DNA from: Eunapius fragilis
Lineage: Eukaryota > Porifera > Demospongiae > Spongillida > Spongillidae
Assembly: GCA_963681505.1 (NCBI GenBank)
Contig: OY811978.1
Span: 9,250,055-9,314,054 of the forward strand
Direction: 5' to 3'
DNA length: 64,000 nt
In this document: in pieces, positions 1-64,000 of the stretch
How the letters are laid out: each line of letters begins with the position of its first letter
Numbering within the stretch: position 1 is the stretch's first letter
Made by a program: the position numbers and the translations under genes
The notes under the pieces: model-generated
What the model saw: only the letters and a program-made list of their open reading frames with translations
What the model was told of the DNA's origin: nothing
The model's database searches: none

Positions 1-1318
1 CCACCGCGTCTCTACCACAAACCACCTCTAGAATGACCAGAAACTACGAATGGCCGAATAGTGGCCTAAGTGTTTTAGTAATTCTGTGGACGAATCCTAA
101 GTGTTTAGTGAATGCTCTAGGACGGACTTTTTTCATTTCGAAAATAATACTTGGTTTTTTTTTAAGATTGCCTCAAACTGCGCTGATTTTGTCGCAATGT
201 TTTCATTTTTTCCACGTCTAACACGACATCCTTGACCATCAACTTAGAGAATAGGATTAGAGGTGAGAAGTAGAAGGGTTGGCATGTAACTCGTCGGGTT
301 TTGTCAATACCTCAGCCATAAATAAGTATCTGAACGATTTATGACTCAGAAGCTACTAGCGAACATACATCAGATCACGGAGTGTAGGTGATAATTCGCG
401 ATAATTAACCGTGCTTCCAATCCATCTCTAAACTATCTATGGTCGAACTTTTTGGTTCTGTGGATCAGGGCTGGTGGAAGCCTTTAAGGATTGGCCCGGC
501 GAGGGGGCGGAAAAAGCTCCTCCATCGGACCGGGGTCTGGGGCTCCGCCCCAGCCGCTTTGCAACTTTCACACTTTTTAAGTCACAAAACATAGCATAAT
601 TGCATAGAAATATGGTAGAAAGTAAATACAGGGCCGTAGCAACGAAAGACAAAGTGGTCCAGCTAATGCATAAGGTGCGTTCACTGCAAAATAGGTTGGT
701 TGCTATGTCAACCCAAATTTGGTCGAGGTATCAACTACCTAGTGTAAACCAAATTTGGTTAAACTGTTTTGCATGGTTTTATGTGCACACTACATTGGTT
801 TAAGGTTTAGTTTACTGGTTATATATGATATAGTATGAGGATTAGAGCAACCCTGCCATGCAGAGCATCAACTCAGCCAATGCACCATTTAAAAATCTAT
901 CTTAATTAACCCCAAAGGTATTTTGTGTGATGTGCACGATACAGCTCATTCCTTGGAAACAGGCAAAGGCTTAAGGATTCAAAACCAACCTAAAGGCATT
1001 CAATCTCATCAACCCTATATAGATTTGCGTCAAATAGGTGTTTACATTCATTTGGGACATGACCAAGGTATTTTATTTGGGACCTACCTGAAACATTATA
1101 CCAATCAGTGACCATGGACATATTGTACTTGTGGCTGTACATGATCTGTAGCTTTGCAATTTGCTCTTCTATGTGGATATGCATTCAAACTCACCAACCC
1201 ATCGAAGAGAGTCGTGTCAATATAGGTGTTTATAGTAACCACAAGTATTTTGTTTGGAACATGACCACGCACCTTTGAAACGTTATACCAATTTGTGGTT
1301 ATACAGTTTTATAAGATT
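1..1318. other. No supportable gene
   Basis: Only short open frames without recognisable domains or convincing splice contexts are seen. A GC-rich stretch near 495-565 stands out from the AT-rich surroundings and may be an old repeat. Nothing here can be assigned a function. Confidence 0.5.
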
Positions 1319-1551
1319 ACAAGTAATAAAAACATTCTCTACACGAGAAGGTTGGAGGTATATAGGAATCAAAGGTGATGGTGGTGTAAAAAGCAAGGGA
1401 ACAAGGCTTCTGATTGAAAAGGAAAAATGAAATAGACCTTTATTAGCAGCATGTTGTCATATTTAAATGTGCGTGCTAATATAGGTCTATTTCATTTTTC
1501 CTTTTCAATCAGAAGCCTTATATTCGTGTAGAGAATGTTTTTATTACTTGT
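1319..1551. mobile_element. Foldback MITE, AAGTAATAAAAACATTCTCT family
   Basis: Left end ACAAGTAATAAAAACATTCT is mirrored by the right end (1530-1551). The interior is a long imperfect hairpin: the segment reading GAAAAATGAAATAGACCT returns inverted as AGGTCTATTTCATTTTTC. It has no coding capacity. Related elements occur near 6349, 7750, 20517, 20870, 49166 and 50410, each with a different unique centre, so this is a dispersed high-copy family. Part of the right arm is missing relative to the 20.5-kb copy. Confidence 0.75.
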
Positions 1552-3310
1552 TTCCTAAATTTTTCTGGTGGATTTGGTATTGTATTTAGTTCTTTGTATT
1601 TAGTTCTTGAAACGCATAGAATCAGGTAGCATAAACGTCAACTTGCGCGATCATGACAGGTTTATTTTAGAATCTGCAATTCTGTTGAGGTGTGTACCAA
1701 ATATTACACTAGTCCCCAGACTATCTCCATTGAGGAGCAAAGGATTGATAAAGGTTAAAAGCGAAGCCATGTAATACATAGGATAAATGTACTCTAAGTA
1801 ACTATAATCAGATAAACCATGCACCACAATACATGACCAAATTGACGTAAGCAACTTTGGCGTTATACACACATTTCAAACAGCGCATATTACTATAAAA
1901 CAGAGAGACGCAGTATCTACTGCTGTAACTAAACTATTCATTCCATTTTAGCGATATACCATGCATGCTCATCATTTATCGATCCAACATTTATCGATGC
2001 CGTAACGTACCTTTGGGTGGTCGTTTTGTTGTTCCTTTCGGTACCGCGCTTGACATACGCACATTTTGCAGATCTGGCAGTATCTGGATTTTAGATGCTC
2101 GAGTGGAATCAGACTTGTCCTTGAGATTGTATGGTAAAACCATCGAATTTGATAACGCTGGTTATATTATACTGGTGCGTCATGAACATTGCGATAGCTG
2201 ATGTAATGTGCTATTTGTAGATCAACACCAAATAAGGTACAACTAGCTTCAGCTAATTGCCCGATCGGTTAGGCGTCTAACAGATACCTGAAGATAACAT
2301 GCGGACACATCCTGAAGCGATTGGTACACATGGCGTGCTTTACAAACGTTCCTGTCGTGAGTTATGCTATCCCGAAGGAAGAAGAAGAAGAAGAATAAGA
2401 AGAAGAAGAAGACGACGAAATTTTAGGTGGGACTGGGTACGGACGATGGGGACGAGTATGTTTGTTCTCTAAAAGTACACCGTCTTATGACACAGATATA
2501 ACGCAGAACTGTTCTCCTTTCTGATATTGCTTGATTGCCACTAAGAGCGAAGTGACCTGACTCTTGACTGTCCCGCTAGATGCGAGTGACGTTTTTTAAT
2601 GACATTCATGATACAGCAGATTTCCTATATGGAACCTACTCGCGTAGGTTCCGATACCAATCTCTGCATGACCATGTATGTAGCTTTGATGTATTACGCC
2701 AATTTTTGGGCATGTATGTAGCTTTGCAATTTTCTCTTCTTCATGAATATGGCGTCAGTTTGTCTTGTAAGAAGTTCTTTCTTGCCACAAAATATTCCTT
2801 CTTCCATGCCACACTGAACTGTGCTGCTGCAGTGGCTGCTCTAAACCATAGGTTGTGCATATGGCATTTTGAGGTGTCATGTCCAAAACTGACAGGATTC
2901 ATACGATTTGGCTTTTAAATAACTTATACTCTGGCCAAAAACCATGCAGTACGGCTTAGGCTGTATAGGCCGCAGCGGTTGCGACGGCCCTGAAATACGA
3001 CAAGACATACATGTATTAACCGCCTCGATGACATTATATGATTTGGTTAATCTTACTGAAACGAACTTGGATGCAAAAAAATTTGAACTGGTCGTGTTTG
3101 ATACTGCTCAAGAAACTTTCTTTGTAAGCTTTTAAACACACGTGGCAAAATGCCAAATTGTAATGCAACCATGGGTATCTACTGTAAAGACATCAATCTG
3201 CCCTAAAGAACCTTTCTTCTTTCTTTGCGCTACCAAATACGCGAATTAAGCACACATGTATAAGAACATGCATCATGATGTTTAATTAAGTGACCTGTTT
3301 CCTAAGAGGT
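1552..3310. other. No supportable gene; GAA microsatellite inside
   Basis: Frames at 1965-2201, 2580-2918 and 2944-3135 are open for 63-112 codons but show no motif I recognise and are not joined by obvious splice sites. An imperfect (GAA)n tract lies at about 2377-2419. Confidence 0.45.
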
Positions 3311-4227
3311 TTAACCATAGATCTACCGCGCAGTGTTAACACTGATGTTCGCCGGAGCTAACAGTTATCAGTGTGTACCTAGGTTAACAGTACTGGTTGT
3401 AAGAGATAATGAATTTCTTTTAAAACCACTATGTAAACAATTAGCTAGCTATACGGCTTGTTTTGTTCTGATAATTATTTTTAATAATGATGTGACAGCA
3501 TCCACTTCGTGATCAGCATTCACTTCGTCATCACACCTACATCACAGCATTCACTTCTTCATCCACACGTACATCCACAGCATTCTTTTCGATCGTACTC
3601 TGTAACCCAGCATCAATGCAATTACTAGGGGTTGGCAAGCCTGATCCAACCATTTCTAGTGAACGAGATGAAAACTCTGTACACTTGTTCAAGGTAGGGG
3701 AAAAAATAACCCATTTTTGAGACCGACCTCTACCATTGATACCTGTGATAGTTCCAGTGACACGCTTGGCCTTACTATTCTAATCTTCCCATAGCGTGCT
3801 GCTGCAGTGCGAGAGCTGATGACTTTGTCCGCACGAGCGGTAACAGCAGCACCGGCTTATTGTGTGGACTATAATTCGCATGAGTTGGCGAAAGCAAAGC
3901 CACAGCATTTGTTAGGTTTTGTCCGCATTTTAACCGCTTTGGTCTGTAAAACAACGGATGTTTACCCTGGTTAAAACTCTATTTTGTAAATCGACAGCAA
4001 CTGTGACCGCTTCAGTGTAATTGCACATTTTCATACGCTATATGTGACACGTTAAGTAAAAAATTATGTTTCGCTAATACCCAAATGGATGCTAATCACA
4101 ACCGAGGTTGTTTGGTTACTATGCTTCAAAAGATGCTTAGAATATGACTGAAAGAAAGGGAAGGGAAAACGTTATCTCCGGTTAACAAAATGTTAACCGG
4201 AGATAACATCGGTAGATCTATGGTTAA
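3311..4227. mobile_element. Non-coding element with 18-bp terminal inverted repeats
   Basis: TTAACCATAGATCTACCG at 3311-3328 is perfectly inverted at 4210-4227. The roughly 0.9-kb interior has no long ORF and contains a degenerate CAGCATTCACTTC repeat (about 3495-3590). The right side holds a second perfect hairpin. No clear target duplication was found, so the superfamily is unknown. Confidence 0.55.
4171..4207. repeat. Perfect 16-bp inverted repeat with 5-nt loop
   Basis: GTTATCTCCGGTTAAC is followed by AAAAT and its exact reverse complement. It lies just inside the right end of the 3311-4227 element and is probably a subterminal hairpin of it. Confidence 0.8.
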
Positions 4228-5229
4228 GTTGGTTGTTGATCATTGTCTGTTTCTATTTTACATAGAATTGGAGGTATATGTGAGGTAATAACCCACGTGC
4301 ATGGGAGTGAATGGACTAGCTCAAGAGATCTGACAGAACCATTTACATATGCAGATAGGGCAGCGACACTGTCAGATGTTGATCATTAATGGATGGTTTT
4401 GGATAGTAGAGAGAGAGAGATTAATCAACTTGAGAACAAATTTGAATGTGCAACAAATTACGATGAATGACACCACGAGCTTCGAAGGCTTTTATTTCTT
4501 CCTTTCAGCGTTCTTCATTGCACGTCCAAGTTTAAATTTTTTCTACCCATGTCTTCAAAAATTCATACCTCAGCCTATAAGCACAAGCTGAAGGGGAAAA
4601 AAACACATAGCGACAATTTTCAACTTTAATACTAGTACTACTCGTAAAAGATAAAAATAAAGCCTGTGTTAAGAGAACTCCCCCACAAAAGCATGGTATT
4701 TTAATTTATCCACTTGCTCGCATGTTGAAATTGAAACCCAAATAATCGGGGCACTACCAATCGATTCTCCGAAGAACAGTTGTAGAGTGTATTCGGGGTT
4801 TTTTTTAAGGCAAATGAATAATGGTTTCCCGCCCCCCCCTCCCCCCCCCCCCAGGAACTGATTAATTCAAAACTGTGCATGAATTTTCTTTGGCGTAGCT
4901 ATCAATTCTTTGGCCAAGTTCACATCGTGAAAAATAATGTTATAGTATAACAACACATAGGCAGTTACCCTTGCAGAGTTTTATAGATATTTCAGTGATT
5001 GACACCCCTTGCGACACCTACGAATACCACTACCTATCTACTGGTTAGGTGCATGTAATGTAACGTACGGAGAGTTTGGTTACGTAGCGACGAACTAGAA
5101 CGCAAACGATGTGTGTTGCATTGGACTCTGCTATTCATTTTTGTCAAGACCTTTACAAGCATATAAACAGGTTAAGCAACACGTGGGTAGATAGCATGTA
5201 AACATTCTCCACGGTATACTATATACAAT

Positions 5230-5256
5230 CATCTACGTGTAGACTACACGTAGATG
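5230..5256. promoter_or_regulatory. 27-bp near-perfect palindrome upstream of Fringe copy A
   Basis: CATCTACGTGTAG, one base, then CTACACGTAGATG. It sits about 190 bp upstream of exon 1. Copy C has the same site with two changes (near 48013), so one arm no longer pairs fully. A role as a transcription-factor site is only inferred from position and symmetry. Confidence 0.35.
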
Positions 5257-5289
5257 GCAATTTAACATTAAAACGATTTCGTTCAAAAA

Positions 5290-5400
5290 GGTGTCCGTAT
5301 AATGTATTGTTAATAGTCGTTTCTTTGGTTTACATAATAGTAGTAATATTGAAGAAACCAAAGCATGCGGGAAAACTGTGGTCATTGGGCTAAACTTCTA
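5290..5400 (+). promoter_or_regulatory. Conserved 5' flank with CTTTGGTTT / AAACCAAAG inverted repeat
   Basis: All three Fringe copies carry TTTCTTTGGTTT, a spacer of roughly 25 bp, then GAAGAAACCAAA, and an ACTGTGGTCAT run shortly before exon 1. The inverted repeat could be a factor site or a leader hairpin. Copy C has a tandem duplication of it. No TATA box was assigned with confidence. Confidence 0.4.
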
Positions 5401-5444
5401 TGGATAACCGTCTAACATTTGACTATTTCCCACTGCAGCATATA

Positions 5445-8400
5445 ATGGGTATGAAGAGGTTCACGTACATTCTACTCTTGGTAGTATTCTCATTCATTGT
5501 GGTGACTTTTCATCATTTTTATAATTTGAACTACTTACCAGCATCTTGCACTGCACATGTCTCCCAAACTCTCATAAATGGCTTAACACCCACAAGGTAA
5601 GATATATAAACATATGTGTGAATGCTTGGGAATTGATCATGATTAATCATTCATACACATACAATGTATGCATGTATCACACACAGCTGATTAGCATGTT
5701 AGTGTGCATCTTTATACCTTTTATATAACCAGCATTACCTTTTGGCCCTATTCATGGGTCATGTGAGGAGGGCCTTAGAAAATTTTTTTTTTCCTTTTTA
5801 GCGATGCAGTGATACCATTTAAAAATACAGCTACCCTGCAACCTACAACTAATGCTCCGACTACCAAAATTGAAAATAATTACTTGCCAATATCACTTGG
5901 TCTGAAGATACCTCTGGAGCCAGTGCAACTGACTGGAGTGAATTCCTCTGATATCTACTTTTCTATCCTTTCAATGCCAAGATATCACCGAACAAGGCTT
6001 TCTGTTCTTCTGTACACGTGGTTGCAAACAGTCAACCCTGATCAGGTATATTGCTTATTACTATGAACAGGTGTGCGACCTTTACTCCATAACTTCCTCA
6101 CCATGTTACTCCACTAACGAGACCAGGTTAAGACATGGTTCATACGTAACATACCCTAATATCCACCAAATTTCTTGTTTATAGTCAATAACAACACAAT
6201 TATTAATATCTGTATTGTGTGCACATTACATAAACCCTGAAATTATGATAACAACTTCAATTAGCATATCGACACGCTGGTGCATAAAGGATCGAAGGTT
6301 GGGCAAAATGTGACATGAGATGGTTAGTATGTTACATGACTGATGTCACAAGTATTAAAAACATTCTCTATGAGAAATTTGGTGGCAGATAGGATCGGAA
6401 GGGAATAGTGGTGTAAAAGGAAGGAAACTACAGCCAAATAATAAGGAAAATGTAATAGTTCTATACATAATGTTGTTTGAAAATATAGAACTATTTCATT
6501 TTTCCCTTATTATTGATCCTTGTTTCCTTCCTTTTCCACCACTAATGAATAATACCCACTAATGATAAATATCCTAGTTACTATCGCATCTCATGAAGAA
6601 AAAAAACCTCATGAAGCAAGTAATAAAAACATTCTCTATGAAAAAGTTGTTGGCATATAGGATTGGAAGGCAATATTCTCCCACCCTCCTGCAATATAAC
6701 CAGCTGCACAGTTTTGACAAATTGAAACTAAGCAATTTGTACTAACTACTAGTTTATATGAACACCTGTACTCATAGTCTATCCAATTGGACTGCAACAA
6801 TATATAGTTCCAGCAGACCCTTTTCCCAGGGTATCAGGACTACAAAATGGTGTCTAGTTGTGGAGATGGAAGTGGGAGTTGCATCTTCTGGTGGAGCAGG
6901 AGGGTATGCTTGCGGAGGTGGGGGTGGGGTGTCTACTAGATGGAGGGTGTCCCAACGTGGAAGTGTGGCATCTATGTAAGAGGGGTGTCCTGATGAGGAG
7001 ACAGGGGTGTATACTGATGGAGATGAATGCCCTGATACAGAGGAGCTGGTGGCCTTATAGTGGCATGGACGTTCCAACATGAAGGTGTCCACAGGTGGAG
7101 GTCCAATGGACACTCTTACAGTACAACTTGCTGAGCTTTTTCAAGACCACCATTATGCTTCTGGGTTCGTAGAGGGAATAGCCGTAGGAAATGATTGCAG
7201 TCATCAAAACATTTCTTTTCCGTACAGTGGAAATCATGGTACTTGATCCTAAAATTTGTTTATTTTGATTAATATCCGCACAGAATCTGACAACGCAAGA
7301 TTCATAAGTGTTTGTCAATAAACATTCACAACTAGTACCCATTGTGTGACTGTTTGGTTTCACTACAATCATTGAAAGTGAACAAATTACCATTATAGTT
7401 ATAGGTAAATTACCCTCTCGTTTGTTTATGAATTGTTGCAAATCATGTTGTATAAGAAGAGTGGCCAATTCCCCATTATTTGTTCGAGTTGGATTCTTAT
7501 TCCTGTAAAAGGAAGTGATGCTTTCGATACAGACGCCATGTTTTACATTGTTTTGTGCTACATAAGCTGCTTCTCAGCACAATTGCTATGCCTCAGAATT
7601 TTACAAGAGAGTTGTACAATCAGTTCTTTATCATTGGAACTCTTCTTTACTGTGTCAATGCGCAATGTATTGCTAAAAAATTGCCTTCAAAGAAATCTGA
7701 ATTATCAACATTATTGTTGAAGACCTTGGTTTAAGATGTTGTAATAGAGGAAGAATGAATAAAATGAGAAAGTTGGTAGAAGATAGGATATGAAGATGAA
7801 GGTGGATGAGAACAAGGTTGTGAGATAAGGAAAATGTGACTAAAATCATTTAGTCCATGTTTTGATATTGTTACATCAGTTTTAGTATCATTTTCCTTTT
7901 TGCACAACCTTGTTCCCTTCAGTTCTGAGTACCCTTAAGCTAAAGCAGGACAACCAGTGTGTCCACTGCATTTTAAATTATGAACAACACATGCGTCCAC
8001 CCTAAGTGACTGGTGCAACTATCTCAAATTCATCCTCTTTCTACTCATCTATGTCTAGCACTCACCTTCACTGGCTTCCAAAAAACTGTGTGCGTGCCTC
8101 ACACAATTTTCTACACCTCTCCTGTCTGTTCTTGCTGGTTTGACACTTTGTTGCTGGTGGGTGGGACACTCCTTTTGTCACATCCCTTGTAGAGTTCCTT
8201 ACTTGCAGTTGTTGGGTTGATTTGGATTTTCTTGTTCCGAGCTGGTCTGTCATGTCTGCTGCTTTTGCATTAATATTCTCAAAATCATTTTTACAGTACT
8301 TTAAGCTACCACGGTTGCATTGTTGTTGTTTTGGTAGCTAATTTTAAATTATAAGCGTAAATATGTTCGAAATATGTACCCTTAGTGATATGCAGTTCTA

Positions 8401-11400
8401 CCCAACAGGTGAGAATAATCACTGAAGAAAGTAATGATGAGTGGATCACAACTGCTGCATCACTTGGTACGTCTATGTTGCCCTCCACACTCTTCTCACC
8501 AGCATTATGAAGAATGGGTCATTTGAATATCACACAGCTATGAACTAATCACTGTAATAATTACACAATCGCCCATTATCCAACAACTAGTATAGCTTAA
8601 TAAGTTAAATTAAGCTAAGAAACATGAAGGAGACTTGAGTATTCAGGCATCATATCAAAGCTGTAGCAATTATTAAACGTATTTATGATATGCATGATAC
8701 TCAACTCACCACATCTGCAGGTTACCACATTGTACCATCAAACTGCCCGGATGCAAAAGCTCATGATGTGTAAGGAATGTAAAATATTGTTACATAGCTG
8801 CTGACTGTCCCACTCCATAGGCTGATGATGTGCTGTAAGTCTGGACGTCAATTTGAGCATTACTACCTGGCCAGGAAGGCTGGCAAGATGTACAAGTGAG
8901 TCTCATTCGGACAGGATGCTATTGGTCATTTTCCCTGTACTGTAATGGAAACCCAATGTATACTTGATGGGGTCACTGTTCAACATCAACTAAACTCACC
9001 ATCCAAAGGAGTGGGGGACTTGTACTACAAAATTGTTCCTTGGTCCGTGTTAGAATGGTTCGGGAACTCTTTCACATTGCTCTACGGCAGAGGGTTGAGG
9101 GTGTGGCTACATGAGATAATTATGGTTCACATGACACAATATTAATGATGGATTATGCGGCGATTTTGAAAGCGATTGTTGGGCGCAGAGAGGATGAAAG
9201 AGGCAATATGACGATTGTACAAAAAGTGATGAAAAAAATTAGGAGACAACAAAACGAAGCCTGATGGCTTCGATTTGATTAGATGACTTCTTTATTTCAT
9301 TTGAATCTTGCAGCATATCCTGTATGAACACCTCATCCCAAAGTAGGGTGTGTAACCGATTTTTTAGGTTTTGTAGGTTAATCGGTTATTCACGATTACC
9401 TATTTGGTCGACTATGCGCTTAGTAGAATAGCAGGTTACCGATTTCAGAATTTCCTTTAGTCGAAATTACCGATTCAGTTATTCTTAGTCGCAATTAGTC
9501 AATAATCGTTTCCTTCATATGCAGATATCGGTAGCAAATCGATTACCCCTTTTTATATACCCTTCACTGTACGAAGGCATACTAACGGGTTAATTAAAAG
9601 GTAAAAAGAATCATTGTGATGTAATCAACACTTAGTCGCACGTCTGGGGACCCGGCTGAAGGTAACCATCAGTGCCCTCCCTCAAAATACACACAGTGGG
9701 CACGGCAATTTCTGCAGTATTGTACATGTGCATTAATCAAACGCGCTACGTACTCTTTTGCACAGGTGACAGGTGTCCAAATACTTCGGTACACTGGTTC
9801 TTTTCCAGATGTTTGGCCATGGCGTTCTGATTATCGTACATGCCTCGATTGGCGGCTTTGCCATATGCGTGGAGCGGTTTTCCACCACGAGGCTTCTCGC
9901 TGGTACTGCTCAGTACTTATTGAATTGTATATTGTTGCCGGGCTTATAACTGCCAATTGTGGCGGATGGGAATGATACACGTAAGTGTTTAAGGCATCAG
10001 TTTTGTACCAGAAAAGAGCGCAAGCTGCGGGGTGGACAAACTATTCATATCATTTTTATCTCAGTAAACTAAAACCTTACTTGTCCCATACTTAGTACTG
10101 AGTGCGTTGGTAGCGGGCGAACAAATAGCCACGTGTTTTTTGGTGAAATAAAAATGCTTGGGTCACAATCCGCCACCATTGAATCATGAGCATTGGCATG
10201 CACATCATTCCCAGTCCCTGTGGGTACTAGCTATCTTGTTTTAATGATTTAAAGTTGGCGTAAGCAATTGATAAGCAATAAAACTGGCTATACTTGTATT
10301 ACACTTGAGAAACTGTGATTTATCGTGCCATTATTTTTTTTTTTAAAGGACGCACCTGGAAAAACCTAGGTAATTGTTGGCAAATTAATAGTGCATTAAT
10401 TGCCAAAATTGATTTAATGTTTCTAATAACCGATTTGCAAGTTGCTATAAACCTGAAATATCAATTGGACTTTATTTCATAGTCGAAACAATCGATTTTG
10501 ATTTATAAGAAAGGTTACACACCCTATCCCAAAGTTAATTAACTACTGCATTCACACACCGTCATGATAAAGTTATAGTGTAATTATTAAAAGATACACA
10601 CTTTTGAGAACACTTTCAGCACGGTTGTGTTCACACTAGTGGAAGAACCGTGTTCTCAGACATGGTCTATTTGGCATTCTACTCTAGACCAGAATGGCAT
10701 GGATTGGTGCGTGTCAGTTCACACTATATCAAAGAGTGGTTAGAATGATCGGAACCTGTCTATTGCGGTAGAGTGAATGCAGTATTAGTATTGAGTTTTA
10801 CTACAGTACAAAATTATGGAGGTACAGAAGATACTTGTTGGGTATGAAAGGTTAAGATGTAAATTGAGACACAATTGTATTTTTAAAAAATAATAATATG
10901 AATATACAGAAACAACACTGATTAAATACAAAGTACAGCTCTACAGTAGACGAGCTATTCTAGAGAGGATAGCTGTAGCATTAGCCCTGACCAGGTGGAG
11001 TATAATAATAATGATAATCAATTACATACTAGCATACACAAACATTATGGCAGTAGAGACTTGAGCCTTATTCACTTAGCATGGTGGTAAGATTTATTAT
11101 GTTCAGGCCAGTACTTAAGTTTTCTTTCATGTAACAATAAAATTAATTATGATAAGGTACAGAATGAAAGAAACACAAAGTTCAATACAATTTAATTACA
11201 CTGCATCTAAATCTAAACCAGCACAACCCATGACAGATACTGCATTGTCTCTCTGCACCGCAACAGAAATTTACTCTAATAGTTTTTCGATACTTTTTAT
11301 ATGATGCAATGCCATAGAAACATTCAATTATTCAATTGATTACCTACATCCCCCCACCCCTCCTCCCCCAACAGTTGGTACTGCCATGCTGATGATGACA

Positions 11401-13029
11401 TATATGTCAATGTTGTTGCACTCACTCAACTGCTGAATACATACGACCCAAGCAAGAAACTTTACATTGGACAGTGGTCTGGCTTGGGATTTCATTCACG
11501 GATTACAGTTGAGCTAATGCTACTAATATTATTGTCATAGTTGAATGCAATTTCATACTCTTCGTTCTAGACCTTGGGAAAAGGCTTAACAGATATTCCT
11601 GAGAGGGTTAGTTGACCATGCATATTACAAAGCTTTATTGATTAATGGTATTAAATTTAGAAACGTGATGACTTCAGATATGTCAGTGGTAACACCTACT
11701 GCATTAGCGATGCCCTGATGACTGAACTGGAGAAATATTTGAGGTGAGCTACAGGAATGGCCATTAATTTTCAGAAAGTGAACTTTCCCTATTAGATATA
11801 ATTATATATATATATATGGAACAGTGTCCAACCAAATCACCCTTGTGATACTTTGTCAAATTTTCCAGGACATGCAAAAGAAAAGTAATGCTCGCATTGA
11901 AATGAATTGGCTAATTATAAATTCAGTGTCTAATAACTTTAATAATGATAGTTCAATTTATGATGCATAAGGACGGACCATTTGATAGAAGCTCTTTGGA
12001 GTTCATGGAGAAATTTAAAAATTTGAAAACTTGAAAAACTTATCAGAAGGGTGATTTTGCTGGACACTGTTCCATATATGTATATATGGGACGGTGTCCA
12101 GCAGAATCACCCTTCTGGCTAGTTTTTCAAGTTTTCAAATTTTTTGATTTTCCTTGAACACCCATGAGCTTCTGTCAAATGGTCCTTACGCATCCTAAAT
12201 TGGACTATCCATCACAAAGTTATTAGGCACTGAATTTATAATTAGCCATATATTTCAATGCGAGCGTTACTTTTCTTTTGCTTGTTTTGGAAATTTTGAA
12301 AAAGCACCATAAGGGTGATTTAGCTGGACACTGTCCCATATATATATATATATATAATATATATATATAGTATGACAAATTGAAATGTAGCATTGGCTGA
12401 TGTAGTGGTGTATCTGTTCCTTTCAGCGGTGATAGGTTCGTAGACTCATGCAGAAAAGCTAAAGCTGAAATGGATGATGTAATGGTGGGAATTGCTGTTG
12501 GTAAGTAAGCCACATTAACACTTGTTGTAACATGTTATGTTTGAACATTACTTCAGAGGGTATTCTAGGCTATGACTTGGTGCAAGCAGATGCTATGAAG
12601 ACGGAATTGGAATATCACTATGAAAAGTTCAGCGAAAACGATTTAAAAGGATTTGCATCAGTTTCTCTTGGTCGTGTTGTAGTCCCTAATCCACAGTTTA
12701 AGGATGATATCACCAGGTATGCTGTACTTTATTGTAGAATTACCCATATTGAATACTTCCACCAAATTTGTACTCAGACTTCTCTCATACCACTGTCTGC
12801 TCTATCCAAAAGTATCATGGTGCAGTATGAAATAAGACTGAAAAATCTTATGATATTATTGTTTTTACACATTTTATGTTAGTGTATATACCAATTCTTC
12901 GTTCATATCAGCGATCAAGGGCACATGATTGAATTGCATGTGTTCCCATTGTATGATTCCTATGCAGGGTATAATATCCCAGTACCTATGCCTTCAGACC
13001 TCCTGCTGCACTTAGATAAAATGGGCTAA
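5445..13029 (+). CDS. Fringe-like beta-1,3-glycosyltransferase, copy A (10 exons)
   Basis: Exons: 5445-5596, 5802-6045, 8409-8466, 8721-8769, 8821-8895, 11375-11513, 11661-11743, 12427-12500, 12557-12716, 12912-13029. The phases join into one 383-codon frame ending in TAA. Residues 1-5 are cytoplasmic-like (MGMKR), followed by a signal-anchor around residues 6-24 and a stem. The catalytic region aligns by eye with the Fringe family (GT31): a TWLQTVNPDQV segment, NCPDA, then WYCHADDDIYVNVVALTQLL with the metal-binding DDD, YVSGNTYCIS in place of the family's GGAGFCIS, and MDDVMVGIAVG where Fringe has its PDD catalytic-base motif. Expected role: Golgi transfer of a sugar to O-linked glycans; donor and acceptor are not deducible. 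Start: the ATG at 5445 precedes the anchor; in-frame start codons at 5400 and 5451 are alternatives. Oddity: the exon 6 donor is GAG|CTAATG, so the real splice may be six bases earlier at ACA|GTTGAG, which keeps frame. Copy C is its near-identical paralog and copy B a pseudogene. Confidence 0.85.
6349..6550. mobile_element. MITE in intron 2 of copy A (AAAACATTCTCT family)
   Basis: It begins AAGTATTAAAAACATTCTCT and folds through AATAATAAGGAAAATGTAAT and its inverted counterpart. The right arm is degraded. The orthologous position in copy C (49166-49466) holds a longer member of the same insertion. A second, truncated left end starts near 6619. Confidence 0.6.
7740..7925. mobile_element. MITE remnant in intron 2 of copy A
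   Basis: The interior segment GAGAACAAGGTTGTGAGATA returns inverted as a cytosine- and thymine-rich arm ending CAACCTTGTTCCCTTC. The centre is ACTAAAATCATTTAGTCCAT, shared with remnants at about 20870-20950 and 50450-50530. The outer TIRs are degraded. Confidence 0.5.
9344..10526. mobile_element. hAT-like non-autonomous transposon with 8-bp TSD, intron 5 of copy A
   Basis: TAGGGTGTGTAACC at the left is inverted as GGTTACACACCCTA at the right. The flanks are TCCCAAAG (9336-9343) and TCCCAAAG (10527-10534). Block C has the uninterrupted site with a single TCCCAAAG at 52006-52013, proving insertion into A after duplication (or clean absence from C). The interior of about 1.18 kb has many ATCGGTTA-type sequences and no transposase. 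The 8-bp TSD fits hAT-type chemistry, but the family is not identified. Confidence 0.8.
11817..12074. mobile_element. MITE with TGGAACAGTGTCCA ends, intron 7 of copy A
   Basis: Ends TGGAACAGTGTCCA and TGGACACTGTTCCA lie within AT repeats. The interior is an imperfect hairpin containing AATCACCCTTGTG and AGGGTGATTTTGCTGG. It matches the element at 53262-53510 in copy C and is absent from copy B (about 23035-23045), where an uninterrupted ATATATATAG is seen. Confidence 0.7.
12087..12338. mobile_element. Second MITE of the same family, intron 7 of copy A
   Basis: Ends TGGGACGGTGTCCA and TGGACACTGTCCCA. It lies 12 bp from the previous element, in inverted orientation and with related interior sequence. 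Copy C lacks it, so it is a later insertion next to an existing one; the AT-repeat seems to be a preferred target. Confidence 0.7.
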
Positions 13030-15386
13030 CACACCTGAGCTGTTCTTTTATGTAATAAGGCACTCCTTGCTGGCAGCATATTAAATTTGATGATATTGAT
13101 TGGATTATATCTTATGAGGAAAAATAATTCACAATTTCTCCCCCTATTCAGCAATAGATTTTTGGTTGATTAAATCGTAACCTACGCGTAGGCGCGTTAA
13201 CCTACATGTAGGCATTACAAATCACTTAATTCCAACAAATGAACAGCCAGCCAACGCTTGAAATAACAACGATCAATATACCAAAGAGAGCTACTTGCCA
13301 AGTGGCGGCAGAAAACAACGCCAGCATGCTGCTAGTGCTACGTACACTCTGGTTGGAGCACACCTTCTATTTAGCTCGAGTTGTTCCTATTTACAAAAAA
13401 AAACTTGAGAAGCATCCCTTCTATTTTTAGGCAGATATAATTTAAACTCTTTTTGCCACCCACACACGATTTCCAACTTTATACTCTCTGTATCAAGATC
13501 GTGGGCAATTTTTGCACGCTCCACCATCCCGATCGTATATCTAAAGAGCCGATGGTTGAGTGTGCTCCAAAGTGAATTTAAAATGAAGCTCTATGTTTAA
13601 GTGTTACATTATTAGAGTTCAAAGTTTTATACGCCATTGAATGCGAGGACCATAGATTGCAATAAAACGTCCCTATGTGTAGGCCAAAACAGCACTTTTC
13701 GCCTACATGCAGGCGTTTGTTCGATCTATTATTAAAGCAACCATTGATTCAGCGGGTGAAATGTAAAGCAGAATCAATTAAAAAATCATTGTATGTTTTT
13801 TTTTGCTGTCACTTTCACATCGATATCTGCATCTGATAATTTTACGAGTGAAATTTAACTAGCTGCTATTGTTCCAGCTAGTTCCTTGCTGCTCGTTAAA
13901 TTAATGCAGCCACAGTACAGCACACCATTATAACATGTCTCTAGCTCCATATGTGTCTTCAGTCGTGTAATTTGTTATTGGATCACTAATCACTATCAAT
14001 CATTGTTGACTGCTGTATTTCATGTTTATCAATCTAACGAAATGGTCATTGGTCAATCTTACCAAACTGTACCAGTTAATGAAGGTCACTAACCAATTGA
14101 TAAATGTTATAATTTTTGGGAAGGTTAGAGAGAGGGAGATGCAGTAACTGCTTGTATAATTATCGCGGGCTAACCCATGACAGGGTGGCCCGTTATACAC
14201 ACACCTCAACATTTCAGATGGGTGCATCTTCTGCCTTTGCACATGACATATGGCACACCCTCACCTCTGCTCACAAGTAACCACGCACACCCCACAACAG
14301 TGCTTTTATACACCCTTTCCTTGAAGCAGGAAAAAGCCTCCATCCTGCCCCCCATTCCTATATGCCATGACAGGAGACCTCCGCACGGGAACCAACCAAC
14401 CACTTACAGCCAGCAGCTGGATGATTGTCGCCTATCATTTTCACCTATTATCCAACCAAATGCTGCATATACGTGACTTTTACGCATGTACGGACAGACA
14501 TACTTCGCAAGGACGATTCCCAACTTGTCGTTCAGTCCTTGGAGGAGGGAATGTTTTTTTCCCCCACTGGTAGAGTGCCATTACGCGAACATGCATGTTT
14601 GCTTCATTGTAAATGTAAGTAAACATGACCTTGATTTTAAAAATCATGTTTGCATCTTATTACCGTACAGTGCTCTAGTTCAGGATATGAGCTAGTCTGG
14701 GGACCCGACTGGTCTCCAGACATGTTATTACCTTCGATCGCGGGACTCGCACATGTATGAAGAATAAATTCTTCTGATCACGTGGGCAGGCATATATATA
14801 TATAACGAGATAGTTTAATTCCTTTTTGTAGCAATTAATTGTTATCTGTTACTAGCAACTCCGACAAAATCCCCGTCATCATAGGTAAGATATAATGCGG
14901 GTGGTGTGCGAGTCAGTGTTTACCGGGAATATGCGCTTGTATACGCTATTGCATGCGAAGTGCATGTGATTGGCGGGTTTGCTCGTTGCCGCGGTGCGGC
15001 TAATGCGCTCTGAGTGCATGCTGGGACCGCGCGTGGTAAATGAGCGTATATAGAGTGCTGAATTTTGGCGTGGTTCCCCCTAGCTCCATTTTTTTTAAAA
15101 GGATGTACAATTATATTTGCATGCATTCACAATCTACTAGCTGGTTATTTAATTGAAGCGTATAAAGCCGGGAAAGCCACCGTTAAAGGGTCTGGGATCT
15201 GGAGAGCCCCTCTCTCATCCTAGATCCTCCATTGGGTGTGTAACTAAGACCATAGATAAGTATCTATGCTAAGACCATGCAGGAGCGGCAGGAGCAGGAG
15301 TTGGCTAGACCTCTGCCGAAATTTAATTAAGTAAACCATATACGCTTGTTACTTCCTTTTGCGCGATCGATTGTGACCAACGCGTA
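13030..15386. other. 3' flank of Fringe copy A, no gene seen
   Basis: This is duplicated in block C (54183-56310). It contains short near-palindromes CCTACGCGTAGG and CCTACATGTAGG (about 13180-13215), also kept in C. Open frames around 14000-14700 overlap on both strands, are not conserved as proteins between A and C, and show no domain. Confidence 0.5.
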
Positions 15387-15922
15387 GGGGAGACCGGGGC
15401 TAAACGTCACACGGGTTAGTTGTCACAACATTTATATCTTGGTAGATGGTGACAGCATCGATTGGACATGTACAAGTCAGATGTATAGGTATTAATGTTT
15501 CGTGTCTACCTATAAATAGGTGGACATGCTGCTCACGTAGCAATAGAATTTGTGTTTTGTATACCCGTGAGAAAATTGTTTCCCTTTGCTAGCTAGTTAA
15601 TTTCGAAAATTAGGTCGATCGAATATTAATACAAAGTTATGTGCATTGACTAAACTTCCCATTAATCAATGTCAAAATTGTATTTTTTATCTTGATAAGC
15701 CAAGCATGTGTGACTTCTTACCCTGTGATGGGTCAGGTTGTCACAAATGCACTGCTTCAATTAGAATGGTTATAATTAAATAACGTATTGATTAATTGAA
15801 AAAGTAGAATAACTATTGTGTATTGGAGATTATTTGGTGTTATTATTATTATTTATTAATACATTTACATAATAAGGGCACTATTGATTATCAAAGTTGG
15901 GACTTTTAGCCCCGGTCTCCCC
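15387..15922. mobile_element. Non-autonomous TA-targeting DNA transposon
   Basis: GGGGAGACCGGGGCTAAA at the left mirrors TTTTAGCCCCGGTCTCCCC at the right, with TA on each side (15385-15386 and 15923-15924). Block C has no insertion between the matching flanks, although its site differs slightly around GCGTACTTCAATTCC. There is no transposase ORF. A TA duplication suits Tc1/mariner-like or related DDE elements. Confidence 0.75.
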
Positions 15923-16567
15923 TACATCCATACGTCAAATGTGCATTGAATGGGTCATAAGTTGTGCCCAATTCAAAATAAAATACTTTTGTTTTGGTTA
16001 TGCGGCATTGTATTTACGCAATTATCTTGCCTTGGTTCAACAAAAGGCATGCAGCGCTGCCATTCCATTTAGTCGAATGAATGTTAAAGTAGTATCTGAT
16101 TAAATTAGGCAAGGCAGCGATACCATACTCTATATAGGACAGGTGTGATCAATGCATGGCCGGGACATGTACTTGTATATATATATAATTATATATTTAT
16201 TTATTTATTTTTAACATCATGGTTATTAGTAACTATTTTTAGTCCGTAATGTTGTGTCCATCCGAAAAGTGATTACTAATAGCAACGTTGTTGTGAAAGA
16301 GTTCTTAGTTAAATACTTCAGAACTCTATATTATTATACAAGCGAAGTCTGTGAGTGAAAATAAAGAGTTTTATACCCGATGGTGTGGGGAACACAACGG
16401 TCCGGTAGTGTTATAACATCTATAAATCCTTGGTGAATTGAGTCCGTTGAACTATTTCAAGTGGTGGGTTCAATGCACAGTCCCTCACACTGTAACCTCC
16501 TTTATTAAGCAACGAGCTAACCAAGGCAGCAATGGCGACAACAAAAATTAAAAAACAACCAAGGATA

Positions 16568-16810
16568 CCGTAAACTCGCAATTACAAGCCGCGGCTTCTA
16601 ATCGGGACTACAAAAATGAATTCCTCCCACAAAAAGCCTAGCACCTACGTAACGACATACCCTGGACTCACCAGATTTTTTTGATTGCAATATTCGTTGA
16701 TCAAAGCACTGTTTTGACGATGCTGATATTTTTATGGTGATTATGGAAATCTTCCATGTAAAATTTTGTAGTCCCGATTGGACGCCGCGGCTTCAATTGC
16801 GAGTTTACGG
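16568..16810. mobile_element. 243-bp TA-targeting MITE with clean empty site in block C
   Basis: CCGTAAACTCGCAATTACAA and TTGCGAGTTTACGG form the ends. Inner arms GCCGCGGCTTCTAATCGG and CCGATTGGACGCCGCGGC continue the inversion. TA flanks both sides. Block C reads GGATAGGTGTGG uninterrupted, where A has GGATA, the element, then TAGGTGTGG. Confidence 0.85.
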
Positions 16811-16979
16811 TAGGTGTGGACACACCCTCTGTATAACACTCACGAGGGAAAGGAGGTTGCACTTACGAAAAACAAATGGGGTGCCCGAGAGTAGCTAGTC
16901 TTGGATGACAATCAAAGCAATTGAGGCGAGGAGACTACACATTTAAGCTATTCATGAGTATGGCTGCGTGAGTACTAGT

Positions 16980-17497
16980 GGGTACATATCCATGTTGGTA
17001 ATGCACTTTGTTTTTCATAGAGAATTAGAATAATGAAGCAATAAAAATGTATGTGAATTTTTACTAATAGATATGAATATACAAGATTTCCAATCAAGGA
17101 AGTGAGATAAATCCACCGGCGCACAATTCTTGTATTCAAAAGGTTGCAACAGTTGTGTTATGTTGGTTTTCACAAGGCAGTGAAGATGACAGTACTTAAT
17201 TGCGGGTTACGTGCCACCAAAGACATATATGTGTGCGCACGTACAGGAGAGACATGGTTCCACCCGAACTAATAAGTAAAAATACATTGTCCTATAGGAG
17301 CTAGTATATCAATTACACGAAATTACCCCAACGCTTTGGCAGTAGGACCTGAAGTTCGGTTGTGCTGTACGTGCATTGGTGTCAAATCATGTCTGAGTCC
17401 AGAACGGATGCCAGTCCAACAAACAAGCGTGCATATAGTGCAAAATTAGTGGTATGTACGTAGGGACACTATTGTTGTACACGTGAAAACGATTTCG
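16980..17497. other. Spacer between blocks A and B, nothing recognised
   Basis: AT-rich sequence without a convincing ORF. It continues the ancestral sequence past the point where block C is cut by a Ginger-like end. Confidence 0.4.
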
Positions 17498-17857
17498 TTC
17501 CCATTATAATGTATTATTTTAATAGTCATTTCTTTGGTTTAAATGTTAGGAATGATAGGTGAAGAAACCAAAGCACGCGGGAAGACTGTGGTCATCGGGT
17601 TAAACTCCTATGGCTTCTATATTAAATTTAAGTACCCGTCAAACATTTGAATTCCCCACTACAGCATATAATGGGTATGAATAGGTTCACCTACATACTA
17701 CCCTTGGTAGCATTTTCATTCCTTGTGGTGGCTTTTCATCCTTTCTATAATTTGAACAACAACTTACCAGCATCTTGCAGTGAACGTGTCTCCCAAACTC
17801 CATTTTATGTCGTAACTGGCTTAAAACCCACGAGGTAAGATATATATGTGTGAATGC

Positions 17858-17915
17858 TTGTGCTTGGTGATTTGTGCTTGTGCTTGCTTGGTGATTTGTG
17901 CTTGGTGATTTGTGA
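17858..17915 (+). repeat. TGCTTGGTGATTTG minisatellite in intron 1 of copy B
   Basis: Short repeats of TGCTTGGTGATTTG and TGCTTG, about four imperfect units, absent from the same intron in copies A and C. Confidence 0.6.
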
Positions 17916-18589
17916 TAATGATTAACCATGCATACAATGCATGATGCGTTACACACAACTGATTGACATGTTAGTGTGCATCTTTATGTCTCTTACTGCA
18001 GCATATTTATAACCAGCATTACCTTCTGGCCCTATCCTTGGGTCATGTGAGCAGGGACTTTAATCTAGTCTTATTCATACAAAAAAATTTTTCTTTTCAA
18101 CGACATGGTGATACCATTTAAAAATACAGCTACCCTGCAACCTACAACTAATGCTCCAACAGCCAAAATTGAAAAGATTTATTTGCCAATATCACTTGGT
18201 CTGAAGATACCTCTGGAGCCAGTGCAACTGTCTGGAGTGAATTCCTCTGATATCTACTTTTCTATCCTTTCAATGCCAAAATATCACCAACAAGGCTTTC
18301 TGTTCTTCTGTTCACGTGGTTGCAAACAGTCAACCCTGATCAGGTATATTGCTTATTACTATGAACAGGTGTGCACACTTTACTCCATAACTTCTCCCTG
18401 CTAACAAGACCAGGTTAAGACATGGTTCATACGTAACATACCCTAATATCCACCAACTTTCTTGTTTATAGTCAATAACAACACAATTATTAATACTTGT
18501 ATAGTGTGTACATTACATAGTTCTTACATTAACCCTGAAATTGTGATAACAACTTCAAACTGTCCGCATAAGCATATCAAGACCAGTTG

Positions 18590-18850
18590 GTGCAAAAAGG
18601 ATTGAAGGTTGTGCAAAAAGGATCGAAGATTGTGCAAGGATCAAAAGTTGTGCAAAAAGGAATGACGGTTGTGCAAAAAGGATCAAAGATTTTGCAAAAC
18701 GGATTGAGGTTTGTGCAAAAAGATCGAAGGTTGTGCAAAAAGGATCAAAGGTTGTGCAAAAAGGATCAAAGATTGTGCAAAAGGGATTGAAGGTTGTGCA
18801 AAAAGGATCAACAAAAAGGACCGAAGGTTGTGCAAATTAAAAGTTGTGCA
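18590..18850 (+). repeat. 21-bp minisatellite GGATCGAAGGTTGTGCAAAAA
   Basis: About a dozen imperfect head-to-tail units. Copies A (about 6288-6312) and C (about 49098-49122) have a single unit (AAAGGATCGAAGGTTGGGCA type), so the array expanded only in copy B. A 67-codon frame across it is a repeat artefact. Confidence 0.8.
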
Positions 18851-19606
18851 AAATGTGAAATGAGATGGTTAATATGTTACATTACTAATGACACCAATTG
18901 TATGCATTCAACATTCAGTTTGACACGTGCCAGTAAGCTGCCTTGTCTCTCACCTGTTTGTCCAAACCCTCCATTCCAAATCCCGTACAGTCCACTATAC
19001 TGGATGCCTATGGGGTGAACTTGCTCATTTATGGATAGAACATTTGAAAATGCGCTCTGCATACCTTAATTTAGTGGCAGACCTCTGTTTTTGGTGTGTT
19101 GTCCAGTTGGCTACTATAACAACATGCATTCTTTCATTTGCAGCATCATGTCATTGCCTAGCAATAACTTGTTTGTGACTAAATGTTTATGGTGCAGCAG
19201 GTAAATTTGGTACATATACATCACTTGGCAACACAAGAAGAACCTGATGTGGAGAAAAATACCTAGTTGTTGAAGGTGAAAAATATTAGCTATACACAAC
19301 ATGCATTCTCTCATTTGCCTAGCAATGACTTGTTTGTGACTAAATGTTTATAATGCAGCAGGTAAATTTGGTACCCAAGCATCAGAAACTACGATATATA
19401 GGAATTGACCCGGGTCGTGAATATCATTACAAAAACGCGACCCGGCGTATAACTCGCGTACCAAGAAAACGGATAGTTTAGCTCTTTGTTGCTATCGAAC
19501 CAGAAGGCAAAGACGGTCATTTAAATGTTTTGTTCCAGTCTTCAAACTGTTTGCTTTAAGAGAGCAAAAAAGCTCGTGTTAGTTCTCGTTCCCTAACCAA
19601 TTTATC

Positions 19607-19639
19607 TCCGTCGTCGTCGTCGTCGTCGTCGTCGTCTTC
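19607..19639 (+). repeat. (GTC)n microsatellite
   Basis: About ten consecutive GTC/CGT triplets, in an insertion that copy A lacks. Confidence 0.8.
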
Positions 19640-19904
19640 TCGGCCGAGTATAACTCGGGATAGGAGTGGTTTTAAAGAGTGCAAATTATACCAATCGCTT
19701 TAGAATCTCCGGGAAGGACATCTTCAGGTATCAGATATATGAATAAACCATAAAACTGATATACGTAATCATTACGTAATATGAAGTGCTATGTTTAATT
19801 TTTTTTCTTCATGTATTCAAGATTTTAATAATCAATAGAACAGAAAGAATTACAAAGCAGAACAAAAATAACGAATGCAAAAAAAAAAAAAAAATGGCTA
19901 AAGC

Positions 19905-20243
19905 CTATTGCATGATTGTAGGAAGTGATGCCCCATCATCAAAGCCTAGTCCACTCCTCCACTTTACCCTAGATCCTCTTAGACATAAGCTTAATGCTCG
20001 AACCAGGGCAAATAAAAGTCGAGCTCTGATGAATGCACACGTTTCTGCATATGATTTTTCCCATTTTGCTGCTATGCTGGTAGAGATGTGCTTCAAAAAA
20101 TGTTCTGCCTCTCTGTGGAGAAGCCCATCAACTGATATTACGAAAGGAGTAAATGTTCCTCGCCTATCTTCCACTGCCTTTTTATATAGCTTCTTCTTCT
20201 CTAGAGCCCCTGAGTCCAAAATTGACCGTTCCCATGGCGACAT
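19905..20243 (-). pseudogene. Retroelement C-terminal fragment (post-RT region)
   Basis: A 112-residue frame contains RRGTFTPFVISVDGLL, a run with AAKWEKSYAET, FALVRALSLCLRGSR and GLGFDDGASLP. This pattern is familiar from the C-terminal region of reverse-transcriptase polyproteins common in sponge and coral genomes and is related to the fragment at 27245-28352. No reverse transcriptase domain is attached. It has been carried into intron 2 of Fringe pseudogene B. Confidence 0.55.
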
Positions 20244-20485
20244 TCACGTATATTTAGAATTGTGCAGCGTTATAAACAGGTGGGATTTCATTTGATTGCA
20301 GTTTTGTTCACCACTTTTGGCTAGCGATGTTGTTTTTTCCAAAATACCTTCACGTCAACAAAAGTCTAGGAGAGCTAAACAACGAGAGGAATACCTCCAA
20401 AGTCGAGACGACGAGTTTGAGTTCTCCTGCGTTCCGTATAGTGATCCCAAACAAAAGCGGGCGTCTGCTCGTGACGGTAATTGAT

Positions 20486-20517
<32 letters not shown>

Positions 20518-20750
20518 TATAGGAATTGGAGGCAAAGGTGGTGTAAAAAGGAGGGGAACAAGGTTTTGAGAAAGGGAAAATGAGGCAAAAATCCTTTTTT
20601 TGGTTCTGTTACATTTACATGTGCTAAATAGGATTTTTGCCTCATTTTCCTTTTCTCAAAACCTTGTTCCCCTCCTTCTTACACCACCTTTGCCTCCAAT
20701 TCCTATATCCCACCAACTTTCTCATGAGAGAATGTTTTTCTTTACTTTTC
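20486..20750. mobile_element. MITE with left end replaced by a poly-G tract
   Basis: From 20517 it reads GATATAGGAATTGGAGGCAA and folds back perfectly to TTGCCTCCAATTCCTATATC, then continues CCACCAACTTTCTCATGAGA to the TIR-like AGAATGTTTTT. The expected mirror of that last part on the left is missing, and a run of 31 G (20486-20516) stands exactly there. The G run probably grew from a GGTGGG in the lost arm. Confidence 0.65.
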
Positions 20751-22048
20751 AGTACACAAGAAGAACCTGATAAGTACCTAGTTGTTGAAGGTGAAAAATA
20801 TTAGTTCCTTTATCGGAAAATGCATTATATGAAACAAAACGAATGGAGAAAATTGCATATACAAAAACGCGACTAAAATCATTTAGTCCATTTGCTGATA
20901 CCATTACATCTATTTTAGTCTCATTTCCTTTTGCATAACCTTGTTCCCTTCATTTTTACACCACTTTTCCATTCAAATTCTATATTCCACCAACTATCTC
21001 TATATTTATCCTACATTTTCAACCAGGTGATTTTAACAACTATTTTAGTAAAGCTTCTTTATCTGCCATATTCAGTGCTTTCGACTTGATTAAGAATGTG
21101 AAACTGGTATAGTTTGGAGTAACCTTAAGCTAAAGCAGGACAACTAGTGTGTCCACAGCATTTTAAATTATGAACAACACATACTTTTCATGTGTCCTCC
21201 CTAAGTGACTGGTGCAACCTTTTCAAATTCATCCTCTTCCTACTCATCTATGTCTAGCACTCACCTCCACTGGCTTCCACAAAACTCTGCTGAGCCTCAC
21301 ACAGTGTTCTACACCTCTCATGTCTGTTCTTGCTGGTTTGACACTTTGTTGCTGGTGGGTGAGACACTCAATTTTCACATTCTATGTATTTGCTTACTTG
21401 CAGTTGTTAGGTTTATTTGGATTTGCCCACCACCATTTCTGTACCTCCTTTGTCCATCCAGACTGTTGCATAAATGTTCTCAAAAATCTTGTTACAGTGC
21501 CCTGGGCTACGATGGTTGCATTGTTGTTGTTTTGATGGTGTAATGCTAATTAGCTAATTTTTAAGTATTAGGGTCGGCGTATGTTCCAAACATGTACCTT
21601 CAGTAGTGCATTGTGATACTGCAGTTCTACCCAACAGGTGAGAATTATCACCGAAGAAAGTAATGATGAGTGGATCACAACTGCTGCATCACTTGGTATG
21701 TCTATGTTGCCCTCCACACTCTTCTCACCAGCATTATGAAGAATGGCTCATTTGAATATCACACAGCTATGAACTAATCACTGTAATAATTACACAATCG
21801 CCCATTGTCCAACAACTAGTATAGCTCGATAAGTTAAATTAAGCTAAGAAACATGAAGGACACTTGAGTATTCAGGCATCATATTAAAGCTGTAGCAATT
21901 ATCAAACGTGTTTATGATATGCATAATACTCAACTCACCACATCTGCAGGTTACCACATTGTGCCATCAAACTGCCCGGATGCAAAAGCTCATGATGTGT
22001 AAGGAATGTAAAATATTGCTACATAGCTGCTGACTGTCCCACTCCATA

Positions 22049-22156
22049 GTCCATTGACTTAGCGTTGAGTTTTGCTACAGACAAGTACAGGATTTTTATA
22101 TTATTTACTTCGTGATATCACATCCAGAGTACCAGTTCTGCCCCAAAACCGCCAAC

Positions 22157-22191
<35 letters not shown>

Positions 22192-22440
22192 ATGTTTGCA
22201 TCGTGTGCCACAATACAACCATTAAAGACTATAGTGTTTCTTTTCATCGCTTCCCCAAGAACCTTCATGAAAGCAACGATGGTACTTTCTGCACCCTCGT
22301 GCGCACTCTCAGCTGCCACTCCAGCACGCTACTACAGGGGCATAAGACCGCTGAATACAATCACATACCGTCACACCTGAAAATTCAATAGAATTTGACT
22401 GACAAATCAATGGGCAGCCAGTGAGAAAAGGAGTAGTCTA
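22049..22440 (+). other. Foreign insertion replacing exon 5 of copy B, with THAP-like fragment
   Basis: Similarity to copies A and C stops exactly after the intron 4 acceptor (TCCCACTCCATAG). What follows includes a 30-C run (22161-22190) and, from 22197, a frame reading CIVCHNTTIKDYSVSFHRFP. That is the start of a THAP zinc finger (C-x2-C with the SFHRFPK signature), typical of P-like transposases and host THAP proteins. The remaining THAP residues are not recognisable. Similarity to C resumes near 22390-22440. Confidence 0.55.
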
Positions 22441-23688
22441 AGCGAGTTAAGAAGGCTTGAGCCTTATTAGTTAAACCATTCACTTTGCATGGGGGTAGGA
22501 TTTATTATGTTCAGGCCAGTACTCTAATAGTATGTCCATACTTTTATATGATGCAATGCCATAGAAACATTCAATTGATCCCTCCCCAACAGTTGGTACT
22601 GCCATGCTGATGATGAGATATATGTCAATGTTGTTGCACTCACTCAACTGCTGAATACATACGACCCAAGCAAGAAACTTTACATTGGACAGTGGTCTGG
22701 CTTCGTGTTTCGTTCACGGATTACAGTTGAGGTAATGCTACTAATAGTATTGTCATAGTTGAATGCAATTTCATACTCTTCATTCCAGACCTTGAGAATA
22801 GGTTTAATAGATATTCCTGAGAGGGTTTGTTGACCATGCATGATATTACAAAAGCTTTATAGATTAATGGTATTAAATTTAGAAGCATGATGACTTCAGA
22901 TATGTCAGTGGTAACACCTACTGCATTAGTGATGCCCTGATGACTGAACTGGAGAAATATTTGAGGTGAGCTACAGGCTTGTATTCTTTTATAGAAAAAC
23001 CATTATTTCTCAGAAAGTGAATTTTCCCTATTTGATATATATAGTATGACAAATTGAAACGTAGCATTGGCTGATACAGCAGCATATTTGTTCCTTTCAG
23101 GGGTGGTAGGTTTGTAGACTCATGCAAAAAAGCAAAAGCCAATATGGATGATGTAATGGTGGGAATTGCTGTTGGTAAGTAAGCCACATTAACACTTGTT
23201 GTAACATGTTATGTTGAACATTACTTCAGAGGGTATTCTAGGCTATGACTTGGTGCAAGCAGATGCTATGAAGATGGAACTTGAATATCACTATGAAAAG
23301 TTCAGCAAAAACGATTTAAAAGGATTTGCATCAGTGTCTCTTGGTCGTGTTGTAGTCCCTAATCCACGGTTTAAGGATGATTATATCACCATGTATGCTG
23401 TATTCCCATTAATAAGTTACTTGTATTGAATACTTCCACCAAATTTGTGCTCAGACTTCTCTCATACCACTGTCTGCTCTATCCTAATGTATCATGGTGC
23501 AGTATTTTAAAAAATCATTTGAACTAATAAGTGTTAATTATACATGAACGCTTACAATTGTGAGGTAATGAACAAGCACGATATCATAAAAAAAACTGCC
23601 ACAAATGGATGGAAATAAGATGGCGGATATCCAACAACTAGTATAGCTCAATAAGTTAAATTTTTGAGAACCCTCTATGGCACCGAAG

Positions 23689-23898
23689 GCACCCTTGTCC
23701 ACGTTGTGCGCCCACAATGGCATCCTTGCCCATGTTGTGCGCCCACAGTGGCATCCTTGTCCACGTTGTGCGCCCACAATGGCATCCTTGTCCACGTTGT
23801 GCGCCCACAATGGCACCCTTGTCCATGTTGTGCGCCCACAATGGCATCCTTGTCCACGTTGTGCGCCCACAATGGCATCCTTGTCCACGTTGTGCGCC
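23689..23898. repeat. 31-bp minisatellite, seven units
   Basis: The unit is GTTGTGCGCCCACAATGGCA plus TCCTTGTCCAC. Because 31 is not a multiple of three and the unit has no stop in any phase, several frames on both strands are open with a 31-residue period. This is a repeat property, not evidence of a protein. Confidence 0.85.
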
Positions 23899-24133
23899 TA
23901 GCCTAGCTAATCCTAGCCTTTGAACCGCACGCAAAACCACCTCCTCAATACGCCTACCTTGCTCGCACATTCCCACTTGATGATTTCGATGTCTAATTGA
24001 GCCGCACCTTCAACATGAAATCAGGTAATCAGCAACATGCATGCATTATTAAGGTTACGTCAGCGTCATTACGTATATACAATCCGTCCCAATGTTTTGG
24101 GACGCTCGAAACAATTGCGTCATTCTTATTTCC

Positions 24134-24205
24134 CAGACCCACTTTACACGTAGCGGTGATGTAATCCACCCGCAGTTGTTGCGAATCTGGGTCTGGGGAC
24201 GAGAT
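24134..24205 (-). repeat. Copy of the RecQ-element terminus (CCCAGACCCA...GGGTCTGGG)
   Basis: Matches the sequences at 37812-37866 and 42181-42237: CCCAGACCCAC, GTAGCGGTGATGTAATCC, a CAGC-rich spacer, then a CTGGGT-type end. A solitary end with no helicase sequence next to it. Confidence 0.5.
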
Positions 24206-24245
24206 TAAAGTTTTCTGGTTTGGTATCGACAATTCTAAACTAAAA

Positions 24246-25312
24246 CAGTGCCGTTGAGAGGGGGGGGGGGGGGGGGGGGGCAGGGGGGTAAGCTACCCCG
24301 GGCCCCGCGGAAAAAGGGGGGCCCCGCGATCCGTAAGAAAAAATTTGTTCGACAATTTTTCAATTCTGACTGCCAATGTAAATCCTTTTCGTGTTTCATG
24401 TTGACGCGCTTTTCACGCACAATTGCGAAAAAAATTTGTAATGGGAATATTATACTTTTAAATGGTTTTTGGCGATAAATAGAATTCCGCAATAGTCCTG
24501 TGTCAGGAAGCCAGTCAGGGCCACTTGTGAGATCCTGCATGGTCAGCATGTATAAATTCCAGTTGTTGTCTGATGAAGACTTGACTTCGGCTGTCACAAG
24601 TTTCTGCGCAATGTACAAGAATGACGTATCCAAAGAAATGGTGGAAGAGATGATGTTGTTAAAGAAGATCAGGCATACCAATCTTGGAGACGTACAGATG
24701 TCCCCTTTGCAGTTGCTGAACAAGCTGCATGACGTGCGCCTGGAATCTTTGTTCCCTAACGTTTGCATCAGCCTGCGGATATTTTGCACCTTGCCAGTCA
24801 CCGTGGCATCTGCAGGAAAAAGTTTTAGTCAATTGAAGCGAATAAAATCATACAGCAGATCAACAATGGCTCAGGAACGACTACAAGGCTTAGCCCTGCT
24901 TTGCATTGAATCCGAGTTAGCAAAGACAATAGATTACGATTCAATCATTGCCAATTTGCGTCCAGGAAGGATAGAAATTTAAGCGGCACTGTGAGTCTGT
25001 GCCGAGTGTGCATGGTGAAATCGCCGATTCGTTCATTGTAGTTATGATTCATTGAACATTATGCCATTGAACGTCCATAGCATTCAAGCTATTTATACTA
25101 TTGATTGGACCTTAATTTATTCATGTACTGTAATCGTGTCACTGCAATTTCATTTGTCGATTGATCAAAATTCACGGCCAGCTAGACGAAATTTAATGCA
25201 GATAAGTAATTTTAGTCCATTAATATTATTTATTTATTTTTAAAAAGTATTAAGGAGGGGGCCTCTCGTGAGAGTTATTACCCGGGCCCCAACCTGGCTC
25301 TCAACGGGCCTG
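24246..25312 (+). mobile_element. Internally deleted hAT transposon with 8-bp TSD
   Basis: Left end CAGTGCCGTTGAGAG and right end CTCTCAACGGGCCTG form hAT-like TIRs. They are flanked by AACTAAAA at 24238-24245 and AACTAAAA at 25313-25320. A poly-G run (24260-24280) sits just inside the left TIR. The interior keeps only the C-terminal transposase region. It inserted beside a Ty3/gypsy fragment. Confidence 0.85.
24500..24982 (+). pseudogene. hAT transposase C-terminal dimerisation region (5' truncated)
   Basis: A 160-residue frame ending in a natural stop. It contains LFPNVCISLRIFCTLPVTVA, SAGKSFSQLKRIKSYSRSTM, QERLQGLALLCIESELAKTI and DYDSIIANL, the conserved hAT dimerisation signature of ZMYM1/TTF-type transposases. 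The zinc finger and RNase H-like catalytic parts are absent. The first ATG is probably not a natural start. It lies inside the 24246-25312 element; a protein from it could at most dimerise with full transposases, which is inference. Confidence 0.8.
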
Positions 25313-25334
25313 AACTAAAATATTTCCATTAGAG

Positions 25335-25560
25335 ATAGTTGAGCCTGCATTGGGTAAGCACCTGCCGAATAGATCACCAGCGGCTGTTGGGAAAGCAGTG
25401 GGGGAATTACTGGGTGAAACATCGGGGTTGTCAAAGGGGGAGAGTGATAAACTGAAAGAAATTTTACATCGTTTCTCAGATGTCATTTCTGTAGGTGGTC
25501 GTACCAATGTATTACGTCACAAGATTGTCATGGGCGACGCCCCTCCTGTTCAATCAGCCG
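25335..25560 (+). pseudogene. Ty3/gypsy pol fragment (linker upstream of reverse transcriptase)
   Basis: The frame reads KLKEILHRFSDVISVGGRTN followed by HKIVMGDAPPVQSAG. This resembles the segment just before the RT domain of Ty3/gypsy polyproteins (L...LL.F.DVF...GRT....HRI.TGDAPPV). The RT itself is missing; after position 25560 the sequence degenerates into GGCC-rich repeats. Confidence 0.65.
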
Positions 25561-25805
25561 GCATGGAGACAAGGTTGCCAAAGGCCAGCCCGGCCTGTCA
25601 GGCCGACCTTTCAGGCCGGACCTTCTGCCCTGACCTTCAGGCCGGGACACACCCCTTATCGATGATTAATTGCTAATTACATGATTATACAATAATTCAC
25701 ACGATTATACATGCATTGCGCAGAAGTGAGACATACCTAAATTACCCAGAGGTAGGAGACACAAGGGAGGTATCTGATCAAGTTCTAGAGAGGAGCTGCC
25801 TGAGG

Positions 25806-26118
25806 CAAGGGCGTAGACGAATTTTTAAGGGTGGGGGCTATTTGTGGTTACTTTTGCGTGCGCGTGGGTTTTGTTTGTGAATACGATGTCGTTGCTCTCC
25901 TGGCTTACTACACACAAACCAAAGAGCTGTACACTTCCAACTCAATCAGCAATTACAAGTGTGTGACGCAATTGTAATACGTGCGTGTGGCGTGTCACAT
26001 GCAGCTCTATTGATTAACGCGCGCTTTACAATTGATTATTAACTCGATCAACTGCAAAAATCTGGGGTGGCTAAAGCCCCCCCCCCCCCCCCCCCCCCCC
26101 CCCTTGTCTACGCCCTTG
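25806..26118. mobile_element. 313-bp MITE with poly-C, TSD TGAGG
   Basis: CAAGGGCGTAGACGAA at the left mirrors TTGTCTACGCCCTTG at the right, with TGAGG on both sides (25801-25805 and 26119-26123). A 27-C run (26077-26103) lies just inside the right end. No coding capacity. Confidence 0.75.
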
Positions 26119-27173
26119 TGAGGCTGTATTCATGCATGATGGCTTCGAATTGCATGTGAATGGTTGACAAAGAATACAGGTACACAAAGGTGAAGGGAGG
26201 GGTGGTCACGGAGTGCCGTTAGTACATTATGTCCCCGGGTGCTGAAAAATCACACTACGCCACTGTGCGCATCCCAGACTCAACATTGCAATAATATCAT
26301 AGGTCATAATTGTCGTCCAATGAAAATTAGCCCGCGCTCTCTGGTCCAACCACAAAAGAAACTGCAAGCCATAATAACCACTGGTTGCTTCGCTACTGTC
26401 ACTTTCGGATGAAAATTAGTTATTAATATAGTTAAACGCAGCACGCCACACCCTCTTTCAGCGCATGCGCAGTTGCCCGTTAGGCGGCGACAGTCGAACG
26501 CTTTGCAGCTGCGGCACAGCTTCGTTTGCTCCGCCAGCGCACTTCCTTCATCGGTGTGGTTTACAACGTTGGAAGTGAAAGAAACTTGAAGCTGCGGTTT
26601 CGATTTCAGAGTCAAGGCCGAGGTAGGTGTAAGCGGAAATGTGACCAAATAATACTTGACAGCGCGCTTGCGGCTTTAATGAAAGAGCGGGGCACGGGTA
26701 GTACCACAGTAAAGTTGGGGGCGAGGAAGTATGGGGCGGCGGCGACGACGTCGACGGTGGTGTGGTACTGGGCAGCGAGCATGGGGAAATGATTTTTTAG
26801 ACGTAATAATATTCATACTAATTGTCGGCATCATAATATCAAGAATAAACCGCATGAAGAAAGACGCTGTCAAATTGACCTTTCACTGAATAGATACCGA
26901 GAACACGCGGGGTGGACGGGCAATTTTTAATCGATATTAGAGCCAAATTGTGGGGCATTTGATTTAATAAAGGTCAAATCCGGACATTACGCATGGTTAT
27001 TGTTATTGTTACCCACCCACACACATTTCCAACATTGATGCCAGCATCCTGCATCGATGCACTCCATGACAATTAACACATGCAATAACATAGACCACAT
27101 ACATCAACATACACACCGAACAGACACTACATGTGTCTTCCAGCTGAATATCACAACATACGCAGGCTTGAGC
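26119..27173. other. Unassigned stretch with a solo hAT-like end
   Basis: CACTACGCCACTG near 26250-26262 matches the right end of the 38124-38494 element (GTCCCCGGGTGCTGAAAAAT versus GACCCCGGGCGCTCAACAAT inside it), without a left partner. Open frames at 26304-26873 lack recognisable domains. Confidence 0.4.

Positions 27174-27201
<28 letters not shown>
27174..27201 (+). repeat. Poly-G run, 28 bases
   Basis: Uninterrupted G. Similar runs of 16-36 bases occur at 4831, 20486, 22161 (C), 24260, 26077 (C), 38264, 38356 (C), 38420 (C), 47460 (C), 60120 (C) and 62577. Confidence 0.95.
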
Positions 27202-27204
<3 letters not shown>

Positions 27205-27244
27205 TCTCTATCTAAGCTACATTCCATAGCGAACACACAACCAC

Positions 27245-28352
27245 ATGCTGCCTTCTCAGCTCTTATATACCCACGGTTTAGCAAGCAGATGGGTTTATGT
27301 GGCAAGAAACATTGGCCAACCGCTTGAAGAGTTATTTAGGACCAAATTTATCCCATCGCTCACTGGCCGTGCAGCACCATCTGATCTGGAGAGAGAGCTA
27401 CTAGCTCTTCCTGCTCGCTTAGGAGGCCTGGGCCTACTAAACCCTTCTCATCTCTCCACCACTGAGTATTCTGCTTTCATGAAAGTCACGCAACCTCTAG
27501 TAGACCATATCATAAAGCAGGATGAAAAATATGGATATGAGATCCTTCAAGATCAACAGTCTGCCAAAGCCGAAGTCCATAAATCCAAACGAGAACAGCA
27601 TTCAAATGCAGCTTCGACCCTAAAGGATACTCTTCCACCTTCTCTTGCACATGCCATGGACCTCTCCCAAGGAAAAGGTGCCTCCACCTGGCTTTCAGTT
27701 CTACCAACTGAAGAATATGGCTTTGCGCTCCATAAGGGAACCTTTCGTGATGCTTTGGCTTTATGTTATGGCTGGTGTCTCCACTAAAATGCCCTAAGGC
27801 GGGTATCCATCAATCAGACACAATGAAATTAGAGACTTAACAGCTGCTCTCTTGTCGGAAATGTGCCACAATGTGTCCACAGAGCCTCATCTACAACCCA
27901 TGACAGGTGAGGTCATGAGTGGACTCTCAGCGAATATCTAGGATGGTGCACGATTGGATATTGATATTGCAGCAGATGGATTTTGGGGGAGTCGGTTCGA
28001 ACGGGCATTTTTTGATGTAAAAGTTTTTAATCCTTACGCCCCCTCGAATCAAAAGACTCCTTTATCTGCATGCTACCGTAGCCATGAAAACGAGAAATAT
28101 GACCAATGCATCCGTGAAGTTGAACATGGCTCTTTCACTCCACTTATTCTCTCTTGCACTGGTGGCCTTGGGTCTCAAGCCACAACAAGCTATAAGCGTC
28201 TGGCCTCTCTGCTCTCTGCTAAATGGAACCAGGCCTATAGCCTAACCATCAGATGTGGTTGAGATGCCGCCTTGCCTACTCATTACTGCGAAGTTCAGTT
28301 ATGTGCATTCGAGGGGCACGCTCTCACCTTGGCCATTATATGTCTGCTACAT
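27245..28352 (+). pseudogene. Retroelement polyprotein C-terminus with PD-(D/E)XK-like nuclease motif
   Basis: Broken into at least three frames. The first part has FIPSLTGRAAPSDLERELLA followed by LPARLGGLGLLNPSHLS, a post-RT region. After a deletion near 27790-27805, which removes the expected Cys/His finger, a frame resumes with GGYPSIRHNEIRDLTAALLS. It is followed by LDIDIAADGFWGSRFERAFF and DVKVFNPYA, whose D...DVK pattern resembles a PD-(D/E)XK nuclease core, then by HGSFTPLILSCTGGLG. A final frameshift near 28262 leads to WLRCRLAYSLLRSSVMCIRG and a stop at about 28352. No catalytic RT residues remain. The exact retroelement class is not certain. Confidence 0.65.
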
Positions 28353-29106
28353 AACCTCCTCTTGACCTGGTGTCAAGGGAAGCCCTTCTACTTGCACAAT
28401 AGACTCTCATATTTTGTTTCCTTTCGTTTTTATTTAGTTATGCGAATTGTTTGTTTAGTGCACTTTTATTCTGTTAAAAAGCACAGACCATTTTTTTTAA
28501 ATAAAATAAAGCTACATTTAAAGAGGAGTGAGCCCAACACTCTCTTATGGAAAAACTGACCCTGTGGAAAAACCCTCCAAGGGAAAAAAATATCCACTTT
28601 TTTGGGGCCAAAAACCACTAACTATCCTGCTCCAATTTAGGTAAACACACAACACACAAGCACGATCAATAATGTTCTCAATGGCATGGTTACACCGCCA
28701 GTTCATCAGCTGATCACCAGTTAAGGATTGATCTCATGAGAACAATAAATATCCGCAATAGGTATGTCACAGTGTGCACGTATCAGATGCCTAGACTGGC
28801 TTTGCAACGTCACCTCACACCTCTTTATACACGCCACCACGTGACACTCTATTCAACCAATCACCATGTCATAAAGACATTGCGGCGGGAGCTTATTTCC
28901 CGTCTAATTCAGTACCTTCAAACGACAGGAAATATATCGTCATGTGGGTCTGGGAACGAGACTACTTAACGTACGAAATTCGACAACAAAAAATTTATAT
29001 ACATTAATGTCCTCAACAATTCCCAACTCGTTCAGCCTTTTGAGGAGGGAGTATTTTATTCACTGGTCAGAGTTGCCATTACGCAAACATCATGCATGTT
29101 TGCTTC
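28353..29106. other. Non-coding spacer with scraps of block repeats
   Basis: The stretch about 29015-29106 (GAGGAGGGAGTATTTTATTC to the GCATGTTTGCTTC run) is a diverged copy of block A 14530-14610 and block C 55525-55600. No gene seen. Confidence 0.45.
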
Positions 29107-29763
29107 TGTAGCGGATATATGAATCAGGAAAGATACACACAGAATATGATTAAATACAAAGAGTTCTACCACTCGCACATGTGCAAACCACGCCCTAATT
29201 ACTAATGCGCATGTGCGTTACACTATTCCCTCCTCTCTCTCTCTGAAAGTTCGTCAAGTCTCATAGATGTTATGTCCATAACGATCCGGCTTGCTCCTGT
29301 GTCGAACTGGTTTCGTTCTTTCAGGCTGGATAACTGGAGGTGGTTCAACCACTTCAAGTGGTTCAGCTACTGGAGGTGGCCCTTGTATTTCCACCTCCAC
29401 TATTAGAGGTTCGGGTTCATCCTGCAGCTGATCTTCTCCAAAGTCACCGTTGCCATCCAACAAGCCCCTTGCTACTGCTGGTACCCCCGTGTTGTCATCC
29501 CTCCCTTGCCTGCCAAATGCGACGGAGGCCGAACATTGTATCCGCGGGCTATCTTCTTCTGTCATGACCCTACTCCCGGGCGACTTCCTGCGGGTTGTCT
29601 TCTTCTTTTTCTGCCATGATCCTACTCCTGACACCAGTGTAGCGGATATAGGAGTCAGGAAAGATACACACAGTACAAACGAGAATATGATTAAATACAA
29701 AGAGTTCTACCACTCGCGCATGTGCAAACCACGCCCTAATTACCAATGCGCATGTACGCTACA
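29107..29763 (-). mobile_element. Miniature LTR retrotransposon (internally deleted, TRIM-like)
   Basis: Two direct repeats, 29107-29222 and 29638-29763, begin TGTAGCGG and end TTACA/CTACA on the + strand. Read on the - strand, the upstream LTR is followed after one base by TGGTGTCAGGAGTAGGATC (complement of 29618-29636). This matches the 3' end of eukaryotic tRNA-Leu and so serves as a primer-binding site. Just before the downstream LTR is a polypurine tract (complement of about 29224-29243). The target duplication is probably CTTC on both sides; blocks A and C show the empty TTTGCTTCATTG site. Total length is only 657 bp. Confidence 0.85.
29254..29700 (-). pseudogene. Fused residual gag-pol frame of the miniature LTR element
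   Basis: A 148-residue frame begins inside the 5' LTR and ends before the polypurine tract. It is acidic and proline-rich (PPPVAEPLEVVEPPPVIQPE) and closes with PVRHRSKPDRYGH, like the basic tail of gypsy pol proteins. No protease, RT or integrase remains, so the element would depend on proteins from elsewhere. Confidence 0.5.
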
Positions 29764-31499
29764 CTTCATTACACGTACTACAACGTGACGTCACCTTGCT
29801 GCAGCATGCATTATTGCGCGCAGTGCATCAGCGGCCTCAATAGTTCTGATGTTGAACTCACATATAATATTATCATGTTGTGTGTGTAACTTAGAGTACC
29901 AGTGTTGCGCTGTTCTGATATCACACGTTGTCTATACTCACCGGCGCCAGGGCCGCCGAGAGCCAGCCCGGGGAAATCTAGCCTACTTTATATAAGCATA
30001 CACCACAATGTTTAGCCCATCTCTAGGTTTCCAATTGGTATCATGCAGTGCAAAGCAAATTAATAAAGAACATACGCAATGATTGCGCGCTTTTTTGTTT
30101 GCGAAAGATTCAATTAAGACGTCGAAATTTACCTGAATCGCAGCCAATGTTCCGAATGATGTCAATCGTATTTGGCACGTTTTTGACCGAAGGTAGTTCT
30201 TAATCATTTTTAGAACGCTAAACGCTTGTATTACAGTAGCGGCGATGGGCAATAAATGAGCAGAGCCACGCAACAGTTTGGAAACAAACCCTACAATGAT
30301 GTTTCTGCTAGCTTATTAAGTAGACAAATTGGATTCAAAACTTTATCCCCTAAGTTGGTTGTATGGATGGCGTTGAGATGCAATATCTCCTGGACAAGTT
30401 CGGGAGAAACATCACCGAGCATACTGAGTCTTTTCTTCCACTTCACTGTCATTCATAAGTACTTCCATAGGAAACCAAACCTAGACTCCAGTGCATATAT
30501 TGAATCATAGCAATTATTAATAGTCTTGTTTCCTATTACACAGTCCAGAAGCACGTAAAACACACGTTGCTCCTAAAATGGTCTTCCTGGCTGCAATTCC
30601 GATCATCCTACACACTCAGGTATTCATCAGCAAACCGCTTCCGCTTCCTTTGTCTGCGTTCAGGCAGCACCGATTCTATACCAATGTTTTCTGCTACAAG
30701 CATAGATTCATCAAGAATTGCATCCCACTGTTTCCTCAGCTGTTTTAGATCCTCAATAAGACTTTGTATGTTGTCAAATTCAGCGTTCAAAGTTGCACTT
30801 CTGGCTTGCAATACTTTATTTCTGTACTAGCTCCATTGCGGTCAAAACCTTTACCCAAATGGATGCCATCAGTATGCATTGCAGCATACGTTTTTATCCC
30901 TTGGATATATGATCGCATTTCAGCTGATATAGATTTCAGTAGTTTTTCAATGAGTATATAGCCTCTGGATTATACCAAAAAAGTGATGACTTCAGGACAA
31001 CATTCTGCAGCACACTGCCCGCATAAGTTTAGACTGTGGCAAGCACAGCGGCAAAACCTTGCCAATTGATTGTTCTGCATAATATGGGCTTGGGTACCCT
31101 TGTATGCACCTTCAATATTAGATCCGTTCTTGCCCAAGACAATCGGCCAGAGGTATACCATTCTTTCTGAGTGTCTCATTTCTCCAGTTTTGTGGTTACA
31201 GTCAACAAATTCTAGAAAGCACTCTTGAACTTCCTATAACTATTAGTGATATTGTCTTTGCAGTGTACATACCGAAGGATGAAAGCCGTTTGCTCAGCAT
31301 GAGAAGAATCGGATTATGGAATAGTATTTGGTTTTAATTATCTCAGCTAAAATCGCTTTCTTCATGTGATTTGCACAGCAAACAATGAATTCCGGCCGAC
31401 AAATAATGAACTTGCAAGCGCCGATGAGGCTGTCGCGCAACTCTTTTACTTTGTTAAAATAATCTCCTAAGATTTGGTCAATTCAAGAATACCTAGAAA

Positions 31500-34400
31500 A
31501 TTACCACTGTTAGGTCCCCAATTAGGGACACGGGGCAAGTTTTGGCTTTCTGCATTGTTAATGCACGTTCTTTATGTAATAAATTAGCCATTCTTTATAT
31601 GCTACTCAATTCTTCCGAATATGATATAATCTTTGTTACTGAATCTTGCATTCTGATTTTTCTGATTCTCTCTTACAGCATGCCCAATTCCTTATATATG
31701 GTCCTTAGAAAAGTTAGAGGTGATAGATATGATGGTGTTGCTATATTTGTGAAAACCTCATTAAGTTGACCTTAAGCTTGATTATGTATTCTTATCCTTA
31801 GATTGCATTATTCTTGACCTATTATCTAAAGTGAACCTAGGCTTGTATGTATTTACAATCCACCTTCATTGGCAAATGATGTTGATCACACTGCTTCTAT
31901 TTGTTCCCTTCAGGACAAATATACCAATACAAAGGAGAGTGTGTTTTTACGTTGGTGTATCCACATATTAAATGGAGAGTCCCTATAAGCTATGGTTCTG
32001 TAGCACACAACAACTTTTTGACCTGTGTGATGCATGCAAATGGTCTTACACAAGTTGTTGATAGTCCTACTTATGGCTCAGATTGTATTGACCTTGTTCT
32101 GGCTTCAAACCCATGTCTAGTCTACGACTTAGCTTTTGTTGAACCTTTTCCCAGCACTTGTGATCACAGTTCAGTAGACTTCTCAATCCTTTGTCCTATT
32201 GCTCATAAGCCCAATTCTAGTTTATACAGTAAAAACGTACCTAAATTCTAACTCTAAACTTAATAGTTTAGAGCGAATACCTCCTCTTTTGAATGATGGC
32301 TATTTGTGATAGTGTTAAATGTGAACTTGCATGTCAACAAATATTTTGCTTCTGTTTTTACCAAGGACAATGGGAATAATCCCTATTTTCCACTTCATTT
32401 AAAAAGCCCAATTTCCTTGAATAGTATCCGTTTTACTTACGACAAAGTGTTGAGAACTTTAAAAACCCTTCCAAACAAATGCTCTATACTCCAGATGGTT
32501 TTCCTTCAATATTTTTGGTCTATTGCTCCTGGAATAGCATTTCCACTAAGTTGTCTGCTTACTATGTCTATGAAAAGCGGACTCTTAGAAACAGGATGGT
32601 AGTTACAGGGAAGCCAGAGATAATATATAGAGGGATTGGAAACCCACCCACGCACACGTATATTCTCTTGCAATGCACGCGGACAGGGCTATCTAGTGAG
32701 AATCACACCTATAAACGTGAACAATCGCTGGAAAGGGTTACATATTTTGTCAAATTCAGTAGAATTTTGTACGACAACAGCCCAGCAAAGTTGAATCGTA
32801 ACATAGTAAAGGCGTGAGGAAATAGTTTTACGCTATATTTGTTGTGAGCCTTGTTTTTAAAAAAATTAAATTCTTCGTCTTTGGGTCGCCATCTTGACAC
32901 GGGGTCTTTGTGTACCTCTACCGGCTTTCCTGTATGAGGTCTGTTGTTCATTTGTAGAGGTAGATCTCGTTGTTTTGCGTGGCGTAGTGGTGGTTTGGAG
33001 AGCTCCTATCATGCGTAACGCGTGTTTCAGGCCTTTGTTTGACATTTGGAGTCCCTTACTTTGTGTACCTATATCTCCGTGCTGGCTGGAAAGACGATAA
33101 TTTAAGGTGATAATGCTATGTTGATAATGTGGTGTGGGCATATTTTGGCTCGTACCAAAAGTTGTCTGGGCACTGCACACTCCTCGAAAGTGTATCGATT
33201 GTAATGGACGCGTTCAATCTACCTTGGTATTTATACGCCAGAGATAACATACAGACATGCCTCAAAGACGAGGCAGTCTTACAATTAAAGCCAAGTGAAG
33301 ATATTTAATTTCTTTGGTCAATAATACTGGTTGACTGGAATGAGGCATCTCCAACACAGTATTAGATATGGTTGCAAACTTGTGGATCACTATACGTGGC
33401 TTCGCCAAGCTATGGCTTGGATGGAGCTGTATAAGAAGGTACAGAAGAAAAGTATGCAGAAAACAAAGGGTCTTAGAAAGCAACTAATTGCACAAGAAAA
33501 GAACAAATAAAGCTGTAATGTTCTATGTTCTTGTGTGCTTATACGTGTATGGCTTCAACACCCTTGCTAGCCCTATCCGCGTTAATTGGTGTTGCGGGGA
33601 TGGGTTTCCAATCCCTCTATATATTATCTCTGGGGAAGCTGTCGAGCACCCTTTTTAAATATTGGGCAAACATAACCGGCTTTCCAAACAGTTGGTATGA
33701 CCAGCAAATGTTGCAAAGTGATGGAATCTATTGTTTCAGAGTCTATGATACATTTTCTCAGAGTTAATGGTTCGATATCAAAAGATCAGTATGGCTATCT
33801 AGCCAAAAGGTCTACTTGTACCCAACTTTTGGTAACATTAAACGAAATATCATTGCTGGCAGATGCTAAGATGCAGGTTGATGTAGACTTTGATAAAGCA
33901 TATGATTTTGTATCTCATAACAAGCTTCTATTAAAGGTTGAATCATTTATGGTTTCCATTCGCATTTGTTTGTTTGGATAAAGTCTTTTCAATAGATTTC
34001 AATGTGTTTACATAGGTGCTTCTTTGTTGACCCTCTACCTGTCATTAATGGTGTTCCTCAGGGATCTGTTTTAGGTCCACTTCTTTTTCTCCTATATATC
34101 AATTATCTTCCAGATTGCTTGGCGGCACCTGTTCTAGCAAAAATATTCGCTGATGACAATAAACTTTATTTTGCTTACTCTTTTGGAAATACTGCTCCCC
34201 TTGTCAGTTCATTGTCTGCATTCTGCAACTTGTTATCAAACTGGCAGCTTTCTATTGCTTTACGAAAATGTTGCATAATCTCCTTTTGAAGTCAAGTAGC
34301 TCCTGATACATCATACTCATTATCTGGGGTAAATTTGGAGCACTTATCTTCTATTCGAGATCTTGATGTTTACCTTTCAAGTGATATAAAGCCTGGAATT

Positions 34401-34950
34401 CATTGCCCATTTATAGCAGCTAAAGCATACTCTAGATGTTCTCTACTTCTATGGGGATTTCAAACAAGTAATGTTACCATTCTATTACGGGTATTTAAAA
34501 CCTACGTCAGACCAATTGTTGAATACAACACTCCTGTATGGAATCCATGGCTCATACATATGTTGAAAGAGTTCAGCATTTTTTCACTAGAGCAATTTAC
34601 AAATGATTAGATATGACTACTATGAGTTATCCTGATCAGTGTATTTTGATCTTGTGATGTACTTTAAGATAGTAAAAAACCTTGTAGATCTGGATGCATC
34701 TGCCTTTTTCAGCATTAATGTGTCACCATTCTGTCCAAGGGGTAACTCTGTCAAACTTTTACCACGTCATAATTTCGATTCATATTTGGAATTCTCTACC
34801 AGATACTGATGTTGCTGCAAACCATTGAACAAATATTTAGATCAAGACTTGAAAAAGTGAACCTTTCTATCTTTTGCAAATGCTACCCATTTTAGTATTA
34901 GGCAGTATGTTAGTGCATTTATATGCCATTACTTGCCTTGTGTAACGTGT
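31500..34950 (+). mobile_element. CR1/L2-like LINE (Jockey superfamily), degenerate, inside the hAT gene
   Basis: Pieces in order: the start of an APE endonuclease at 31542-31769 (NARSLCNKLAILY, FVTESC); its C-terminal part at 31980-32220 (GLTQVVDSPTYGSDCIDLVL, CDHSSVDFSI); the pre-RT region 32306-32600; RT fragments 33697-33981 (KVMESIVSESMI, QYGYLAKRSTCTQLL) and 34002-34289 ([20 protein letters not shown] and the catalytic FADDNKLYF); and a thumb-like part 34335-34610 with FKTYVRPIVEYNTPVWNP. Frameshifts and a 1.0-kb insertion break it. Exact ends and target duplication could not be fixed. Confidence 0.8.
32615..33632. mobile_element. 1.0-kb TIR element with 7-bp TSD inside the LINE
   Basis: The first 19 bases, CAGAGATAATATATAGAGG, continue to GATTGGAAACCCA and are mirrored at 33600-33632. 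GGGAAGC flanks both sides (32608-32614 and 33633-33639). Interior frames on the - strand (33180-32866, 33483-33262) are not recognisable. A 33-bp relic at 47158-47190 shares the 15 terminal bases and the 7-bp TSD length. It splits the LINE RT region. Confidence 0.8.
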
Positions 34951-36239
34951 GCACAAATTGTTTTTATTATTAATCCTTTCAGATTCACCTCTGAATGCCA
35001 ACCCCCTTTGTCCAGGGAGCAAAATAACTTGTAAAAATCTGTGCAACAGTTGCTTCCATATTGCAGCTTCATTCTGATACTTCTGTGTAACTGCAGTGAA
35101 ATTGTGGCGCTGCATCCAATAACCTTTTGGAGATTTCTCCACGCAACATAACATCTTTTATGATTCATGCTTTCTTGACGTTCGGGAATCTTAACGTATT
35201 GCTTTTTCCACTTGTTATCCTTAGAATAGCCAGTTGATAAAGCTAGTAAAGAGCAATTCACCGGTAAAGAGCCGACAAGGAAAGCAAAATAATGCTTGTT
35301 TGCTTTTGCTCCAGACTGGCCAATCACGATGAACGTCTTCTCCGTTTGGCAGTTTATAATGTTTATAACACTGAAGAGAAACTGGGAACGCTCTGTTGGA
35401 AGAATCTTTAGAAAATTGTAGCGGAAGCATTTCAGAATCTCTTCTAACAGAGCTTCTTCTATACTTCTTCCCTTGTGGGCACATCTCCCTTGATGAAGAT
35501 TCCTATATCAACACCGACTACCTCGATAATATAGTTTTGTTTTCTGCTGCCATGCACTAAAGCCTCATCATGCATGGATTACCAGGCCTTCGATCGATCC
35601 TTTAACAGCAGCATCTGGTTCTGATCGAGGCACCTCTTATTGAATCTCAAGGTCTTCTTCACTCAATACTTCAATAGCAATATCGCAATGTGATTGGAGT
35701 TATAATGTAATACGATTCTATGCAACTGACAATCTCTTTATTTCCACTCCAAACACATATACATATAGGAATACACACTGGCTTTAAATAGTGTTTCTTA
35801 AACATCCCTTGACCCCCTATTCCACGTATGACAGGAAGTTCAGTCCACAAAGGGTTTAAGGGTCTATTCAGAGTCTTGCTGTCTATCATATTGCTTCCGC
35901 ACTAGGCTGCACACTAGTACTGCTGCATTGATTCTTCTCACGGTCGGTTCCCTCACTGTCTTCTGTTACATCAAAGCCATGTTGTTGAAGCGTATTCTGT
36001 CCTCAGTTTGACTCCTTCAGCACGCATTGCCTTTTCTTTTCTGGGCGCCTGATTTATGATGGTAGCTCATTCTCGATCCCGCTCGTTAAATAGGAAGTGT
36101 AAATCAGTCATTCAAAACGCTGTGATTGGTTATAACAGACTGGGCCCCGAAGCTCTCGGAACGACCTGCCTAGGCCCCTTGTGGACAAGCCATTCGTTAC
36201 CGGGCGTGCCTAGGTGACCAGTCTAAGAAGGCCCGGGCC

Positions 36240-37787
36240 TGTCACGAAATATTTGGTCCGGGTCAAAATTTGGTCCGGCCGGACCACATACTTGGTCCGC
36301 CCCCGCCACGAGCGGTCCTACGCGCATGCATTTATAAATGTGAAAGCACATGTATTTGCGTCAGAAAATACTAGAGAGATGTAAACAAAGACCTGGTCGT
36401 CTTTACTTGAGGGGGTATTCTGAATACCAACAACGAAAAAAAGAGTCACCACACAACCTGTATGTTTCACTTTAATCACCATCAACCTCTGATACATTAC
36501 TTTGTCCATCTCCTGACATGGATCACCTGCATTAGGTACCCCATGCATCACCATGATCAGCTAGCTGCGTCTCTATCACCTACAAACGATGAGCCTATAC
36601 ATTAGCTTTTTCTTAATTCCTAGCTAGCTATGGCTACTGCAATGGATGCAACATGATTACAACATGATTACAACATGATTACAACATGATTACAATTAAA
36701 CTGCATGTACTGCAAGAACTTCAGTATTCATCAAGAAGCCTAAGCATTCTCCATGCAGAATTTTTTCCTTGGGAGGGAACTTAATTTAAACAAAGTGCAA
36801 TACTTTTTTGTTGCTAAACTGATGTGAAAAAATAGTAATAATAAATAGAACTGTACCATGCATGTCGATTACCAATTAAAGGAGAAAGTAGTTATGTTCC
36901 TCTGCATGGCTAGGAAAGATGAAGTCCAACACTGCATGGGTATCATGGGGCTGACAACAGAAGATAATAAAATGACTACAATTAAAGTGCATGGCGATCA
37001 GATTGTAGACGCTGGTCAGAATCTTCATATACAAGGGCTTGATGATGATGAAGTATACATGACTATATGATTGTGCATCAGGTGATGCAACTAGCTCACT
37101 GCATATTGCAAACATTGTTTGCACTCCATCCATGTAAGCCAGGTTATGATGACTGTGAGCTATTTGCAATGGCATCTCCTATACGTTGTTGGCTAAAGGA
37201 GTATACATGTAGCTCGTCTATGACTAAAGGCAGTGAGGAAGCAATTGGTTGGAAACCTTGAGAAGCAAAATATTACTGCATCTCCAATACAAAAGATCGC
37301 GATCGATAAGACACCGTGGATCAATCAAAATTGAGGCATGCACTGATGAAGATTGCCAAAATTGGAAGGAATTAAGTGAATTCATGCAGTTATTGTGCAT
37401 GCATGGAACTGTACGGTTTATGTGTCAATATCTTCAGCTTCCCAACAACAGTGGGTTTGTGTCTTGAATCCATTCACATGCATACTGCATCAGTGCACTG
37501 ACCGATTTATTTTGCATGCATGCATGTTATCACGCATGTTTCACTTTTAGCAATAGTTGAAGTAATATAGGATATTGTATACGGTAGCAACATTAGGTCC
37601 CGGACCAAATATCGCTGCCACATTTGGTCCGGGACCAAATATGGCAGCCATATTTGGTCCTGGGGCGGACATAATATGTCATGGTGGGACCGAATATGGC
37701 AGCAACATTATGTCCGGTAGGACCAAATGTGGCTGCCATAATTGGTCCGCCGGACAATTTTTGGGTAGGACATTTTGTACCGTGACA
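36240..37787 (+). mobile_element. Ginger-like element 1, degenerate
   Basis: Starts TGTCACGAAAT and ends ACCGTGACA; GGCC flanks both sides (36236-36239 and 37788-37791). The left 60 bp has GGTCCGGCCGGACC-type motifs. The right 190 bp has about eight GGTCC/GGACC motifs separated by AAATATGGCAGCC-like spacers. The interior keeps a frame with GYDDCELFAMA, which may be a decayed Ulp1 catalytic-cysteine box (compare SDCGLYAIA in element 3). A 12-bp ACATGATTACAA repeat lies at about 36647-36695. Confidence 0.7.
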
Positions 37788-38123
37788 GGCCCCTTCGTGG
37801 CTAGTCTCGTACCCAGACCCAGATTTTCACAGCAGCGGATGGATTACATCACCGCTACGTGAAAAGTGGGTCGGGGAAAATGCTCGAGTCTAGTCGTTCT
37901 GAGTGCGCCTCATGGCGCACAATCAGAGTGCAGAGCACCTGTGACGTCACGTTTGGTGCTGCATTAATTACATTAACTCGTAATTATGGCAAACGACGAT
38001 CTTTATGCTGTTATCCTACGTGCCGGGGCAAGATTGGGCTACACAGCAATTCGTCCACAAAGCTGTAAAAAGCTTTATATAAGGAAGCGACGTGTTTATC
38101 AGCCTTCCGACTGGGAGTGGAAG

Positions 38124-38261
38124 CAGTGGCGTAGCGAGGGGGTGGTAGGGGGAGACATGTCCTCGGACGCAGGGTTGAGAGAGCGCCGAAATAGACGAGA
38201 GATAAATCATTATCGCGTCAACGAGAACTCACGAACGCATGGGCAGATACGGGGTGCAGGA

Positions 38262-38301
<40 letters not shown>

Positions 38302-38494
38302 GTAAACCCGTTCATATAAGGCTCCTCCCCTTCCCTCCTTTCCGCTAGGTACCGTCCCCCCCCCCCCCCCCTTTTCGTATCGGGTCAGAAGCCGACAGCA
38401 CCCTCCTCCTCCTCCTCCTCCCCCCCCCCCCCCCCCCCCCGACGCCATTAGTGCATTATGACCCCGGGCGCTCAACAATCACACTACGCCACTG
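38124..38494. mobile_element. hAT-like MITE bisecting the RecQ Walker A codons
   Basis: CAGTGGCGTAGCGA at the left and TACGCCACTG at the right are classic hAT-like ends. AGTGGAAG (38116-38123) and AGTGGAAA (38495-38502) form an 8-bp TSD with one mismatch. It contains a 36-G run (38264-38299), C runs at 38356-38371 and 38420-38440, and a (CTC)n stretch. Removing it restores the CCGACTGGGAGTGGAAAGTC run, encoding PTGSGKS. Confidence 0.85.
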
Positions 38495-38587
38495 AGTGGA
38501 AAGTCGTTATGTTACTCTGTATTGCCATTCGTTTTTGACAGCCTCTACCAACGTGTTGGTAGCATCGTTATAGTTGTATCACCTTTG

Positions 38588-38765
38588 ATTACCTTAATGA
38601 AAGACCAGGTACGCAGATTGCATGCCGCTCAGTTACAGCTGCAAATTAAATTGATTGCCTTAATGAAAAGACCAGGTACGCAGATTGCATGCCGCTCAGT
38701 TACAGCTGCAAATTAAATTGATTGCCTTAATGAAAGACCAGGTACGCAGATTGCATGCCGCTCAG
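38588..38765 (+). repeat. ~71-bp tandem triplication within the RecQ fragment
   Basis: The unit runs from CCTTAATGAAAGACCAGGTA through GCATGCCGCTCAGTTACAGC to AAATTAAATTGATTG. The middle unit has one extra A in the GAAAAGACC run, so the frame is lost. The inverted right arm (about 39440-39470) has a single unit, so the triplication occurred after the inversion. Confidence 0.8.
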
Positions 38766-38934
38766 CCTCGTGTTTGGAGAAAGCAACACAGACCTTCTGG
38801 CTACACACAATAGCTGCAAATTGGCCATCACAGGATAAGATCTTTGTTGATAACTCTTTTACTCCTGCATGAATTGCATAACATGAGCTACTGTGACTAA
38901 TTCCATGAACTTCTTACAAGCTGTGAGATTTTTG

Positions 38935-39232
38935 GTGACAACATTCCTCTGGTTGATGATAGTCCGCAGCTGAAATTAGTGCATGTCCCTCCCTCCATTG
39001 CTGAGCGAGACTTGAACAGCCTCCCCCATGTCATCTACATAAAATACATTCATAGGTATAAACTGCTAATCCCTTTCTCAAGCCTAGTGCACACATAAAA
39101 CATCTTGGTACACCACATTTCTTCACAGATTGTGTCTAGGACCTCCCTTTCTCATGCCTGCTTATATAGTGCACACCTAACACTATATACACATACCTTA
39201 ATCTAAACTGAGGAATGTTGTGGATATGTCAC
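38935..39232. other. Spacer of the RecQ inverted duplication
   Basis: About 300 bp of single-copy sequence between the two arms, with an internal short duplicated CTAGTGCACACATAA / ATAGTGCACACCTAA motif. No gene. Confidence 0.5.
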
Positions 39233-39730
39233 CATGCAAAAATCTCACAGCTTGTGAGGAGTTCATGGAATTAGTCACAGTAGTTCATGCTATATCAGCT
39301 GCAGGAGAAAGAGACATAAAAGAGTTATCAACAAAGATGTTATCCTGTGATGACCAATTTGCAGCTATTGTAAAGACACTGTGTAGCCAGAAGGTCTGTG
39401 TTGCTTTCTCCACACACGAGGCTGAGCGGCATGCAATCTGCGTACCTGGTCATTCATTAAGGCAATCAAAGGCGATACAACTATAACGATGCTACCAACA
39501 CGTTGGTAGATCGGAGGCGTCAAAAACGAATGGCAGTACAGAGTAACAAAACGACTTTCCACTCCCAGTCGGAAGGCTGATGAACACGTCGCTTCCATCT
39601 ATAAAGCTTCTTACAGCTTTGTGCTGGTTTGGACGAATTGCTGTGTAGCCCAATCTTGCCTCGGCACGTAGGATAACAGCATAAAGATCATCATTTGCCA
39701 TAAGTAGGCGATACCAAGTTGATTTCATGT
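39233..39730 (-). pseudogene. RecQ-like helicase fragment, right arm (inverted)
   Basis: On the - strand, from about 39728: MKSTWYRLLMANDDLYAVIL, then RLGYTAIRPNQHKAVRSFID and FISLPTGSGKSFCYSVLPFV (intact Walker A). After a frameshift, IVIVVSPLIALMNDQVRRLH follows (motif Ia), then a loop-proximal region also found inverted in the left arm. The remaining helicase motifs are absent. The 5' leader is separated from its terminus (42060-42247) by the insertion at 39707-42077. Confidence 0.75.
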
Positions 39731-40023
39731 TTCTCGGACAGTTGGACCAAAAAATGTGACCAGGTCACCGGGAAAAAAAAAAAAGTTAAATGAATACTAT
39801 AATTACATGTGTGAATATGATATTAAACAATCCGCAAGCGCATGCGTACTTACAACGCTTGCACATGCAAAGGTTACTACATATACATGGCAAATGAGCA
39901 CTGCAAAACTTTTCGTGGAATGACAATAATACACCACATTTCACTACAACACTGATCCATCCACGAGGACATATACTGACGATACTCAGTAGACAAGGGG
40001 CTGCAGCCAAGAATACAGTTGCT

Positions 40024-40576
40024 GGCATAAGTACAGTTTAGGTTCCGTAATAGAAATTCATTACAGTACTAAGATTTCGTGGCCAAACAGTTAGTTTAGA
40101 CATTCTGAACCCTACGACGGCGAACAAATGCTATTTTACCGTGAGGTTTATCTCTAACACAAACAGTAATGAACACTTACAGTAATGAGCGTTTCATTTT
40201 TCGCCGGTACTGGTCCACACCCCTCTTGTAAATTCTCGTTCTAGCTGGGCCTAGTTTAGGTTCAGTGTAAGGGGGGATAAGTACATTGGCTTCAGGGTTA
40301 GGGTTAGAAAGTTGGGGGAAGCCAATGTACTTATCCCCCTTACACTGAACCTAAACTAGGCCCAGCTAGAACGAGAATTTACAAGAGGGGTGTGGACCAG
40401 TACCGGCGAAAAATGAAACGCTCATTACTGTAAGTGTTCATTACTGTTTGTGTTAGAGATAAACCTCACGGTAAAATAGCATTTGTTCGCCGTCGTAGGG
40501 TTCAGAATGTCTAAACTAACTGTTTGGCCAGTACTGTAATGAATTTCTGTTACGGAACCTAAACTGTACTTATGCC
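40024..40576. mobile_element. 553-bp foldback element with near-full-length arms and 8-bp TSD
   Basis: GGCATAAGTACAGTTTAGGT begins the left arm and the right arm ends with its exact reverse complement. The arms are about 260 bp and almost identical; the centre near 40290-40315 contains GGGTTAGGGTTAG. CAGTTGCT flanks both sides (40016-40023 and 40577-40584). Confidence 0.9.
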
Positions 40577-40723
40577 CAGTTGCTGTATTAAACTTCTAAC
40601 AATTGAAGTGGCACTATTGTGTGCATCAACAATAGCGGCGTGCGCAGTGCTTGGTTCACCGCGTATAAAAATTATAGATGACACACCCCTAATATGAATA
40701 ACATTTATATTTTTTCCTTGAAC

Positions 40724-42018
40724 TGTCCCGGCAAAACCAGTCCTACCTAAAAGTGGTCCGGGCGGACCACTTTTGGTTGCCAAAAACGGTCCGCCCGGAC
40801 TGAAATGGGCTGCCAAAAGTGGTCCGACCTTGCCAAAAGTGGTCCACCGTCCGGACCACTTTTGGTTGCCGAAAAAGGTCCGCCTGGACTGAAATGGGCT
40901 GCCAAAAGTGGTCCGATCTTGCCAAAAGTGATCCACCGTCACGACCAATCGTTATACGCTTATTTCAAGTGCATTAATATTAATAGCAAAATTCCAATCA
41001 CTTATAATTCAAAATGATTCAATGATGCAAACTTCATTGACAGTCACTACAGCACTGCACCATTGGCTTGCCATCATTAGGCAAGCGACAAGAACAGTGA
41101 ATAGATATACTTTCACACTTTTCTACATACTTTGCCCTTTTCCGTATGGGATTGCTTGGAAACATAGAACATGTTTTGGTTTCAAGACACTTTATCAGGT
41201 GGGATCTCATTTTTTCTTGCTCGAAACGAACAGTGGTCGGGTCAATCCCACAGCAAAGGCTTAATGCAAAAGCAATTACAAAGAGTCCACAGTCATGCAC
41301 TGCCTTCTTTTTGCCATTGCACATCACAGTATTTCACGAATATTTCATCACTTGATGATTTCATAACGTATGCCACTACTTTCTTCAACTCATTGCTCAG
41401 CTTCAAATGCATAGAATCATACACATTTATACTTGATGTTGAACATCCTATAGTTGACACTGTTATCCAGTGATTGTTGTTCAAATTCAAAATTTGGATA
41501 AATTCTTTCTGACATGGCTCCATGCTCAAATTTACGGCAAGAAGAGGGTTCTGAAGACCCTAGAGCCGAATTAAAAACAAAAACCATGTCGATCAACAAA
41601 GAAAGCAGCAGTTCAAAGCACTTTGTCCTAGCCTCACCTTTCCTTTGCTCATCTTTTTGAAAAATAGTTCTCCGTTCTTTAAGACAAATTTCGCTGCTTT
41701 TCTTCTGATGCATCGCTTTCGCCCTTCACTTGCGCCAGCTGGGTAACTTTTGGGTAACTTCTGGGTAACTTCTCCTCAGGTACAGGTAAGCCTCTTCAAC
41801 CAAGTTTTCCTTCACTTCATCCTCGTCAGTACTCGACATTTTGCTCGCAAGGTTCTTCCACGTGTTTGAGGCTATAGAACTACCAATACGCACGCGCGGA
41901 CTGGTTTTAGTCATACCGGACAATTATTGGCACCAAAATTAGTCCGGCCGGACTAATTTTGGCGACCTAAATTGGTCCGGCCGGACCAATTTTTTCCCGG
42001 ACCGAAATTTTCGTGACA
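40724..42018 (-). mobile_element. Ginger-like element 2 with Ulp1/zinc-finger cargo
   Basis: Starts TGTCCCGG and ends TTTTCGTGACA; GAAC flanks both sides (40720-40723 and 42019-42022). About 200 bp of the + strand left end carries eight or more GGTCCG/CGGACC motifs spaced by AAAAGT and GGGCTGCC. The right end has GGTCCGGCCGGACC twice. The coding part is on the - strand. The integrase core is absent. Confidence 0.85.
41034..41529 (-). pseudogene. Ulp1-like (C48) cysteine protease and partial zinc finger of element 2
   Basis: Catalytic His in NNNHWITVSTIG, Asp in SINVYDSMHL, and Cys in DCGLFVIAFALSLCCG are all present, in the order and spacing of Ulp1-type proteases. A one-base shift near 41300 separates His/Asp from Cys. 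Downstream, CSCRLPNDGKPMVQCCSDCQ starts a PHD-like C-x-C...C-x2-C finger that is cut short by a stop. Upstream frames (41923-41726 and 41713-41417) are acidic or lysine-rich and lack recognisable integrase. The parent protein was probably a Ginger-type integrase with C-terminal protease and PHD. Confidence 0.75.
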
Positions 42019-42059
42019 GAACTTCATTTCAAATGACCCGCCGCGTCCGAGAAACATGA

Positions 42060-42250
42060 AATCAACTTGGTGTCGCCTTACGATAAATAATGCAGCACCA
42101 AACGTGACGTCACGGGTGCTCTGCATTCTGATTGTGCCCCTTTTATGAGGCGCACTCAGAACGACTAGACTCGAGCATTTTCCCAGACCCACGTAGCGGT
42201 GATGTAATCCATGCGCTGCTGTGAAAATCTGGGTATGGGTACTTCGTGAC
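42060..42250 (-). repeat. Outer terminus and leader of the right RecQ arm
   Basis: Inverted match to 37808-37975: CCCAGACCCACGTAGCGGTG, then CATTTTCCC, GAACGACTAGACTCGAG and ACGTGACGTCACGG. It establishes that the RecQ arms extend outward to the same terminal sequence on both sides. Confidence 0.75.
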
Positions 42251-42659
42251 CGGCCCGGAAAAATTTGCCCCCCTCTCGTAGGCGCTGCTCACCACCTCTG
42301 AACCCGGTCGTACGCAAGCTACGCCACCTCGGCATCTGAACTTAACAGTAAGAAACATGACCTTAATTCTCAGACTAGTTTAAGCAAGGTCCGTCATGTG
42401 CTCTGATCGCGCGACGACTCACGCACGTACGGCTCACAAATACATTCTTCTGATCAAGTGAATTAAGTCCTGTAGCCGCAAATAGTTGTTTACAGCTACC
42501 AAGGTATTTTGGGAGACGCGACCACAAACCACAGAAAGATTATACCAAATTGAAATCCTTCAAGAACACGGCTTCAGCGGGTATTGTTGGATTACCCCTT
42601 CCAGCCACAAAACATTCTTTTGACCACATATTTGAGATCAAATAACCTCTACATAACAA

Positions 42660-43279
42660 ACCTTAATTGGTTAAATACCAACGTACGTACGCGTAACTCA
42701 TTTATATACTCGGGCCTAATTGGCTGCTAGGTATGTACGCGTACCTAGCAACCAATAGGAACGACCACCTCCCAAAAAAAAAAGTACATTGCAACGCGTA
42801 CTTAGCGACCGCGCTTGCCACAAAACCTACATGGGCATATGGCTGTACAGGCCATCACAATTAAAGCAAAGCTATTGTGGTGGTTCACTCTCAAGTCTCA
42901 TAGTACAGGCCGAAAACATGTAGTTACTAATAATTGTATTGCGCGGGCATGTTATAATGGTTGCGTAGTAACCGTATGCTAGAACAGGTGGTAAATAATC
43001 AGCCCGTGATTTTTCACGGGTGCAAGCTAGTAATAAATACTATAATTTCCAACGTACGTCCGTCCGTACGACCGCGTAACTTAATTATATACTCGGCCTA
43101 GCGCCTATTGGTTGCTAGGTACGCGTACCTAGCAACCAATAGGAACGACCACCTCCCACGCAAACGTATTCAGTAACGCGTACTTAGCGACCATGCTTAC
43201 CACAAAACCTACATGCCTGTACAGGTAATAATGTCATCACATGCAGTAACATTGAAGCAACGCTATTGTGGTGGCCCGG
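42660..43279 (+). repeat. Two-unit tandem repeat (about 270 bp), second unit split by element 3
   Basis: Unit 1, about 42669-42940, and unit 2, about 43048-43279 continuing at 45008-45050, share CCAACGTACGT, TATATACTCGG, CTAGCAACCAATAGGAACGA, CCACAAAACCTACATG, GCTATTGTGGTGG and CTCAAGTCTCAT. Unit 1 shows the unoccupied GTGGTGGTTCACTCTCAAG site, an internal control for the insertion of Ginger-like element 3 in unit 2. Confidence 0.8.
43104..43143. repeat. 40-bp perfect palindrome
   Basis: Left arm CCTATTGGTTGCTAGGTACG is followed immediately by its exact reverse complement. The matching place in unit 1 (about 42716-42757) is imperfect with extra bases in the centre. Confidence 0.9.
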
Positions 43280-43564
43280 TGTCACAGGATTATGCGTCCC
43301 CCCGGATTATGCGTCCGGCCGGACTCGTGGTCCTAGGATACGGAGTCCCCCCTTAGGATAGGCAGTCCCCCCATTGCCCCTCATCGAACCGAGGTAGTTA
43401 AGCCTAGTAATTACTGTTATCTGCTTGTACACGTCCTTCTCACTCTTTCAATGAATGGGTACTTTTTTGGATAGGTCTACATGTATAGCTATTAACTATA
43501 GCTGAAGCACGTTGCTTACATTACGTTGTTCCTGATGGGAGAATGACGCAAGTGCTAGATCCAC

Positions 43565-43860
43565 GTGCTGTTACGAGGCATCGTCATGGCTGAAAAGAGT
43601 GCACAAGAGAAGCTGTTTTACAAAGACGCGTTGAAGTATTTGACGATGAGGTCATACAGAGAGAAAGCTGAAAAGCAATGGAAGAGGACGATTCCGCAGG
43701 AAAGCGCAAGATTTCACAGCAGTCAACGATGGTCAGTTGTATATTAAGGGGAAGAATGGCCAGGAAGCCAGACGTTGGGTTTTCGATGAGGAAGATCAAA
43801 AATGAGTGATGGAGGCTTGCCACGATGACAACCTAGGTAATCGGCCATTGAGTCTAATAC
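43565..43860 (+). pseudogene. Integrase N-terminal stub of element 3
   Basis: After MAEKSAQEKLFYKDALKYLT-like sequence, a shifted frame reads LYIKGKNGQEARRWVFDEED then QK, a stop, and VMEACHDDNLG. The HDDNLG box precedes the zinc-binding H2C2 and core domains in Ty3/gypsy-like and Ginger integrases. Here it is followed at once by the protease region, so the DDE core has been deleted. This links the element to an integrase-type transposase. Confidence 0.6.
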
Positions 43861-43867
43861 ACAGTGG

Positions 43868-44308
43868 TTGGATGATGCTGTAATTAATGCTTCTCAATAT
43901 CTTCTCCACAGTCAGTATGGTATATCGGGATTACAAGCAACAACACTTGGATACCACCTAACATTTGACATCATGAGAAAGGACTTCGTACAATTTCTTC
44001 ATAATGGAGAAGACCATTGGCTAACGATCTCTACCCTTGGATTGCCATCAGGTCATGTAAACATCTATGACAGACTGTGCATGTCAGACTGTACTGATCA
44101 TGCCATAGACCAAATGTGCTCCATTATTTTCACCCCTAACAATGCTGTGTACCTCCACTTTACTGATGTTGACAAACAGACCAACAGCTCAGACTGTGGC
44201 TTGTATGCCATTGCTTATGCTACTGGGTTATGTTGTGGTGAAGATGTATGTTCCAGAAAATATGACATGATGGTCATGTGGCAGCATCTATTGAAAGTGG
44301 AAGAATGA
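43868..44308 (+). CDS. Ulp1-like (C48) cysteine protease domain of element 3
   Basis: A 146-residue frame, with WLDD immediately upstream of and overlapping its ATG (WLDDAVINASQYLLHSQYGI, a helix typical of Ulp1-like proteases in transposons). The catalytic triad is complete: His in GEDHWLTISTLG, Asp in HVNIYDRLCM, Cys in SSDCGLYAIAYATGLCCG; the Gln of the oxyanion hole is probably in DKQTNSS. Ulp1-type enzymes cleave SUMO or related modifiers; what this one cuts is unknown. A one-base shift at the end separates it from the zinc-finger frame that overlaps its last ten codons. Either the gene is slightly broken or a frameshift is used. Confidence 0.7.
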   Translation: MDDAVINASQYLLHSQYGISGLQATTLGYHLTFDIMRKDFVQFLHNGEDHWLTISTLGLPSGHVNIYDRLCMSDCTDHAIDQMCSIIFTPNNAVYLHFTDVDKQTNSSDCGLYAIAYATGLCCGEDVCSRKYDMMVMWQHLLKVEE

Positions 44309-44535
44309 CTGCATTTCCTAGTTCAGATAGAGAAAACCATCATATTGTGGCCAATAAGATGATTAAAGTGAAGTGCTACTGCCTATTGCCAGATTCTGGA
44401 GTAATGATTCAATGCAGTTCTTGCAAAGAATGGTTTCACAAGAAATGTGACTCCTCTATACCCCGAAAGGCCTGGAGCAACTTAAAATGCAAATGGCACT
44501 GTAAAATGTGCCATTCTGTACCTTTAATCAACTGA
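44278..44535 (+). CDS. PHD-like zinc finger of element 3
   Basis: An 85-residue frame. The core is KCYCLLPDSGVMIQCSSC, then KEWFHKKCD and CKWHCKMC, fitting the C4-H-C3 pattern of a PHD finger (C-x-C, C-x2-C, H-x4-C here H-K-K-C, C-x2-C). Such fingers read histone tails in other proteins. It is joined to the protease domain in element 2 as well, so it is probably the C-terminus of one ancestral protein. The displayed start ATG is unlikely to be real. Confidence 0.65.
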   Translation: MAASIESGRMTAFPSSDRENHHIVANKMIKVKCYCLLPDSGVMIQCSSCKEWFHKKCDSSIPRKAWSNLKCKWHCKMCHSVPLIN

Positions 44536-44775
44536 TCATGAACTATCAATGTATACGTCAATTCATAAGCACAAACTAGCTCATTTATTCATCAGCATAT
44601 ACTATGTGCATGCAATTCCGTGTATCAACGGATATCATGCATCTCGATATAGTAAAATGAAAACAATTATACTCTGAGCTGAATGCGTTGTGTATAGGAC
44701 AGTAAATAATATTCAAAGAACAAGACACTGAAATAGGTGCTACGAATCTGTTTCATTTCTGTTTTGTGGTTTTAG

Positions 44776-44845
44776 CCATTTATACTGCATATGTATATCC
44801 TATAAGACTGCAGCCTTATAGGATATACATATGCAGTATAAATGG
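44776..44845. repeat. 31-bp-arm perfect hairpin inside element 3
   Basis: CCATTTATACTGCATATGTA and on to CTATAAG is followed by ACTGCAGC and the exact inverse. It lies about 240 bp after the zinc-finger stop, possibly a foldback relic within the element. Confidence 0.85.
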
Positions 44846-45059
44846 GGGAGGGGGACCGCTAGTTCTAAGGGGGGACATGATATCCTAGGATACGTTGTCC
44901 GGCCGGACATTGTATCCTAGTACTGGGCGTCCGGCGGACTCCGGGTCCTAGGATACAATGTCCGGCCGGACAATTTTTAGGGGGGACGCGTAGTCCTGTG
45001 ACACCGGTTCAGTCTCAAGTCTCATCGTACAGGCCGAGAACATGTTGTTATATGCACAT

Positions 45060-45300
45060 CCATGGACTCTTAGCAGTAGAGTTCTACATTAACCCCACAC
45101 CCATTCACCCCCTTAGCAGCAGAGTTCATTAACCCCACAACTTCTCACTCACTGACCACACCCCGTGGACCCTTTTAGCAACAGTGTTCATTAACCCTTC
45201 AACTTCTCACTCCCTAACCACGCCCGTGGACCGTATTAGCGGCAGAGTTCATTCATTACCAACTTCTCACTCACTGACCACACCCATGGACCCTCTTAGT
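45060..45300 (+). repeat. About 62-bp degenerate tandem repeat, four units
   Basis: Each unit has TTAGCAGCAGAGTTCATTAA, CAACTTCTCACTCACTGACC and ACACCCRTGGACC-like parts with 10-20 percent variation. Confidence 0.75.
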
Positions 45301-45859
45301 AGCCACTGGTCGTAATGTACTACATACTCTCATGATGCACGATTCTACATCAACTGCCTGAATCTATTCGTCCTCAGCCGTCTATAACAGCAATGGTAGT
45401 GGTTCTGGAGAAAGGAAACCGACAGTGAATTAAGACAATGTTGATTTTGCTAAACATCAATGATTCCTATTGCTGCCCGCTCGTTTAACACAACGCGATA
45501 TTACGGTTCGATACTCCGGCCAGAGATATCTCTGCTCCTGCTCCATGTACCAATGGACTACTGTACAACTAGACAATAGCAATCCTTGGTAATAACAAAA
45601 GGTCAACGCACCGCCCTGTACTATTTTTCAAGCGCATATACAACTAGTAAGCACGTATTAAAGGCTACCTGTATCCGTGGCATGTGTATAAGTGATGAAG
45701 ATAGACGATGATTCAATGATGGGGGGAAGTTTTACAAATATCAACTTTTTGGCCGCATGATGACATATCACTGCGTTAACATAACCATAGATATTATAGT
45801 TAACTACAATATAACACTGAATTAATTAAGCCGGAAAAATATTATACCCAGGCCTGATG

Positions 45860-46615
45860 CCCTGAGATATCTACGCTATTGCTAACTGTACTAGCAACTC
45901 CGGCCGAGGATCTGAAAATCCACATCATCATAAGATTGGTAGGATACGATGCGAGTCAGTGTTACGCTGTTGCATGTTGGATTCTGCGCGAATGTGAGAG
46001 TGCGAGCTGCATGCATGTGATTGGGGGCCGCGGTGGTGCGGCTAATGAACGTTGAGTGGACCACGCGCCTATATAGGCCTACAGTGCTCCAGCTGCCAAA
46101 TAAAAATAGCTCCAGCTGCCAAATAATAATAGCTCCAGCTGCCAAATAAAAATTTTTCTGTCATTAAATGTTTATTTTATTATTAATGTATATATATATA
46201 TATATGCGTGCATGCATTCACAATCTACTAACAGGTTATTTGAAACGTATAAAGCCACCGTGAAGGGTTTTGGGGGTTTAGGGAGCTTGAAGCGCCCTGT
46301 AGCCATAGCGGGAGGCCCTCTCCACAATAATCGTATGCCATTGGGTGTGTAGCTAAGACCAGGAGCGGCAGGAGCAGGAGTTGTCTAGGGCTATAATACG
46401 TTCCTTTGCGATCCAACCTTGCGACATTGACACGTACTTTCATGTGTGTCCTCTTTGAATGTGTCTTTGTGCCCAATAACAAAAGAGTTTTGTCCTTGGT
46501 TTATGCAGCATGCATTGTATTTGCGCAATTCATGCATGCATGTAGCATCTTCCCTTGGTTCAACAAAAGACATGCATGCGCGCTGCCATTCCAAGTATAT
46601 CAATCGACCCGCAAA
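45860..46615 (+). repeat. Segmental duplication block D (3' part of a further Fringe block)
   Basis: Matches block A 14840-15310 plus 16010-16080 and block C 55780-56490: ACTAGCAACTCCGGCCGAG, GCGAGTCAGTGTT, CACAATCTACTA, CAGGAGCGGCAGGAGCAGGA and GGTTCAACAAAAG in the same order. It holds no Fringe exon, so it is a relic of another copy that stood upstream of block C. Confidence 0.75.
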
Positions 46616-46620
46616 AAAAG

Positions 46621-46914
<294 letters not shown>

Positions 46915-47157
46915 CGTTTCCTGGTGTTTGGGTTCGAATCCTTGTGAGGTCAATTTTTTTCCCTTCATCCTTTTTTCCCTTCTTAGCAGGGAGTGCAATT
47001 CTATCGAATGATGTTGTCTGTGTTTTAGTATTAACTTTTATTCACGGGATGTTTTTTTTGCATGGCGGTCAATAATATAAGGGCAGCTGTTACGCAATAG
47101 GCGCGCAATAGTTACGTTTAGCAGCTGTTACGCGTTGTTACTAGTTTGCAGTTAGGC

Positions 47158-47190
47158 CAGAGATAATATATAATCTATATATTATCTCTG
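47158..47190. mobile_element. 33-bp transposon relic: two 15-bp TIRs and 3-bp centre, 7-bp TSD
   Basis: CAGAGATAATATATA, ATC, TATATATTATCTCTG. GTTAGGC flanks both sides (47151-47157 and 47191-47197). The ends and the TSD length match the 1018-bp element at 32615-33632. Everything but the terminal repeats is gone. Confidence 0.75.
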
Positions 47191-47460
47191 GTTAGGCGTT
47201 ATGATTAACGTTCGAAAATACAATTTGGCCTGAGTCGCCTGACATAGAGTGCAATTGCTTCAAACGAGATATACACTGCAAGCAAAGCTGCAACAAGCAA
47301 ACTAGTAAAAGAGAAAAATAAAGCCTATGGTAAGAGAACTCCCCCACAAAAGCATGGTATCTTAATTTATCCACTTGCTCCCATGTTGAAACCCGAATAA
47401 TCGGGGAGCTATCAATCGATTCTCCAAAGAACAGTGCCGGCGGTTCTTGTGTAGATTAGC

Positions 47461-47492
<32 letters not shown>

Positions 47493-48100
47493 CCTATTTA
47501 AATTTAGTACTAACCCCCCTGTCTCTCACGGGATGGTATGCAATCAAATCTAGTCAACAAGTAATTTACACTATTACAATATTACATAATATTACACAAT
47601 ATAGTGTATTCGGTTTTTTAACGGGGACAAATGAATAATGGTTTTTTTTTTCCCGAGGAATTAATTCAAAACTGTCATGAATTTTCTTTGTGGGTAACAG
47701 CTAGTAGCTATCAATTCTTTGGCCAAGTTCACCTTCGCAGATATTTTTGTTGATCGACACCATGATATCCACCCCTTGCGACACCTTTTGAGGTGCGAAT
47801 ACCGCTACCTATCTACAGGTTATGTGTGTAATGTAACGTACGCGCATGCGCGGAGAGTTTGGTTACGTAGCGACGAGCTAGAACGTAAACGATGCGTGTT
47901 GCATTGGACTCTGCTATTCATTTTTGTCAAGACCTTTACAAGCATATAAACAGGTTAAGCAACACGTGGGTAGATAGCATGTAAACATTCTCCACGGTAT
48001 ACTATATACAATCATCTACGTGTAGACTACGCGTAGACGGCAATTTAACATTAAAACGATTTCGTTCAAAAAGGTGTCCGTATAATGTATTGTTAATAGT

Positions 48101-48230
48101 CGTTTCTTTGGTTTACATATTAGGAGTGATAGATTGAAGAAACCAAAAACTGTGGTCATCGAGCTCGTTTCTTTGGTTTACATATTAGGAGTGATAGATT
48201 GAAGAAACCAAAAACTGTGGTCATCGAGCT
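48101..48230 (+). promoter_or_regulatory. 65-bp tandem duplication in the 5' flank of Fringe copy C
   Basis: Two identical units (48101-48165 and 48166-48230), each holding TTTCTTTGGTTT, GAAGAAACCAAA and ACTGTGGTCATCGAGCT. Copies A and B have one unit. It ends about 50 bp before the start codon, so it could change expression of copy C. Confidence 0.8.
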
Positions 48231-48280
48231 AAACTTCTATAGATAACCGTCTAACATTTGACTATTTCCCACTGCAGGGT

Positions 48281-51200
48281 ATGAAGAGGTTCACGTCCTT
48301 ACTACTCTTGGTAGTATTCTCATTCATTGTGGTGACTTTTCATCATTTTTATAATTTGAACTACTTACCAGCATCTTGCACTGCACATGTCTCCCAAACT
48401 CTCATAAATTGTTTAACACCCACGAGGTAAGATATATATGTGTGGATGCTCGGGAATTGATGATTAACCATGCATGCACATACAATGCATGCATCTGTCA
48501 CACACAGCTGATTGGCATGTTAGTGTGCATCTTCATACCTTTTATAACCAGCATTACCTTTTGGCCCTATTCATGGGTCATGTGAGGAGGGCCTTAGAAA
48601 TTTTTTTTTTTTTCCTTTTTAGCGATGCAGTGATACCATTTAAAAATACAGCTACCCTGCAACCTACAACTAATGCTCCGGCTACCAAAATTGAAAAGGT
48701 TTACTTGCCAATATCACTTGGGCTGAAGATACCTCTGGAGCCAGTGCAACTGACTGGAGTGAATTCCTCCGATATCTACTTTTCTATCCTTTCAATGCCA
48801 AGATATCACCGAACAAGGCTTTCTGTTCTTCTGTTCACGTGGTTGCAAACAGTCAACCCTGATCAGGTATATTATGAACAGGTGTGCGACCTTTACTCCA
48901 TAACTTCCTCACCATGTTACTCCACTAACGAGACCAGGTTAAGACATGGTTCATACGTAACATACCATAATATCCACCAAATTTCTTATTTATAGTCAAT
49001 AACAACACAATTATTAATAACAGTGTAGTGTGCACATTACATAAACCTGAATTTATGATAGCAACTTCAATTAGCATATCGACACGCTGGTGCATAAAGG
49101 ATCAAAGGTTGGGCAAAATGTGACATGAGATGGTTAGTATGTTACATGCCTGATGTCACAAGTATTAAAAAACATTCTCTATGAGAAATTTGGTGGCAGA
49201 TAGGATCGGAAGGGAATAGTGGTGTAAATAGGAAGGAAACTACAGCCAAATAATAAGGGAAAATGTAATAGTCCTACACATTATGTTGAAATATAGGACT
49301 ATTTCATTTTCCCTTATTATTTGACCCTGTTTGTGTGCAAAATATAGGACTATTACATTTTCCCTTATTATTGACCCTTGTTTCCTTCCTTTTCTACCAC
49401 TATTGTCTTCCAATCCTATATGCCACCAACTTTCTCATAGAGAATGTTTATATTACTTGTTTCGTGAGATTTTTTTTCTTCGTGAGATGAGAATCCAGCT
49501 ACACAGTTTTGACAAATTGCTAAGCAATTTGTACTAACTACTAGTTTATATGAACACCTGTACTCATAGTCTGTCCAATTGGACTGCAAAAATATATAGT
49601 TCCAGCAGACCCCTTTTTCCAGGGTGTACCTGGATTCCAAAACGGTGTCTTCTTGTAGAGATGGAAGTGGGAATTGCATCTTGTGGTGGAGCAGGAGGGT
49701 ATACTTGCTGAGGCAGGGTGGGGTGTCTACTAGATGGAGGGTGTCCCAATGTGGAATTGCGGCATCTATGTAAGAGGGGTGTCCTGATGAGGAGACAGGG
49801 GTGTATACTGATTGAGATGAAAGCCCTGATACAGAGGAGCTGGTGGCCTTATAGTGGGATGGACGTTCCAACATGAAAGTGTCCACTGGTGGAAGTCCAA
49901 TGGACACTCTTACAGTACAACTTGCTGAGCCTTTTCAAGACCACCATTATGCTTCTGGGTTTGTGCAGGGAGTAGACATAGAAAATGATTGCAGTCATCA
50001 AAACATTTCTTTTTCCTACAGTGGAAATCGTGGTACTTGACCCTAAAATTTATTTATTTTGATTAATATCCACACAGAAACTGACAATGCAAGTTAGTTA
50101 CATACGTGTTTGTCAATAAGCATTCACAACTAGTACACATTGTGTGACTTTTTGGTTTCACTACAATCGTTGAAAGTAAACAAATAGTTTTAGGTAAATT
50201 ACCCTCTCGTTTGTTTATGAATTGTTACAAATCATGTTGTATAAGAAGAGTGGCCAATTCCCCATTATTTGTTCGAGTTGGATTCTTATTCCTGTAAAAG
50301 GAAGTGATGTTTTCGATACAAATGCCAATTGTCTTCAAAGAAATCTGAATAATCAACATTATAGTTGAAGACCTTGGTTTAAGATGTTGTAATAATGAAA
50401 ATGAGAAAAAGTGAATAAAAGAGAAAGATGATAGAAGATAGGATTTGATAGTGAAGGTGGAAGAGAACAAAGTTGTGAGAAAAGGAAAATGCAACTAAAA
50501 TCATTTAGTCCATTTGTTGATACTGTTACATCAGTTTTTGTCTCATATTAGTGCTAGACATAGATGAGTAGAAAGAGGATGAATTTGAAAAGGTTTCACC
50601 AGTCACTTAGGGAGGACACATGAAAAGTATGTGTTGTTCATAATTTAAAATGCAGTGGACACACTGGTTAGCTTAAGGTTACTCCAAACTGAAGGGAACA
50701 AGGTTGTGCAAAAAAGGCATTCACAGGCTTCCACAAAACTCTGCTGAGCCTCACACAATTTTCTACACCTCTGCTGTCTGTTCTTGCTGGTTTGACACTT
50801 TGTTGCTGGTGGGTGGGACACTCCTTTTGTCACATCCCTTGTAGAGTTCCTTACTTGCAGTTGTTGGGTTGATTTGGATTTGCCCACCACATTTTCTTGT
50901 TCCGGGCTGGTCTATCACATCTGCTGCTTTTGCATTAATATTCTCAATAATCATTTTTACAGTACTTTAAGCTACCACGGTTGCATTGTTGTTGTTTTGT
51001 TAGCTAATTTTAAATTATAAGAGTAAATATGTTCGAAATATGTACCCTTAGTCAATTCTACCCAACAGGTAAGAATTATCACTGAAGAAAGTAATGATGA
51101 GTGGATCACAACTGCTGCATCACTTGGTACGTCTATGTTGCCCTCCACACTCTTCTCACCAGCATTATGAAGAATGGCTCATTTGAATATCACACAGCTA

Positions 51201-54182
51201 TGAACTAATCATTGTAATAATTACACAATCACCCATTATCCAATGACTAGCATTGCTCAATGAGTTAAATTAAGCTAAGAAACATGAAGGACACTTAAGT
51301 ATCCAGGCATCATATCAAATCTGTAGCAATTATCAAACGTGTTTATGTTATGCATAATACTCAACTCACCACATCTGCAGGTTACCACATTGTACCATCA
51401 AACTGCCCGGATGCAAAAGCTCATGATGTGTAAGGAATGTAAAATATTGTTACATAGCTGCTGACTGTCCCACTCCATAGGCTGATGATGTGTTGTAAGT
51501 CTGGACGTCAATTTGAGCATTACTACCTGGCCAGGAAGGCTGGCAAGATGTACAAGTGAGTCTCATTCGGACAGGATGCTGTTGGTCATTTTCCCTGTAC
51601 TGTAATGCAAACCCAATGTATACTTAATGGGGTCACTGTTGAACATAAACTAAACTCACCATCCAAAGGAGTGGGGGACTTGTACTACAGAATTGTTCCT
51701 TGGTTCGTGTTAGAACGGTTCGGGAACTCTTTCACATTGCTCTACGGCAGAGGGTCAAGGGTGTGGCTACATGAGATAATTATGGTTCACATGACACAAT
51801 ATTAATATTGTGAAGAATGATGGATTACGTGCAATTTTGAAAGCGATTGTTGGGCACAGAGAGGATGAAAGAGGCAATATGAAGATTGTACAAAAAGTGA
51901 TGAAAAAAATTAGGAGACAACAAAACGAAGCCTGATGGCTTTGATTTGATTAGATGACTTCTTTATTTCATTTGAATCTTGCAGCATATTCTGTATAACA
52001 CCTCATCCCAAAGTTAATGAACTACTGTGTCCGCACACCATCATGATAAAGTTATAGTGTAATTATTAATAGTTACACACTTTTGAGAACACTTTTAGCA
52101 CGGTTGTGTTCACACAAGCGGAAGAACTGTTCTGGAGCGTTCTCAGACATGGTCCATTTGGTGTTCTGTTCTAGACCAGAATGGCACTGATTGGTACGCG
52201 TTCACACTATATCAAAGAATGGTTAGAATGTTCGGAACCTTTCTATTGCGGTAGAGTGAATGCAGTATTAGTACTGAGTTTTACTACAGTGCAAAATCAT
52301 GGAGGTACAGAAGATACTTGTTGGGTATGAAAGGTTAAGATGTAAATTGAGACACAATTCTATGGTTTAATTTGTCTGACAAATCAATAGCAGTAGAGAC
52401 TTGAGCCTTATTAGTTAAAACATTCACTTTGTATGGTGGTAAGATTTATTATGTTCAGGTCAGTACTACTCTAATAGTTTTTCCATACTTTTATATGGTG
52501 CAATGCCATAGAAACATTCAATTGATCCCTCCCAACAGTTGGTACTGCCATGCTGATGATGACATATATGTCAATGTTGTTGCACTCACTCAACTGCTGA
52601 ATACATACGACCCAAGCAAGAAACTTTACATTGGACAGTGGTCTGGCTTGGGGTTTCGTTCACGGATTACAGTTGAGCTAATGTTATTAATACTATTGTC
52701 ATAGTTGAATGCAATTTCATGCTCTTCGTTCTAGACCTTGGGAAAAGGCTTAAAAGATATTCCTGAGAGGGTTTGTTGACCATGCATATTACAAAGCTTT
52801 ATTGATTAATGGTATTAAATTTAGAAGCGCGATGACTTCAGATATGTCAGTGGTAACACCTACTGCATTAGCGATGCCCTGATGACTGAACTGGAGAAAT
52901 ATTTGAGGTGAGCTACAGGCTTGTATTCTTTTATAGAATGGCCATTATTTCTCAGAAAGTGAACTTTCCCTATTTGATAGATATATGGAACGTTCCATGA
53001 CAAAATGAGACTTTTGGTAGTTCAATAAAATATTCAGGGCAAGCAAAAGAAGTTGACCATTGCCATTGATATGTACGTCTAATTAAAAATTCAGTGCTTT
53101 ATTTCTTCATGACGAAATGTCCAACTTTGAGTGTGTAATAGCTGTTTTGCAGAAGATGTTAGTATTAAGTAAAAAAAATTTAAAAATTGAAAACTTGAAA
53201 AAATACCCACAAGTCTCATTTTGTCATAGAATGTTCCATATATATGTATATTATATATATATGGAACAGTGTCCAACCAAATCACCCTTGTGATACTTTT
53301 TCAAATTTTCCAGGACAAGCAAAAGAAAGTAACGCTTGCATTGAAATGTATGGCTAATTATAAATTCAGTGCCTAATAACTTTATGAATGATAGTCCAAT
53401 TTATGATGCGTAAGGACCATTTGATAGAAGCTCTTTGGTGTTCACGGAGAATTTAAAATTTGAAAACTTCAAAAACTACCAGAAGGGTAATTTTGCTGGA
53501 CACTGTCCTATATATAGTATGACAAATTGAAATGTAGCATTGGCTGATGTAGCAGTATATTTGTTCCTTTCAGCGGTGATAGGTTCGTAGACTCATGCAG
53601 AATAGCTAAAGCCGATATGGATGATGTAATGGTGGGAATTGCTGTTGGTAAGTAAGCCACCTTAACATCTGTTGTAACATGTTATGTTGAACATTACTTC
53701 AGAGGGTATTCTAGGCTATGACTTGGTGCAAGCAGATGCTATGAAGACGGAATTGGAATATCACTACGAAAAGTTCAGCGAAAACGATTTAAAAGGATTT
53801 GCATCAGTGTCTCTTGGTCGTGTTGTAGTCCCTAATCCACAGTTTAAGGATGATATCACCAGGTATGCTGTACTTTATTTTAGAATTACACATATTGAAT
53901 ACTTCCACCAAATATGTACTCAGACTTCTCTCATACCACTGTCTGCTCTATCCAAAAGTATCATGGTGCAGTATGAAATAAGACTGAAAAATCGTATGAT
54001 ATTTTTGTTTTTACACATTGTTAAATATGATTAGTGTATATTACCAATTCTTCGTTCATATCAGCAATCAAGGGCACATGATTGAATTGCATGTATTCCC
54101 ATTGTATGATTCCTGTGCAGGGTATACTATCCCAGTACCTATGCCTTCAGACCTCCTGCTGCACTTAGATAAAATGGGCTAA
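48281..54182 (+). CDS. Fringe-like beta-1,3-glycosyltransferase, copy C (10 exons)
   Basis: Exons: 48281-48426, 48623-48866, 51069-51126, 51381-51429, 51481-51555, 52539-52677, 52825-52907, 53574-53647, 53703-53862, 54065-54182. The frame is continuous for 381 codons plus stop. It starts at MKRFTSLLLLVVFSFIVVTF, lacking the two residues before it in copy A because nine bases (CATATAATG) are missing; this leaves a single plausible ATG. The order of elements is as in copy A: signal anchor, stem, NPDQVRIITEES, DDD metal site in WYCHADDDIYVN, YVSGNTYCIS, MDDVMVGIAVG, and C-terminal LLLHLDKMG. Differences from A are few and mostly conservative (for example CRIAKADM for CRKAKAEM). Exon 6 again lacks GT at the position used in copy B; ACA|GTTGAG six bases earlier keeps the frame. 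Predicted Golgi enzyme. It should be expressed from its own altered promoter. Confidence 0.85.
49166..49466. mobile_element. MITE in intron 2 of copy C (AAAACATTCTCT family)
   Basis: AAGTATTAAAAAACATTCTC at the left and GAGAATGTTTATATTACTTG at the right. The hairpin centre contains a duplicated TATAGGACTATT-CATTTTCCCTTATTAT segment not present in copy A's version. Confidence 0.75.
52986..53238. mobile_element. MITE with TGGAACGTTC ends, intron 7 of copy C only
   Basis: TGGAACGTTCCATGACAAAA at the left mirrors TTTTGTCATAGAATGTTCCA at the right. It is absent from A and B, and adjoins the next element across an AT repeat. Confidence 0.7.
53262..53510. mobile_element. MITE with TGGAACAGTGTCCA ends, intron 7 of copy C
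   Basis: Counterpart of 11817-12074 in copy A, hence present before the A/C duplication but missing in B. Confidence 0.7.
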
Positions 54183-57079
54183 CACACCTGAGCTGTTCTT
54201 TTATGTAATAAGGCACAACTTGCTGGCAGCATATTAAATTTGTTATGAGGAAAATAATTCACAATTTCTCCCCCTATTCAGCAATAGATTTTTGGTTGAT
54301 TATATTAATGTTAGATCGTAACCTATGCGTAGGCACGTTAACCTACATGTAGGCATTACAAATCACTTAATTCCAACAAATGAACAGCCCCCAACGCTTG
54401 AAATAACAACGATCAATATACCAAAGAGGGCTACTTGCCAAGTGGCGGCAGAAAACAACGCCAGCATGCTGCTACTGCTACGTACACTCTGCCTGGGACA
54501 CGCCCCCACTAAGCTCGAGTTATTGTTCCGATTTACAAAAAACTTGCTAGAAGCATCCCTTCATTTTTAGGCAGATATAATTTAAACTCTTTTTGCCACC
54601 CACACACGATTTCCAACTTTATACTCTCTATATCAAGATCGTGAGCAATTTTTGCACTCTCCACCATCTCGATCGTATATCTAAAGAGCCGATGGTTGTG
54701 TCGGATTTAAAACGAAGCTCTATACTTAAGTGTTACATTATTCGAGTTCAATATTTTATACGCCATTGAATGCGAGGCGCAATAAAACGCCTATGTGTAG
54801 GCTAAACAGCACTTTTCGCCTACATGCAGGCGTTTGTTCGATCTATTATTAAAGCAACCATTGATTCAGCGGGTGAAATGTAAAGCAGAATCAATTAACA
54901 AATCATTGTATGTTTTTTTTTTTTGCTGTGACTTTCACATCGATATCTGCATCTGAGAATTTTACGAGTGAAATTTAACCAGCTGCTATTGTTCCAGCTA
55001 GTTCCTTGCAGCTCGTTAAATTAATGCAGCCCCAGTACAGCACACCTACCTCTATATGTGTCTTCAGTCGTGTAATTTGTTATTGGATCACTAATCACTA
55101 TCAATCATTGTTGACTGCTGTAATTCATGTTTATCAATCTAACGAAATGGTCATTGGTCAATCTTACCAAACTGTCATACTGCACCATTTAATGAAGGTC
55201 ACTAACCAATTGATAAATGTTATAATTTTTGGGAAGGTTAGAGAGAGGGATGTGCAGTAACTGCTTGTATAATTATCGCAGGCTAACCCATGACAGGGTT
55301 GCCCGTATGCACACCCCTCAATATTTCAAATGGGTGCATGCATCTTCTGCCTTTGCACATGACATATGGCACACCCTCACCTCTGCTCACAAATAACCAC
55401 GCACCACGCACACCCCACAACAGTGCTTTTATACACCCTTTCCCCTGAAGCAGGAAAAAGCCTCCATCCTGACCCCCATTCCTGTATGCCATGACAGGAG
55501 ACCTTCCAAACGTGTGTTAATTCGTTCAGTCTTGGAGGAGGGAATGTTTTTTCTTTTTCCACTGGTAGAGTGCCATTACGCGAACATGCATGTTTGCTTC
55601 ATTGGAAATGTAAGTAGGCATGCCTTGATTTTAAAAATCATGTTTGCGTCTTATTACCGTACAGTGCTCTAGTCTGAGGACCCGACTGATCTCCAGACCG
55701 GGACTCGCGCACGTATGACAAATAAATTCTTCTGATCACGTGGGCAGGCATATATATATATATATAACGAGATAGTTTAATTCCTGTTACTAGCAACTCC
55801 GGCCGAGATTGAAAATCCCCGTAATCATAGGTAAGATATAATGCGAGTGGTGTGCGAGTCAGTGTTTACCGGGAATAAGCGCTTGAGGGTGCAAAGTGCA
55901 TTGTGATTGGCGGGTTTGCTCGTTGCCGCGGTGCGGCTAATGCGCATGCCGGGACCGCGCGTGGTAAATGAGCGTATGTATAGTGCTGAATTTTGGCGTG
56001 GTTCCCCCCTAGCTCCATTTTTTAAAAGGATGTACAATTATATATGCATGCATTCACAATCTACTAGCTGGTTATTTAATTGAAGCGTATAAAGCCACCG
56101 TGAAAGAATCTGGGAAAGCCACCGTTAAAGGGTCTGGGGTCTGGGGAGCTTACAGCGCCCTAGTGGGAGGCCCCTCTCTCTTCCTAGATCCTCCATTGGG
56201 TGTGTAACTAAGACCATAGATAAGTATCTATGCTAAGACCAGGAGCGGCAGGAGCAGGAGTTGGCTAGACTTCTACATATAAGCTTGTTACTTCCTTTTG
56301 CGCGATCGGTTGGGACCATGCAGCATTAACGCGTACTTCAATTCCATACGTCAAATGTGCAGTTGTGCCCAAAACAAAATATACTTTTGTTTTGGTTATG
56401 CGGCATTGTATTTACGCAATTATCCTGCCTTGGTTCAACAAAAGGCATGCAGCGCTGCCACTCCATTTAGTCGAATGAATGTTAAAGTAGTATCTGATTA
56501 AATTAGGCAAGGCAGCGATACCATACTCTGTATATGACAGGTGTGATCAATGCATGGCCCGGACATGTACCTGATTTTTAACATCATGGTTATTTGTAAC
56601 TAATTTTAGTCCGTAATTTTATGTCCATCCGAAAAGTGATTACTAATAGCAGCGTTGTTGTGATTAAATACTCCAGAACTCTATATTATTATAAAGGCGA
56701 AGTCTGTGAGTGATTTATACCCGATGGTGTGGGGAACACAACGGTCCGGTAGTGTCATAACATCTATAAAACCTTGGTGAATTGAGTCCGTTGAACTATT
56801 TCAAGTGGTGGGTTCAGTGCACAGTCCCTCACACTGTAACCTCCTTAATTAAGCAGCGAGCTAACCAAGGCAGTAATGACGACAACAAAAATTAAAAAAC
56901 AACCAGGGATAGGTGTGGACACACCCACTCTATAACACTCACGCGGGAAAATCAAGGAGGTTGTACTTACGAAAAACAAATGGGGTGCCCGAGAGTAGCT
57001 AGTCTTGGATGAAAATCTAAGCAATTGAGGCGATGAGATTACACATTTAAGCTATTCATGAGTATGGCTGCGTGAGTAC

Positions 57080-57205
57080 TGTCACGAAAATTTTGGTCCG
57101 CCGAAAATTATGGTCCCGGACCAAAATTTTTTGGAAAAAATTGGTCCGGGCGGACCAATATTATCAGAAAATTTTGGTCCGGATAAGTAAAAATTGGTCC
57201 GGGCC
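57080..57205 (+). mobile_element. Ginger-like element 4, left terminus
   Basis: TGTCACGAAAATTTTGG begins directly after block C sequence GAGTAC. The next 120 bp holds GGTCCGCCG, GGTCCCGGACC, GGTCCGGGCGGACC and two more GGTCCGG motifs. No matching CGTGACA end was found downstream in the window, so the element is truncated or its end has been lost. Confidence 0.7.
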
Positions 57206-58735
57206 CTCCATTTACATCTAAAACAGACGAATCACCTCAAACGCTGCTTTTCAAAGCTACGAAGGCTATGGAACAGTAGGCCGGGTTCTGCGCGCCTCGT
57301 GTTAGCGGATTAGCCTTCCGGTCGCGATCGGACCAGTTCCCACTTGTTTTTTACAATTCATGTATCCCAGCTGCGCAGTTTGTCAGACCGGACCTAATTC
57401 CTGATGGATTTCAAAAAATAATTAATTCCTCAGCTGACATCTTGTTCATCACTCTGCTTCGTCACAGGGGGAAACTATAGGCGCTCGATGCAACGCAAAC
57501 GGGCCGCAAACCTCGTTACAAATATCTATGAATCGATACCCGCAACAACTCGATAACACAGCTAGAGAGTATATGTACAAACTGGTTTATCAGTTTGGCG
57601 CTTCGCCCGGCCATCATGCCCTCGTGCATACAGCTAGCATACACTGCGATATCAAACTACCTGTATTTGGCTACGTGAAGCCTCTATAAACCGGCTGTAG
57701 GGCTACTTCCAACATCCGGCATATCGAGAAATTGGCGGTCAAAAGGATTACGCGGTATTCGGTCATTGCGTAATTCGGTGTCCATAGAAAATGTATGGAC
57801 GCATTCAGAAAACTGCATCTAACTGCAGAAAAAAAAATTATATTGACTAGGTGCTCTCGGATTTGTAATGTGGGGACTATTTGGCATATTTTGAGTAGTT
57901 TTTCGCACCTTAGGTACTTATATCCGCACTTCCACATTAATTATGCAAGGTTTCCAATGTCCATTCATTTTATCTCATTTCGTTATTCAGTCATCAATAG
58001 TTTCCCAACCAAATGATAATTTCGTTAGGTGCCAACGGATTATATGAGAGCAGTAAGTGTACTTATTTATCATCATTTTTTCAGAGCTTAGGGCCTTCAA
58101 ATCGCACTTCCGTTGAATGGTTAGTGAGATACACCCCGCATACAAGACGATCATCACGTGCCCCTTATCATCAGTCGGCCGTGCCCAGACCTAGCTGTTT
58201 TTTGATGTTGTAGTTAAATGACCAATAATTATTGCTATGTACTGACTTAGCATGATGACCACATGTAGGAGTGGCTAGGTGGCACTAATCGGGAAAGACG
58301 GAGGTTGCGATTACACAAAGGAGTTTGCCACTCAGAGAATCGACACGGGCATACAACCAGACTTATTACGGAAGGATCTTGTAAGTCTCAGAGTACTAGT
58401 TAAGTAGCATGAATGCAAAACGTATATTGGATGGTAGTGACTGTTCGTAATACGCTAAAAGGTTATATACCGGAGCGGTAGTACATGTAAGAGCTTACAC
58501 GTAGAGGTAACGTCTGGTACAAACGGCGGGAGCATCAAATATACAAGAGCTGCCATATTTCTATACGACTGACGGTACGCACTTTATTGACCTTTCCCAT
58601 TGAAAATGAATGCATCATAAAAGATTGAATACTTCTAACTTTGCAAAAGCTAGTCCGACTTTAAGTTTAGGTGCATTAGATTTGTGCCAACTGCAGCATT
58701 TGAAAACTACCATGTTTTCTCGTACAATGTCCCAT
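57206..58735. other. No supportable gene
   Basis: Possible splice acceptor TTTTTTCAG at about 58075-58083 followed by a 44-codon frame (SLGPSNRTSVEWLVRYTPHT ...) ending at 58213. No partner exons or recognised domain. Confidence 0.35.
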
Positions 58736-58945
58736 GTGTGAACATACATGTACATGTATATGTACATGTATGTATAGATGTATATATGTATGTGTGTGCG
58801 TTTATGACTAAGTATGTGTGTGTGACAGTGTTTATGGCTATGTGTACATGTGTGTTTTATGTGCACGTATGTGTGCATGTGTTTTATTTGTATGTGTGTA
58901 CGTATATGTATATGTGTGTATGTGTACATGTATGTGTATATATGA
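58736..58945 (+). repeat. Imperfect TG/TA satellite (TGTACATG-like)
   Basis: Alternating purine-pyrimidine tract dominated by TATGTGTG and TACATGTA. A very similar tract lies at 63095-63335. Confidence 0.85.
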
Positions 58946-58950
58946 ATTAG

Positions 58951-63528
<4,578 letters not shown>

Positions 63529-64000
63529 AAATAGGTCACAGTCAAGTTGAATTTTAATTTAGGATTGGAGTTAGTGATACATTAGTGTGGGCCTATTGCT
63601 TTCTGGCCACTTAATTATTGTAATCTTTTGTTTTAAGTAATGAATTGCTTCCAAACGTGATAAACAGATCTTGTTAGGACTGATATTTGTTTTATGGGAC
63701 ACAAATATAAGGCATAGTCTCCCTGTCTGAAGTAATCTCTGTGGATGCTATCACAGCCTCACCCGTCCACCAAAGGGTATACTGTCAAAGAAACTAGAGG
63801 ACCCACCAGTTCTCATTGTTGTTGAAAGCATCATCACCTGCTGACAAGGCTCGGCTCCTCTCTGTGTCAGCACCTCATGCTGCATCCTGGCTACTGGTCA
63901 CACCTCCTAGTCTTGACCTGAACTTTGAACCCAATGAACTGTAATTCTCCATTCAATGGTGGCTAGGGATGGAGATGGCTAGAGGCTCCTCATGTTCTTT
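63529..64000. other. No supportable gene
   Basis: AT-rich sequence, no convincing ORF; may be the 3' flank of the candidate gene. Confidence 0.4.

Follow-up and report, generated by a model that had tools for sequence, protein, structure and literature searches.

Internally deleted copies of three Ginger1-type transposon families in a sponge genome appear to differ in their target sites

Three insertions in a 64,000-nucleotide stretch of the Eunapius fragilis genome (C8:9250055-9314054; hereafter the window) are best explained as non-autonomous, internally deleted copies of three Ginger1-type transposon families, which would have spread in trans and whose lineages would have their own targets; we put the probability of this explanation as a whole at about 0.93. 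The insertions, given the working names E1, E2 and E3 (Table 1), were compared with the genome from which they come (219 Mb in 24 contigs). Longer relatives of all three carry the integrase core that the window copies lack, and the E3 lineage appears to favour CCGG while the E1 and E2 lineage appears to favour GGCC-like palindromes, so that two related groups of elements show mirror-image four-letter targets.

Results

Ends and duplications

The boundaries were read directly from the window as GGCC/TGTCACGAAA...TACCGTGACA/GGCC for E1, GAAC/TGTCCCGGCA...TTTCGTGACA/GAAC for E2 and CCGG/TGTCACAGGA...TCCTGTGACA/CCGG for E3. The original prediction of three elements with TGT...ACA ends and 4-bp target site duplications (TSDs) was exact in both coordinates and ends. 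Among copies in the genome with both ends located, which were picked from search lists and are not a random sample, identical flanking 4-mers were present at 40 of 47 places; because about 1 in 256 would be expected per copy, the duplications are not a product of chance. By family, matching 4-mers were seen in 12/17 copies for E3, 15/15 for E1, 11/12 for E2 and 2/3 for an E2-like group. All seven rows without matching 4-mers were counted as misses, including two (C12:2429815 and C12:883257) whose ends were fixed by a shortened match and not by the true tip and one (C8:5655913) with an end extrapolated by two bases.

The long relatives of E1, E2 (in gene orientation) and E3 all start with TGTCA, in agreement with a TGTNR 5' end. 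The terminal inverted repeats are about 72 bp in E3 and were aligned over 25-103 in E2; E1 is without a long co-terminal inverted repeat, since no more than about 8 bp line up at its tips and its subterminal repeats are offset, and in this it is unlike Ginger1, whose repeats are about 40-270 bp. GTCCGG or CCGGAC hexamers occur 7 to 10 times per element in the six elements counted, as against 0.16-0.29 once these stretches are shuffled, and all of them fall inside the terminal 250 and 350 bases. These subterminal (G)TCCGG arrays are likely to be transposase binding sites.

Table 1. Positions of the elements and related features within the window
Feature	Position	Strand	Remark
E1, internally deleted copy of second family	36240..37787	+	Full-length relative 3985 bp at C20:4496604-4500588
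E1 left TSD, GGCC	36236..36239	.	
E1 right TSD, GGCC	37788..37791	.	
E2, copy of third family with internal deletion, gene on minus strand	40724..42018	-	Full-length relative 4231 bp at C1:8065851-8070081
E2 left TSD, GAAC	40720..40723	.	
E2 right TSD, GAAC	42019..42022	.	Element-free single tetramer in 10/10 fetched paralogues
E2 N-terminal (YPYY region) remnant	41596..41923	-	
E2 remnant of Ulp1 and of the beginning of PHD, frame broken	41049..41559	-	Deletion junction at 41558/41559
E3, internally deleted Ginger1 copy, 1724 bp	43280..45003	+	Full-length relative 4129 bp
E3 left TSD, CCGG	43276..43279	.	
E3 right TSD, CCGG	45004..45007	.	
HDDNLG, start of H2C2 zinc finger, stub	43821..43838	+	
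E3 deletion junction, about 2.1 kb removed	43847..43848	+	Same in window copy and seven fetched siblings
E3 Ulp1 (C48) protease remnant	43979..44305	+	Frame breaks ahead of PHD
E3 remnant of PHD-finger stretch	44275..44532	+	Another frame
Lone 5' end of Ginger1 type, GGTCCGG repeats in subterminal position	57080..57205	+	No partner end found

Longer relatives

DNA searches of the genome with E1, E2 and E3, in which the best 40 candidates were scored for each so that counts are lower bounds, showed that each window element aligns with both end parts of longer elements elsewhere. One longer relative was read per family. That of E3 (C21:4112369-4116497; TSD TAGG) is a master element of the predicted kind, with an integrase DDE core between the HDDNLG box and Ulp1, and the long E1 and E2 relatives have the core as well. 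The extra 2.1 kb of the E3 relative sits at E3 position 568/569, directly after the HDDNLG stub. It contains what the stub lacks of the H2C2 finger (Pfam E = 1.8e-18) as well as the integrase core, for which the rve match (32.3 bits) falls 0.3 bits short of the cut-off of 32.6; behind the integrase come Ulp1 (C48, 5.6e-07) and then a PHD finger (4.7e-05, just below its cut-off). For E1, at least eight relatives, 3931-4346 bp long, have both ends flanked by matching 4-mers, and the one that was translated contains H2C2, integrase pieces, GPY, C48 and PHD. The E2 relative has the same domain order on the opposite strand. The coding pieces of E1 and E2 look intron-split, among other places just before NGLVERF.

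Across the three families, Peptidase_C48 was above the Pfam cut-off in all, and PHD was present in all and above the cut-off only in E1. Integrase_H2C2 was above the cut-off in E1 and E3, the E2 finger being recognised by eye, and the rve pieces were below the cut-off throughout; the D, D and E positions can be seen both in the translated sequences and in the alignment. By eye, the GPY/F motif reads GPY in E1, GPF in E2 and GTY in E3, and the YPYY region has YP and FY/FF in E1 and E2 and YR in E3. No reverse transcriptase or gag was found in the 13 translated stretches scanned; about 0.8 kb in the middle of long E1 lies outside these stretches. In the long E2 protein (L070:2010-4019), a cysteine-rich stretch that resembles CXC separates integrase from Ulp1 and matched no Pfam model at E 0.01.

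Deletions and coding state of the short copies

The integrase core is absent from all three window copies, as had been predicted. In E3 the deletion took away the rest of H2C2, the DDE core and everything onward to just before Ulp1. The same junction is common to the window copy and L010-L016; eight copies share it, and therefore one deletion arose and then spread. Deleted copies were probably mobilised in trans by the transposase of intact relatives.

It had also been proposed that the short copies form a protein-carrying lineage. As proteins, the window copies are broken: the E1 remnant has several stops, the E2 remnant has a frame change, and the Ulp1-PHD stretch needs two or more frames in 7/8 of the shared-deletion E3 copies, that is, in the window copy and six of its seven fetched siblings. 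The exception is L011 (C6:9020374-9022071), where a single open frame of 234 codons spans all 187 residues of the Ulp1-PHD query with 93% identity. Because this one sibling is open through Ulp1 and PHD, the claim for the deleted copies as a lineage is weak rather than refuted.

It is unlikely, in our view, that the retained Ulp1 and PHD parts of deleted copies still give a useful protein, such as one that helps or represses the intact transposase. The open frame of L011 would fit such a role, as would the finding that all three window copies are without the core yet keep pieces of the C-terminal part. Against it stand the broken frames just described and the condition of L011 itself, whose PHD has WFRKKC in place of WFHKKC (histidine to arginine); its frame is kept open by a one-base loss and a four-base gain together. 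Relative to the full-length reference, the eight shared-deletion E3 copies have 2-3 synonymous and 7-12 non-synonymous codon changes. The related L012-L015 have at most a slight third-position excess, and 0/9 other E3-family sequences compared with the reference L020 were open throughout. A second, more distant Ulp1-PHD match (35-44%) lies beside an E3-family copy at L023:355-883 and belongs to another Ginger-like or related element.

Target sites

After copies with the same flanks were dropped, 36 independent sites were left (12 for E3, 14 for E1 and 10 for E2 with E2-like). The mean match to CCGG, out of 4, was 3.33 for E3, 0.21 for E1 and 0.10 for E2 with E2-like, against a window background of 0.82; the mean match to GGCC was 0.17, 3.14 and 2.60, respectively, against the same background of 0.82. 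Not one of 100,000 label shuffles reached the difference between E3 and E1/E2. The TSDs of the 12/17 matching E3 copies comprise six CCGG, one CCGT and five others that are one or two letters off, and 0/24 independent E1/E2 sites are CCGG, CCGT or ACGG. The E1 preference extends to a G before and a C after the tetramer (11/14 each), giving GGGCCC. The E3 lineage thus appears to favour CCGG and the E1 and E2 lineage GGCC-like palindromes. For Ginger1, Bao et al. (2010; PMC2836005) give TSDs of CCGG in 75% and CCGT/ACGG in 24%, with a legend that names 112 Hydra Ginger1 elements. A literature search at title and abstract level, with Repbase outside its scope, found no Ginger1 that targets GGCC.

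This contrast could have come from the local sequence in which copies survive rather than from a preference of the transposase. The flanks are somewhat GC- and CpG-rich, with a GC content of 0.468 and a CpG ratio of 0.99 for E3 and 0.455 and 0.77 for E1 (20 flanks each) and 0.452 and 1.03 for E2 (2 flanks only); the controls, which were unmatched, gave 0.402 and 0.62 (window 1-36000) and 0.452 and 0.52 (loci L001-L008). However, the opposite palindrome is matched below background in every group, which composition alone should not do, and we regard survival in particular local sequence as a quite improbable source of the contrast, less probable even than a use for the retained proteins. The E3 flank CpG ratio, set against 0.52-0.62 in the two unmatched controls, would fit insertion near CpG-rich DNA, a weak suggestion.

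Empty sites

Exact empty sites exist for the E2 insertion. The joined flanks of E2 match paralogues that run through the junction, and all ten that were fetched are without the element and have a single tetramer (GAAC in 4, GTAC in 5 and GAGC in 1). Three E2 copies at C9:8238642, C9:7937601 and C9:3019373 have the same 8-bp flanks on both sides and are likely duplications of one insertion within one contig.

The neighbouring unit at 42669-42940 had been taken as an empty site for E3. The unit is indeed free of the element, yet it is no exact empty site: relative to the occupied unit with one copy of the duplication removed, it is missing five bases, CCGG included. Ten further fetched paralogues of the E3 site are missing eight bases at the junction, again with CCGG among them, and an exact pattern with CCGG at the junction had no match in the genome. 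The E3 site is therefore five to eight bases longer than its paralogues, and the tandem unit was rejected as an exact empty site; the flank is a repeat, for which the best 40 of 728 candidates were scored. For E1, among the matches listed for the joined flanks, none runs through the junction.

Class and relationships

The original prediction placed the three insertions in the Ginger1 class, which the H2C2, DDE core, Ulp1 and PHD of the long relatives support, and in one family, which we reject: their DNA is similar only in short stretches, and over zinc finger and DDE core the integrases are 63% identical between E1 and E2 and 44-46% identical between E3 and either of these. They form three families. 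Like them, Ginger1-9_HM of Hydra (PMC2836005) has TGT ends, a 4-bp TSD, an integrase with H2C2 and DDE, Ulp1 with PHD, and introns, and its length of 3,758 bp compares with about 4 kb for the long relatives here. Ginger1 elements carry OTU or Ulp1 at the C-terminal end, some of them together with PHD, and all three families have Ulp1. In the same source Ginger1 shares the CCGG target of E3 and is unlike E1 and E2, with their GGCC-like sites. E3 has CCGG and most other Ginger1 features, with GPY/F and YPYY altered; E1 and E2 are without CCGG, and the description that suits them best is that of Ginger1-type elements whose target has changed.

In a tree with eleven integrases from the same genome, which were called Gypsy from long frames, the branch uniting E1, E2 and E3 had a support of 99.5/99 and that uniting E1 and E2 a support of 96.4/98; six of eight genome integrases, near-identical to L001 or L008, were excluded from this tree, and all eight were in a first tree. 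The placement in Ginger1 is based on features and on this tree against same-genome integrases, with the alignment made up of these and no reference Ginger1 protein.

It is very improbable that the elements belong to Ginger2/Tdd. Ginger2 resembles E1-E3 in its integrase-type transposase, its TGT ends and its 4-bp TSD in animals, but, according to PMC2836005, it targets the AT-rich RTATAY and is without YPYY and GPY/F; the targets here are GC-rich palindromes, and by eye E1 and E2 have YP..FY/FF and GPY/GPF. Ginger2 membership was rejected.

Least probable of all is that the elements derive from Gypsy LTR retrotransposons, as solo LTRs or as fragments. Such retrotransposons likewise have an integrase core, TG...CA ends and short duplications, and their integrases abound in this genome; the identity of the E1, E2 and E3 integrases is 36-42% with nine of the eleven local ones and 27-32% with the other two. 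Against this origin, the ends of E2 and E3 are inverted and not direct repeats, the elements are about 4 kb long and carry Ulp1 and PHD, neither LTRs nor, in the stretches scanned, reverse transcriptase or gag were seen, and the tree sets E1, E2 and E3 on a branch apart from all eleven. When the genome was searched with the E2 integrase segment, most of the best 150 of 4397 candidates were frames with 38-44% identity, and many of the frames are long, in keeping with the close relationship between Ginger1 and Gypsy described in the literature.

The lone end and a fourth family

A fourth end had been noted at position 57080. The end, which reads GTAC/TGTCACGAAAATTTTGGTCC, is real, but neither a partner nor any protein similarity was found behind it: a downstream scan for two right-end strings carrying its duplication, a BLAST search with the three right ends and a comparison of the E1, E2 and E3 family proteins with the downstream sequence all gave nothing. 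A complete fourth element at this position was rejected.

A fourth family was found at C1:12692057-12695601. In the DDE pieces it matches E1 and E2 with 51-62% and E3, where there are intron gaps, with 27-34%, and by similarity it is nearer to E1 and E2 than to E3. Its candidate TSD, GGCC, comes from a scan that itself required matching 4-mers and is one of four candidates, the end pair having been chosen as the only one tipped by TGTCAC and GTGACA. The family gave no match to Ulp1 or PHD. A stretch of the full-length E3 between integrase and Ulp1 (L020:850-1266) is 39% identical to part of the fourth family and had no Pfam match at E 1; on this similarity it is a conserved region.

Other features of the window

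E3 lies inside the second of two tandem copies (42669-43279) of a repeat unit with many relatives genome-wide. Within E3, 44776-44845 is a near-perfect palindrome of 2 x 35 bp (97%), at the position of which full-length E3 has roughly 355 bp of different sequence, with relatives at 11803-12373 and 52978-53516 of the window; the palindrome is probably a collapsed nested insertion. E2 is inserted within a nested foldback-like repeat (37793-42250) with long inverted arms, in which 37809-37970 pairs with 42084-42242 and pieces of 37974-38934 pair with 39237-39713, and in which 40080-40275 and 40335-40530 form a perfect pair of 196 bp. The poly-G and poly-C tracts at 38259-38440 are long and may be assembly-sensitive. 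Open reading frames at 24500-24982 and 27245-27787 resemble, by eye, what we take to be a hAT C-terminal dimerisation region and a reverse transcriptase end.

Discussion

Our results suggest how such copies may arise and spread. In the longer copies, a YPYY-like region, H2C2, a Gypsy-type DDE core, a GPY/F-like motif, Ulp1 and PHD are encoded across separate exons or frames. The most likely binding sites of the transposase are the subterminal (G)TCCGG arrays, and it would act at the TGT...ACA ends, which are observed, to excise the element; joining to target DNA with a 4-bp stagger would then leave the 4-bp duplications seen at the insertions. Intact relatives probably supplied this transposase to the deleted copies. 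The target would depend on the lineage, being CCGG for that of E3 and GGCC-like palindromes for that of E1 and E2.

Retrovirus-like integrases are usually weakly selective for target sequence. We consider it probable that one Ginger1 clade switched its target from CCGG to GGCC through limited changes in the integrase. The nearest PHD fingers by sequence are those of Spp1, PHF2 and PHF8 for E3 and of PHF2, PHF23 and PHF8 for E1. Several of Spp1, PHF2 and PHF8 are readers of H3K4me3, and by this resemblance the transposon PHD may add chromatin tethering.

Sister clades with opposite four-letter palindromes within one genome, both of them represented by many copies with clear duplications, form a natural comparison in which to look for the residues that determine the choice of target. 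Annotation should not make CCGG a condition for calling Ginger1-type elements.
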